A stretch of 64,000 nt of DNA from assembly GCF_003576645.1 (NCBI RefSeq), contig NC_044917.1:11301896-11365895 (forward strand), given 5' to 3'. A program made the translations under genes and the position numbers. Source of the DNA: Ipomoea triloba. Its lineage: Eukaryota > Streptophyta > Magnoliopsida > Solanales > Convolvulaceae. Shown here piece after piece: positions 1 to 64,000 of this stretch. A model generated the notes under the pieces. That model searched no databases and was not told the origin of the DNA. It saw only the letters and a program-made list of their open reading frames with translations. How positions within the stretch are numbered: position 1 is the stretch's first letter; the number at the start of each line of letters is the position of its first letter.

Positions 1-126
1 ATTTTGGTCTATTATTTCAACCATTAATTATTTCCTACGTATACATGCATTCTATCACTTTTATTGTCCTTAAAAAGGGTAAGTATGCTACTTTAAAGAG
101 GACAACCTCACCTCATCCTATTAAGT

Positions 127-241
127 TTGACCAACCGTGAGCCTAATTTATGACGGACTTTTGAAAGTTTGTCCACAAGTTATGCAATTCTTGCCCGTCT
201 CATGCGGGCCGCAGGCTAGGCTCACTCTTTCACTGGTCAAT
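127..241. repeat. Inverted-repeat element remnant in SABATH intron
   Basis: The left end reads TTGACCAACCGTGAGCCT and the right end, on the opposite strand, reads TTGACCAGTGAAAGAGTGAGC, so a short imperfect terminal inverted repeat brackets about 115 bp. The element lies upstream of the first visible SABATH exon, in what is probably the preceding intron. No coding content is seen. The superfamily is not recognised and target duplications were not identified. Confidence 0.35.
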
Positions 242-540
242 TTTTTTTTTTTAATAGCCCTAACCCACCCCAATGGGGTAGGTGCGGGTTAACTCGTGAG
301 TTTCAGTCCACTTTGACAACCGTGCCATGTGTGGAGTATAGATATTATATATACTTGAAGATCACATAATTTTTAGTATATTTTATTTTTTATGTTTAAT
401 TTATTACGGATTATTGTATAAAAACGGGATTTACTTAATATATATTATTCTTCGAATTTCAAGTTTCTTTAAAAAAGTTTCATTAAGGCAGGCATCCACA
501 CTAATTTCTTATAACTAAAATTTATTTTAATTGGTGGCAG

Positions 541-1401
541 GTGCCGGAGAGTGTGGTGGACATGAGATCAACGGCGTACAACAGGGGAAGGATATTCATC
601 CACGGTGGGAGTGAGAGCACGTCAATTGCGTATCGGAAACAATTCCAGAGCGATATGGCATCGTTTCTGAGGGCTAGGTGTGTTGAAATGAAGAGAGGAG
701 GTTCCATGTTTTTGGCTTTCTTAGGGAGGACCTCTGAGGACCCCACTGACCAAGGTGGGGCCGGCCTCCTTTTTGGTTCTGATTATCAAGATGCTTGGGA
801 TGAACTTGTCCAGGAAGTAATATATCTCATCCCTTGCTAGTCTCAATATAATTTTTTTATTTTCCTTTTTTTCTCCTCAAATTCTTCTAAATCACTTTCA
901 TTTGCTCAAAGAATAAACTTATAAAGTTTGCACGTATTTAATTTGTGTTGTGTGATATGTTTTTCAATTAGAGACGTATCAATATATATGATAATTATTG
1001 ATAGCTAATCATTTTTCAACTATTAATTGTGTGTTTATAACTTATAGGGATTAATTACTAGTGAAAAAAGGGATAACTTCAACATTCCTTTATTTGCGGC
1101 GAGCGCTCAAGAGTTCAAGGAGGTGGTGGAAGCCGTTGGCTCATTTCACATTGACAATCTCCAAATCTTCAAAGGAGGAAGCCCTCTAGTGGTTAGTCAC
1201 CCAGAGGACGCAACCGAGGTGGGTCAAGCCTTGGCCAATAGTTGTAGGAGCGTCAGCGGTGTGTTGGTCGACACTCACATAGGTGAAGAGCTTGGCCATG
1301 AGCTATTTTCTAGAGTGGCACGCCGCGGTGCAAGTCATGCAAAGGAGCTTTACGAGGAACTTCAATTTTTTCATATAGTAGCATCTCTTTCTCTTGCATA
1401 G
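541..1401 (+). CDS. SABATH-family carboxyl methyltransferase, 3' part (two exons)
   Basis: This is the C-terminal part of a SABATH enzyme, the plant family that uses S-adenosylmethionine to methylate carboxyl groups of small acids such as salicylate, jasmonate, indole-acetate or loganate in the cytosol. Two exons are visible: 541-816 after acceptor GGTGGCAG, ending at GAA|GTAATA, and 1048-1401 after TTATAG. They join in phase and give about 209 residues to a stop. Family features are VPE at the start, the AYxxQFQxDMxxFLRxR block, GGxMxLxxLGR, WDELVQE, and FNIPLFAASAQEFKEVVE followed by GSFxIDNL. The SAM-binding N-terminal half (about 150 residues) lies before 541, in exons off the window. The end is slightly unusual, finishing SLSLA rather than the basic tail common in the family. 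The substrate cannot be told from this half. Confidence 0.88.
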
Positions 1402-1743
1402 AGACAAAAAAATTAATTTGTTTGAAAGAGACAAAAGAAAAATTAATTTGATTTGGGGGGTGGGGGGATTATGTTATTTATTACAAAGAAAATACAAGAC
1501 TAGATGGTATTTGGCATTTTGGTGCTTTGTTCCAAACGCACAAAACAAATATTCACTTTATATATTTACAAAAGAAAAATATTATTGCTTCATATTATAT
1601 AATATTTTATTTTTTATTTTTTATTGTGATTCTCCATGTAATACTTTAAAAAAAAAAATTATTTTCTTATGGTTGTCGAGCAACTCAAGAAGAGATCAAC
1701 GTAACCATTTCAATTAGCTCAACTAGGTTGAAATGCCACTCAA
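1402..1743. other. AT-rich intergenic DNA
   Basis: This stretch follows the SABATH stop codon and probably holds its 3' UTR and polyadenylation signals. It contains a G-run near 1455-1467 and A/T-rich DNA. The open frame at 1394-1717 has no recognisable domain and looks fortuitous. Confidence 0.4.
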
Positions 1744-2330
1744 GTAGGAATGTCAATTGGGACAATTCGTCCCAATTTCGGCTATCTCTATCGGACGGAC
1801 TCAACTAAAACTTTAGACATTTTTAAATTAATATTTTAAACTTTTTAACTTTAATAAATTAGTGCATTTACACAAATAAATATAAACTTATACATCATTA
1901 AATCAATATAAACCCTCATTTCTAAATTCTAACTAAAAGTAATTAAAATATTTACACTATAATATAATAATCATAATAATTATAATAATTTTCTTTTTCA
2001 TTATTTATTTTCATAAAATTATTTTCTAATAAACTTTTTAAAATTTTATCTACAAATTTAATAAAAATTACTAAAGATGAGCTTACATATAAATTCTCTT
2101 TATATTTTGTTCTACATCACTTATGAAATAAAGAATAGCCTTAAGTAGCTCGGGATATCAAGCTAGTCTACTAAATTTCGAACTAGCCCGTTCAGGTCAT
2201 ATGGTTTATTGATTTTGGAGTTAACGGGTTAATTTTTTTATCGGGCTAAAATTTCTAAGTCCTCACCCTAAAAGTTTTTGGGCTTTATCAGGTTAGCCCA
2301 TCAATTTTAGATTAAGATTGATATCCCTAC
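1744..2330. mobile_element. Non-autonomous TIR element (MITE-like)
   Basis: The left end GTAGGAATGTCAATT matches the reverse complement of the right end, GTAGGGATATCAATC, with a few mismatches, bracketing about 590 bp of AT-rich non-coding DNA. Ends of this form recur in plant MITEs, but the superfamily is not certain and no clean target duplication was found. Confidence 0.4.
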
Positions 2331-3059
2331 ACTAGATTGTTATATTGTGGACCCAAATTCATCAAGCTATGATGGAGCCCATCCAAATTATGTACCCGCA
2401 GTTAACATATTATTTATTTTCAGTTCACAAATTATGTAGCTAAGGTAGAAAGGCTTCCCAGACTTGTACGTCTATGTGTCTGGCCATGCATCTGCCCCTA
2501 CACATGTCCATGTTCTAACACATAAAGTACATTATTTTATAAAATATAGTATCTAACACATAAATTACATTATTATTTTATAAAATACATTATCTTATTT
2601 CAGAATCTTTATTATTCTAAAATATAAAAATTATCTTACCTAAAAAATTCATTGTTTTAACAAGCATCCGGAACAAGAATTATTTTTTAAATATCAAAAA
2701 GTTTTAGAACGTGGTTCACACACTAATTTGCCCAAAAATGATGTCATTATATCCATTTATGAAATAGGTAGCTATAGGCTTTAGGCTTTGAATATTTGAT
2801 GTAGCATGCAAAACTATTTTGGGGAATTTGGGCTTCTCCGATTGTCCAAGAAGAGGACACATATTCTTGGTGTCCACCAATCTCGTTGGGAGCAACTCCA
2901 CGTGTCAACACTGGTACGAGGATGAGCCTACGAGCAAAGCAAACAACCATTTTTTCTTTCTCTCAGAAACAAACCGTTCGTCGGTTTGGTTTTGATGTTA
3001 TTCAGAGACTGCGACTGTGATAATAAGCTGAAGATCAGCTGATCACCAACAACAAATCA
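2331..3059. other. Intergenic region and probable promoter/5' UTR of the cytidylyltransferase gene
   Basis: No protein-coding exon is supported here. The last 100 bp or so (pyrimidine-rich, near 2950-3059) probably contain the transcription start and 5' UTR of the downstream gene. Open frames on the minus strand at 2716-2950 have no family resemblance. Confidence 0.35.
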
Positions 3060-6000
3060 ATGCATACAAAGGAATATCATGACCATTCTTCCCCCTCCAC
3101 CCCTCGAAGTCACAGGGAATCATCCACCCACGCTTCTCTTTCGCCCACAACACCTCGAAACAGGGAATCTCACGCCCTCCCTTCCGTATCCACACCTCGA
3201 ATGTACAGGGCGGATAATGGCCCCCCTTCGCCCTCAACCCCTCGGCTCCGCCACCGTAAACGCTACCAAGAGGTCGGTAAAATCTCATGTTTTTCCAGCG
3301 TTGTATGAATGCAAAAAATGGGTATAATAGTGTCAAATTCGTGGACTTATAGGAAAAAGATTTGCATTTAGGCGGTTAATTATATTAATTAGTCTGTTTT
3401 CTAAGCTGATATGATGTGTGTAAATGCAATGAATTGGTAAGAATGAAAAAGTTGCGATTTTTACCATTCTTGATCGCAGGATATTCCGGGGGAAAGCAAA
3501 ATAAATGGGATCGACTTACTTGTAAATGATCAAGACAAATACAGGTCTATGTGGATCCGCGCGTGTTCTTCTCTGTGGATGGTTATAGGTTTCATCGCCG
3601 TTATTTACTTGGGTCATCTTTATATTTGCGCAATGGTGGTTGGCATTCAAATAATCATGACTTCTGAGCTGTTCAATTTGCTCAGAAGGGCTCATGAGAG
3701 TAGGCGCCTTCCAGGTTTTAGGCTTCTGAATTGGTGAGTGGGGTACCCACCAAGAATTCTTGATCCATTAATGGTTGAAATTTTTGCCCATTGTATTAAT
3801 TATTAACTCACAGGCACTTTTTCTTCACTGCAATGCTGTATTTGTATGGACGGATTCTTAGCCAACAGCTTGTGAATACTGTAATTTCTGATCAGTTCTC
3901 GTATAAGCTAGTGGGCATGTTTATCAAGTATCAGATGGTCATATGTTACTTCTTATACATAGCAGGTTTTATAACTTAACCATTTCAGTGTATATTGCTA
4001 ATTAACTGTTTTTGTCCTCTCTGTTTACACATGTTGTTTTAAATCATAAGTTTAATTAATGATGATTTCGAACATTTTGTTTACCCGGCCACGCAGGAGT
4101 TATGTGGTTCATACTCACTTTAAAGAAGAAGATGTACCAGTATCAATTTGGACAGTTTGCGTGGACACACATGATCCTTATTTTGGTCTTCACACAATCC
4201 TCATTCACTGTAGCCAACATCTTTGAAGGCATTTTCTGGTAACACACAGACACTGATACTACATTGTAACAGAGTCAATAATACTCAAAAACAGACACTG
4301 ATACTAGTTATGCTTTCGAGACGTCTTTAATGGATCACTACTGCCATGATTATGATTAACGTACAGCTTAGCGTATTTCCCAGTACAGTCCGTTGTTTAT
4401 CTGATTTGTTAGTGTTGCAGTGCGTTATATTTAGTCAGGCGGTCATGTGCAGGTTCATTCTTCCAGCATCACTTATCGCTATCAATGATGTAGCGGCTTA
4501 CTTGTTTGGGTTTTTCTTTGGGAGAACTCCTTTGATTAAACTCTCTCCAAAGAAGACATGGGAAGGTTTTATTGGAGCGTCTGTTGCGACCATGATATCA
4601 GCATTCTTGGTGAGTTTCAACTAAGTCTTAATCCCATACTGTAGTTGGAATAATTATTTGTGCTTTATGCTACTATGTAGTCCCCTTGTCATAGAATGGT
4701 GTCCAAGTGTGACGAGATTAATTTTGACATTTCTTATATGCAGCTTGCAAATATCTTAGGCCGTTTCCAATGGTTGACATGCCCAAGAAAGGTGAACTTT
4801 TTGGTCATATACGTACAGTTCCCTGGCTTGATATTTTGAGTAACACTTAACCAAAACCATTAATGCAGGATTTATCAACTAATTGGCTTCAGTGTGACCC
4901 TGGTCCGTTATTCAAGCCAGAGTACTATTCTTTGGGTACTTGGCTACCAAACGAGGTGAGTTGAGGCCTTCTCTAGATCTACATATGGTTAGACGATCAA
5001 TAATTGAATACTATATATGTCTTGTCCCGTAAATTGAAGGGTTGGAACCCATTCAATTCAGTGCTCGTTTGGTGTTTGGTCAAGCTGTAACTTTTTCTAA
5101 AATGATTTTGTATACAATACATATTGATAAGGGATTTCAAAAAGAACCTACTGAAGAAGTTCAGTGTGTTTGAGACTTCTAACTTACAAAAGGTTTTTCC
5201 CCTTATCCATGAAATAAAAAAAAATGTTCTCGATAATTAATATTTGGACCAACTTTTCGCATCTTAGAGCATATTAACTTGAGTAAGGTATGGACAAACA
5301 GCATTTAGATTATTTCCTACAGTATTTCTTCGGGTATCTTCTTACTTCTATTGCTAAATAAGTACTAGTTGTGATTCTGTGAATCCTATAGTTTCCCTGG
5401 AAGGAGATATCGATACTTCCTGTTCAGTGGCATTCTTTATGCCTTGGGTTATTCGCATCAGTTATAGCACCCTTTGGAGGATTTTTTGCTAGTGGTTTCA
5501 AGAGAGCCTTTAAAGTCAAGGTTCGTTCTACAATTCCTGGATTCATTATTTAAGTTTGTGCATAAGTTATGACTATCTCCGCTTGAAATGTTTCAGGATT
5601 TTGGAGATAGTATCCCTGGACATGGTGGCTTTACCGATAGAATGGACTGCCAGGTAAGCTTCGACATAACTACAAAAAACTATCACTCTCTACATCTCTG
5701 TGGATGGCAAGGCCGGTCTAGATTGCTGGAAATGCTATAGGCTCACTCATGATTGTGTGAGCGTATTGATCTCTTAGTTGCTCCATTTAGAGCTTCGATC
5801 TATTAGAGTTCTTGTGGATATATGCATTTTCTGAACTAACCAAGATTTTGCATATTATATTATGTGCAGATGGTGATGGCAATTTTTTCCTACATCTATT
5901 TGCAGTCATTTGCTCTCCCACAATATGACTCTGTTGAAATGATGCTGGATCAGGTAGCTAAGACTCAAAACATTTTCTAGCTTTTTGCACATAGTCATTT

Positions 6001-6345
6001 AAACCCTAAACCTGAGAGTCCCTCACCCCCCGCCTTGGGAATTGTGGGATCAGTAACTCAGGGTCTGAGTGCTTGCTTTTTGCCCTAAGGCTGAGATCCT
6101 TCCCTATTAAGGATTCAAACCCGGGTATTTGCTGGGTCACTACATTTGCACTCAACCTTTTGACCACTGATCGAGCTATGCCCCGGGGGCACTCGGCCCG
6201 AAAACATGATTGTTTATGAGGGAGTATGACTTAAGTTTGCATGGTGCAGATTGTTAGGAGCCTGAGCTATGAGGACCAGACAACACTATACATTAGGCTG
6301 AGCCAGATATTCAAGGAGAGGCAGCTTGGGAATTCATTAGCCTGA
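3060..6345 (+). CDS. CDS1: Phosphatidate cytidylyltransferase (CDP-diacylglycerol synthase), 11 exons
   Basis: This enzyme makes CDP-diacylglycerol from phosphatidic acid and CTP in the ER membrane, the precursor of phosphatidylinositol and phosphatidylglycerol. Exons: 3060-3272, 3480-3733, 3814-3965, 4097-4238, 4453-4609, 4744-4791, 4869-4955, 5392-5520, 5597-5653, 5870-5953 and 6250-6345. All have GT-AG borders and join in frame to 472 residues. Diagnostic pieces are [34 protein letters not shown], and the family signature [21 protein letters not shown] followed by FTDRMD. Several hydrophobic membrane segments are present. The N terminus is about 50 residues longer than usual if the first ATG is used and carries four STPR-type repeats; Met48 (3201) would give about 425 residues, close to the plant norm. 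The exon 1 donor AG|GTCGGT is the least certain junction. Confidence 0.95.
6001..6200 (-). mobile_element. tRNA-derived SINE-like insertion in the last intron of the cytidylyltransferase gene
   Basis: Read on the minus strand, the segment has a box A-like TAGCTCGATCAGTGG followed by a box B-like GGGTTTGAATCC, the internal RNA polymerase III promoter layout of tRNA-derived SINEs. It lies in the intron between the last two coding exons. Exact ends and target duplications were not resolved. Confidence 0.45.
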
Positions 6346-6783
6346 AGGAATGAAGTTCACATACACAAACACAACTGGATCAACCTTAGCTTTATGCCAC
6401 TGTGATACCAGCCCTGAGATTTTGAAGGGATGGTGTATAGAATGATTGATTGATGTTGGGAAAGAAATCTCCTCTGATCTGATATTACTTGTTTCTGTAA
6501 AACAGTGTGGAAGGCATGCATGCACTTAAACATGTATGTTTGTTCTGCTGAGCTAAATTTGATTTATTCAATTCTTTAAAAAAGATGAACACATTTGGTT
6601 TTTAGAATTTCTTCTCTTTTTTCTCAAAAAAAAAAAAAAAAAAAAGAATTTCTTCTCTCTTGGTCTTACCTATAACCTACGTCATGAAAGAATACAAACT
6701 ATTGCAACCTATATTGCAATCTAGGTTCTTAGAAGAAGAGACTGACAATTATAAGTAATATATTCGAGATAGTAAGCAAGGTA

Positions 6784-6854
6784 ACACCAGTGGTCTAGTG
6801 GTAGAATAATACCCTGCCACGGTACAGACCCGGGTTCGATTCCCGGCTGGTGCA
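6784..6854 (+). tRNA. tRNA-Gly (anticodon GCC), copy 1 of a tRNA-snoRNA pair
   Basis: The 71 nt segment has box A TGGTCTAGTGG, an anticodon loop CTGCCAC with anticodon GCC, and T-arm GGTTCGATTCC. The acceptor 3' strand CTGGTGC is followed by discriminator A. The first base is A where the second copy has G, so the outermost acceptor pair is an A-C mismatch. One further base differs (AATAAT against AATAGT). It is probably a real but slightly weakened gene. A C/D-box snoRNA follows about a dozen bases downstream, as in plant dicistronic tRNA-snoRNA genes. Confidence 0.9.
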
Positions 6855-6859
6855 CTCTG

Positions 6860-6950
6860 AGGAGCTGTGATGAATTCGCGCATGAGTGGTGATTGGGTCG
6901 CCACGATTTGTCTGAATAATACTGGACGACTATCAGCGCATCTGAGCCCT
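6860..6950 (+). ncRNA. C/D-box snoRNA (snoR43-like) downstream of tRNA-Gly
   Basis: Box C GTGATGA lies at 6867-6873, box D' CTGA at 6912-6915, a degenerate C' GGACGA near 6923-6929, and box D CTGA at 6942-6945. A TTTTT run just after it could stop RNA polymerase III. The arrangement tRNA-Gly(GCC) plus C/D snoRNA is established in land plants (tRNA-snoR43 genes, where RNase Z cleavage at the tRNA 3' end frees the snoRNA). The same module recurs at 9774-9864. Guide regions are GTCGCCACGATTTGT before D' and ATCAGCGCAT before D. The methylation target was not determined. The snoR43 name rests on this arrangement, not on a search. Confidence 0.75.
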
Positions 6951-7299
6951 TACTTTTTGTGACTTTTGCATTATTTCCACTAAAATCTCTCCACTTTGTG
7001 TAACACAATTTTGTCCTCAAAAAAATAGTAATACGGAGTACTATTTTAGTAAATAATAATAGTGTAGCAATGTGTGGTATCCAAAGTTAGCACTAACTTG
7101 TTGTCTTTTTTTTTTTTTTTTTTTTTGAGTGTCCAATTAAAGTTTTTTTTTTTGTTTGGTAGTAGATAAGTTTAATTGTGCTTTCATGAATAGTTTAACG
7201 ATCTATTTGACCCCTTAACGCTATTATTTTTATGCAGATATAATTAAATATTATAGCTAATTTTATTATTGTTTTTTTTTTAAAGCAAACCCATGAAAT

Positions 7300-8690
7300 A
7301 GATTACTATAGAAGAGCAGAAATATAGTCAGGCAGGACAGAGTCCCAGTACAGAATGCTAGCCTGAACAATAGCTGCAGAAGCCAGAGTATGAGCAATAA
7401 CGTTTGTCCATCTAAGAACTAACTTGATATGATAGTTTAAAAAAAAAAGACATAGAAACCTTACACGCATCAATAAAAAAATCAACATAAGAATAAAATG
7501 AAGGCTGCACCGCACACAACCCGCTACAGAGCTGAGAACAATCCGTGCATAACTCAATAGACAGCATGCCCCTATCCTTGAGCCATGCACAGATGATGAA
7601 CATATATGGAGAGAGAGGATCACCCTGCCGCAAACCACAAGTAGGAATAACCTGACCACTGCTTGCAGCATTAATCAAGAATTATAAGTGACTGTAGTGA
7701 CACAAAGCATAATTAAATCAACCCAATTGTCAACGAAGCCCAATGCCAACAACATTCTTTGTAGAAAATGCTACTCCATACGATCATAAGCTTTGGTCAT
7801 GTTTAACTTTAAGCCCCCCACCCTACTCACCTATGCCGCCACAAATATATTGTCAGTTATGAGCCTATTCGGAATGAAAGCACTCTGAAACTCAGAGATT
7901 AGACCGCCCAGTAAATGCTTCATCTTATTAGCCAAAAGCTTTGCCATAATCTTGTAAACAACATTGCAAAACGCAATAGGCATAAGGTCAGACATCGACT
8001 CAAGAATATTCTTTTTGGGGATCAACACCACATTAGTATCATTAAGCCCAACAGGAAAAGAACATGAATTTAGGCAATTAACCACAAAGGTTGACACATT
8101 CTCCCCCACCACAGTCCAATAATGCTCGAGGATACATAGAAAACTAAGTTGCTTTAACCTCATCATATTCAAAAGGACGCAATAAAAGACCATTATCACT
8201 CTGAGAGACTCGAGGAACAACAGAGCTAAAGAAAGATTCCATAGGGGTGGAGCCACTAGAATGAAATATTTTTTTTCTAAATAGGCCATCACAATAGGCC
8301 CCATAGACTCACCCTCAACCCAATCCCCAACATCATTTTTAAGCCTAAACAAAGTGTTTTTTTCTTCCTACGAGTAGAGACATACCTGTGGAAGAAGCGC
8401 GTGTTCGCATCAGCTCCCCTCAACCAATGCTTCTTAGCTCGCTGCTTCCAGAAAGCATCCTCCTGGGCTTCCAGGCGGGACAATTGATCTTCAATACGTT
8501 GGAACTCCGGCAAGGAAGCTGGGTCCCTACGCCCTCGCAGGGGCAACTGGCTCTTTTTCGAAAAAAAATGACATTCTTTTCTGTTGACTAACTCTTTAAT
8601 TTCCGTTGACCACATTTTTCCTCTCTTGCCAAACACTGTAAACCGAGAAAATGATTTCCGGAAATCATTTTTCACGTTTCCAAACACAAC
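7300..8690 (-). mobile_element. Degenerate L1-type LINE fragment (reverse transcriptase)
   Basis: On the minus strand, broken frames carry successive pieces of a plant non-LTR retrotransposon ORF2. They are the endonuclease-RT linker (DAFWKQRAKKHWLRGADANT with RFFH, near 8400-8480), the early RT block (CNVVYKIMAKLLANKMK, then FQSAFIPNRLITDNI, near 7840-7990), and GLRQGDPLSPYMF near 7620. Stops and frameshifts separate the pieces, so the copy is dead. The 5' endonuclease domain and the catalytic-box region beyond are missing or unrecognisable. Confidence 0.85.
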
Positions 8691-9697
8691 CTTAGTAAAA
8701 CCAGATTTGTAGTCATCATTGAAATTGTCGGAGACTTACTTACACTTTCAGGTATTTAAGTCATTTTGATTTAAGCTAGTCATTTAGTGTTGACAAGTCT
8801 TTTAACTATTGATAGTGTATAAATCATTCAATTCAATGATATCAGTAAAAAAGATAACTTAAGAAGTTATCATCTATTTCAATGTAATTTTTTGTAACTT
8901 CTCTTAGGGTCTACTTTAAAGTAGCACACCTCTATAGATGTCATATCCACATTTGTTAGTGGTATTGACTTAAATATAACTATTATAATTATTTTTTTCA
9001 TGTATAAATACTTCTTATTTGTATTGAAAATAAGTTTGTAATTCATTGATACACGATACATTTAAAATTTTGGATCACTCCGAATGACTCAAACTCCTTC
9101 TACCTTTATTATATTCTAATACACCCAAATTCTTATTTGCAAGTTTTAATCTAAGGATCAAATAACTTTTTGAAGTTTAAGAGTCTATTAGAATGTTTTT
9201 TCTTTTATTTATGTTAATATCATGTAGATAAGTGCTACTTTTTTTTATTACAAATATAGTTAAATACTAAAACTATTTTATTACTCATTTAATTTATTTT
9301 AATATTAGACATTTACATTGGACAATTATTCTCGCGAATAAGTGTTAATTGATTTTATAAGAGTTACCGCAATGATGTTGAAAAAATGTTGATTTTATTT
9401 TTAAAATATGCATCTAAGTCATGAAATTTAGTTCTTTAAAATTTATTCAAAAAAATTATGTAGATCTAATAAATATCACAAGAACTTTAAACTATATTTG
9501 AAAAATAGCTTGCTTGAAATGAATTTTAGTTAAAATATGTTTAAAAGTATTTAGGGTGTACTGTTTTCTCTCCACCAAGCATATATAGGAACAAATTTTG
9601 GTTATTCTTGGTTCCAAAAAGAAGCAAATGACGGTAGTATAGTGAAGGCAAATAAGTAACATTAATATAAATAAATATGAGTAGCATAAATCAAAAG
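8691..9697. other. AT-rich intergenic DNA between LINE remnant and second tRNA
   Basis: No gene is seen. The left edge (about 8580-8695) has the AAATGATTTCC/GGAAATCATTT palindromic style found at ends of hAT-like MITEs. The remainder is low-complexity AT-rich DNA. Confidence 0.3.
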
Positions 9698-9768
9698 GCA
9701 CCAGTGGTCTAGTGGTAGAATAGTACCCTGCCACGGTACAGACCCGGGTTCGATTCCCGGCTGGTGCA
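9698..9768 (+). tRNA. tRNA-Gly (anticodon GCC), copy 2 of a tRNA-snoRNA pair
   Basis: This is a complete 71 nt tRNA. The acceptor stem GCACCAG/CTGGTGC is fully paired, box A is TGGTCTAGTGG, anticodon GCC sits in loop CTGCCAC, the T-arm is GGTTCGATTCC and the discriminator is A. It differs from copy 1 at two positions and restores the first acceptor pair, so it is the better candidate for a functional gene. A snoRNA follows directly. Confidence 0.95.
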
Positions 9769-9773
9769 CTTTC

Positions 9774-9864
9774 AGAAGCTGTGATGAATTCGCGTTTCAC
9801 TGGTGATTGGGTCGCCATGATTTCTCTGAGTAAACTTGGATGATAATCAGCGTATCTGAGCTTC
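9774..9864 (+). ncRNA. C/D-box snoRNA (snoR43-like) downstream of tRNA-Gly
   Basis: Box C GTGATGA is at 9781-9787, box D' CTGA at 9826-9829, a good C' GGATGA at 9838-9843, and box D CTGA at 9856-9859. The terminal stem GAAGC/GCTTC is perfect, and TTTT follows at about 9866. Compared with copy 1, the boxes and the D' guide (GTCGCCATGATTTCT) are kept while other positions drift, the pattern expected of a functional small RNA. It is probably co-transcribed with the tRNA by RNA polymerase III and released by RNase Z. Confidence 0.8.
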
Positions 9865-9871
9865 CATTTTA

Positions 9872-10240
9872 ATTAAAATATTATTTTTAAAATTGGTAAC
9901 GGCAAAGTAGGTAAAACAAGTCATTTTGGATTAAATTGCATGAATCTAAAAATTAAAATATTATTTTTAAAATTGATAACCGGCAAAGTAGGTAAAACAA
10001 GTCATTTTGGATTAAATTGCATGAATCTGTGTAGTTCAGGAACCCAATTGCACTATTTTTTAGTTTTATTTTATTTAAAATATTATTTTTAAAATTGGTA
10101 ACCGGCAAAGTAGATAAAACAAGTCATTTTGGATTAAATTGCATGAATCTGTGTAGTTCAGGGACCCAATTGCATTGCTTTTTAGTTCGATGGCCTAATT
10201 GCATTTTGGTGTGTAGTTCAGTGACCTATTTGACCCTTAT
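9872..10240. repeat. Three tandem copies of an about 100 bp repeat
   Basis: The unit begins AAAATATTATTTTTAAAATT, continues with GGCAAAGTAGGTAAAACAAG and GGATTAAATTGCATGAATCT, and ends with GTGTAGTTCAGGGACCCAAT. Copies start near 9872, 9951 and 10070. The first lacks its right part, and the last runs on into a related GTGTAGTTCAGTGACC segment. The repeat is non-coding. Confidence 0.8.
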
Positions 10241-10261
10241 TTTTTTTTTTTTGGTTTGAAA

Positions 10262-10560
10262 TCAAACAATCATTCTTCAATTATGTAAAGGAGAAATCAA
10301 CTGAAGCAATCTGAGAGAACACACACAACTCCGAAGCTCCTCCCTAATCCAAGATAAAACCTCCCTTGTCGCAATAAACTCGGCGTTGTAAGGATCGTAA
10401 CGGCAAGAAATAGTACCCGCCATTGCAGCGACGCAGCAATCATTATCATTTAACAAGACTACGTTGAAACCCGGCAGCCCATAATCTTGAAACAAGACAG
10501 CGTCAACGAAACACCTCAGCTTTGGAGGCGAACCCGTGGATACCACACTCGTCCTCCACC
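10262..10560 (-). mobile_element. RNase H-like fragment of a non-LTR retrotransposon
   Basis: The minus-strand frame at 10277-10546 encodes FVDAVLFQDYGLPGFNVVLL, then CCVAAMAGTISCRYDPYNAEFIATREVLSW. This matches the start of the plant LINE RNase H domain (D-A...G-V-V...AE-x-x-A-x-x-E-A-L). The domain is truncated at the C-terminal side and no RT is attached, so it is a relic. Confidence 0.65.
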
Positions 10561-11369
10561 ACTATCCCTAATCAAAGAACTTTGTCTTAAAAACTTTGAT
10601 TCATAGACTCTGCATCCTCCCACCACATTCTTCTCTCTCCCATTCTCTTTCATCCAATTCGTTCTGTACTACTCCGAAAATTTTAAAGTGATTCCTATAG
10701 TGAAATTTTTAAAAAAAAATTCCTATAGTGGAATTAAAAAAAAATAAAAATTCCTATAGTGGATGCCCTTACCACATTTTTGTCATTTAATAAGTAAATT
10801 GGAGTAATTGACCCAACCATCTCCGCTTCAGCTGTTTTCCCATTTCCCCTGTTTCAAGTCAACAACTTGTCCATCTAAATTTCCACAGACTCCGACGCTA
10901 TGTCTGAAATTTCCACCGTAATCCTCACCTCTACTCACGCCCCTTGCTCCAATTTTGCTTTAAAAAAAAAAAAGAAAAAGAAAAGAATTCTTCATGAAAT
11001 TAAAGAGAAATTGAAAATTGACGAAATCGGAGACGAAACAGGCTTCGGATGGAAACGTTGTTGAATCCGATGAAAGACTTAAAAACTGAGTATCAGAGTA
11101 AAACATATAGATTAAAACTCTATATATGCAATTTTTTATTTTTTTATAGACAAAAAACTTATAGCAGACAGAGTACTCTACTAGATGTTCTCATCTTTAA
11201 TAACGATCATATCTAGTCTTTGATCTAATTTTGATTCACAGATTATGTTCTCTGTTTTCTTGTTTCTTCTTTGCAGTTTTTTTTTTTTCTTCAGGGTAAC
11301 AAATTAAAGAATACAGATTAAAGTTAGGGCATAAAACTGGTTTGGGCAAAGCAAGCTAAGGATCTTCGG
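10561..11369. other. Intergenic DNA, probable 3' flank of the ERF gene
   Basis: No coding exon is supported. A short segment with three copies of TTCCTATAGTG lies near 10690-10760. The part nearest 11,369 should contain the ERF 3' UTR on the minus strand. Confidence 0.3.
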
Positions 11370-11981
11370 TCATAGGCATAGAGCTGTGGAGTGAAGATCG
11401 CAGACGTCATCCATGGCCGGCGGCAGGTTGAGATCGAAAGACAACGGTTTTCTGAAAGACGATGAAGCGATGTTTTCACAGTCGCCGTCGTCGACAACAG
11501 ACGACGAAGAATCGCAGTCGCTATGACAATCATCCGGAGCTATCGGAGGCGACCTCGGGTGACGGCGATTAGGCGTCGCCGCCGTGTGCGGCGGAGGCGG
11601 CCGTGGCCCACTGAAAGACTCCACCGTGCTACTCATGCTGCTGGAGGCGGGTCTCGGGGAAATCATGAGGGAACCGATGAGCGGATTTTTAGGGATTGCG
11701 GTTTGGTTGTAAGGAGGTAGTTGCGAAATCGGCGGAGGTGGGAAGTTGGTCTTGACTCTCGGGCCGTTTAGTTTCCTGGCCGCGGCGTCATATGCACGCG
11801 CGGCTTCCTCGGCTGAGAGAAAGGTCCCCAGCCATAGACGGGTCTTTTTCCATGGATCTCTGATCTCGGCCGAGAATTTACCCCACGATCTCTTTCTAAC
11901 GCCGCGGAATTTTACCTCTTTAAGCTCGCCGGATCCGATGGCGTCTCCGGCGGCGGCGGCGGCTGCTCTGCCTCTGGCCAT
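11370..11981 (-). CDS. ERF/AP2 transcription factor with EAR repression motif (group VIII-like)
   Basis: This intronless gene encodes about 203 residues, starting at the ATG of [10 protein letters not shown]. An in-frame extension to 12062 is hydrophobic and unlike the family, so the internal start is preferred. The AP2/ERF domain covers roughly residues 24-82 and binds GCC-box [35 protein letters not shown], then [20 protein letters not shown] and TNFP. The RDPWKKTR form resembles ERF12-like group VIIIa proteins. A serine/proline-rich middle is followed by LSFDLNLPP near the C terminus, a DLNxxP EAR motif that recruits TOPLESS-type co-repressors, so it is probably a nuclear repressor. S replaces the usual P in KRPWG, and K-F-S replaces R-Y/F-A just after. 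The exact orthologue is not assigned. Confidence 0.93.
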
Positions 11982-12517
11982 CGCCCAAAGCCAAAGAAGA
12001 ATCGAAACTGAGGAGAGAAAGTAGATGAGATTATGAGAAGAAAGAAAGGTATAATCAAGCATCCAGCGCCATAGAAGAAACAGCGATGAAGCTTTCCCCC
12101 TATCTACAGTTTCTCTCTCTCTCTCCGCCGTGCGCGGTGGTTTGTAGATGATGAGTGAGTAGAGAGTAGAGAGATTTTGGAGTGAGTAATGTGAACTCCC
12201 GGTGGTTGCTATTTATTTACGTTTTGGTTTGGGAATTTTCTTCTCGTTGACGAGGAATTGAGGACGAAAGGAGAAAACCGTGTTTGGCTTCTGTATCCTC
12301 CCAAAACACCTTATTCACATTGGGGATTTTGTTTTTTTCTTTTGCGTCCAGGAAAGGGGTTCGTTTTTAACTCTTTTCATCTTATACTTTCCCTTGAATT
12401 AACTCATTTTGGTCAAATTCACCTTCATCATTTTAATAAATACAAAAAGAATCATTCTACATTCTTCTATTCATACAATTTCTTTCATTTGGGTTTGATT
12501 ATGCCCAACGCTACATA

Positions 12518-12868
12518 TCATTGTGCATCCCGTAAGGAGATGAATTCTATGTATTCTAAGTAATTTTGTTGTGTATTTTAGACAATCATTCTGTGTATTA
12601 TAGGCAACCGTTCTGTGTATTCATGTTAGTAACACATGTTGTGATGTGTTTGTGCATTCGAATGCTAGAATACACAGAATATTAACACAAAATACACAGA
12701 ACTCATCCTCCTAACATTCGAATGCACAAACACATCACAACCTGTGTTACTAACATAAATACACAGAACGGTTGCCTAAAATACACAGAATGATTGCCTA
12801 GAATACACAGAACGATTGCCTAAAATATACATAATTCATCTCCTTACGAGGTGCACAATGCATTGTGC
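12518..12868. mobile_element. Foldback/MITE element with about 150 bp arms
   Basis: The segment 12518-12665 is nearly the reverse complement of 12712-12868, separated by about 45 bp. Both arms contain repeated ACACAGAACGGTTGCCTAAA-like units and end near CATTGTGCA. The right arm has one extra unit. No coding potential is seen. The transcript would form a long hairpin. The superfamily was not determined. Confidence 0.7.
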
Positions 12869-13254
12869 ACCCTGGTCAACGATATAAATTGTCTATTATT
12901 ACATAAATCATTTTCTATGCTCCAAAAGGTTGAATCCTCAATCCCAAGGGCCTCCACACTCAATTGAACACGGAGGCTAGACCTTTGTTTAAGACTCGAT
13001 CAATGGTCTTTCCTCTTAAACTTCACTCATGTGACCAATTGAACTGCTCATATAAGTTACATAAATCATTTTCTATTCATCACTTCTTGACATGCCATTA
13101 CATTTAGATATATTTCGGGGGATAGCAAATTCACAAGTATATTATGAAATTAAAGAGTTTTCTTTTTTAATCAATGACACATCAAGTAATGAATATTATG
13201 TAGTCATTTATTTTAGTATGATAGAATAATATTTTTCTTTGATTATTATATAAA

Positions 13255-14390
13255 GGTAAAATAATCAAATAAACCCCCTCAATCGATATATTAGTAAAAT
13301 TGGGCCCTTTAAGTGAAAAAAATATCAATCACACCCCTTAAACCGACAAATATATTCAATTGAGACTTATGAAAACCTATTTAGCCTGTTGATTTAGTGT
13401 ATATATAACTTTTCTACAACTAACATAAATCTAAGCGTATAATTTTTAAAATTTATTTTTATCTTTTTCAATTTTTAAAAATATATATCTTATCTTCTAC
13501 TTTTTTCAAAAATAAAATAAAAGAGATAAAAACAAAGACCGCCAACAAACTACTAATGGTTGTATCCCTCTATCTTCTACTGATAATCATGGTTGTTGCA
13601 TTGGAAAACGACAGAGGCGGCCACGATAACATTCATCATAAAAGGTCTAGTTCTAGACCCTTATTTCAAACAACCATGGTTGTATGTAAAAGATAGAGAT
13701 AGATGGCCACCAAATCACCATGGTTGTATGTATTATGTATGGTAGCAATATATAAAGAAAAGTTGGTTAAATAAGCCTCTTAAGTTAGTAGAATAGTGCA
13801 ATTAAGCCCTTTAAGTGAAAAAAAATTTTCAATCACACTCACTTATATTGATAAATATGTTTAATTGAGCCCTAGGATAACCTATTTAGCAAGTCAAATT
13901 TGACGTATACATGACTTTTTTAGAGCTGACGTCGATCTAAGTGTACAATTTTTAAAATATAATTATATCTATTACTTAAAAAAATAATATAACAGAGGTC
14001 ACCTGCAAACTACTAGTGGTAGCTGTCAATCTCCCACTATCTTTTACAGAAAATCATGATTGTCGTAATGGAAGACGACAAAGACTGCCACAACTACCTT
14101 CATTAAAGAGTGTCTAAATTTAGACCCTTACTCCAAACAACCATGGTTGTATGTATACGATAGAAAGTAGATGGCCACAACAATAGTTTGCTTGTGGTTG
14201 TTGTTATTGTTTTAAAGTTTAAATTTGTAAATAAAAAATAGATTATATTAACAAATTTAAAGAGATAAAATTAAATCATATTTCGTAAATACTATACACT
14301 TGGATCCATGTTTATTCTAATAAAGCCATGTATACATCAAATAAAGAATAACTTGCTAAATAGCTAGGTTATCTTAGTGCATGCACTTCA
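13255..14390. repeat. Tandemly duplicated, partly inverted element (about 1.1 kb)
   Basis: Two diverged direct copies of about 450 bp (13,255-13,760 and 13,765-14,190) share CCCTTTAAGTGAAAAAAA, ACCTATTTAGC and CAAACAACCATGGTTGTATG. The last 200 bp (14,200-14,390) contain related motifs in reverse (GCTAAATAGCTAGGTTAT, CATGTATACATCAAAT), suggesting a foldback or nested repeat. No genes are seen. Confidence 0.5.
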
Positions 14391-14721
14391 AAAAAAAATA
14401 AAAAAAATTACCTCAGTATTAAATTAATTTTAATTTTTTTAAATTTAAGTGATTTTTTTTTGCTATAAAAATCTCATCAAATAATGTCAAGCAATAATAC
14501 AAGGTCAGACAATAGGGAATTTATCCATTATCTTAACAAAAAAAACATATAACTTGCATCACTGCACAAGTTATTCCAAAGATTGAAATATATAGGATAT
14601 ATACACACCTTTTTTATTTAAAATACTCATGATTAATTCATAATTAGTTAATTTATGCACAACAAACAAATAAACAAAAAAGTTAGATGTAGCCTGAAAG
14701 ATATTGATCTAGTAGATAAAA

Positions 14722-15073
14722 ACTTCACCTACAAAAAAAAAAAAAAAAAATGTTTTTAGCGACGGACACAATCCGTCGCTAAAAAAGTTTAGCGACAGAT
14801 GAGTCCGTCACAAAAACCATCCTTGCTAGAATTTAGCGACAAATTTTTTTCCGTTGCTAGGGTCTAACGACGGAAGGTCGCTAAATTCTTTTAGGTGACG
14901 AATTTGATGATGAAATTTGTGAAGGAATAGCGACGATAATTTTTGTCACTAAATCTAACGACGGAAAATCCGTCGCTAAATCAAGAAACTATCCATCACT
15001 AATTTCCTAGTTTGAAGATCTGGTGACGTATTTGAATTTTGAAAGGGAATAGCAACGAATATTTCTGTCGCTA

Positions 15074-15110
<37 letters not shown>
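14722..15110. mobile_element. CACTA-like element end with sub-terminal repeats and (AT)n
   Basis: The sequence starts CACCTACAAAAAAAA, close to the plant CACTA-type end CACTACAAGAAAAA. It is followed by several direct and inverted copies of TAGCGACGGA/TCCGTCGCTAAA, typical of CACTA sub-terminal regions. It runs into an AT dinucleotide tract at about 15,076-15,108. Only one terminus is seen and there is no transposase, so this is a fragment or non-autonomous copy. Confidence 0.5.
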
Positions 15111-15113
<3 letters not shown>

Positions 15114-15736
15114 TATTTCAATTAAAATCCCTATTTTTTTAATTTACATGTTAAAGCTTAAAATTCATATCAACACACAATATCTAACACTATTATCATC
15201 AACACTACTTAATACTATCAAATTTTATATCATCATAAAATTAAACTATTATCAAACTTTATACTAACACAATATTTTAAATCACACTTTAATACAATAA
15301 TATATATCATCAAAACACAATACTATAAAATCAAAACGGTAATTACATAACAAAAGTCTTAAAGTAGCATTTTTGATTGATTTTGGAAGTATTGCAAATC
15401 CAGTAAATGATGCAAATCCATTGTGTGTATACAACGTTGATGGAATTTAATGAAAATGGAAACTATCAACATGATACACCTCCACTCACCTGCAAAACAT
15501 GATTACATTATTTTCACAAGCCATCAAGCATCAAGCATCAAACATCATACTCTTTTCTTAGCATTCAATTTTATTGGAGCTAAGTTTTAAACTCAAAAGT
15601 TCAAGTAAATAGGCACCAGTAAATTTTTAAGTCAAAGAGTTCAAAAATAGACTACAAATGATCTTAATTTTAAACTCAAGAGCTCAAGATTACTAATTCA
15701 TAAATAACATCTAACCACCATTGTTAAATATCTAAC
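15111..15736. other. AT-rich intergenic DNA
   Basis: No gene or clear repeat is seen, apart from CATCAAGCATCAAACATCA-type short repeats near 15,520-15,550. Confidence 0.3.
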
Positions 15737-16475
15737 CAGTGACAGATCCAGCACTGCTGCCCCACTACCCCACCACATATATGTAGTATATATATAAGAT
15801 ATACTAATATGTAACCAAAGATTAGCGTGGCTTAAATGGTAAGTTTGCATTGTATTGACGAAATGGTCTAGTGTTTGAACCACCTGGTAGGTTTTGATGA
15901 ATTTCTTTCAAAATACAATGATGAAATGGTCCAGTGTTCGAACCACCTTATAGGTTTTGATGAATTTCTTTCAAAATTTTTAATATCAATAGTGAGAATT
16001 CTAATTGAATTTTTTATTTGTAATAATGTGACTTTTTTTTTCCATTTTTTAATATCAATAGTGAGAATTTTAATTGAATTTTCTATTTGTAATATTGTGA
16101 TTTTTTTTTTCATTTCTTAATATTAATAGTGAGATGAGTGAAATTTTATTTTTGGCATTTTTTTTAATATTAATAGTGAGAATTCTAATTGAATTTTTTA
16201 TTTGTAACATTGTGACTTTTTTTTTTCTTTTTTAATATTAATAGTGAGATGAGTGATTTATAATAATGTGTTTTCTAGTCAAACTATTTTATCTAATTAA
16301 TTACGGAGTATGTTTTATATTTTATTTTAAATATTTTTATCTTGATGTATTTCGACTTTTCATCTCTAGTTAACAATATTTATGACTCGATCTCTACGTG
16401 TTTCATTTTTTAAAAAGAATATCTCGTTAGTTTATCTTTCGCCCCCACTGAGAAAATTTTCTGGATCCGCCACTG
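15737..16475. mobile_element. Non-autonomous hAT-like element with internal tandem repeats
   Basis: The ends CAGTGACAGATCCAG and CTGGATCCGCCACTG form a 15 bp terminal inverted repeat with two mismatches. They are flanked by near-identical 8 bp sequences, TATCTAAC on the left and CATCTAAC on the right. Inside are two copies of a segment containing GTTCGAACCACC and GATGAATTTCTTTCAAAA, and four to five copies of a roughly 70 bp unit containing AATATCAATAGTGAGAATT. No transposase is present. The 8 bp target duplication favours the hAT superfamily. Confidence 0.65.
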
Positions 16476-16886
16476 CATCTAACCACCATTAATCAAAGTC
16501 TCTTAGTCAATCATCATCAACTTAGTTAATCAAAGTCCCTTAGTTAACAATAACTTTCATTAAAAATGGTAATTGAAGTGAAAATACTATTAAAATGATA
16601 ATCGAAGATTATGGGAAAAAAATACCATTATGGGACATTATCATTAGTATTATGAAGATATTATATAGTAATGAGAATACATATGATGTACATTTAGTTT
16701 AATGTTTATGAATATTAAGACTTAAGTTTATTGACATTTAGAACAAATATTATGAATATAGTATGGAATGAATGTTATTAAACATGTGTATTTTTAATAT
16801 AATATTTATGTACATTAAATTTTATTTTTATGAACAAATATTATGAACATAATATATTAAATATGATGAACTAGGATCACCATGTA

Positions 16887-17036
16887 CTGCCAATGTCTTT
16901 GTGGTCAATCGGCATCTGGTGTACATTCCCATGTGGAAGGGAGTGAGTTCGCCTCAGTGGAAGCATCTGTTGACTCTTTGCGTGAGTTCGAGCCTCAGTG
17001 GAGACATCTGTTGACTCTTTGCGCTTGTAGGTTGAA
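16887..17036 (+). mobile_element. SINE with 12 bp target-site duplication
   Basis: The 150 bp insertion is flanked by the perfect direct repeat GATCACCATGTA (16,875-16,886 and 17,037-17,048). It has a box A-like TTGTGGTCAATCGGC and a box B-like GAGTTCGAGCCTC, so it is a tRNA-derived retroposon. An internal 45-50 bp duplication (CATCTGTTGACTCTTTGCG twice) is present. Relatives occur at 52,779, 56,530 and, as 3' fragments, at 4,250 and 40,722. Confidence 0.8.
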
Positions 17037-17340
17037 GATCACCATGTATTATTAAATCCTTATCCACGATATCATTTGTCCACATCGAACCGGGCAGCTT
17101 CGGAGAGTCTGTGGGCTAGGCGCGTGGAAGAATGGATTATCAACGCGTAAGCAAGTTGAACGTGAACTGTGAAATGAAACACGTGCCTAATTGGCAATTG
17201 CCTTCCAGAGTTGATAGTTCCATTGCCTTCAATTTTATAGGTTGGACTGTTGGAGACTTGGAAGTGTTCCATTGTGAATAATCTATAAAATTTGTTAGAA
17301 ATATTTTATTCTCTCTCAAGACTCCAATAAATTATTTAAT

Positions 17341-17797
17341 TGTTATGAAACAAAAGGAAAATAGTGGATGTCCAAGTTGTGGTTCGAACCTTGGAACATT
17401 CACTTAAAAACTAAAATCTAATCCACTTAGCTATCACGGCTGTTGGTGGTAGATTGCAGAACATTTAATAACTAAATGTTGTCTGGAAAGCTAGTTCAGG
17501 ATGGAGTAAAAAGCTATGGGTTAGGGGAATTGAACCCGTGACTTTAGGCTGGCAGCTAAGCTTTTAGGCGTTTGACAAATCCATCCAGACTAGGACAATT
17601 ATGTGCAATTACTGTAGATATATATATTTGTTTACTCCACTCCTGATAGTATAAATACCCCCTCCACTCTTTGAAAAGATTATCTCAGAAACATCAATGA
17701 AAGTGCTTCTTCCTTCTTCTAGTTTCGGTGTTTTCCATTTCAGTTTCTTCATTTCATATTATCACTATCATAGTTATTATTAATATTATTTACAACA
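17341..17797 (+). repeat. 5' LTR
   Basis: This 457 bp LTR matches 22,725-23,181. It contains a TATA box TATAAATA at about 17,650 followed by CCCCCTCCACTC, a likely RNA polymerase II start region. The segment just after it (CGTTATCGGCACGAG) is the likely primer-binding site. It is not the usual initiator-Met 3' end complement and looks complementary, with two mismatches, to a tRNA-Ile anticodon-arm sequence recalled from memory. Confidence 0.9.
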
Positions 17798-19131
17798 CGT
17801 TATCGGCACGAGTGCTCTACCCAAACCCACAACAATACCTTCCACCACTTTTCCGACGAGCCAAGAAAAAAAAATGAAAGCACCACTGCCAACGTTCTCC
17901 ATGGCTCGTCGTCCACCACCGTCGACGCCGTACTGTCCACGTTGCACACCGCACAGCCACCTGTCGCCGGCTACCTTGGTCACTCGCCGTCGCCTCCCAC
18001 TGCCGCCGGCGCCATCACCATTTCTGGTATATCTCTTTCTCTCTTCCTTCTCGGTTACGGACAAACAGGTGAAGTTGGAGATGAAAATCACGGCTCACGG
18101 GTATGCTTTTACTATTCTTATTATTATTATTAAAATGAAAGGAATAAAGCAAGTGGGGAACCTGGAGATTCTCTACAGTATGCTGTATGCATAATGAAAT
18201 TGCTGATCTTTCACTTTATTATTATTATTATTATTATTATTATATTATTTATTAATATAATACGTATATCAGCCATGTGCTCATACATCACATTATAATT
18301 GATTATTAATGATGTTTGGAATTAGGCCATTCGTGACTAATCCTGTTAACATCAAACTTGATTGTGTCTCCTGGAAGCTAATCCGATTGACAGATTCAAA
18401 ATTCGCAACTGGTTAAATACATTAATTATGGAGCACGACTGAAAATGATTAGGGAGAATTATATCGGAGATTTTGACCATACTTCGATGAGGTTTGCTTC
18501 CTTCATATTTTAAATATGATATAATATTATCAATGCCATATATATGACAATTATGTGCAAATGATTATTCATTGCACTAGTGAAATATTATTAGGAATTG
18601 ATCATATTTCCTAGAATTATTATTATGGCATGTTTTAGACAAGAATATAGTCCATATATTTGTTTGATGATTAAATTTTGAGAGCATAATTGAATATTGT
18701 CACACTTTTTAGATCACCATTTCATATATTATATAATGATGTATATATATGAATATTATGTGACAATTGTTTTTGTCTCAATTTGCTCCATTATGGTTTA
18801 TAAATATATGCCATATGATTTATCCCATTTGCTATAAATGTTTTGATATGCTTATCAAAATTATGGGATTAATATGTATGCGTATTAGGTATATGCTATC
18901 CATAAATATCATATATTGAAAATGGATGTGAACTATGATATTTAATGTGATGCCTAAATTTTAAAGGCTATATACTATGATATTTAATGTGATGCCTAAA
19001 TTTTAAAGGCTATATATATGCTTGAAAGAAGCATATTAAATGATCAAGTTGATGAGGAAGTTTAAGATGAACAATAAGTCATAATGTTTTTAATTGTCAG
19101 TAGTATTGATGAACAATAAGTCATAATGTTT
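17798..19131 (+). other. Leader/internal region of the LTR element, no gag found
   Basis: The GC-richer start (17,800-18,160) resembles a retroelement leader with short open frames but no gag motif. It is followed by an (ATT)n microsatellite at about 18,205-18,245 and AT-rich DNA. Two tandem duplications lie next to the RWP-RK gene: TGATATTTAATGTGATGCCT near 18,936-19,015, and AACAATAAGTCATAATGTTT at about 19,058-19,148. Confidence 0.5.
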
Positions 19132-20098
19132 TTAATTGTCAGTAGTATTATTGGGAGGAGGAACATCTTCATCTAACAAAGCAAGTACTTCCTGTATGTC
19201 CTCCGGTGCTAATTCAGGAATATCAGGAAATATAGGAGCTTGTGATGAACTCTCAGGAATAGTAGAAGGAATAGTAGGAGCTTGTGATGAACTCTCAGGA
19301 ATAGTAGAAGGAATAGTTGTCGGATCTATATACCTTCTCTTTTTAGAACTATTCCTGTCACATTTGTCTCTGAGTCTTGTTGTTGCCTCAGCCAATTCTA
19401 TGTTTGGATTCTGTAGAATCGCTTTCTTCTCATCTTCTAACCCCTTTATTACCCTTTGCAGTTCAGCTTGATCTTTGATTTCACCGAATTCCTACACCAC
19501 AAATTGTGTTAAACCTACTTCAAAATATCAAGTTGAAAGAAAATTAGAAATTACCTGGACATTTGCTAATAGCCTGTCCAAACTCACAAGTTTCCGATAA
19601 GGCCAGTAGGCAATCCCTACTTCCCTACATTTTTTCTTGAAAGTTGCTCGCCCGACCTGCAATTCTTCTGCAGCTTGATCAGCGGTCAAATAGAAATATT
19701 TAGAAAACTTTTCAAAAGTTAGTGTGGTAGTATCACAAAAGGTTCTCCTAGTCCTCTTTCTCCCAATAAATACATTTGCATTTATATTTGCTACATCTAC
19801 CGCTGTAATGGTATTATCTTCCTCTACCACTACAGTATTGCTTTGGTCTGCAACCACAACATCTGTAACTGCAGTACCTGCATTAAAAGCTATAAGTTAA
19901 TATCACACTTATAGAATAAGAATTCTAGAAAATGGTTGAACCCTTACCAACTATCTCGTTCAATTCTGGTGGAGCATTCTCAAAATCTCCCACAGAAGTA
20001 TGATCTGTACTCTGTGCACTATCCCTTAACGGTGATAGGTGAATCTCATCCCAAAAGGAAGAATTATCCTGAGATGAGGAATTAGTAGTATTTGCCAT
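19132..20098 (-). CDS. RWP-RK (RKD-like) transcription factor, 3 exons, inside the LTR element
   Basis: Exons on the minus strand are 20098-19948, 19877-19555 and 19491-19132, with GT-AG borders (TTG|GTAAGG, ATGCAG|GT, CAG|GTAATT, GTGTAG|GA). They join in frame to 277 residues without stops. The RWP-RK DNA-binding domain covers about residues 101-158: LTFEKFSKYFYLTADQAAEE, then GRATFKKKCREVGIAYWPYR, then KLVSLDRLLANVQ. A basic GRKRTRR at 89-95 may be a nuclear signal. The motif reads YWPYRK where the family has RWPxRK, so the first Arg is Tyr. A predicted helix follows (residues 159-205), then a 14-residue unit TIPSTIPESSSQAP repeated twice and an acidic tail. RKD proteins are nuclear regulators of egg-cell and germline programmes. 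Whether this copy is expressed or functional is unknown. Confidence 0.85.
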
Positions 20099-20739
20099 TT
20101 GCAAAAAAGTACAAAAGAAGTAAACGAGTAATATGTCTAGAACGGTGAATGCTCAGAAGTGAATGTGAGCGATAGAATGTCAAAAGGGAAAAACGGATAA
20201 TGAATTTATAGCAATGAGCAATCGGTATTAGAATGCTAATACTGTTTGAACCGATTGAGTATTTCAAAGTCTGTTGTCTCGTGATTCCTGTGAAAAGATA
20301 ACAATTATCGCATTTTTCTGTTTACAACGATTGCGGTTTTCAAACATCTTTAGGGAATACTGATTTGTCAGGGCTAACATTGATTTGGGCTAAATATTGA
20401 TAAGTCAGACAGTAGTCTCCCTATTTGCATGATTATTTTATGTAGCATGCTTAAATGAAAATTTTCAAATTATATGGGAGTCTAATTTGATATACTACTG
20501 TTTATGAAATCTGACACACTGCATATCATGATTATTCCCCTATACACCTAGTACGTATGTGATAAACATTTCCCAAATCTGCGTTTATATTCTTAGTATG
20601 CAGTCTATTTTACTATATCACCTCCATAGCGTATCTCTAAGGGCTATTGAATAAAACTAGGTATATATATATATGACGATCATAGAACTCCGTCTGATTG
20701 TCTAAATACCTAGAGCCTATTATTAGGGATCAATAGATA

Positions 20740-21900
20740 CGCTGATTGCATACTTAATGAAGATCGGTTCTCGGCATTAGGGGGAGATAAGGCCCAAATT
20801 TAATAAAAATGCCGAGAAGTTCCATGGAATGGAAAAATCTTCATTAGTTAAATCCACGTACTAGTTATACTGAACCAGAAGTTCAGAAGATAATCTATTT
20901 GCAATATTAGCAAATAATCTGCCAAATATATATACTGATCATGCTGATCAGAAAAGAGTGACTAGGTCTTATATTTAATTCCCAATTTAGATCGTATATC
21001 TCTACTGATACTCCTTGACACACCAGAAGTGTAGGAGGTCTATCAGTTTATGAGATAAGGAACACAATACTAGATCTAGTAAAGAAACATTACCACTCTT
21101 ATCTTGATGAGAATAATGTCCTGAAGACGTTCGTCCAGATGACGAAAACCCTAGTAAAGTGTACCGGTCAAACGTAATACTAGGGATGCGGAACGCCAGA
21201 TCCTAATATCTTTGGGAAATGTCAACGATCTGGTTAATTTAGAAATTGTCATGAATGTGGGAGAAAATTATAATAGTTGTCGACAACACGAGCCTATATA
21301 ATTGCTCATTTAAATAAACTGGATCCAGGTGAGGTGCTAGAAGCATCCTCATTATTGAATATTTAAAAGAGCAATTAAGGCATAGCTCAACTCGCTAAAA
21401 TACATTCTCTTTATGGCACGTACACCATTGATTGTAACCTCGTTGGTTACAAATGGGTGTTTGTACGAAAGATAAATTGAGAATGATGAGGTGGTATAAT
21501 ATAAAGCGAGTTTTGTAGCTCATGGGTTCACGCAGAGACCCTTGATTGATTTTAATCTCCCGCGTAGGATGACATTAAGTTCCGCTACATAACATCATTG
21601 GCAGAATGATAAAATTAGATATGCAGCTGATATACGTCATGACCGCATAATTATGGGTCATTAGACTCAGTAATTTCCATCCTGAAGAAGGAAATGAATA
21701 TGAGTATATTACGTGTCATTATGTGATCTTTAAAGGATTGCGACTGGAGAAGTTACTCTCTCAAGTAGTAGGGTAATGAGCCAGAAGTGTTCTTTAAGGG
21801 GTTGCTAATGAGCGTAGAGTTGCTACATTTGATAATGTTAGCTCATGCCTAAAAGACGGAGTTTTTGAAACGAAATACTTGGGAAACCCCAAGTATTATC
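20740..21900 (+). pseudogene. Degenerate Copia pol remnant
   Basis: The plus-strand frames give broken Copia motifs in the right order. An LGGDKAQ-type segment and REVPWN are followed by the IHLQNIAN-like stretch between integrase and RT (20,770-20,950). The RT start NLVGYKWVFVRK lies near 21,437-21,473, and AHGFTQRP-like residues near 21,515. Numerous stops and frameshifts make it non-functional. Confidence 0.7.
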
Positions 21901-22054
21901 TCGACCTGAAGATCGAGCTTTTCTTGAAGAAGTTTTATACACCAGTTAGCCTACTTGAAAAATGCCTTGAATATTTTGTATGNTGAAGAATGTTACCTTC
22001 AGGGGAGTATCATTTACTTGAATCATGAATATTATGCCCTGAAGTTTATATTGG

Positions 22055-22700
22055 GGTTATGGTTGCACTCTTTTTCCCTTAACTAAGTTTTTCCCATTGG
22101 GTTTTCTTAGCGTAAGGTTTTTAATGAGGCAACCGGTGCAACACATAATTTAACATATATCATGTACTCTTTTCCTCATTAGGTTTTTCCCACTGGGTTT
22201 TTCTAATGAGGTTTTTAACGAGGCATGAGTATAGTCTAGTAATCCTGAAGATTATACACTGAAAGTTTATGACTGGTTATCCCGAAGATTAGACCCTGAA
22301 GGTCATGAATGATTTATGGTTGTACTCTTTTTCCTTAGCTAAGTTTTTTCCCACTGGGTTTTCTTAGCCTAAGGTTTTTAATGAGGCAACCTTATATAAC
22401 ATATGTTTTTGAAATACATCATGTACTCTTTTTCCCTTGACTAGGTTTTTTCCTATAGGGTTTTTCCTAGCAATGTTTTTAATGAGGCATGTGTATGATA
22501 AGATGATGGCCAATGAAAATGCTGTTAATCAATATGGCATCATCTCAAAAATCTTTAGAAACAAGGAGGAGCATACGAACTTGATCTTCAATGATGACTT
22601 GATCAGGGGGAGCACATATTGTACTCTTTTTCCCTTATCCAAAATTTTTCCCCAATGGGTTTTTCTTTGGTAAGGTTTTTAACGAGGCAATATAGTGTTC
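22055..22700 (+). repeat. Array of five Copia 3' stem-loop repeats
   Basis: Five related units of about 65 bp start near 22,065, 22,165, 22,322, 22,420 and 22,622. Each reads roughly CTCTTTTTCCCTTAACTAAG, then TTTTTCCCACTGGGTTTT, then CTTAGC, and ends GGTTTTTAATGAGGCA. Each can fold into a stem-loop (CTAAG with CTTAG, CCCA with TGGG). Such arrays are common between pol and the 3' LTR of plant Copia elements. Confidence 0.8.
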
Positions 22701-22715
22701 ATCTTTTGGACATCC

Positions 22716-22724
22716 AAGGGGGAG
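22716..22724 (+). other. Polypurine tract
   Basis: The purine run AAGGGGGAG directly abuts the TG of the 3' LTR. This is the expected primer for plus-strand DNA synthesis. Confidence 0.85.
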
Positions 22725-23181
22725 TGTTATGAAACAAAAGGAAAATAGTGGATGTCCAAGTTGTGGTTCGAACCTTGGAACATTCACTTAAAAACTAAAA
22801 TCTAATCCACTTAGCTATCACGGCTGTTGGTGGTAGATTGCAGAACATTTAATAACTAAATGTTGTCTGGAAAGCTAGTTCAGGATGGAGTAAAAAGCTA
22901 TGGGTTAGGGGAATTGAACCCGTGACTTTAGGCTGGCAGCTAAGCTTTTAGGCGTTTGACAAATCCATCCAGACTAGGACAATTATGTGCAATTACTGTA
23001 GATATATATATTTGTTTACTCCACTCCTGATAGTATAAATACCCCCTCCACTCTTTGAAAAGATTATCTCAGAAACATCAATGAAAGTGCTTCTTCCTTC
23101 TTCTAGTTTCGGTGTTTTCCATTTCAGTTTCTTCATTTCATATTATCACTATCATAGTTATTATTAATATTATTTACAACA
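22725..23181 (+). repeat. 3' LTR
   Basis: This 457 bp LTR reads as identical to the 5' LTR at 17,341-17,797. It is followed directly by the second copy of the TTAAT target duplication at 23,182-23,186. Confidence 0.9.
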
Positions 23182-23186
23182 TTAAT

Positions 23187-24238
23187 CGTATAATTTAATT
23201 TTTATGGTATTCAATTAAATGTTAGTTAATAAATTTATATATTCAAAAGTTAAATTACACACATAAAATAAATTTCAAAATTATTTTTTAAAAATAAACA
23301 ATTAAAAAATTTAATTAGCAATAAAAATAATGGTTAAAATGGTATAACAAACAATTAGAGATGGTCTATTCTATATGAATTTATATGGGTTTTTAAAAAA
23401 CTTTTAAAAGCTTTAAATGTCTATAATTATCGCATATTAAAAATCACAAACTTATGTAAACAGATAAATCCCAATGTTTCATAACTTAACATCCTTTAAC
23501 TGTTAAGTAGGAAAGCATCACCATAGTGATTTTTATAAGTTTTTTGCATAATTTTATGTTTAGGTGGAGGAGAGAGTTGAGAAAAAATTTACATTCTTAC
23601 AAATATAAATTTTTTGTGTGACCCATTGCAAATAAAAGGATGAAGAAAAATCGATGCAAGTGCGTTTTCAGTGCATATAGATTACTTATTATTATTGTCC
23701 ACACAGGTTTAACTCACTGGTTCAGTAGACAGTATTTGGAAGAAGAGACCAATGTTTAAACCTCGACAGCAACAGTGTAGAAATTATGTCTAAAGTAACA
23801 AATCCTTGTGAGTACCGACAATCATTACTTAGATAAGAACATTTATTTTGATGCTTTCACTATAGTCTATAGGTCATCAAGTTAACATTAAAGTGGTCTT
23901 TTTATCATGCCGAATGAATATTCATTCTACAACAAAATTAGTGTAAAGAGAGCATTAATGGCTAGTCAAAATGTGTTGATTCAAAGACACTCCACTTTGT
24001 ATTTTTCTCATTATACATCTTTAATACTTTATGACCAAAATTCATAATTAAGACACAGAACTCATTATATCTCCTATACTTTAAAGACAGCGATGTCAAT
24101 TTTTTCACAAAATAATATCGTAGATGTTAGAATACTATTTCAACTTTGGGTAACTCATAATTGAGTTGGGGTGTTTCTAATGAAAGGCGTGTAGGCCAAG
24201 TGTTGTGTTCCAAAAGATGATTAGAGAAAGTCTCAATC
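23187..24238. other. AT-rich intergenic DNA
   Basis: No gene is seen. A tRNA-like stretch (GGTTCAGTAGACAG near 23,720, GTTTAAACCTCGAC near 23,755) may be an old SINE relic, but it has no clear ends. Confidence 0.3.
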
Positions 24239-24494
24239 ATTATTGCATGGACCATGGTCCACACAGCTGTGTGGCCCATAAATAAAAAGTACATTTTTAA
24301 TATACTAAAAATATATTATTTTTCTACATAAAGTATATTATTTTAGAGTACATTATTTAAGTACTGAAAGTACATTTATATATATTATCAAATAATGTAC
24401 CTTCAGTACAAAAATAATGTACCTTCAATATAATAAAAATGTACTTTTTATTTTTGATTCACACATTTGTGTGGACCATGGTCCATGCAATAAT
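24239..24494. mobile_element. MITE with long TIRs (ATTATTGCATGGACCATGG)
   Basis: A 256 bp palindromic element. The left end begins ATTATTGCATGGACCATGG and continues TCCACACA; the right end is its reverse complement for at least 26 bp. Internal AT-rich repeats include AAAATGTACTTTTTAT and AAATAATGTACCTTCA. Its ends resemble the GTGGACCxCGGTCCAC motifs of the foldback element at 45,786. No coding content is present. Confidence 0.75.
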
Positions 24495-24900
24495 TTGCGC
24501 TTTGGGTTATCCTTTCCAGGCTTGTGTTTGTTGAGCATATAATATATAAACATAAATGTACAATTTAATTTGAAATGCAGCACATGGCTCAATTTGATAT
24601 CAAAGTCAATCTCATATTAAAGGTTATGGGTTCGAAATTGATCCTCACACTGTTGAGGGGCATAGGCTTTAAATTGAAATGGAGCACATGCTTAACTGTG
24701 CTGACCCTCAAGCTAATAGTTATAACAAGCCATGGAGGTCCCTACCTAAAATTATTATTCACAAACAGAAGCTAAAGCAGAGCTTAAATAATGATGAAGC
24801 AAGTTACAATCATATGAGGTGGTGGTGTCCATTTTCTCTATGAATCTATGCAAGTACCAGATTTATAAGCCATCTAGAAAGCCAACAAGCAGGGAAGACA

Positions 24901-27514
24901 TCATATGACATTTGCTTCTTTCAGACCACAGAGCATGGCAAAGGCTGCAGAGTTCTCTGCATCTTTAATTCGCAGCTTTTCCTCTCCACTCGCGTAGAGC
25001 ACCCGAGACCTCTCCTTACCTACTGTGAAAACCACACCATCATCACCGCTTTCTACTTGAACTGAGCACACAAACTTTCTGTCATGGGATGGGCCGAGCT
25101 TCTTCTCAACTCTGCAAACATTATTAGCTAAAGTTCAGCGAAGAAACAACAGTAGTTTGTCACTAGACCAAAAGGTGTTAGATGTCTTTTATCAATAGAA
25201 AGTGCAACATTACAAACACTCTTTAGGTACTACCTAATTTCTAACACAATAAGCAGCATATATGTGATTGTGTTGCTACAAAGAGCATAACCGATAGCAA
25301 ACTAGTCCAAAATTCTCAGGAAACATCAAACATCTACACATGCTTATTTTAATTCTCTCTGCTATCTTGGATGTTCTTACTACAGCAAGTGCAGAGTTTG
25401 GTCCTTAATTGTAGGATTCAGAAATGATGCAAAGATAATAAAAATGGTGGAATCTAGGCATATCAAAGTCTTGCCACGCTATAGAGGGAAAATTAGTGTC
25501 TGATTCCCTAGCTCGTGTTGTAGTGCAGAACGCCATGGAATAAGAAATTTATAAAGCCGAATAAATGAGAAGTAGAACTACTCAGAAAAAGAAGTTTGTA
25601 CCTATAAGTTGGCTTGGGCCATTTCCTTTTTCCACAAAGTTCATACAGCTTCTGCTTTGCTCCATCGTTTCCCTTTGTCGCATCAAACTCAATGCTGTAT
25701 TTGTTACTGACTTTATAAGCCATCTTCTCCAGTGCAGCCTTTGCTGCATGAAGCCTTGCATTTTCCTTTTGTTCTGAAGAAGATGAGACTAGGAATTCTC
25801 CATCAATATATACGCTTGCAATGTTTTTGTCTCCATTCCTCCAATGCTTTATATCTACCACTTTTCCAACTTTTTGGCAAAGTTCATACAGCATCGTCAC
25901 AGGCTGGGGTTGGTGTTGTAGCATCTCGAGGGTGATAATGGGATCCATTAGGCCTCTAAAGATCTAGCGCCAAAACGAAAAAGAAAATCATAAGCAATGT
26001 ACATAAATATACACCAACGATTTGCATTTGCACAGCGATTTTTAAGTCAAGAAGCAAGATAAATAAAATCAACCAAGCTTCATCCAGAACAAATAGGAGG
26101 AAAAAATCTCGAGCCATTCAATATTTTTTTTCCTATATAAATCAGAATCTTATTAGAACTTCAAACAAACTCTCCACAAAAACCCTCAATTTCTTTTCTA
26201 GAAATATAAACGAGTAGAATTCGGTGCAAGTGTGAATCATTCAACCTAATTGTCTTATTCAAGCAAAGCGGAATTGAAGTGCCTGCCAAAAATGAACGTA
26301 TTACCTCAATAAGTACCTAGCCTATTCTCGTGTAACATTTGATTCTTTTTCTTTCTAAAGAAGTTCAACAAACATCAGCCCCACATGAAACAACACAAAT
26401 GTGTAAGTTGGCACATTAGTTGTGAAGCATTAGAACTTTCCGAATTTGTGTTAGCCAGGCCATATGGAGCACAGAAAAGCATATAGCCAAAACATAGAAT
26501 ATGCTTCTTGACTGTTAAAACTTGGGACCCCTACTTCAATCATGAAATTGAAAAGAATTGATAACTGCAAAACTTTACTCATATACATGATATCAGTGAA
26601 GTCCATAAATCAAAATATCAGGAACAACTCGGATGGAGTAATCCCAACCAAGATGATTAAGGATAAGTAATTCCAGCCAAGATGATTAAGGATAAATAAT
26701 CCCAGCCAAGATGATTAAAGATACAAACTTATAACAAATAGTCACAAGTTCAAATCTCAATCCTCTTGAGATTTGAGCCTTCGGCTATGGAACCTAAACT
26801 GGTTTATGTCAGGTAAAAAGCTGGATTTATCCTGTACACACCTAAACACCAATTAGATGAAATTGTAGAAGAAAGAAAGAGGCTCACCATCCATAGCTCC
26901 TTCAAATCGAAGCCACAATCCACATATACAGCGGCGGCAATGGACTCCACGATATCTGCAAGGACTTTGGGCGCTTTCATAACGCCGCCATAGAACTCAG
27001 TTTCTTGCTCTTCCTGAACCGCAAGCACAAACTCCTTCACCTATACAATCCAATTTCAATAAAATCAAATCAATTTTCCGAGTCAAAATCAACGAAGACG
27101 ATCATAGAAGAATGCGAATGATGCGCGTACCCTATCATCAAGAGCGGTGGCGTTGTGGCGCACATATCTATAAAGGCTGTGGCGGACGGCGACGCGCGCG
27201 AGCTTCTCGGTGCTGATGTTGGCGGCGCGGAGGAGGGAGAGTTGACCGGGGTCAAGCTCCGGATAAGCTAAGAACACGAAATTGGTGATTGCTAAGCCGA
27301 GAGCCATGTCGCCGAGGAACTCGAGCCGCTGGTAAGAAGCCGATTCGGTGTAGGAAGAGTGAGTCAGAGCCTCTTCTAGAAGCTTCCTTTTCTTGAATTG
27401 ATACTGCAGCAGCTCCTCCACCGCCGTCACAGACGCTTCCATGCTCGACATCTCCTCCTCCTCGTTCTCCGACTCCGGCAGCGCGTACGCGCACGTCAAC
27501 CTAAAGGGCGTCAT
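24901..27514 (-). CDS. RTL2: RNase III-like endonuclease with two dsRNA-binding domains (RTL2-like)
   Basis: Exons on the minus strand are 27514-27131, 27040-26888, 25963-25602 and 25111-24901, all GT-AG and in frame, giving 369 residues. The RNase III domain covers about residues 30-180: ALTHSSYT, the signature YQRLEFLGDMALG with E65 and D69, and DIVESIAAAVYVD with D157 and E160. All four metal-binding catalytic acids are present with the spacing seen in bacterial RNase III. Two dsRBDs follow, about 200-262 (ending ENARLHAAKAALEKM) and about 285-366 (ending RIKDAENSAAFAMLCGLKEA). This layout matches plant RTL2, which cuts long dsRNA, matures pre-rRNA 3' ends and affects siRNA production. The first ATG is used here; Met22 is a plausible alternative. 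Confidence 0.93.
26625..26732. repeat. Three tandem copies of a roughly 33 bp unit in RTL2 intron 2
   Basis: The unit CCAGCCAAGATGATTAAGG plus ATAAGTAATT occurs three times with few changes, within the 924 bp intron between RNase III and dsRBD exons. It is followed by a tRNA-like CACAAGTTCAAATCTCAATC, possibly a SINE relic. Confidence 0.75.
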
Positions 27515-28370
27515 GCTTCCACTTCAGTACACAGTTGTGTGCAATGATATATAATACGGTGTATACATATATGTATATATATAAAGGGAGAGAGAGAGAG
27601 AATATAGTGGTGGGGGAGACAGAGACTTCATAGTCATAGAAGCCATCAAACTGACGTGGAAAGTATAAAAAGATGATAGCGCGTGAAGGGTACGAAGATG
27701 ACAAACCTTTTCTTCAGTTTCGATTTCCGTAGGCGAAGACTTCTTACTTCTTAGGATTTAGGAAGCTATTCAAACAATTTATAAAGGAGTGTGTGTGTGT
27801 ATATATATACTCCGTATAAGGTGTATATATAGAAAATTGACAAATATTTTTGGACATTCTCAGCTATGTAAGGAAAGCAAATTTTTAAGTTAGAAAAAAA
27901 TATACTAATTGATCAAAAAAGAAAATCATAAATATATTTTAAAATCGTTTTTATTATTGAAAATCGATAATAATAATAATATCTACAGTACGCTTAAATA
28001 AAAAAAAAGCAAAGATATTTCATTGTAAAATAAAGGTATCAAAAAAGAAAAAGAAATAAAATGAAAATAGGTATAATACAATAATTCTTGTAAGCAAGGG
28101 TTGGGTTGGAAAAAATTTTGAATAAGTGCAAAGTTCAACGAATCAAAAACTCTAAAACAAAATATTAAACAATAATAAAAGGAATCAAATATAATCACAC
28201 TTGACTATCTAGTAAATTAAGGTTTAAATTTGAGTGTTTGAGGTTCAAACCTGAGGAGCTACCAACTGCAAAGAGAACAGAGTGGACTAATGAACAACGG
28301 CCAACACTAGGGAAGCTATTCACCAATTCAAGATGAAAATCGCTACTAGAGAGAGAGCGCGCGACAAAAT
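27515..28370. other. Upstream region of the RTL2-like gene
   Basis: This region should contain the minus-strand promoter and 5' UTR. A (GA)n/(TATA)n tract lies at about 27,560-27,600. No exon is supported. A tRNA-like GAGGTTCAAACCTGAGGAG near 28,230 could be a SINE relic. Confidence 0.3.
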
Positions 28371-28372
28371 GA

Positions 28373-28700
28373 CAATGTATTTTGTTGGCAGTGGAAGCTG
28401 CATCATTCTAGAATTGTATTTTGTTGGCAGTGGGAACTATTATCCTATAATCTATATAGACCCAAAACTACATTGTTTTTGAGCTTTATTTTGTTGGCAG
28501 TGGTGGCCACTACCTTGTACAACTCCAAAATGGCATCGTTTTATGGCTTCTTTTTGTTAGTAGTGGAAGTCACATCATTTTGAAGTTGTATTTTGTTGGC
28601 AATGCGGGTTGGTGCCCTATATAGCTCCAAAATGACATCGTTTTGGGATTATATTTTGTTGATCTACGTCATTTTGGAGTTGTATTTAATAGGTTGTGGG
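28373..28700. repeat. Six-unit degenerate tandem repeat
   Basis: The core TGTATTTTGTTGGCAGTGG recurs near 28,376, 28,415, 28,481, 28,547, 28,586 and 28,650. It alternates with a second motif, CTCCAAAATGACATCGTTTT. Spacing alternates between about 40 and 66 bp. No long open frame passes through it. Confidence 0.7.
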
Positions 28701-29689
28701 TGTAACTGCCTCCATGCATGCTGCATTTGCCCCTACTTATATGTAAGATTTATACACACACATTGTAGAATATCATCATTAAAAGGTAAGCGTATGTGAA
28801 AGATTTTTATAGTATACAATTTTATTTAACTTAACATTTATATTTAAAAAATAGCTAATTATCGAAATGGTTCGATCCCTTGACTATAGAAAATTACCAA
28901 TTTAGTTCTCGACTATTTTTTTGTCTAATCAATTCATATTTTGAAAATGTTAACTAATTTGATGTTCCATTTGTTTAGCCGTCAGACATTTGTTTAATTG
29001 GTGGAATTTCACGTTGTTTCCCGGGCTACCCACATTTCCTGATTAGAGAGAAAGGGTTGGCTCGAGACGTAATCAAAGAAAGGGCTCAAGATTCCCAATA
29101 GTTGTACCCTAATTAAAGAAAGGGCTCACCAGCAAGATGCAATGTTTGAGTGGTTTGAGATCCACGCCTGCAAGTGGAAGTCGCACATACCTAGTTAAGT
29201 CAATTTGTAATCTGTATGTATTAATTTGTAATAAAAGATGCACTGTATGCGTGATAATGTTCAGATTTTTGGGTAATAGGTAGGATATTTTCAAACTTTT
29301 TGTTGTAATGGCTGTCTTTTGACTGGGATGCATCGATTTGTAAGTTCGTGCTATATGTGTGGTTGTAATGAGGTGTTTTCATTGTATTGTATTTACATAT
29401 ATAACATGCGTGTGCATTGTCATGGTTTGAATATTATTCGTAATGTGGACCATTGTGCCATTAAATTGAAGTAGCTTTAAGCACACGGGGACCACCATTT
29501 ACTGAAAATGCAAGTTGTATCACTTGTATGCAACTAGGGGTTAATTCGTCTCTTTTTTTTTATTATTAACTTATTAAAGTTCATCTAATATACTTTTTAA
29601 ATGAGGTTGTCAAAATAATAGTATTTTCAATCTTAATTAAGGCATTAGATCTAGGTGATGTGCTTGCGAATAATATCTTTGAAAGCTTC
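28701..29689. other. Intergenic DNA without recognised genes
   Basis: The stretch is AT-rich with short partial repeats (GAAAGGGCTC twice near 29,050-29,125). No conserved protein or RNA gene is recognised. Confidence 0.3.
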
Positions 29690-30190
29690 AATGTTATGAT
29701 TTTGGATGCAAGAGACAATCCATCAATACGTTGCCTTGAGATTGTGAAAAATATGTAATGTTCAAGTTATTTCTTTTCTTGACCCTAAACAACAAACCTT
29801 CAAGTTGCTCCATATAGATCTTTTCATCTAACTCGCCATTTACAAAAGCAAATTTCACATCCATTTGATGAACTTCCAAGTTTCACAATGCTACAATAGC
29901 AAGTATCGTCCTAATGAAATTTATTCTCGTCACAGGAGAATAAGTATCGCGTAATTATAGCACTACATGTCTTGCCTTGTACTTCTAACTGGAACCACCC
30001 GGTTTCATCTTCTGTCTAAATACTCACTTAGATCATAAGGGTTTATTATACGAAAGAATATCAACTAGTTCCCAAGTATGATTCTATAGAATAAGATTTA
30101 CTTCGCTTTTAATAGCTTCTTTCCACATTGGTCCTTTAGTAGGAGACACGACTTCTACATACGTTTGTGACTCATTTTCTAACAAACAAG
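29690..30190 (-). mobile_element. Degenerate Copia reverse transcriptase fragment
   Basis: Minus-strand translation gives, in order, NHTWELVD, KYKARHVV, SPVTRINFIRTILAIVALWN, then LEVHQMDVKFAFVNGELDE and KIYMEQLEG. This is the typical N-terminal half of Copia RT. Stops interrupt it. It ends near the assembly gap, so the rest of the element may lie in the missing sequence. Sequence at 31,080-31,500 on the far side is not recognisable enough to assign. Confidence 0.8.
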
Positions 30191-30341
30191 TTAGAAAAAT
30201 CTACTTTTTTTTTCTAATAAACATGTTAGAGTATTATAATCATATTCAAACAAGTAAGCTAGAAATTGTGGACCAAATGACTTTTCAATTCTAGCTTGCT
30301 TACTACATGTGTTTAGACTCGGACTCGGGTTCATTTTTAGC

Positions 30342-30856
30342 CCCCCCCCCCCCCCCCCCCCCCCCCNNNNNNNNNNNNNNNNNNNNNNNNNNNNNNNNNN
30401 NNNNNNNNNNNNNNNNNNNNNNNNNNNNNNNNNNNNNNNNNNNNNNNNNNNNNNNNNNNNNNNNNNNNNNNNNNNNNNNNNNNNNNNNNNNNNNNNNNNN
30501 NNNNNNNNNNNNNNNNNNNNNNNNNNNNNNNNNNNNNNNNNNNNNNNNNNNNNNNNNNNNNNNNNNNNNNNNNNNNNNNNNNNNNNNNNNNNNNNNNNNN
30601 NNNNNNNNNNNNNNNNNNNNNNNNNNNNNNNNNNNNNNNNNNNNNNNNNNNNNNNNNNNNNNNNNNNNNNNNNNNNNNNNNNNNNNNNNNNNNNNNNNNN
30701 NNNNNNNNNNNNNNNNNNNNNNNNNNNNNNNNNNNNNNNNNNNNNNNNNNNNNNNNNNNNNNNNNNNNNNNNNNNNNNNNNNNNNNNNNNNNNNNNNNNN
30801 NNNNNNNNNNNNNNNNNNNNNNNNNNNNNNNNNNNTGTTTTCCCCCCCCCCCCCCC
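30342..30856. other. Assembly gap flanked by poly-C tracts
   Basis: About 25 C residues lead into a run of N (30,367-30,835), and about 15 more C follow it, after TGTTTT. Long homopolymer C is unusual for this genome and probably caused the gap. Real length and content are unknown, and frames crossing the N run are meaningless. Confidence 0.95.
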
Positions 30857-33050
30857 AACCAACTCTCATTATCCATAGTTTTGTCGGATATTCATTTTGA
30901 GTTACTAGGTTCATCAATGGACCTACATGAAAATACATATTCAAGAAACGATACATTTTTCGATTCAATTATCATATTTTTATGTACGTTCAAAATATGG
31001 GACTCATGTACTAATCACCGAAAAACACTAATAGTATACTATCGTAATACCTATTTTTATTTTCTTAGGTGTTGACAATAACACTTTGGCAAGACACCCC
31101 CACACATTCAAGTATTGATAAGAATGTCTCCTACCTTTCCATAACTTGTAAGGAGTTTATTTAAAATGTACTTTATTTCACAGATTGCACATCTATATCT
31201 GGTTCATTCACATTAGAAACGTTCTCAGTCAAGAACCTTGACAAGCTGAGAGTAGTGAAGTAGAACAACATCTTTTATTGTCATCTCTTGAAGTTTGCTT
31301 ATCCGTTGAACTTCTCCAATTTTTCAACTGAGCCGCTTGATACCAACATTGGTACTTGCATCGTAGGGATATACATTGGATGCCACCATCAATTTGCGAA
31401 ATGTTGTTCACTAGGGTACCTAAACGCAACTTCATTGGAAACATTGTTCCCTTCGTTGTCATTCACCCTGTTAAGTCCATTGTTATTCCCATTGTTTATC
31501 AACTAGCAATACGAGAGAAGACATTTTGATAGATCAGTTTTAAACTTTTAGGAAAATTTTATCAAGTGTAAGCAAACGAGACGATTTATTCATGGAATCA
31601 AACCCAAGTCATGTGTCTCACATATTTTTCTTAAAATTGATTTGTTGTCCTCCCAAATGTGTTAGGAGCTTTGTAGCTTAAGTCTCCAAAGATAAAATAG
31701 GTTTCAACATATAATTGAGCACTCAAGCTATATTGTTCTAGGCAAACGTGAAAAAAGGAAATACACTAAAACTTTTGGAGAGGTTGGAAGAGTTAAAATT
31801 TAGAATTAATTAACTAATTCTGTAACGGATCAGAATGAACTCAACACTTCTTAATACGTTAGAGGTACATCACGAGTTTGAAAACAACACAAGTATTGAT
31901 ATTAGACAATAGAAGTTTTGTAAACGGTAAACCTCTTATGTCCCTTCGAAATTTTAACTTAAAATTAAAAACTCAGTTATGTGTCATTGCTTTTGCCCTT
32001 TCAGTTGTGTCCATATGTTTCAAAGAATCATAGCTTCCCCCTAATAGTAGGCTATTGAAGTATTGATCATTCATTCCTTCCACTTTACTTTTCTTAACAA
32101 ATAATGTATGCCTTCTAATTTTCCTTTTATGTTTCTCTTGTTATTAACTCTGTTTTTAATCAAAATAATTATTGGTGAATGGTGGGCTACAAGGATTTTG
32201 AGATAATGAGAATAAGAGCACACATGTGTAATAAGAAATCATAAATGAGATGCACTTTTCAATGTCAAAATCATAAAACACAGTCACAAACTTCATACCT
32301 TCTATTAAATTTGTAAGATTTATTCATAATTGATTACTTGTTTAATTATAATTATGAAATGTGAATCACTTTGTGAGGTTTATTCATAATTGATTGACAG
32401 TCAAATTGCGAATTATGAGGTTTATTAGTTTATGATTAATATAAAATTTTGAAATTTATAATGAAGGTTAATTAATTTGTACGTAGTAATTGATATTAAA
32501 ATTTCATATTTCTACTTAGTTGAGAACGTAAAGAAATACTATCTCGTAATTTGTTATGGACATTATATTTTGATATTTTGTATTAAAATTATTTTATTTA
32601 ATTAATAGTGTTTCATATTTTATGGGCCATTTTGAGCTAAGCCTAGGCAAGGATTGTATTATGATTGTTGTAATGTTACATGTACATGAGGGCTTGTAGG
32701 AAGTTAGTAATGGATGACGTAATTGATAAAGGAGAAGCTCGGATGGAGAGTGAAGAAAGGGAGTTTGGAGCTAAAGTTGAGCTTAGAGCTACCTTTTTCC
32801 TAGGGCTTGTATCCCTTTAATAATATTTGTACAATTAAGTAGTCACTTTGAACAAATCAACTTAGATGGTTGAGTTGTTTCCTCAGTTGCTAGGTTTGAG
32901 ACTCAAACTCTGTCACTAACTCCTTTTTGTTTTTAAAAAAAAAAAAAAAAAAAAAAAGAAAGACTCCTTTTTGTTTTGTTTGTTTTTTTTCTTAGTGGAG
33001 TGGCAGCAGAGTTAACTTAGTAAATAACATGGGTTGGAAGGCAATTTATA
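30857..33050. other. Intergenic DNA, probable retroelement relics
   Basis: No gene is recognised. Segments near 31,200-31,500 may be an old polyprotein relic. At 32,855-32,920 a tRNA-like head (AGATGGTTGAGTTG, then TAGGTTTGAGACTCAAAC) followed by poly-A at 32,936-32,957 looks like a SINE copy. Confidence 0.35.
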
Positions 33051-33385
33051 CCATGGATCAGACTCTACATAGCATTATGAAGTTCGAATCAAAATAACGA
33101 GTACAGAATTCATACTCGTAAAGTACAGAATTTCATAGCACACGCATGTTATATATTTACTTCTTTTTTAAATCTGATTTAGGTGCATAATTTGTGTTCA
33201 TAAGTACAGAATTTCACAAGACAGAAATTCATAACATAAAACACAGCTACTAATTTGTTTAAAATATAGAGTTTATACTCTTAAGGTACAGAATTTCATA
33301 ACAAAAAAAACACAAATATTCACAACATAAGACATATATACATGCACTAAGGTTCACAGTACACTGTGAACCCTGGTGCATGACA
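33051..33385. repeat. AT-rich MITE-like repeat
   Basis: Four or more scattered copies of TACAGAATTTCATAACA are followed by the palindrome GTTCACAGTACACTGTGAAC at about 33,353-33,372. The style matches the GTGCACAATGCATTGTGCAC end of the 12,518-12,868 element. Exact boundaries were not resolved. Confidence 0.4.
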
Positions 33386-34099
33386 GAAGGACTGTGGTTG
33401 GAGTGTTGGACCATGCCAAGCCCTTTATTATTGCCTTATTGGGTCCCTGGTAGTATTTTTCCATCATCAATTGCACTATTTTTCTTAAATGCATATAAAA
33501 ATCAAACTAGTTGGGTAATTATAACTTATAAGCACAAATTATATAGTAGACTAGGATTCAATTTGCATGGTGAATCATGATCTGAAATGATATTTTATAT
33601 TAAATTGTTTATGGCATCAACCGGTGCATCATATTTAATAATATTTATTATGTACTATGCTTATAATATTTGCTCTATATGTTTGTAGACCTGAATCTTA
33701 ATATACATAAACAAATATAAACCATAGTAAACAATATATCTATTTCTATTCACTATGTAATAAGTTCATAATATTTCTTTTATACATTCATAAAAATAAA
33801 AGTTAATGTATATAAACATTACATTAATATAATGACTTTATATAATTTATTTTTTTAAAAAAATATTTTAAAAATCAATATGAATCTCATTTAACAAAGT
33901 TCAATTAGAAATTTTTAATAATATTTTTTTACTCATTAATTTTATTTGTAAAAAAAAATTAATGAGCAATATGAATCACTTGAATGCATGTTGCTACATT
34001 CATTCTAGTCTATGATATAACTATTGAATTATAAGCATAAATTACTAATGAAATGAGATAAAGTTTGACCCTCAGCAACAGTAGCCTATTGGCATTCTT

Positions 34100-34763
34100 A
34101 GAGTCCATTTAGAAACCTGAAAAAAAACTCAGAAAATGATTTCCATAAAAATGAGTTATTTTCTTATATTTGACTGAATGCTAGAAAACTATTTGTTACT
34201 GTTTGGTTGAATATTAAGAAATTACATTATTATGTTTTGTTCATTTTTCCTAAAAATGAACAAATTATTTGTTAAAATAATAATAATAATAATAATGATA
34301 ATTATATGTGGTGGTGGTGCGGTGGTGGTTGTGATATAGTAGTGATGATGGTGGTGAGGGTGGTAGCAGCAACGGTGGTGTCGCGGTAGTGGTGGTGGTG
34401 GTGTCATTGGCGGTGGCTGTGGTGTATTAGAGGTGTTGGTGGTGGCGTGGTGTCATTGGTGTGTTAGTGGTGGTGGCTGTGGTGTATTAGAGGTGTTGGT
34501 GGTGGCGGCGACGGCAATGTTATGGTGGTGGTTGTGGTGTCGTAGTGGAAATTAACTTTAAAAAGAAGGGAGTGAAGAGATAGAAAATAAAGAATCCATA
34601 AAATGTCTTTCAACTAAAAAATTAAGAAGGCATTTTCTATCAAATTGAACCTTGATTAAAATGAATATTTTTCTTTGACTTCATTTTCCTTAAATACCAA
34701 ACACTGAAAATTCCAAAAAATAACTTTCATAAGTCATTTTTCATATTTTCAAATAAACCCTTA
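34100..34763. mobile_element. hAT-type MITE with internal GGT-rich microsatellite
   Basis: The left end AGAGTCCATTTAGAAACCTG and the reverse-complemented right end AAGGGTTTATTTGAAAATAT are similar and both lead into AATGA-type palindromic sequence common to plant hAT MITEs. The middle (about 34,300-34,550) is a GGT/GGC-rich array that includes the direct repeat GTGGTGTATTAGAGGTGTTG twice. No true coding region is seen. Confidence 0.5.
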
Positions 34764-35368
34764 GTTTAACTAGTTATTTATGTGCAACGAAATTTACCCA
34801 ATACATGCCATCGGGTAATGATTGTAAATTTCCCTCGTCACTCAAAAGGCAAAAAGCTATAGCAAACTATTATTGTTCAACTAATATATCTATCCATCCA
34901 AGATACACGCAAAACAAACATTAGGACTCCCTTGAGTGCATGATGCTCATGCACCCTAATCCATGATATAACTATTCAATTATAAGTATAAATTAGTAAT
35001 GAAATGTGATAGCTTTGGACGAATTAGAAGCACAGAAATTATAATATTAACTTTGTATAGCTCAAAAGCTGTAGCAAACTATATTATTGTTCAACTAATC
35101 TATCTATCCATCCCAAATACAAAAATAAAAACAAACAAACAACAAAATAAAGCAAAACAAATACTAAGTAAAATCTTTATCCCACTTCAAGCCATAAGTT
35201 TTCAATATGTACACCTGCATTTTTTAGTACATCAAAGAGAAACCCCAAAGGATAGACCCCCTAACCCTAACCCTAAACCCAGTCAAGAATTCCAAATCTA
35301 ACCAACTAAACAATTTAACTATTTATAGTTGCAAGTTATTTTCAACAATCAGACTGTAAGTATAATAC
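34764..35368. other. Intergenic DNA
   Basis: No gene is seen. A duplicated motif (GCATGATGCTCATGCACCCTAA; TTCAACTAATCTATCTATCC twice) suggests old MITE fragments. A short CCCTAACCCTAACCCTAAACC run lies at about 35,258-35,280. Confidence 0.3.
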
Positions 35369-35533
35369 GGCTACATTTGGTAGAGCTTATTTTAAGCTAC
35401 AAATAAGCTATAAGTTTTATTTTGTAAAACATAAAAATGTTAAAATAATAGCTTATTTTAAAACACTACTCTAAGTAGTTTTAAGCTTTTAGCTTTAAAC
35501 TAGCTTAAAAGCTAAGTATGCCAAATAGAGCCT
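35369..35533. mobile_element. Short MITE (about 165 bp) 3' of CNOT9
   Basis: The ends GGCTACATTTGGTAGAGCTT and, on the other strand, CAGGCTCTATTTGGCATACT form an imperfect inverted repeat. The interior is rich in AGCTTATTTTAAGC-type palindromes. This is a common plant hAT MITE type. It lies about 260 bp downstream of the CNOT9 stop codon. Confidence 0.6.
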
Positions 35534-35793
35534 GGCTCTTGAAATATGTGAACCCTAAGCTAGGAAAAAGAGTTTAAATACTATCTCATTGGATAACATA
35601 AATAATAGAAGTCGATAAAGTCTGCAAGGATCTGCAAGGATCTGAATTTTTTACGTTCCTGGAGATTGAGGTTACTGCACAATCAATGGGAAAAAATTTA
35701 ACCTCAATGTAGAGCGAAAGAACTTCTCTGGGGATTTTACGTTCAGGCATTACTATATGCAGCAGATTCACAACGAGGTCAGGCCAAGCCAAT

Positions 35794-38700
35794 TTAGCTC
35801 ACCATCATATGATCAAATCCTCCACCTGCTTGAAGGGGAGCACGAGGACCTTGCACATTCTGAAGCAGCTGTTGAAGCCACCTCCTTGTTGTTGGATCCT
35901 CCTGACATATTAGAACATAATAAACATTTGTCCAATTGAGAAAAGAAATCTATGGTGTACTTTCACTTAAATATAAGGTATGACTCTGGGAAGAGCAGGA
36001 GCGATCTCTGGTTCTGTGTCTATTCCGTTTTTGATGGACCAATAAGCTATATGATTCTTGGCTCCCCTAGAAAAAACATAATTTAATATGCAAACCATAC
36101 GTACATGAAGGCAATTGCTGAAGGTCGTGGCATCCCTAAGTATGTCAGGAAGACAACTTCTGAGTGCATCGCAAGCCCTGTATAGAAGAAGTGAGGAGGG
36201 AGTTTGAGGCCTCATTTTCTGAAAATCCAAGGCATTAAAAGGAAGTAAGACAATGTAGCAGCAAATAACCAACCTTGGATTATCGGATAACCGAAGGTAA
36301 CACCGAATGATATGCTTGAGCAACCTAGACGAGGGCTGCTCAGCAAGGGCAACCACCATGTTTCCCAACACCCTGCCTACTGCAAAAAACCTCTCCGCTG
36401 TGGTACATATGTATTCCAAACCCATATCATCCAGAAGGATTTTTTGCACAATGAAAGTTGCAACCTATCAGCAATCAGCACAAGCACTTTAGTCTAATTC
36501 ATAATTAACAAGTTAAGGGTGTAGTCAGAAAACTTCACACAACATCCAAGAGTGTAGTCCAATATGTAAACCTATAAATTACAATATCTTTGGAGAAACA
36601 AATGGGAAGTCTTTCAGCTGACTACTGAAATAAAGGAAGATATGCCATAACTTCTGTCACGTAACTAAAACTCTGAATAAGTACAGAGAACATTTTTGGG
36701 GGGAGGTGGTGCTTAACTGTTTTTGAGAGCTCACTGCCCATCTCCATTGTGCGCAGACAGAGTGGAATTATTTCAGTTGATAGAAGGAAATTGATAACAT
36801 CATTGTCATCAACCTGTAATGGTTCAATCAAGAAAGAACATTAGGGAAAAAAACTGTACTATAACATTCATCCCAAGAACATTGGAGAACCATTAGATGT
36901 GAAAAACTTTTTGCTCTGGAAAAGTGTTTCATGCTTTCACTTGCCTATCTATTCTTGATGGAGATAAGTATATATAGATCATTAAGGGAAGAAGTGAGAA
37001 GAAGAGATGCACTGCAAATGGATATAGAACTAGTTACCTTTACCAGGGCACCAATGACACCTAAGCTAGTAAGCCTCAGGTATTCAAAAGGTCTTGATTT
37101 GCTTGTTGTATTAAGAAAAGGATACAAATACAGAGGAATATGAGCTGTGAAAGAGAAAAGATGAGTCAGAAAAGTTTCTTTAACTTCAAAGAGAATTTCA
37201 CAAGCATCTCACCATGTGATAATCTTAAATCTTGGTGGTGAACTAGGAGTTTGTCGGAATTCAAACACAAATAACATTTTCATCAAATAAAGTAAAACTG
37301 TAATTCACCAACTATAACCAAACCTTCTACAGTGATTCATGATTCTCTTCAATTTATCATACACTTTAAACAAGAATATGTGATATAAACAAAACCTTTC
37401 TGGAATGTTTTAAAAACTTACCATTAAGGAACAGCATTCTGGTGTCTGGGTGAGAGGCTACGCACTGCAAACCATAATGGAATGGTTGATTAGCTTCAGA
37501 AATAAAAGCGCCAAAAGATGAGTCTTTAGATAAGGACACATGGTCTGCAGATATCTGGGATAAGATCATTGCCCACAGCAAAGGAAACAATGTATGTTAT
37601 GTCTGCATAGATACGTGACGTGTGAATTACGAATAGCAATTTGCTATCAGCAGGCATCTGTAGAAAGTTTAATAAAACCTGCAACCTGACACTAATCCCT
37701 AAAATGGTGAAAGCCCCCCCCAAAAAGAGGTTCCTTTAATCTCCTTCCATTCTTTCTTTTGAATCTTGATGCAGTGAGTTATAGCTTATAATGTGAATAA
37801 TAGTGCAAAAAACAGAATATTTTCATTCACTTTCACAGAAAATTCCATCAGATAATATACATTAAAAGAATAGCACATTATTTGGATCCATCATATGATA
37901 TAAACTAGAGCATTGCATATTTGTTTGGACAATGATTGATAAAGGTTGGACTATAATAGACAGCTAATGATTGCATATACCTGAAGAAGTGCGAGTGCAT
38001 TGCAAACTCTATTAGATTGAGCAGGAGTGAGGTTTGGTGGTGACAAAACTGGGTAGATGGAGACAATTTCCTGCAGGCATGGCAAAACAGACGCATACAA
38101 CAAAAGATGAGCAATCACAAGTTGATCAAAACTCTTCAGCCTTAAAGATAAACCAGTTCAAGACTTCTTGTCATGGTAGACTGATACAAATCAAGCAGGA
38201 AAGGAAAGTAATCAAATAATCATTCTAGTGGCAGAATTCAAGGAAGCATAGAATAAGGGATTGGCTGATTATGTAAATCCTTGCTTATTTTATGGAGTGG
38301 ATAATTAGGGATTGACTAATAGACTATAAATAGGGACCATCTCTTAGAAGAGAGGGCATCCAAACATCTATTCTAAGTTCTATTATAGCTGTAGCAGCTG
38401 GACAAGAGCCTGAAACTCTTGTTGGAGGGTGTCTTAGTGAGAGCCATGTGCCTCTTTCCCATTCAATAAAACCATTTTATCTTTCTCTTCTTTTTCCCTG
38501 TTCTTTACTCTAACAAATTGGTCCGACCTGCCGCTGATTGACGAACACACGAATGGATTCTCATGTAGAGGCGTTAGAGAAGAATCAGGATGAGATACGT
38601 ACCGAATTAACAGCGCTAAATGGCAAATTCGCAGCAATGGAAACTTCCATTGCTAAACTAACCAAGGTGGTTACCTTGTGGCTGCATAGTGATGAGCATA

Positions 38701-41700
38701 ACATATCTAGTCTTGTCACCAAGGCTGGCTCCAAGATTGAATCCCCGATAGAAAAATCCAACACCACCAAACCACCTCTCTACCCCACCACCACAAGTGG
38801 CCCCCAACTCACCATGAGGATTGAAGTTCCCAACTTCAATGGGATTGATATGAGTGACTGTGTTGCTCAAGAAGAACATTCCCTTGCTATCCAACAAACA
38901 CGTGAAAAATTGAAGTGCACAACAGCCTTTGTTTGTTCTTCATCGAGTCGGCACTCGGCACTATGGATGAATTTGTTAATGAATACCAAGCACATGTCTA
39001 TGTCATCCATTCACCACCAAGGCTCTTGCCAACCTTTTTTGCCAAGCTACTCTGGTTCAATCTAGATCGCACTCAACATCATTGGGCCAAGATGACCCAA
39101 GCGAAAAGGTGTGACTTAGAGTTTACTAAGGGTAATAATGTCCTGCTTAAGCTCCAACCTCATTGCCACTCTACAGTCCAATGTCATATCAATGCAATGC
39201 ACCATGGTATTATGGGCCTTTTAGAATTTTGAAAAAATTAAGTGCATTCGCCTACAAACACGCATTGCCACCCACATTTAGAGTACACCATGTTTTTCTT
39301 GGATTACAACTCAGGCATGTACACAACACCATGTTTTGCACTCTAACCTTGAGGACAAGGTTGTTTCATTACCGGTCGGTAATGATACAAATCAAGCAGG
39401 AAAGGAAGGTAATCAAATAATCATTCTAGTGGCAGAATTCAAGCATAGAATAAGGGATTGACTGATTATGTAAATCTTTGCTTATTTTATGGAGCGGATA
39501 ATTAGGGACTCACTAATCATGTAATCAGTAATTGATGTTCCTACCTTATTTTACATATAGTAATAGACTATGAATAGGACCGTCTCTTAGAAATCATCTA
39601 TTCTAAGTTTTATTATAGCTGTAGCAGCTGGACAAGAGCTTGAAACTCTTGTTGGAAGGTGTCTTAGTGACAGCCATGTGCCTCTTTCCCATTCAATAAA
39701 ACCATTCTATCTTTCTCTTCTTTTCCCATGTTCTTTACTCTAACATAGACGGATAATTTACATGAGAGTACACCTGGATTTGAATGTAGCATAAGTATCT
39801 ATTACGACCTAAATAGGGTTGTAACGGATATGTACCTTTTGAGGAGATACTAGCTCAAATTGTTCACACTTCAAGCATGTGAGAGCTCTAAGAAGAATAA
39901 CTAAATAACTATAGAAAATATTAATATTGTATTGTCTAATGATTTTTAATACATTAGGCCTAATACATATAGTACATTAAAACGACTATCAAAGGTAACA
40001 ATTCCTAATTGTATTACTAATTATGATTAATTCTCCACTAATCAAGCATCGTGATTATTCTTTTCCTTTTAGGTGTATCATTCTCCACCCCTTCAAAAAA
40101 CACATTGTCCTCAAGGTGTAGAGTAGAATAAAGTATGAGCATCTCTTTCACCGGTACCTATAGCGCCGTGTGCAATGTTGTGGGATGGAAAACAACTCAA
40201 AATAAAATATTCTTGGGCTTGTTCATTGCGTATCCCCTTGTGGCACCATAACTGGATTAACTGCTCATCTTGTAAGAAAACCAATTCTTGAAACATCTGA
40301 GGAGGTTTGACAAAGGATAAATTTTTTACCACACTTGGTTGCACGAAACTGTGATTAGTATTATCACCATCAACCATGTTCATTGGCCCCGCAATTTGTG
40401 GTTGAACTTCTACTTCTATTTTGGTGTCAATTTTTAGTAAATTGTCTATCACATTGTGAGGAGGATTGAATCACATCTTGGGTTTTTCTAGGAATTTGGC
40501 CCATGTGCTCAATGACCCCATAGGTTTCAACCCATGGTACCACTCAAAGGCTTCACGGTTCATTGTGAATGTTGCGAGACACACCCTTTTTGAGAACCTA
40601 TGGCTCTAAAAAATTCATAATATTCTTCTATCTTTATTCTTAAAAATCCAACTATGGAGATTGATGCTATCGATTTGGGTAATTTAGGACAATTATGAAA
40701 AGAAAGCAAAACTCTTCAGTAGGTTGAGAAAGTAGCTATGAACAGATACTACATTGTAACAGAGTCAGTAGTACTCAAAAAAAAAAATGAAAAGAGAGCA
40801 AAACTATTTTTTCCATAGGGTTTTTTTAACTTATTTTTTCTCTTTTTTGCCTTTTTTGTCTCTCATTTTATCAGTTTCTTTTCTCACTTCAGTACTCTTT
40901 TTTATCAAAATTTTTTTTCTTTTTATTTATCCTCACTTTGCATATTGGACAAAGTATATATGGGAGAGAGATATATTTGCTTCTATAAACCAAGATTGTA
41001 GACAGTGATGGTAGGCAAGAACAAGGAAGGAATTGCAGATATGGTGTTGTGTATATGAGTGGTAGTGGCGGATCTAGATTTCTGATGGCAATGGCGGTGT
41101 TTGGCGGCAAGAGATGATGGACTATGGACTTGTGTGTTTCTTTTTATTTATGGAAAAGGTGAGATAGTATCCATATGTCTATTTTTGGTGGTGCAACGAA
41201 GCTAGCCAAAAAAGTACTGGTTCAACCTCCAGTAGAGGTTTTTGATGTTGCCAATGCTGAGACATTTAGCTCAAGATAGAAATAGCAAGAAAGACAAGAT
41301 TAAGAAAACAATGTTTTTTGAGAAGCAGAGTGCTTGTTCTGAAGTTGAATACATCTTTAAAGATAATGTTGAACTTGGTATTCTAAATTCTTCAACACTA
41401 TCTTGCTTTTATTGTTTTTGTTTATATTTATAGATTATTAATTTATACAAATAAGACAAAACTAAAAAGCCCCTCTAGAAAAACTTCATGTTTATTATGA
41501 ATTCTGGATGATATAGCTTCAAGTAGGTGGTTGCATAATAGCAAACTATTAAATACCAGATTTCCACATCAACTATTAAATGCTTCCTCCATCACATTTT
41601 GTGTTTTGTTTGGTTAACGAGATTTGATTGAAGTTATTTACAATTTTAATTTTCATAATATCAAGTTTAGTATTTGTATATAAAGTTTATATATTTAGAA

Positions 41701-44700
41701 ACTACATTAAAAGTACTATTAAACACACACAAAACAAAACAAAAACAAAAAAAAAAACAAAAAAACAAAAAAAAAAAGAAGAAAATACTAAAGAAAATAA
41801 GTAAAAAAGAAATAGTTGGTTTGATCAATGAATAACAAGATAGGTAAAATGGGACAGAGAGTATGATTATTTATGATTTATGAGCACTTTACCTGTTTAT
41901 ATCTATTTATTGAATATAATTATTTTCTATTTATGAACATTTGTCTGTTCTCCTTACATGAATTGAAAATGCTCCATAATCTGTTGATGAATGGTCCCTT
42001 AGTTTCCTGACCACATCACAGTTCTTTATTCTTGTGATAGGATTATAGGAAAGAACTTCATCTAAAGTGGAATTCGTCATGAAACATTGAAGTGTACTGA
42101 TTGTTTCTGAGAACCTTGATGCTTTAGAAGGCAATTATTGTTACACCTACACATTCCAACTGGCTTTTAATTTTAATTAGAAGTTTGTTAAATCATAATG
42201 GCTTAGTTTCTATATTAAAACTATACTATTTGTGTTGGTGTTGTTTAGTTGTATACTTCTATTTATTTGATTATGCCTTTGTACATATTGAACTTTGTTA
42301 TAATATTTGGTTATAAAATGTTTGTTATTAAAATTTGTATAGAAAATGAAAGTAATAACTAATAAGAATTATTGTTGTGTATATTTGAGCCAAGCTCGAG
42401 CTTAAAAAATCAAAGCTTGGTCAAGCTCGAGCTTTTATTTTTTAAATTGAGCTGAGCTCCGAGTTTTGACTCTGTAGATGATGTTCCAGGAAGCTGTTTT
42501 GCATAAGGTTTTGTATGTGTTTTTTTTTTTTTGTTGGATGTTGGTGATAGTAAATAGTGGAGATGAATGTGGTCAGGAAAAAAAAATGGTAGTGCTGTAA
42601 TTCTGTAAACCTGCTGAGTTATGGAGTCTGATCTATTCATGGAGATGCTTAGCAATAATGCTCTGGGTGGTAAGGGAGGGTTTGTTTTGTGATGGAAACA
42701 AGGGGAGGAACGGGGAGATGCAGATGACCGGAAAATGTAGCATAGGGAACTGTATGGCTATTATAGTCTGATTGATGATTGATGTTCACAATTCCTAATT
42801 GTCTTACTAATTAGTAAGCCTAATATATACTACATTAAAAAGACTATCAAAGGTAATAATTCCTAAGTGTCTTACTAATTAAGATTAGTTCTCCACTAAT
42901 CAAGCATCTTGTTTATTCTTTTGCTTTTAAGGTGTATCAGTATCACAAAAATAGCTTATCTTTCTAGAAAACTCAAATCACTTTTGAAGCCTAGGCTTGA
43001 GTTTCCTTCGAAATAAGATTGAATCACTAGGTAGGGTATGTTGCCAATGTGCAGAGCATTGACATGTATGGTCAATGAAGAATAAGTTCTTGCCTATTTG
43101 GCATGGTTGTCAAGGCCGTCGTCTAGGCGTCGGGGCGACGTCTTGGACGCCTAACCCGAACTAAAACCCGGGTTTAAAGAAAAGAAGAAGAAGTTGCGAT
43201 TAAAAGAAAACCCTCCTAGGCCCCAGCCTCGCCAAACGCATCTTACTCCTTTGCCTTCGACTCCCAAGCTCCACCACCGAATTGTCATCGTGCCTCACCC
43301 TTCCACCGCTGAATCGCCGTTGCAGCTGACCCAACCTCACCCTTAGCAGACTCTTGCCCTCCCAGGTAGCCTTCTGCCTTCTTTCTTCTTTCTTCCTTCT
43401 TCCTTCTTCCTTCTTGGCTGACTGGGCCTTCTTTCTTTCTTCCTTTTTTCTTCTTGACCAACTGGCCTTTCTTTTTTCTTTTTCTTTCGGATTTCATTCT
43501 TCTTTATACACACATACATACTCATCGCCTTGGCGGTCGGTGACATGTCGCCCAGAAAGTCCGCCTTGACAATAATGCTATTTGGCTATTTCTCTGAACA
43601 ACTTATTTGATAATTTCATATGCATACATTTTAAAGGGGGGAAGAGAAATACACTAAATAGATTCCTTAAAAAAAAAAATCCTTTGCCACAAGCTGGGAA
43701 ATATTACACCATAAACTAGTAGCAGATTGTCTCTGCTATGGTGTAATGCCTATTGTCAGCCTCCACTCCGGTGCTTCAATTATCAAAATATCAGATATTG
43801 ACACAAGACCATTCTAATCAAGTCAAATCCAACTCAGTTCTGAAATCTGAATGCACAAATCATTCTATTTCTAAACAAATCCTAAATCCAATGTCTGAAA
43901 GAAGAGAGGGTGAGGCCAGGTCCTTTAGCCAGATCACTAGATCAGTGTATTTGTAAATTCATGACAGGTGTCTCTGCTTTTCATATGAATGAGTGATATT
44001 ATAGAAAAATGGAAAAGCAATTTAAAGTGCAGATTAAAGGATGTTTGAACTACAAGGAAATACTGGGAGAATACCTGCAAGAGTGCAGCAATAGTACCAA
44101 ATGAATTCCATAGTAGTGGGGCCAAATCTTGAAATAGTTCTCTCTTCTGGGGAAAGAAAAAAGTTCAAATTGGGAAAGAGCAAACTGGTTAGTGGAGTCC
44201 AATTCAGAATTTGCAGTAATCAAGAATTAAAAATCATTACAGAATTATGTTTTAATAGCAATCTCAATATTGAAATGTGGTGAAACCTCTAGAAGGAGAA
44301 AAGGAATATATGATTTGAACTGGAGTTAGTGTTAATATCATTGCCATATTTAATCTGTACCTTATGAGACAATGAACATCATCAATTACCATAATGTTGC
44401 ATATACCACATTTATGCAGTTTTGTGGCACCTATATTTTTAAGCAAATGCTGTTTCATATTCTCCTACACTTAATGAGAATGCTGCAACGCATATCCTTA
44501 TGTCTTTTGTTTTTTTTTTAATAGCTTAAAGATCCTGTGCTGTTTCGGATGCAGTGACAATTTTTTGCTTATTTCTTCTCATAATCGAAAACACGCAAGC
44601 AAATTCGGTGTTCATTTGGCAATATAAAATGTGAGTTCAGTGAACACACACACCCAAAAAGAAAACGACAACAACAACAACAAAGGATTAATAAACATAA

Positions 44701-45487
44701 AAAAATAGTTGGAATGAAGAATAACATGTCAAAATACAACCTTTTTCCCCACTTTCTAACAACACAAAATAGTTGGAGTAATGAACAAAAACATGTGAAA
44801 AAAAGCAATATTGTTCTCACTTCCTCTAAAAGTGACTCATCCCTAGACAAATAACGTGTCAAAATAGTTGGAATGAAGAATAACGTGTCAAAATACAACC
44901 TTTTTCCCCACTTTCTAACAACACAAAATAGTTGGAGTAATGAAAAAAAGCAATATTGTTCTCACTTCCTCTAAAAGGTGACTCATCCCTAGACAAATAA
45001 TTCAGAGTTTTGATATCCAACGCTCTGAATATACAAGTAATTTCCCCCGTGATACCTAATAGCTCCCTCATCCAAAATTCTCCAACCCATCAGTCTCAAA
45101 ACAGTTAATCACACGGGGTATAGAATTCTAGATAAAATCCAAACCTCACGTATTCCAGAAACAAATAAACATTCATATATAAACGGTGTACCAAAAGCAG
45201 GCCAATCTCACTTTTAGAAACAAATAAAACTACGGTAACCAACAGAAGGCCACTGAAAAATGCAATAGAAATTTGGCGTGAGAGAGTGTGTAGACCTTGG
45301 AGAGCTCGAGAAGAGCGTTCTCTCGGAGATCAGGATTGCTGAGGTCGAGCACGAGCTGCTCAGCGGATTGCATTTTGCGTTCCTTGTTGGGCTGAGCGCC
45401 GACGGCGGTGGCGGAGGAAGAGCCAGGACCTCCTCCTCCGAAAGCGGCGGCGGCGCCCATCGAGAGATTCGGAGGGAGATTAGCCAT
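35794..45487 (-). CDS. CNOT9: CCR4-NOT subunit 9 (RCD1/CAF40 homologue), 9 exons
   Basis: Exons on the minus strand are 45487-45296, 44146-44075, 38070-37981, 37464-37422, 37144-37038, 36813-36718, 36464-36274, 36177-36105 and 35901-35794. All junctions are GT-AG and sum to 324 codons (323 residues). The product is the armadillo-repeat CNOT9/RCD1 subunit, which binds NOT1 and recruits RNA-binding proteins for mRNA deadenylation. The protein begins with a Gly/Ala/Ser-rich plant N terminus, then [20 protein letters not shown] and [20 protein letters not shown]. Later come [54 protein letters not shown] and [19 protein letters not shown], ending [10 protein letters not shown]. Conservation is high with no breaks. 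Intron 2 (38,071-44,074) is about 6 kb and holds two deleted Gypsy elements and a hAT-like element. Confidence 0.97.
38182..38515 (+). repeat. 5' LTR of the deleted Gypsy element
   Basis: This 334 bp LTR starts TGATACAAATC and ends CTCTAACA. It is followed by AATTGGTCCGACC, the presumed primer-binding region, which does not match the initiator-Met type. Confidence 0.8.
39383..39745 (+). repeat. 3' LTR of the deleted Gypsy element
   Basis: This 363 bp LTR is similar to the 5' LTR over most of its length and is followed at once by TAGAC, the second target duplication copy. The two LTRs show several substitutions and an indel, so the insertion is older than the Copia element at 17,341. Confidence 0.8.
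39800..42939 (-). mobile_element. Second deleted Gypsy-type relic in CNOT9 intron 2
   Basis: On the minus strand, a gag-like piece ([20 protein letters not shown] near 40,480-40,560, then the frame at 40,111-40,452) runs into CACCTTGAGGACAATG and GAAGGGGTGGAGAA. These directly precede TGATACACC, the start of an LTR-like segment going down from 40,080. A related segment starts TGATACACCTTAAAAGC at 42,939, and the two share about 150 bp (for example GATGCTTGATTAGTGGAGAA). LTR ends on the lower side were not resolved, and pol is absent. Confidence 0.55.
40722..40789 (+). mobile_element. SINE 3' fragment with A-rich tail
   Basis: The segment GTTGAGAAAGTAGCTATGAA, then CAGATACTACATTGTAACAG, ends in an A run. 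It matches the 3' half of the SINE at 52,779-52,925 and a shorter fragment at about 4,250-4,290 in the cytidylyltransferase gene. Confidence 0.6.
43102..43577. mobile_element. hAT-like element in CNOT9 intron 2 with GC-rich interior
   Basis: The 476 bp insertion is flanked by the perfect 8 bp duplication CTATTTGG (43,094-43,101 and 43,578-43,585). Its ends are CATGGTTGTCAAGG and CCTTGACAATAATG, an inverted repeat with two mismatches. The interior is much richer in GC than the intron, with a coding- or leader-like stretch (43,200-43,370) and a long CTTCTTTC tract. No transposase is present. The related element at 59,674-60,100 shares its ends. Confidence 0.85.
44700..44998. repeat. Tandem duplication of about 150 bp in CNOT9 intron 1
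   Basis: Two copies share ATAGTTGGAATGAAGAATAA, AAATACAACCTTTTTCCCCA, AAAGCAATATTGTTCTCACT and TCCTCTAAAA with TGACTCATCCCTAGAC. The first copy carries a 16 bp insertion (ACATGTGAAAAAAAG type) and another small indel. The duplication is non-coding and lies between exons 1 and 2 of CNOT9. Confidence 0.85.
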
Positions 45488-45785
45488 GTATCTCAGTTTC
45501 ACTCAGATTCTACTTCTGTACAATACTGGAATGGGAGGAAAATCTGGAAAAAAGCAGCAAATATGTCAGTGAAGTTCGATTCAAAAATCAAAAGTGGCGT
45601 TGCGCTGCTGTTACACGTGCCTGGCTTTCTTCTTTAGGACTGTACTGGGTTTCTATTAAATACGGACCAGCATTGATTTTTTCCTTTTTAACAAAATAAG
45701 TACAATAATAACAACAAAGGAAATGTTAAATGCTTTTTGTAACTAGAATTCTAATCACATTTTGTATCCTTAAACCTCGCTCGTG

Positions 45786-46640
45786 GACCGCGGTCCACAA
45801 TGAATTAATGAAACATAATGAAACCACCTCCGTGCCGCGTTATTCACTTCCAGTTCATATACACGTACTGTAGTTACATTTCAACACAATTACAGTTACA
45901 TTTCAACACAACTGCAGTTACATTTCGATATAACTACAGTTTCATTCGATAATATAAAAACACAAATGTGAAACTGTTATTCAGTATCAGTTCATATACA
46001 CTGCAGTTACATTTCAATACAACTACAGTTACATTTCGATATAACGACAGTTTCATTCGATAATATTAAAACAAATGTAAGGCACTATCTTTTGATGAGA
46101 TGATATGTAGTATCAGTGATCACGGTCCACGGTATAACGACAGCTTAAACCTTGAAAAAATAATTGACAAAGTAGATTACGAAGAGTCGGAGACCGTGGA
46201 TCGTAGTATGTATGTGGTTTGGCCGGTCTCCGTAATCTACTTTGTCAACTATGTTTTCAAGGTTTAATTTAAGCCATCGTTATACCGTGGACCACGGTCC
46301 ACAAATGCATTGTGTCGTGGTCACTGATACTACAGATCATCTCATCAAAAGATAGTACCTTACATTTGTTTTTATATTATCGAATGAAACTGTAGTTATA
46401 TCGAAATGTAACTGTAGTTGTATTGAAATGTAACTGCAATGTATATGAACTGATACTGAATAACAGTTTCACATTTGTGATTTTATATTATCGAATGAAA
46501 CTGTAGTTATATCGAAATGTAACTGCAGTTGTGTTGAAATGTAACTGCAGTGTATATGAACTGAAAGTGAATGGTGCGGAAGGGAGGTGGTTTCATCTGT
46601 ATGTTTAATTAATCAAAACGACGTCGTTTTGATGCGTGGT
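45786..46640. mobile_element. Giant foldback element, arms about 390-410 bp
   Basis: The left arm (45,786-about 46,175) is nearly the reverse complement of the right arm (about 46,230-46,640), separated by roughly 50 bp. Both arms contain tandem units of about 20 bp, CTGCAGTTACATTTCRATAT-like. The outer end GTGGACCGCGGTCCAC and inner copies such as GTGGACCACGGTCCAC are palindromic. It lies just upstream of the CNOT9 start codon. A partial extra copy of the loop (GTTTGGCCGGTCTCCGTAAT) lies at 46,770-46,800. Confidence 0.85.
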
Positions 46641-48660
46641 CCACAATCCAATGGCAAGAAAGCAGAGACAAGTCTATGTTTAATTTGCAATGAAAAATAA
46701 TCTTAAAAAATTATTTCTAGACTTTGTTGTGTACGTAGTTTGTGCGATAAAAGATTAAGGTTTAATTATGTGGTTTGGCCGGTCTCCGTAATCTACTTTG
46801 TAATAAGACAAGTAGATCGTAGTATGTATGTATGTAGTGGTGTCGTCTCTTCTTTGTAACAGCTTAATAGGGAAACTCCTTTGTTATCTTATTATGTAAA
46901 GTTCTCTATTATTTATGGAAATGGTTCACAGTAGAACAAATTGAATATTCGTTTCAATCTAAACAGTTTTTATGCTTTTCAAATGGAGTCAATCAATTTC
47001 GATGAAAATAACCATTGTGGTTGTGTTTTGCAGTAGTTTGAGGGTCATGCAAAGCGAAGCAATATGAGTGGGCGTCATTGGACGGATGGTAATTATTATG
47101 TCCTGTGTAATAATAAAATTATTAGGTAGACTTTTTTAAATTAAGGTATAATATTGTTAAACCAAAATTATTATAAATAACGTGTCCACAGTAAAAAATA
47201 AATTATACTTCACTTACTAATTAATTATTATTAATATACTATATACTAACTAGCCGAAATTAATGTACCAAAATATTAATTATTTATTAACAAAATTGCC
47301 TAATATAAAGTGTAATATTATTGGTGTGTGTGTGTGTGTGTATTAGAGTGTTTAATGACAAAAATAAAAGTGTCTAGAATTTACTACGCAATAGTCTAGG
47401 GTTTTTAGTGAAAAAACAATAGTTTAGGACTAAACATGAAATTATCAGAAAAGATAAAAAATCTCAACTGAAATTAACTCTAATCAATAATTACTATAAT
47501 TTTTTTTAAAAGGAAATCACTACAATTTGAAAACCTACTACTGCAAATTTGTAAGTTAATTACCGTAATTTCCTTTTCACTATTAATTATTGTATATGAT
47601 AGTGAAATAAATAATTAAAATTTTCAGAAGTTCAAAAAGAAAATCACTATAATTCATAAAGTAAATTTCAATCAAACATTAATTTCAACAATCTATAAAA
47701 GATCATCAATAATTACGGCAAATAAATAATTTTTTTTAAAAAAAAGAAAAAAAAAAAGAGAAGCTATCATTGTAAATTCATATTGATGATTTTGTTGGTA
47801 TCGGACCCGGACCCACCATAAACTAGGTATGATCATATGGATATGGAAGTATAGAACGAGATTAGAAAAATAGTAGTTTTATTATATTGTATCCTACATT
47901 TTGGTACATAATATCTTGAATGGCTTAGGAGAGGGTAATATGTGTCACATTTTGAAAATTGAAGAACAACATTTACACCACTAATATTGCATTATACTCT
48001 ATAATAATTAGAGCACATTTGTGAGGGCATAAATTACAATTTTTTCTTAGTTTTAGAAACCATCTAATAAGAAAGTAACATATAAGTATTACTATCAACC
48101 AATCAAAATTAATTTTAGAAATCCTCTTTTACAATAAATACTTTAGATGTTATTTTTTGTTCAACATATAATATATATACACCAATGTACTGTCTAACTA
48201 CCAGCTTAATTTTTTAGTTGAGATAGAATATATGATTTAATTTGGTATTGAACCCAACCTCATGTAAGAGGTTATGGGAATCACCCGGTAAAAGAGATTA
48301 TAGTTCATGTGTTGCTTGGAACTCATCACAAATGTGCAATCAAACTATCAGTATAGTCTTTTAGTTGAGATGATTCACATTTTTTAATTTCATTGACGAC
48401 GTCACATTATATAAGATTTGGAAATTTTTTACTTACTTTTACTTTTTTTTTTATTAGGTATTCATGAATTACTCAATAACTTTACAAGTTAGTTAATAAT
48501 AAATTGCACAAGAATTAAATATAAACAAAATTCAATATAATCTCACACTTGAAGAAATGGATAGTAGAGAGGAATTTTCATTTGATATGGACTCAACGTA
48601 ACCTAACTCATAATTAATAATTGTGCAAAGCATTTGGTTAAACTTGCAAATGAGTGACTC
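46641..48660. other. AT-rich intergenic DNA
   Basis: No gene is recognised. It contains the partial foldback copy near 46,770, a (GT)n run at about 47,322-47,341 and long AT-rich stretches. Confidence 0.3.
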
Positions 48661-48669
48661 GAGCTTAAC

Positions 48670-49467
48670 TCAAATTACCTTTTTTTTTTTGGTGAATAAG
48701 AGGGACCCAAGGTCCCGGATATTAACTACGTCTACTAGTGGCAAAGCCGCGGCATCCCGCTGGAGAAAGCTCATCAGATCCTCAGGCGGGTGTTCCAGGA
48801 TAGTCGTTCCCCAAGGCGAGGTTTGACCGAAGTTCGCCAAGAAATTCACGCATTGGTTGCCTTCGCGAAAAATGTGGATGACCCTAGACTCTTGGAAGTG
48901 TTCCAGAAGCAGTTTGCAGTCCCTAACAAGAATACTGGCATCAGGTGTGACCATACCATCTTTGCGCAACACTTGAACTATGGCCTCAGAATCCGTTTCA
49001 GCGATGAGTTTAGAGAAGCCTCGTTTTTTTGCAAGGAGAAGACCTTCCCGAAGACCCCATAACTCGGCTAGGAAGTTGTTCGCGATCCCAATGTTGCAAG
49101 TATAGCCCACCTTCTAGTTTCCGTTTTCGTCTCGTATCAGACCTCCCGCACTCGCAAGATGAGATCGAGATTTCAAAGCACCATCTGAATTAAGCTTGAT
49201 GAATCCCATCGCCGGAGGGGACCATACAACCCAAATGTGACTCGCTGCCTGGAGACCGACTCTTTTTGCTAGTAGACAGCGCCCCTCGCACGACTCCATG
49301 AGACTACGGCTGAGGATATCCCTGGGGGTTGTGACGTTGTTATCAAACACCAATCTGTTTCTTGCCTTCCACAAGTTCCAAAGGATGTAGGGGAAAATCA
49401 GAGCCCAGCTGATGTCGTTGCCATCCGTATGTTGAGAAGAGCAGGCCGCCTCCATCCAGCGTTGCAT
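48670..49467 (-). pseudogene. LINE C-terminal region with RNase H domain, one in-frame stop
   Basis: On the minus strand a zinc-knuckle-side linker (WALIFPYILWNLWKARNRLV) is followed by the plant LINE RNase H domain: FIKLNSDGALKSRSHLASAG, then FLAELWGLREGLLLAKKRGF, LIAETDSEAIV and HIFREGNQCVNFLAN. One reading frame runs from 49,467 to 48,670 with a single TAG near 49,113, where Trp or a similar residue would stand after DENGN. A T-run at 48,681-48,691 marks the poly-A tail on this strand. RT and endonuclease are absent, so this is a 5'-truncated insertion. Confidence 0.85.
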
Positions 49468-51420
49468 GTGGAGGTAGTTGAGTCGTTTAAAACATTTTTA
49501 TTAATGTCTCGTTGAGTCGTTTACGATTCATATATAGAGTCGATTTAAGTGAGAACATTATCATCTCTAATAAGAAGTGCAAATGAATGTTAGTTAATTA
49601 TTGATATGAGAGCTCTAATGATTGGAAAACATTATCTCATGTAAAATGTGCATATGAATGCTTGTCATCGATTTGGGAGATCTAATGCTTAGATGGGAGG
49701 GGACAAGGAGAAAATGGCGATGACATTTTTAAATTTTATAAACTTTAGATGTGCACAAGAAAAAAATTTGTGTGTTATCATTTTTTATTTTTATTTCCAG
49801 CTATTGTATCGTCTAAGATGGACATTTGTGATTTGTCTGTGCGTGTGCGTGTGTGTGTGTAGGGGTTGAATCAAATTAGAACATGGTCATTATGTAAAAA
49901 GTGAGGATTGATCTCAATTTATCTATGAATGTTCATCAAGTGTTGAAGGTTTTAGTATAAACAAAACACGGAGTCAATTTTATAATTATTGTAAATTTTT
50001 AAAAGCGTGACTCATTTTATAATTATTGTAAACTTGAAAGTTTAATAATGGTAAGATCATGACCTTTAATTTCTCAATATGGATGGCGTGGATGCGTCCA
50101 CAATTTTTAAAGGGAGACGCGTTCTCACCTAAACCCTCCCCTATATATATGGGTGTGCTTTTGTGAGAACTACTCCTATCAGGGAACTAGCTAGGAATCA
50201 ATCAGAGTTGCGCATATGAGAAAATAACGAATCTGAAGCAATTAAAATATGCGATAATATTTTTGTAAATAACTCAAATTTTAAAATGTATTTAACAACA
50301 CTATAATATGTACTTTCACGAAACTACAAAGTGTTTCTGTTAATAAATATAGAAAACTAAAATACTAGAAAATTAATCGCAATGTTAAACCTTATATATG
50401 AAACCCTAAACAATAAAAAGTAACCCCTTCACCAAACTATTAAAAAACCCCATATATAAATTATAAAAAGTGAATAACAATTAACAAGTATTTTGTACTT
50501 TCACATAATTGGGTGCACTTTATAATGAGTTCTACTATATGTACTTCCAAATTCTACTCCATCACTTTTACTTTATGATGTGGCAAACAAAGATTTTATC
50601 ATATGGGTCCCAAAAAAGTATCGACATAAAAAATTTGTGAGATGAAGTAGAAGTTGGGAATAAGAAGTCATGAGAGTACATGTAGTATTTTCCCTTTATA
50701 ATGTTTTTGGATGTATTTTATAATATTGTTAGGTGCATTCTAAATATAATATTTAAACTCTAAATAAACTTCTAAATCAAATTTAAAAAATAAAAAAAAT
50801 TAAATTAAACCATTAACTTTAAAATGTGAACACTTTCAGTGTACCTTCGTGCACTTAAAGTTTGAGTTATTTATTAAAAAGTCACAACATTTTTACCTTA
50901 TCTATCTGATCTCCTTATTTAAAATCATTAGATCTTTCTTAGGTAAACAACTCTTATTGGTTCCTAAATGTCTCTATGACGACAAGTTCTTATAGACTAT
51001 ATAGTTTGAACTCGAATTCAATTTGAGCTAATCGAACCAAGCACGATCCGGATTTGAGCCTAAACTTTTAATTCAATTGAGCTCGAACTCGAACTTGAAT
51101 CAATTTAGATTTAAATTGAGCTTGACTTGTTTGCACTTTTACATTGATAACACCGAACATTATATTCACCAGTTTTTAAAAAGTTTTTAAAAAGTGTGAT
51201 TGAGAAATTAAATAAATTCACTGAATAGAAAAATGACAGTCAAAGCCAAAAAGATTAAATAAGAGTAACCATCAATTTATCATGGATAATGCTAATAAAC
51301 GTAAACAAAATTCTGCATGCAAATTCATATTCGCTAACGAGGCATCAGTTAATTAAGTAATGATAAGAACTAATAAATATACAAAAATAAAATTGTGAAA
51401 TCACGTCAAATTGTGAAGGT
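49468..51420. other. AT-rich intergenic DNA
   Basis: No gene is recognised. There is a (GT)n tract near 49,840-49,860 and repeats of TTGAGCTCGAACTCGAACTT type near 51,010-51,125. Confidence 0.3.
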
Positions 51421-53630
51421 TTAATTAACTGGAATTTGGCGGTGAGTAGAAGAATCAACCCTTGTAGGAGGAGTAAGGCCTTTGTCATATTGATGTTCTT
51501 CATTATTTTTAGGAATCTTATCACCCTCTTCTTCATTATTTTTATGAATCTTATCATCCTTCTTCCTTAAATAACAGAACCTTATCCATGTGTAAACTTC
51601 ACACCCCACAAAAATGGATACCAAAACCGCAATCACTACGGCATAACCCGATCTCCACGCCTTCTCTTGTTGTCTTAATACACTTATCCCTTTGAATATA
51701 TTATAAGCAATCACCACCAGCAATGAGTACCCCAGAAAATGATGGTACTTGTTCCAGTGCCTCCGATATTCGTCCTTCTTAGCTGGCTTCAGTCGTAAGG
51801 CTAGCATCTACATATACATTCAAACGTTACCATTATATGTTTTACGCTATCAAAAATTATATTAATAATGTGCCTTCAGTATATTAAAATAAAAATATTT
51901 TTCAAATTGAATGTAAAATTATTCTAGAAGTAAACAAATAAAAGCTTCAAAATAAAAATAAAAAAATAAAAAAATTACAATTGTTGTTGGCCTTGTCGAG
52001 TGACTACCCCTTAATCATATTAGTTTTTTGACTATAGGGTAGTCAGTTAGTTGGCAGGGCCAACAACTATCATACTTAGAATTCAGAATTTTTTTTAACT
52101 TATAGGTTAAATATTAATTCCACACACACACATATATATATACTCCATTCTGTCACATTTTATCTATCATACTTACTATTTATTGGTTAAATCAACTATT
52201 TCTTTTTTTGTTTATTTTATTTAGTACGTATTATATTTTACTTATTTTTAAATTTGATTTTTTGTGTTTAATAGTGTTTTTAATTTATTTTCTAAATATA
52301 TAAATTTTGTATACTAATATTAAACTTAATATTATTAAAAATTAAATTAAAAATAATTTTTTTCAATCAGACCACATAAAATTGGACGGATAGAGTATTA
52401 TATGATGGAGTTGAGAGGGTATATAGAAATTAAATTACTTGTAGGGTGGCGAAAGTGAAGATGAAGATAGCTGTGATTCGGTGAGTTCGAAAGGTGTAAT
52501 AGTGGGAAACATGGCCGAGCCAGAGTCCAAGGCCCCACCCCACCACGCCCATACTATATCCAATTATCTGACACCCCACATGAAAGGAGAACCAGTGTCT
52601 CGCATCAAATGGAAATGCTTTGAAATACCTCGCCCCAATCACACCCGCCGGCAAGAATGTTCCCCAACCAACAATGTTAAATATCCCATGCGCCTAATAA
52701 AACAATATAACAATAATAATGTCTCAATTCGCATAATAATTAATCAATTGCGGTAATCAAAATCTAGCTAGCTAGCTGCCAATGATCTTGTGGTCTAATA
52801 ACATCCTGTTGCACCCTATGTGGAAGGGGTGGGAGCCTCAGTCCTGCTGTCATTTTGTGTTTCGGTAGGTTGAGAAAGTAATTTATGAACATATATATTA
52901 CATTATAACATAGTTAATAACATTAAAAAAAAAAAAAAAAACTAGCTAAATAGCTTACCAATCTCATCTGTTGGCGTTTCTCCATGACAAAGCTGGATAC
53001 CTTGCCAGTGTTCAAGTCAAAAGCCTCGGCACTGTCGAAGTTCCTGAGACTCGTGTGGTGCATCTTGGGCTCCGCCCCGTCCGCCACATCCCCGGTTTGC
53101 CAAACGTGGTTCAGCCTCGAATCATTGTAAATCACGGGAAGGTCTATGGAGGCTTGGATGGTGTAATACCCAATCTTTACAAGGGACCCGCATTCGAACT
53201 TAGTCACGTCTAGGTCGATGTCGGAAGGGAGAAGCGGGGTGCAGCCCAGCTTAACACTGGCCGTGACATTATATTTATCGCACAGCGGCGCTGACCCATT
53301 GGCTGACTTGATGAGTATGATGGCTCTGGTGCCCACCATTTGCGGCTCCGGGCCGGGGTTCAGCCCCCACGCTAGCCACCCGGTCTCACCGTCCACGCGG
53401 GCTCCGATTAAAACTTCGAGCTGTCTTGTCCCGTTGCCGCCGCCGTCGGTGTAGTTCCAGCCGAATTCAGCTCCGCTGGCTAGCTTCTTGCACCTTCCCA
53501 GCTTTCTGGTCTTGACTACACTGTAGAAGGCCTGGCTACAATCAGCGGCCGAACTAATTGTGAATAAAGCAAAGACGATGATAAAGGTTAGGATGCAGTG
53601 ATAATAAGACGAAAACATTCTGCGAACCAT
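51421..53630 (-). CDS. Cytochrome b561 and DOMON domain-containing protein, 3 exons
   Basis: Exons on the minus strand are 53630-52959, 52693-52439 and 51807-51421, GT-AG and in frame, giving 437 residues. A hydrophobic signal peptide (about 1-29) precedes an extracellular DOMON domain (about 50-190; GWLAWGLNPGPEPQMVGTRA and RNFDSAEAFDLNTG). A cytochrome b561 core follows (about 215-380) with membrane helices. Its heme-ligand candidates are H226 (AHGIFN), H262 (HWFSFHVGCQ), H295 (HRITAI) and H332 (HHFLGY). The tail is charged with an EEGDKIPKNNEE-type repeat. Proteins of this family move electrons across the plasma membrane, commonly ascorbate-dependent, and some respond to auxin. Position of the Met start is well supported by the signal peptide. 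Intron 1 carries a SINE. Confidence 0.95.
52779..52937 (+). mobile_element. SINE with poly-A tail in b561/DOMON intron 1
   Basis: The tRNA-like head includes CTTGTGGTCTAATAACATC and GGTGGGAGCCTCAG. The body AGGTTGAGAAAGTAATTTAT is followed by a 3' part ACATTATAACATAGTTAATA and about 19 A. CTAGCTA occurs just before the element and just after the A tail, a possible target duplication. It is inserted opposite to the host gene. Confidence 0.75.
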
Positions 53631-54319
53631 GGGCTAGCTTGATAATGATAGGTGTTTCAGTGTTTGTGTTTAGTAATATAATATAATTTCTTTGGCTCCC
53701 AAGTGTCTGTGGCCTGGGGTTCTTATGGCAATGGAGGATCACGTTTTTCTCGACAGTGACAGTGACATGACTAATGGAGTTTAAAGGAAGTAATGAATAT
53801 GTTCGTGTTCTCTTTGTCCCTGTTTTTTGGGTAATCGTCTCTTTAATCGAAATGTTCTTGTGGAGTTCAAAGGAAGTAATGAATATTTTCAGGGTTTTTG
53901 AAAGAAATGATCCCAAATGGATGAGAAGAGACCAAAATATGATGCTTTTTTAAAGTTGTATAAAATTCCCAAATGAGTTTTTCAAAACTTCAAATTGATT
54001 TTTTTTTTTTTGCTAAAATATTCTTATATAAATACGTTTCTCAGTCATGGCCGTTTATACTAGAAAGACATCTCTCACATGCGTTTCTCCTATTTTAGCG
54101 AAAAAAATCATTTTGAATTTTTACAAAACTCATTTGCTACTTGAGTTTCTAGCAAGAAACTTAAGTCCTTTCCCTATATTGTACAACTTTGAAAGTGTCA
54201 TATTTTAGTCACTTCTTCTCCATTTTGGATCATTTTCTCATTTTCCCATATGCTCATGTTCTCTCTGTCCTGTTTGTGGGTAATAATCTCATGCACAAAT
54301 TCTTATTTGATCCAATATA
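53631..54319. other. Upstream region of the b561/DOMON gene
   Basis: This is the probable minus-strand promoter and 5' UTR. A partly repeated segment (GAGTTCAAAGGAAGTAATGA near 53,777 and 53,862; TCTCTTTGTCC) suggests a local duplication. No exon is supported. Confidence 0.3.
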
Positions 54320-54460
54320 TATAGGTTTATAAATATGAGGTCCTTTGGTGCAAAGACGAATAGATTGATACTGTTGCTCCCAACCTGTGACCTCTCACTT
54401 GGGAGGGCCACAGTTATGCCACTTGACCACAAGGTCTTTGACAATAAAGAACATGCTTGG
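54320..54460 (-). mobile_element. tRNA-derived SINE-like segment
   Basis: On the minus strand, a box A-like CTTGTGGTCAAGTGGC is followed by GAGAGGTCACAGGTTGGGAG, resembling box B with one change. It is probably another SINE, of a different family from the one at 52,779. Ends are not resolved. Confidence 0.5.
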
Positions 54461-54574
54461 GGACCTTTGTTTACAATATTCAATGATTAGATTAACATGA
54501 GAGCACACTCAAGCTCTCATGAAGAAAAGATAGGAACAAGAAGGATGCCAACAAGAAATGAAAAAGATCATTCA

Positions 54575-55065
54575 AGGGTTTTTTTTTTTTTTTTTCGAAA
54601 ACAAAAACAACTTTCATTAACTTAAATCCGAAACTAAGACATTACAAATGATAGGAGGAGGGTTGTAAAGCCACTCCGAACAACCAGACGAAGAACTAAA
54701 CTGTCTAGCCAGAACATGAGCAACTTGGTTCGCTGATCTTTTGGTAAAAAAAATAAACACATTACAGAAACCTTGCAATAGGTGTTTAATATCATTAACA
54801 ATGAGATGAAAGGAAGACACCCCTCCATTGGAATTCAGACATTTGACAACTTGGAGAGAGTCAGATTCCACAACATTATCCATGTTTTGTGTTTTAAGCC
54901 AGCTCAGTGCTTCTCGGACGGCGATTGCTTCGACTTTCCTGGCAGTGAAATTGCCTCTCTATTGGACTCGCCGTGCTGCAATGAACTTTCCATCCCCATC
55001 TCGTATAACACTGCCCAAACCCATTGGCACTCTATTTATACGGACAAGTTAGACAAAATAAGATG
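54575..55065 (-). mobile_element. 5'-truncated LINE fragment (RNase H end)
   Basis: The minus-strand frame at 54,883-54,617 gives VVESDSLQVVKCLN, HLIVNDIKHLL and IFFTKRSANQVAHVLAR, the C-terminal half of the plant LINE RNase H domain. The upstream part up to about 55,065 is frameshifted. A T-run at 54,579-54,594 corresponds to the poly-A tail. It is distinct from the copy at 48,670. Confidence 0.8.
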
Positions 55066-56519
55066 ATTTTAACTATCTGCACTTTATGCTATTTGTGGCC
55101 CCTGGCCTCCTTATAATCCATATCTTTTGAGCGCCATCCTCGAGAGAAACAATCTAATCTATACCACATTTTTTTTATAAGAGCATCCACATTAACGGGA
55201 TTTTTTTTTGTTTTGTTTTTTTTTTAGGAGTTTTTGTAGGTGTGATTAAGAAAGAGATAATGAGGTGGAAGAAAAAAAAAACAAATTTGATTTAACAAAA
55301 AAAAATAAAAAAAATATATTGTCAGGCGCGCTCTGGCTTTGATTTTTGTGTGAACAATTACTATTCCAATCACCACATATTTGCAGGCCAAACTTTTTTT
55401 TTTTTTTTTCTCTTTCTTCATTTATCTCTCCTCCAAGTAAGCATGGATAGTTTTTTATATTTAATTCTTGTTTGAGTTAAATAATTCACTATAACTAATT
55501 AAAATAAATAAATATACCACGTTTTTCTATAATCCTATTAAGTCATGCAACATACCCATCTCAAGAAATGCCAGTTATACCTACTCAAGCTTTGTCATGA
55601 GCCTAACTTCCTCGGGCTATGGCCTATGGGCAAGGCCCACTTTGTCAAGTGCACTTCCATTGCACCTTCTCAGCGAGTCCATCATGATGGACCTTCTATT
55701 AGCTAAGAATTGTGTTTAATAGATTTTGAAGATGCTAAGCTAATTGCATAGTGATTTTAATACCCTTATTAAGTGCTTAGTTGCACTTATTCTTACTCTT
55801 ATATTTATATTATTTTGCTTGTGTTTATTAAGTTTAATAGAACAATAGTACCTAATTATTTACTAATTAAATTTTAGTGGAAAAATGATTATTCAAATAA
55901 ATAATGCGTTTTTAATTGAATTTATCTATGCTTTGTTTTGTATCGTGGCTTTATATATGTTTTGGACGATTTCTTTAATGTAGGTACCACGTTTATTGGA
56001 TGCATTATAATATATTGGATACTCCTTGATGAGTACTCAATTTGGTGCTTGGGATATTTGGAACGATTAGGAAAATATTTAAGTATTGTGAATCTTTTCC
56101 TAAATTGTTTGGATAAGAAATTAGAAAGAATGACAAGGAGGTTGAAGAAAGCTCCAAATTAGAAAATGGAAACTATATGGAGCTTGAAAAACATTAAGAT
56201 ATGGATTTAAAGAAAGTTGTCAATTTGTGAGGGTTGACTAGTGTTAGGAGTTAATGTATTTAGGTTTTGATGATGTCTTTAGAACTTTGAAGTGTTATAT
56301 CAAGACTATGATAGACTCCCCCACGTTCCATTGTAACAATCGAAGTAGCAGACTAACCAATACTACTTATACCAGCTGTAGTGGAAATCAATATATGAAG
56401 TAGGAAAAATGAAGCAACAAATTAGCAAATGAAGTAACTCGATGCTAAGACAACGAAGGGAGAAGAGAAGTTGATTTGAAGGAATCAAGACAAAGTTCAA
56501 ACTAAAGAAGCTAAATAAG
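55066..56519. other. Intergenic DNA with low-complexity tracts
   Basis: No gene is recognised. There are T- and A-rich tracts at 55,200-55,320 and 55,390-55,410. GAGCCTAACTTCCTCGGGC-type sequence near 55,600 is unassigned. Confidence 0.3.
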
Positions 56520-56524
56520 TAAAG

Positions 56525-56605
56525 CCAAAGACATTGTGGTCTAGTGACACCGATTTACCCTCCTACGTGGAATGGAGTGAGTTTGAGCCTCAATCGCATT
56601 AAAAT
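56525..56605 (+). mobile_element. SINE 5' fragment
   Basis: The segment GACATTGTGGTCTAGTGACA, then GGAATGGAGTGAGTTTGAGC and CTCAATC, matches the tRNA-like head of the SINEs at 16,887 and 52,779. The 3' half is missing. Confidence 0.6.
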
Positions 56606-57123
56606 TGGGGTTGGAGTAAACTCAATTTTATATATTGAACTAATTTATTAAATTGAAATTTAGTTTCATAAATCAAAATTTTGGTTTAAAAATTATAACT
56701 TGAAAAGAAATGAGAGAGACACGAAAAAAGGAAATGAGAGAGTCTATAAATGAGAGGATGGAGAAGATGGAAAAATAAAGAATTATGCATATTATATCAA
56801 ATTAGACTTTTGTTTTGTTTTTTGTTTTTTGTTTTTTTTTTTTTTGTTTTTGTTTTTGTTTGTTTTTTTTTGTTTTTGTTTTTTTTTGTTTTTATTGATA
56901 CGATTGGGAGATTTGTGTGTGACTATGGAGTATTTTCCAAATTTCCAAATATACCTAAAATCGTTATAATCGCGGAAAGCCTTGGTGAAACCAAAATGAC
57001 CGTTCGACTAAAAACACTGAGCAAATTGCTCCGCAGTTCTTTCTATTAGATTCAATTCAATTTTCAAGTGAGTGTTTTTTGAATAGTTAGGGGTAGATTG
57101 TGTGTTTAGAGACAAAATTGTTC
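56606..57123. other. Upstream region of the VPS35L-like gene
   Basis: This is the probable promoter and 5' UTR. It contains a long T-rich TTTTTGTTTTTG tract (56,806-56,895), which makes the short open frame at 56,750-57,049 an artefact. Confidence 0.35.
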
Positions 57124-58185
57124 ATGGAGCTGAATTTCCGCGATCGAGACTATAGGGGCGAAGCAGAGGCGCACGCTCTCCCTAGCGTACCTGCAGCAAT
57201 TCATCCTCTTTCCACTCCGTCGCCGCCGCATCACCAGGTCCACAGCAATCTCTTCGCATATTTTTTTTCGTCGTACTTATAATGCACTATAAGTTTTTAA
57301 TTGCACTCAAAGCACCTAGTTATGTTGTTTTTTCAATTATCATCAAATTTTTCGTTTATGCTTATCATTTTTCATTTGCAGTGAAGAATGGTTCCTATTA
57401 AGTAAAGGAAAATAAAAAGTGTTATACTTGAAACAACGTCGCGAGATAAATTTGGAATTAATTGCATACTAATGAAATTCGTGAAATTAAAAAAAAAATT
57501 TTGATGATTGCCTGAGCCTAGAGTGCAAGGGGTACTGGCGGGCGTACGAAAATCACAGTCACAGCCACTGCTCGAGGAGTGTGCACTGAGTAATAACTCG
57601 TAAACTACAAAGAAGTAGATTGCACTAGGAAGACTTGGGGGATGGTGATATTCTTGTAGGATTCCAACCACTCGGTCACCCTTTTGGTTTTAAGACTTAA
57701 AAAGTTAATATAATGTATAATACATTTTAAATTTTTTTGTCTATAGTAATTTACTTTTATAAATTTAAAGTTTTTTTTAATGATGACTATTTAAAATTTA
57801 CTAGTTGAAATGCAAATTAACTTTTATTTGTAATAATCAGTCTAAGTTTGTTATGTTTACTTTTTTATACTAATGTTTATAAGCATAAAAAACCTAAATA
57901 TAAGTGACAAAATAATATCAAAATATAGGATTAACAAACAAAAAATTACTTAACTAGGATATAGAAAAAGATTACATAATTTAACATCAAAATAATGCAT
58001 CACATTTATTTGTATATATTGGAGTATATTTGTATATATATAATATAAATAACAGACTGTTTGGTTTTCTATGATTTTTTAGTTTATTAAGCATAACAAC
58101 ACCGAGTACATTGCAATTAAAAAAAAACCATTTGGTTATTCAGAATTCAAAAGAACTTTTGTTTATCAGGCTGTTTCATGGTTAG

Positions 58186-58218
<33 letters not shown>

Positions 58219-61200
58219 GTAATTATTTAAGCTTCTTACATTGGTTTGGATATTCTTTTCTTATACTTAGTATTTTGTTTCTATAATAAAGGCATATCAA
58301 AGAATTATAAAATCAAATTTTGTAAGAGGTATCCAACACTCCAACATCTTATTATCTTCAAGTAGTACACTTTTGTGCATAAATGGCAAACCCAATGTAG
58401 TCAATTTGCTCAATAATCTTAAGTTGATTCATTAGAGCTCAGGGTGGAAGGGTTCTTACTCTCTAATGGTGCAAATAACTAGAACTGTAGTGATTCTTAC
58501 ATGCCTTTACCCTGCCAATGGAAGATCATTTGGGTTCAATGTATGATGCTCTGTTTACTCTTGGCTCTTTTGGTGGACTTCTTTCTGCAGGGTGATGTTG
58601 CAGACTATGGGAAGGATGACTTCTTTGATCCATTAAGGAGACATGATGTGAAAGCTGATGCTTCTTCAAAGGATTTACCAGATGAAGTTAAATCACTTAA
58701 ATCCCTCAGTGAAGTCTCTCCTCATTTATCAGAGAAGGAATGGACTTCTTTCAGGAATTTCTTGATGAAAAGATTTCCCATTTCAAGAATGATTTCAATT
58801 TCTTCAGTAAGTAAACCTTCTTCAATCTTCTTACAGCTAAGAACATGAATATTCATGTACTTTATGTCATACCTTCTACAGATGTCAGGTTCAATTATGA
58901 AGAGTGCCAAGGGTATGATATATTCCACATAAAACTTTTTGTCCTTCTTCTTACCTCTAATTTCTTTAGGGTTTTCTTTGTCCCTCTATTGTTCAATAGT
59001 AATTTGCTCCTATTAAATCATGGGAATCTTTTGCTGCTCTCCTTAAATGGGGTTTATGAGTTACTGGTGGCAGGGAACGAGAAACAATCAACAAATGTAC
59101 ATTTAGAGGAACTTGAAGATCCTGACACATTTGCTGAAGAAGAGATTAAAGTTATCAGCCACCGGGAGTATGTTTCTCACCTCTATGAACTCAAAGATGA
59201 GATTAATCATGCTTGGAAGGCAGATAACCGTGTAGCATCTCTTAAGTTGTCAATTAAGGTACTATTTTTTTTAAAACCTTTTATTTTTGAACTCTGCCTA
59301 TGTGTGTTTCCTTATTACCGAACTTCCTTCTTGACTTAGTTCTTCAGGGACAAACACCATACTCTATTCAATGGCCCTCCACACCTATATTCCCTGTTCC
59401 TCCTAAGATATTTGAATTTGTAGGATACCATCATACTAAAAAAGGGTTACATATGCTGTTCTCATGTCTTGGGTCGATATGTAACACAAGATGTTATGTT
59501 TCTTTGAAGACAATCCGTTGTTTAGAAACTCCACATCTGTCTCTCTGAACAATTCTGTTATTGAAGATGAATTTCTCAAATATTCTATCAGTACTTCACC
59601 GTTAGCTGAGTTTATTCCTAAACCTCCAACAGCACAAGTGTACTCATGGTGACAGGGTAGACATACTTATAGCCATTGTTATTAAGGCGGACTTTCAAGG
59701 CTAGGTTCAACCGACCGCCTAGTCGCCTAGGCAATGAGTGTGTGTGTGTGTGTATATATATGAATTCATAATTTAGCATATAAGCATATTCTCAAATCTC
59801 AACCATAAGTACTAAATTATGCAATAATTTAGCATTTCCGGCATGGGTGATGGGTCTTTAGATTTAGCCTTTCTTTTAGGTCTGTTGATGGATCATAATT
59901 GGGGTTATTTTCATTCTCAGCCATAACCCGTCATAAAACAAAGTAAACAACCACTAAGGCGAGGTTGGGAGGGGGGGAGTTAGTGTCTTAGGCTCTCAGC
60001 TACGTATTAGTAGTTTTTTTTTTTTTGGTAAGGCGAGGCAAGCTCATTAGGCGACTGGGCTCCACCGACCGGACGCCTAGGCGACACCTTAACAACAATG
60101 CTTATAGCTGTGCCAAAGGTTACACTTCCCTTACTAAAACCGTTGTCAACTGATTCTAATTTAACTTCCTATTGCCCTCAATAAAGATAGACGCTGACAC
60201 GCTGTTTTGTTCACTCCATGACTTCTTTTGTTTCATATAATTAGTTAATTGCTTCTTCTCATGCTTTTATTTCCTGATTAGACTCTATCTTTGTTCCCAA
60301 AACACTGCATTGGGCTTTATCTCATGTTAAATGGAAGTATTTTAATGGACGAAAACAACGGGACATGGGATCTGGTTGATCTTCCTCTTGGTAAGAAAGT
60401 CATTGACTATAAATGGGTGTATGTAGTTAGTCAAGACTAGTTCAGATGGGTCAGTAGCTCAATTAAAGATGTGTTCAGTAGTGATGGGCTGATGGCTATG
60501 ACTAGATGTATGCCTTGGATTATACTGAAACCTTCTTTCCTATAGTGAAACTTAAGTTTGCATTTTTATATCTTCAGCTACTATTATCATTGGCCTTTGT
60601 ATTAGTTGGATACTTGGCTGTCAAAAAATGAGTTTTTTCATGGTGACTTGGCAAAAGAGGTGTATATGGAACATCTACCTGGGTTTATTGCTCAGGGGAG
60701 GGGGTGAGGAAGGTATTCAAACTAAGGAAATCTTTATATGGCTTGAAACAGTTACTCTGAGCACGGTTTGGATGGTTTAGCAGTGTAGTAGTGGAATTTG
60801 GTTTACAAAAGAGTACTTGTGATCATACTATGTTTTCAAACACACTAATCACAGTTGCATTCTATTAATATTGTGGTAGTGGTCCTAAAGGCATTGAAGG
60901 GCTCAAGACACCTTCTAACAAGATTTCACACTAAAGATATTGGTCTGTTGAGGTATTTCTTGATAATGCTCAATGATACTGGATTGCTAGACCCAAAACC
61001 CTATGAAACTTCTATAGATCAGTGTCAAGCTGATAGCTTCTAGCTATTGAGAGAGTTATTTTAGAATCTAGAACATTACATACACCTAGTAAAAAAGCTC
61101 AATTATCCCACCATCACTTGTTCAGTCGTTCGAACATTGCTTTTCCTGGAGGCTCCTATAGTGGCTGCATGGGAAGTGTCCATTAAATTGTTAAGCTTGT

Positions 61201-62816
61201 GAAGAATGAACCAGGTAAAGGGATCTTGTATGCTGAACATGGACACACAGGTATAACATTCATTGAAGCTAAGTAAGTTGGTTCACCAACTAACAAGAGC
61301 TTGACTACAGGATATTGTGTGATTGTGAGAGGAAACTTGGTCTCATGGAAGACGGAGAAGCGAAGTGTGGTTGCAAGGTCTAGTGCAGAATCCAAATTTA
61401 ATGATATGGTTTAAACAACAAGTATGGATATATAACTTTGTTGAAGGTTGCTGCCATTAAGACATTTGTACTATTGAACCTACGGTGCAACAATTAGGCA
61501 GTTATTTGTATTTCTAACAATCCAATTTTCCATGAACAAACAAAATATATTAAGATTGGTCATCATTTCATATAAGAAAAGATTCCATTGGGATTAATTT
61601 TTACATTGTATGTACAAACGGGAAGCAATTAACAAATATATTTATAAAAGGCTAAATAGAAACACAGTTGATTATATTTGTAAAATATTAGGGCTGATCA
61701 ATATCTATGCTCTAACTTGAGGGGGAGTATGGAATGTAACCCTTACCCTAGTAGGGTAATTAGGGTTTGAGTAATGGGGCAGGCCTATACGTTATGTATG
61801 TATACATTGGGTTGGTGTACACATGTTTCACATATGAATAATAAAGAATTCTTTCTGTTCTAACAATGTTGCATAATATGTTACTCAAATATAATTCTAT
61901 ATTTAAATGAATGCATAATTATGAGCATTAAGATCATTAAAATTGAAGAGAACTTGATGTGACTTTAGGCAGCTGGCCAACATTTTCTACTCTTTGTGAG
62001 TCTTAGATTTGTATATTGATTCTCTTCAACAGGTTGCTAGGCTACTAATGGACACATCTGGCACACAATTTTATCCAACTCTATTTGTTCTAGCTACAGA
62101 TGTTATTGATACGCTTGGGCATCTAGTCTGGGAACGCATCATTCAAAAAGCCAAATATGGTGAAGATGGAAAGGTTATTCACTCTTTGCCTGGTTTGTAT
62201 TTTACATCCTCCTACTCAATAGTTTCGTCACTTACTAATTCATTTACCGACCTTTTCTGCAGTTACTCACATAAATGTCTCTAGGTTTTTCCAACAGTTA
62301 AGACAATTAAACTTTTTCTTCAGTTGGTTATTGCTTGCTTAGTTGATTTTGTTTCATTCACTTAGGAAATGCTTTACTGTACAAGTGTCATCCTATGTTA
62401 TATTCTGCTGCAAAATGAATTCAAAATGTTGAATAAAAAATACGTTGATCTTGTACTCAAATCAATGATTTTGCAGTGTTTGGCTTATGGGAATTATTTT
62501 ATTGATAAACTCAACACCATTACTTCAGGAATCTTTGATTCTTTTAGGATGTAATTTTGATCATTATCATAGAAGGCAGCTTGGTGACAGAATGACATGC
62601 TATATTCATCCCCCATTTTATCTTCTGTATTTTAGCAATCTTGACGAGTCTTTTAGACTTGTTATCTGGATTCTCTGAAGTTGATTTTTTACCTAAAACC
62701 TACATTTCATTTTTGGCAGATAATTTTCAGGCTAGTGATATCTGCACTGATGCTAAAGAGACTTGCTATAATTGGTTCTGCAAAATTGCTTCCGTCCGTG
62801 AGCTTCTTCCACGCAT
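57124..62816 (+). CDS. VPS35L: VPS35L (Retriever subunit) homologue, 5' part, 6 exons visible
   Basis: Exons are 57124-57237, 58591-58806, 58882-58912, 59074-59258, 62033-62192 and 62720-62816, with GT-AG borders and matched phases, giving about 268 residues; the gene continues off the window. The N terminus MELNFRDRDYRGEAEAHALP fits the plant form. Later exons read DPLRRHD, KVISHREYVSHLYELKDEIN, HAWKADNRVASLKLSIK, then VARLLMDTSGTQFYPTLFVL and KETCYNWFCKIASVRELLPR. These match the VPS35L/C16orf62 family, a VPS35-like solenoid of the Retriever complex that recycles membrane proteins from endosomes. Plant function is less studied. Intron 4 (59,259-62,032) holds a hAT-like and a Copia element, and intron 6 holds an LTR element. 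Exon 1 to exon 2 joining is the least certain. Confidence 0.87.
59674..60100. mobile_element. hAT-like element in VPS35L intron 4
   Basis: The 427 bp insertion is flanked by the perfect 8 bp duplication CTTATAGC (59,666-59,673 and 60,101-60,108). The ends CATTGTTATTAAGG and CCTTAACAACAATG are inverted repeats with one mismatch. Inside each end are further inverted GCCTAGGCGAC/GTCGCCTAGGC sequences. No transposase is present. The ends match the element at 43,102. Confidence 0.9.
60280..61865 (+). mobile_element. Degenerate Copia element in VPS35L intron 4, with 3' LTR
   Basis: Plus-strand remnants appear in order: NGTWDLVDLPLGKKVIDYKW (RT start, near 60,350), HLLTRFHTKDIGLLRYFL (late RT, near 60,915), and RNase H GYCVIVRGNLVSWKTEKRSV then VARSSAES (near 61,310-61,390). 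Stops and frameshifts are frequent. A purine tract GAGGGGGAG (61,721-61,729) precedes an LTR-like segment ending TTCTAACA at 61,865. No matching 5' LTR was seen, so the copy is truncated. Confidence 0.8.
61731..61865 (+). repeat. 3' LTR of the Copia remnant (probable)
   Basis: This roughly 135 bp segment lies directly after the polypurine tract. It starts near TATGGAATGTAACCC and ends TTCTGTTCTAACA, with a polyadenylation-like AATAATAAAG. Only one copy is present, so its boundaries are inferred. Confidence 0.55.
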
Positions 62817-62889
62817 GTAAATCAAATTATTGGGCCCATTATTTTTGTTGATTCTTGTTTTGTGTTTACAACAGCAGGCTGTTTAATTT

Positions 62890-64000
62890 TGTTAGAGATA
62901 TAAGGGTTAGTTGAGATATTTACTCTAAGCCCTAGGTTTTAGTGTTTGTAACCTGTGGCTAGGGTTAGTTCTAAACTAGTATATATAGCTCTACTCTCCT
63001 GTACATTTACACACTGAACAGATATACGAATATACGTTGTTTTGCTATTCTATTGTTTAACATGGTATCAGAGCACCGGCGACGGTGAGGGGCTGGGTTG
63101 TGCTCGGAAGAAGGCGGCGACCCTTCGCCGAGGTGTCGCGACGCCACCGGAGCCGCCACGCGCCACTGCCACATCCTGCTCGCCGACTCACGCGCCGGCG
63201 TGTGAGTGTGTTTCGGGCGACCATTTGCGACGGCGAATCCACCGGCGATCTCGCTGTGAAGAAGGGGTTCTACCTAGGTGGAGAGTGAGAGGTTTTGTTC
63301 AAGAGTTCTCCGGTGATCTCCCAGGTTTGTCGCTATCTGCGTACTTCTGTCACTGGATCCGCTTAGGAGGTGTTTGGTTTTCCAGCGCAGCAGAATGGTT
63401 CTGGCAGCGGCAGTAGTGGTAGCTGGCGAAGGTTTCCAGCGGTGTGGAGTTGGTCGTGGCCGGCAGTTTATGATGAAGGCAATGGAAGGGATGGTGCAGG
63501 CGGTCTGATGGTGTCTGATGGAACTAATAAATAATGTTGCAGTAGGTTGTTTGTTTTGAGTGGTTTGGTTTATCGTGTCAATAAGTCTTGAAAATTTATG
63601 TTTGGTTTATCGTATTTTTCCTGAATTATTTGAGTTAATTGAATATGATGTTAGTATCATATTTGGAGTTGTGCCAAGGTGTGAGAGTTGGGGGCAGTCC
63701 AGGGGTGTTGCAGTGATGGGCAGCATAGGTGCCAGGGGTGGTGTGGACCTGGCATATGTCGCGGCTATTGTGGAAGGCCGGCGACTGAAGAATGGTTCAG
63801 GAGGAACCAGTTTATGTGCACGCAACAAGAAAACGGGAAAACACTGGTGGTAGGCAGCGGTTATAAGGGTTTGTGGAGTGAAAGGCTGGTGCGCTGCGGT
63901 GTTAAGCAGCGGTGATAAGGGTGTGGGGTGTGAGAGGCAGGTGCGCTGCGGTTGTGGTGTTTGGCCTAGTTTGAAGCTTTGTGGAAGCTTTGTTGGTGCG
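62890..64000 (+). mobile_element. LTR retroelement start in VPS35L intron 6 (runs off the window)
   Basis: A short 173 bp LTR (62,890-63,062) begins TGTTAGAGATATAAGG and ends TTGTTTAACA, with a TATATATAG promoter-like site near 62,980. It is followed at once by the primer-binding site TGGTATCAGAGC (63,063-63,074), complementary to the initiator tRNA-Met 3' end. The next 900 bp are G-rich with GCTGCGGTGTTAAGCAGC-type short repeats. No gag motif is seen before the window ends. It could be a TRIM/LARD-like or a full Copia element. Confidence 0.75.
63063..63074 (+). other. Primer-binding site (initiator tRNA-Met)
   Basis: TGGTATCAGAGC is the classic plant LTR-retrotransposon primer-binding site. 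It directly follows the CA end of the LTR. Confidence 0.9.

What the first reader, a model, noticed from the sequence alone, without database searches (positions are those of the whole stretch)
17341..23181. A young Copia retrotransposon carrying an intact RWP-RK transcription-factor gene
The sequence shows two 457 bp LTRs that read as identical, a perfect TTAAT target duplication, a ruined pol and, between the LTRs, a three-exon RWP-RK gene with a clean 277-residue frame. RWP-RK/RKD genes are normally host regulators of egg-cell and nitrogen programmes. A non-autonomous element that preserves a host regulator while losing its own enzymes would be a vehicle for copying a germline regulator around the genome.
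Basis: partly seen in the sequence, partly recalled or inferred. Interest (0 to 1): 0.88.

Follow-up and report, generated by a model that had tools for sequence, protein, structure and literature searches.

The report
Retrotransposon carrying an intact RWP-RK gene
A jumping gene with two identical ends, in what is likely a morning-glory-type plant genome, carries on its opposite strand an unbroken, predicted three-exon RWP-RK regulator gene with several close relatives in Ipomoea, so it is likely one of the vehicles that spread this regulator; whether the protein is made or does anything is untested.

Summary
An LTR element fills 17341-23181: two 457-bp LTRs identical at every base, TG...CA ends, a perfect TTAAT duplication, and a purine tract before the 3' LTR. 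On its minus strand lies a predicted three-exon RWP-RK gene with an unbroken 277-aa frame, PF02042 at 61 bits and a TATA-like box. The enzymes are ruined; Copia is likely but unconfirmed by Pfam.

New here: the gene is multicopy and, as far as three word-limited searches reach, confined to Ipomoea: seven close I. triloba clusters (24 member sequences; five full-length) and partial copies in 14 I. batatas models. The nearest matches 260 of 263 residues. The gene is antisense to the element, which would explain how its introns survive an RNA intermediate.

Not shown: that other copies sit in this element (the genome search did not complete, 12 tries), the donor gene, expression, germline function. 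Precedents: RWP-RK genes in intact LTR elements of grasses (PMC10011142), antisense ORFs in plant LTR elements (PMC7264820). Verdict: real; a new variant of a known kind; the vehicle claim is likely but untested.

The parts
17336..17340 (.). target-site duplication TTAAT, left
17341..17797 (+). 5' LTR, 457 bp, TG...CA, TATAAA at 17650
17798..18194 (+). G+C-rich leader (52% over 17798-18130) with most of a 136-aa stop-to-stop frame (17784-18194) without Pfam match; a primer-binding site would begin at 17798 (not verified)
19132..19491 (-). RWP-RK gene exon 3 (stop codon included)
19492..19554 (-). intron 2, 63 nt, GT...AG
19555..19877 (-). RWP-RK gene exon 2, bears the RWP-RK domain (residues 103-150)
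19878..19947 (-). intron 1, 70 nt, GT...AG
19948..20098 (-). RWP-RK gene exon 1, starts ATG
20203..20210 (-). TATA-like box (TATAAATT) beginning 112 nt before the ATG; candidate promoter of the gene
20714..20803 (+). short frame resembling the end of a Copia integrase (recalled motif; no Pfam hit)
21379..21986 (+). short broken frames resembling Copia reverse transcriptase (recalled motifs; no Pfam hit)
22022..22690 (+). degenerate 68-nt repeats (4 copies, 69-84% to the reference copy) between pol remnant and 3' LTR
22716..22724 (+). polypurine tract AAGGGGGAG
22725..23181 (+). 3' LTR, 457 bp, identical to the 5' LTR
23182..23186 (.). target-site duplication TTAAT, right

Best explanation
A complete LTR retrotransposon with two identical LTRs and no long enzyme frame of its own carries, on its opposite strand, a predicted three-exon RWP-RK gene with an unbroken frame, and it likely inserted with that gene already inside, copied by the enzymes of a related element. 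The gene would be read from its own promoter (TATA-like box 112 nt upstream of the ATG), not from the LTR. Because it is antisense, its introns are not introns on the element's genomic RNA; they would therefore survive reverse transcription, and every new copy would bring a ready-to-splice gene. The element is likely one of the vehicles that spread the Ipomoea RKD1-like family. Shown: LTRs, target duplication, unbroken gene model, multicopy relatives in Ipomoea. Inferred: Copia class, host genus, help in trans, intron protection, role in the family's spread. Untested: expression, protein function.
For: LTRs 457/457 identical, and a perfect 5-bp duplication flanks the whole block. Zero differences bound the age below about 0.25 My at 1.3e-8, or 0.47 My at 7e-9 substitutions per site per year (rates assumed). 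RWP-RK domain 61 bits. Seven close I. triloba clusters with 24 member sequences (species of the members not listed); the representatives of five are full-length (263-291 aa), and the seven lie on five distinct contig lengths. I. batatas copies are intermixed with I. triloba copies: 7 label changes against a shuffled mean of 7.2 (22 rows, 20 different; most forks weakly supported). Coding signal: in substitution-only neutral simulations at the P0003 divergence 4.3% of 3000 runs stay stop-free and 0.33% reach the observed contrast of domain over linker; at the P0002 divergence 26% stay stop-free and 0 of 3000 reach it. No TIR pair (12 nt, at most 1 mismatch) with a TSD of 4-10 bp brackets the gene (0 of 22 pairs; shuffles averaged 21 pairs and 0.08 with TSD), and no exact direct repeat of 16 or more.
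Against: No other copy could be examined as DNA: the genome search on the own assembly did not complete. tblastn of the 25 homologues against the window matched only the gene, never the LTR or the rest of the element, although protein models would rarely include it. No I. batatas model holds the full gene, and two of the seven close I. triloba representatives (P0006, P0007) are shortened. Tandem units in P0020 show that part of the spread is local duplication. The domain-over-linker contrast is small against the distant clusters: 22/48 versus 17/39 (P0008), 21/48 versus 16/39 (P0009), 22/48 versus 15/41 (P0021). The regions were set by me after seeing the alignment, conservation could predate the capture, and annotation favours intact copies. 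Only one of five AlphaFold2 models reached a mean pLDDT of 61; the other four had 40-42. Pfam does not confirm Copia.
Confidence: 0.6

Rival explanations
1. The RKD1-like family is an Ipomoea gene family amplified by other routes (tandem duplication, other transposons). This LTR element captured one member once and is an incidental carrier.
For: Triple unit in P0020. Other copies were not seen in an LTR context. A more distant branch (P0008, P0009, P0021; about 50% identity) also exists in I. triloba.
Against: Representatives are dispersed over five contig lengths. The nearest relative is 260/263 identical, which speaks for recent copying of this very version, unless it is the same locus in another plant.
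Confidence: 0.25
2. The gene is the cargo of a DNA transposon or Helitron that landed inside an already inserted Copia element.
For: Nesting is common in plants; Tpn1 elements of Ipomoea capture genes (recalled). Intron retention fits DNA-level movement.
Against: No TIR with a 4-10 bp TSD and no exact direct repeat of 16 or more brackets the gene. It would have to have landed within the short time the LTRs have stayed identical. Helitron ends and TSDs of 2-3 bp were not tested.
Confidence: 0.12
3. Dead cargo: a captured gene without promoter activity or function, still open only because the insertion is young. (Compatible with the best explanation's transport step.)
For: Young insertion. The motif is YWPYRK rather than RWPxRK. 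No expression data were available here.
Against: Open frames persist across subfamilies that differ by about 23% in protein, with the domain better kept than the linker among the close clusters.
Confidence: 0.3
4. Assembly artefact: LTRs or gene placed by misjoining.
For: One N at 21983, a 469-N gap at 30367-30835, and three tandem duplications of the same 42-bp period near the gene's end.
Against: TSD, TG/CA ends and PPT all sit exactly at the LTR borders. The gene model matches independently annotated I. triloba proteins.
Confidence: 0.04

Closest known systems
[quoted passage not shown] passages and section 8 seen)
   Same: RWP-RK genes overlap or lie within intact LTR elements, and family expansion is tied to LTR expansion.
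   Different: Those are grasses. The text seen does not give orientation, introns or element class (supplements not read). Here the host is likely a eudicot (Ipomoea), the gene is antisense with introns kept, and the LTRs are identical.
Antisense additional ORFs of plant LTR elements: Grande gene23, RIRE2, Retand, PvRetro13 (PMC7264820 parts 1-2 of 3; PMC11963269 passages)
   Same: Antisense gene inside an LTR element; for Grande its own promoter and a nuclear product are reported; DNA binding suspected.
   Different: There the ORF lies between pol and the 3' LTR and no clear host homologue is known; Retand is Gypsy (the others by recall). Here the gene lies upstream of the pol remnant, where gag would be, has introns, and belongs to a known plant regulator family.
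Orchid Gypsy elements with a captured AlkB m6A demethylase (PMC9289625; abstract, section 12, passages)
   Same: A host-type domain amplified inside an LTR lineage in one genus; the same screen also lists a B3 transcription-factor domain in Aegilops elements.
   Different: That screen of 121 angiosperm genomes reports its 15 recurrent extra domains in Gypsy only, none in Copia, and its main text has no mention of RWP (supplements not read). It found elements by reverse transcriptase, so an element with a ruined pol would likely be missed.
LTR-captured genes of rice and sorghum (PMC3726574 passages) and Bs1 of maize (through PMC7264820)
   Same: Host genes inside LTR elements.
   Different: Transduced sequences are usually sense according to PMC7264820; here antisense. 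RWP does not occur in the main text of PMC3726574.
CitRKD1 of citrus with a MITE insertion (PMC6090715, search listing only)
   Same: Link between a transposable element and an RWP-RK (RKD) gene.
   Different: There, as I recall, the element sits in the promoter; here the gene sits in the element.

Membership tests
LTR retrotransposon | paired direct LTRs with TG...CA ends | tested here: met
   457/457 identical, borders exact
LTR retrotransposon | target-site duplication of about 5 bp | tested here: met
   TTAAT on both sides
LTR retrotransposon | polypurine tract before the 3' LTR | tested here: met
   AAGGGGGAG 22716-22724
LTR retrotransposon | primer-binding site complementary to a tRNA | tested here: inconclusive
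   sequence after the 5' LTR inspected and folded; not compared with any tRNA
Ty1/copia superfamily | integrase upstream of reverse transcriptase, Copia-type RT | tested here: inconclusive
   recalled motifs in the right order, but none of 10 pieces matched a retroelement Pfam family
Autonomous element | gag-pol coding capacity | tested here: not met
   longest sense stop-to-stop frame 136 aa
RWP-RK protein family | PF02042 above the curated cut-off | tested here: met
   61.4 bits against 29.3
RWP-RK protein family | RWPxRK signature | tested here: not met
   reads YWPYRK, as in P0001-P0007; P0008 has YWPQRK, P0009 CWPQRK; the profile match stands nonetheless
RKD subfamily | short protein without NLP-type domains, clustering with RKDs in a tree | tested here: inconclusive
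   277 aa and no other Pfam domain; relatives are named RKD1/2/4-like by NCBI; no canonical RKD was reached, so no tree with them
Antisense additional ORF of LTR elements | conserved antisense gene in most copies of the element | not tested

The most novel reading that the evidence does not exclude
An Ipomoea LTR element has turned a host egg-cell/embryo-type RWP-RK regulator into its own antisense accessory gene: each new copy delivers a self-promoted, intron-bearing transcription factor that acts back on the element or on germline genes. That would make it a selfish germline regulator that multiplies with its carrier.
Probability: 0.12. Interest if true: 0.9.

Novelty: new variant of a known kind. 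Interest (0 to 1): 0.55.

Why it matters
It gives a concrete, datable case of a whole plant transcription-factor gene, introns and candidate promoter included, inside a recently inserted LTR element. It suggests why antisense orientation is the form in which intron-bearing genes can be copied through RNA. It makes testable whether lineage-specific bursts of RWP-RK genes (grasses, and now perhaps Ipomoea) are caused by LTR elements. If expressed, these copies could matter for embryo or root programmes in sweet potato and its kin: one root transcriptome reports RKD expressed in I. batatas but not in I. trifida (PMC5234144, passages; no biological replicates; not linked to this family).

Tried and rejected
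Nested DNA transposon around the gene: searched for TIRs with a 4-10 bp TSD and for bracketing direct repeats, none (one search showed the 25 longest of 117 inverted pairs). Helitron ends: only an unused stub in the script, so not tested. Other copies in viral contigs: none for the protein family (two peptide patterns, 19 stretches, none confirmed), an RT-like piece (40 stretches, none confirmed) or the first 34 bases of the LTR. Canonical RKDs outside Ipomoea: not reached by three protein searches, one of them confined to residues 100-215. One search was capped at 7997 candidates, and the tool needs shared 5-residue words, so absence elsewhere is not shown. The one non-Ipomoea hit, P0025 (unnamed JGI contig, E 6.2), has an RWP-RK domain of its own (51 bits) but is not a close relative. 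Solved structures by sequence: six matches at E 0.05-0.83, taken as chance; by fold: none at E 0.001 or better, so the fold search adds nothing. Rfam on 16000-25000: none at gathering score. A regulatory reading of the inverted repeat before the TATA-like box was not pursued.
Full report
Observation. The element occupies 17341-23181. Its LTRs are identical over 457 bp, with the match ending exactly at the borders. A perfect TTAAT duplication flanks it, and a purine tract AAGGGGGAG precedes the 3' LTR. These marks sit where a reverse-transcribed insertion puts them, so a simple assembly duplication is unlikely. With no difference in 457 sites, the 95% upper bound of age is 0.25 My at 1.3e-8 and 0.47 My at 7e-9 substitutions per site per year; the rates are assumed.

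The gene. On the minus strand, three exons (20098-19948, 19877-19555, 19491-19132) with GT...AG introns of 70 and 63 nt give a 277-aa protein. Pfam finds RWP-RK at residues 103-150, 61.4 bits. The signature reads YWPYRK rather than RWPxRK. A TATA-like box begins 112 nt before the ATG and ATTAAA signals follow the stop. The best AlphaFold2 model (10-row alignment) is confident over roughly residues 101-210, all helical, and not elsewhere; its mean pLDDT is 61, and the other four models reached only 40-42. A fold search gave nothing at E 0.001 or better. P0001-P0005, annotated independently in I. triloba, skip exactly intron 2 when aligned to the window.

The rest of the element. No sense frame exceeds 136 aa. 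Short frames at 20714-20803 and 21379-21986 resemble the end of a Copia integrase and a Copia reverse transcriptase, by motifs I recall. Ten pieces, chosen by eye from 90 listed frames and searched apart, gave no retroelement family in Pfam, only four weak unrelated matches below cut-off. I therefore call Copia likely, not shown. A set of 68-nt repeats fills much of the stretch before the 3' LTR. In the usual order (recalled), the gene sits where gag, protease and integrase would be expected.

Relatives. The first search found 19 proteins at E 0.001: 9 of I. triloba and 10 of I. batatas. A profile search found 25 at E 10: 10 I. triloba, 14 I. batatas and 1 unnamed JGI protein at E 6.2 (the best 7997 candidates only). 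A search with residues 100-215 alone found 13, all Ipomoea, among 389 candidates. Seven I. triloba clusters (P0001-P0007) are close and stand for 24 member sequences, whose species are not listed; five representatives are full-length (263-291 aa), P0006 and P0007 are shorter. Three clusters (P0008, P0009, P0021) are distant, about 50% identical. P0001 matches 260 of 263 residues and lacks a 14-residue repeat of the window copy. The genome is therefore likely an Ipomoea, but the species is not settled, and P0001 could even be the same locus in another plant. In I. batatas the 14 models cover only 8-47% of the protein. They hold exons 1-2, exon 2, or in P0024 exon 1 alone, often fused to unrelated models (ARF2-like P0013, shaggy kinase P0014, RABD2a P0015). 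In 12 of 14 (all but P0019 and P0024) the family sequence breaks off after the same ...E(L/M)Q, where the window has CAG|GT; P0020 does so in two of its three units. This fits copies lying in or near genes, but ab initio gene calling can produce such fusions. P0020 holds three units in a row, so local duplication is also at work.

Spread and selection. On the exon-2 stretch of 22 rows, the I. triloba and I. batatas copies are intermixed (7 changes of label, shuffled mean 7.2); most forks are weakly supported (11 of 17 inner branches drawn open). Between the window and P0003 the domain (41/48) and its C-flank (55/63) are better kept than the linker (37/60). Under substitution-only neutral simulation at that divergence, 4.3% of 3000 runs remain stop-free and 0.33% show such a contrast; at the P0002 divergence 26% remain stop-free and 0 of 3000 show the contrast. 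Against this: with the distant clusters the contrast is small (P0008 22/48 versus 17/39; P0009 21/48 versus 16/39; P0021 22/48 versus 15/41), I set the regions after seeing the alignment, and annotation favours intact copies. The data argue for past purifying selection on the protein among the close copies. They do not tell whether it acted inside the element.

Mechanism. The simplest account is one event: the element, gene included, was transcribed from its LTR, copied by the enzymes of a related element, and inserted here. Since the gene is antisense, its introns cannot be spliced from that RNA; this would explain why a gene that moved through RNA keeps them. Capture itself must then have happened at DNA level or from antisense read-through, not from the gene's mRNA (inference). 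A nested transposon is disfavoured: 22 TIR-like pairs bracket the gene against 21 in shuffles, none with a 4-10 bp TSD, and there is no bracketing direct repeat of 16 or more. Helitron ends were not tested.

What could not be done. The decisive test, other copies of the LTR in the same genome, was asked for 12 times and never answered. tblastn of the 25 proteins against the window matched only the gene, so nothing links the other copies to the element yet.

Known ground. [quoted passage not shown] Antisense extra ORFs are known in Grande, RIRE2, Retand and PvRetro13 (PMC7264820 parts 1-2 of 3; PMC11963269 passages). A screen of 121 angiosperm genomes found its recurrent extra domains in Gypsy only, among them a B3 transcription-factor domain, and its main text does not mention RWP (PMC9289625); it used the reverse transcriptase to find elements, so one with a ruined pol would likely escape. 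A 2026 review of gene capture in plants has no mention of RWP, Copia, intron or antisense in its main text (PMC13317346, term counts and passages). RWP-RK expansions elsewhere were put down to whole-genome duplication (elephant grass, PMC10472707, passages) or tandem duplication (Chrysanthemum, PMC10105424, passages). No title or abstract opening in the listings described this Ipomoea element; several lists were cut short (10 of 47, 15 of 64 and 15 of 45 shown), and the library holds open-licence papers only.

Verdict. It is an unbroken, intron-bearing, antisense RWP-RK gene in a recently inserted LTR element, of a family that is multicopy in Ipomoea. It is a new variant of a known kind; its role as the family's vehicle is likely but rests on copies not yet seen in their DNA setting.

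Noticed in passing
window 18932-19020, 19066-19149, 19229-19317: Three different tandem duplications, all of period 42 bp, within 390 bp at the 3' end of the gene; no other row of period 42 among the 26 for the window at score 80 (two rows have period 41, at 2514 and 16943). One adds 14 residues absent from P0001. Slippage, strand transfer or an assembly joint cannot be told apart.
   Followed up: partly
window 17381-17390 and 17525-17537: The LTR holds GGTTCGAACC and, reversed, GGGTTCAATTCCC, which look like Pol III B boxes or T-arms (weak tmRNA T-arm match, E 0.037, far below the gathering score); perhaps tRNA-derived SINE pieces inside the LTR.
   Followed up: partly
window 20257-20219: Inverted repeat CAATCGGT...ACCGATTG just upstream of the TATA-like box of the RWP-RK gene; possibly a regulator site.
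   Followed up: no
P0013, P0014, P0015, P0016, P0017, P0018, P0023 (I. batatas): Exon 2 of this gene, without exon 1, appears as a cassette in models of other genes, beginning at or next to the same acceptor and breaking off at the same internal point; either exonisation or gene-caller chimeras.
   Followed up: partly
P0020 (I. batatas): Three RWP-RK units in tandem in one gene model.
   Followed up: no
window 6784-6855 and 9698-9769, + strand: Two tRNA-Gly (gcc) predictions about 2.9 kb apart on either side of a weak reverse-transcriptase (RVT_1, 20 bits, below cut-off) fragment at 7831-8367, minus strand.
   Followed up: no
window 24239-24353 and 24380-24494: 115-nt inverted repeat, 82% complementary, 26-nt loop, about 1 kb right of the element; MITE-like.
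   Followed up: no
window 11370-12212, 27089-27523 and 52923-53633, all minus: Likely host genes around the element: AP2-domain protein, RNase III-like protein, DUF568 protein.
   Followed up: no
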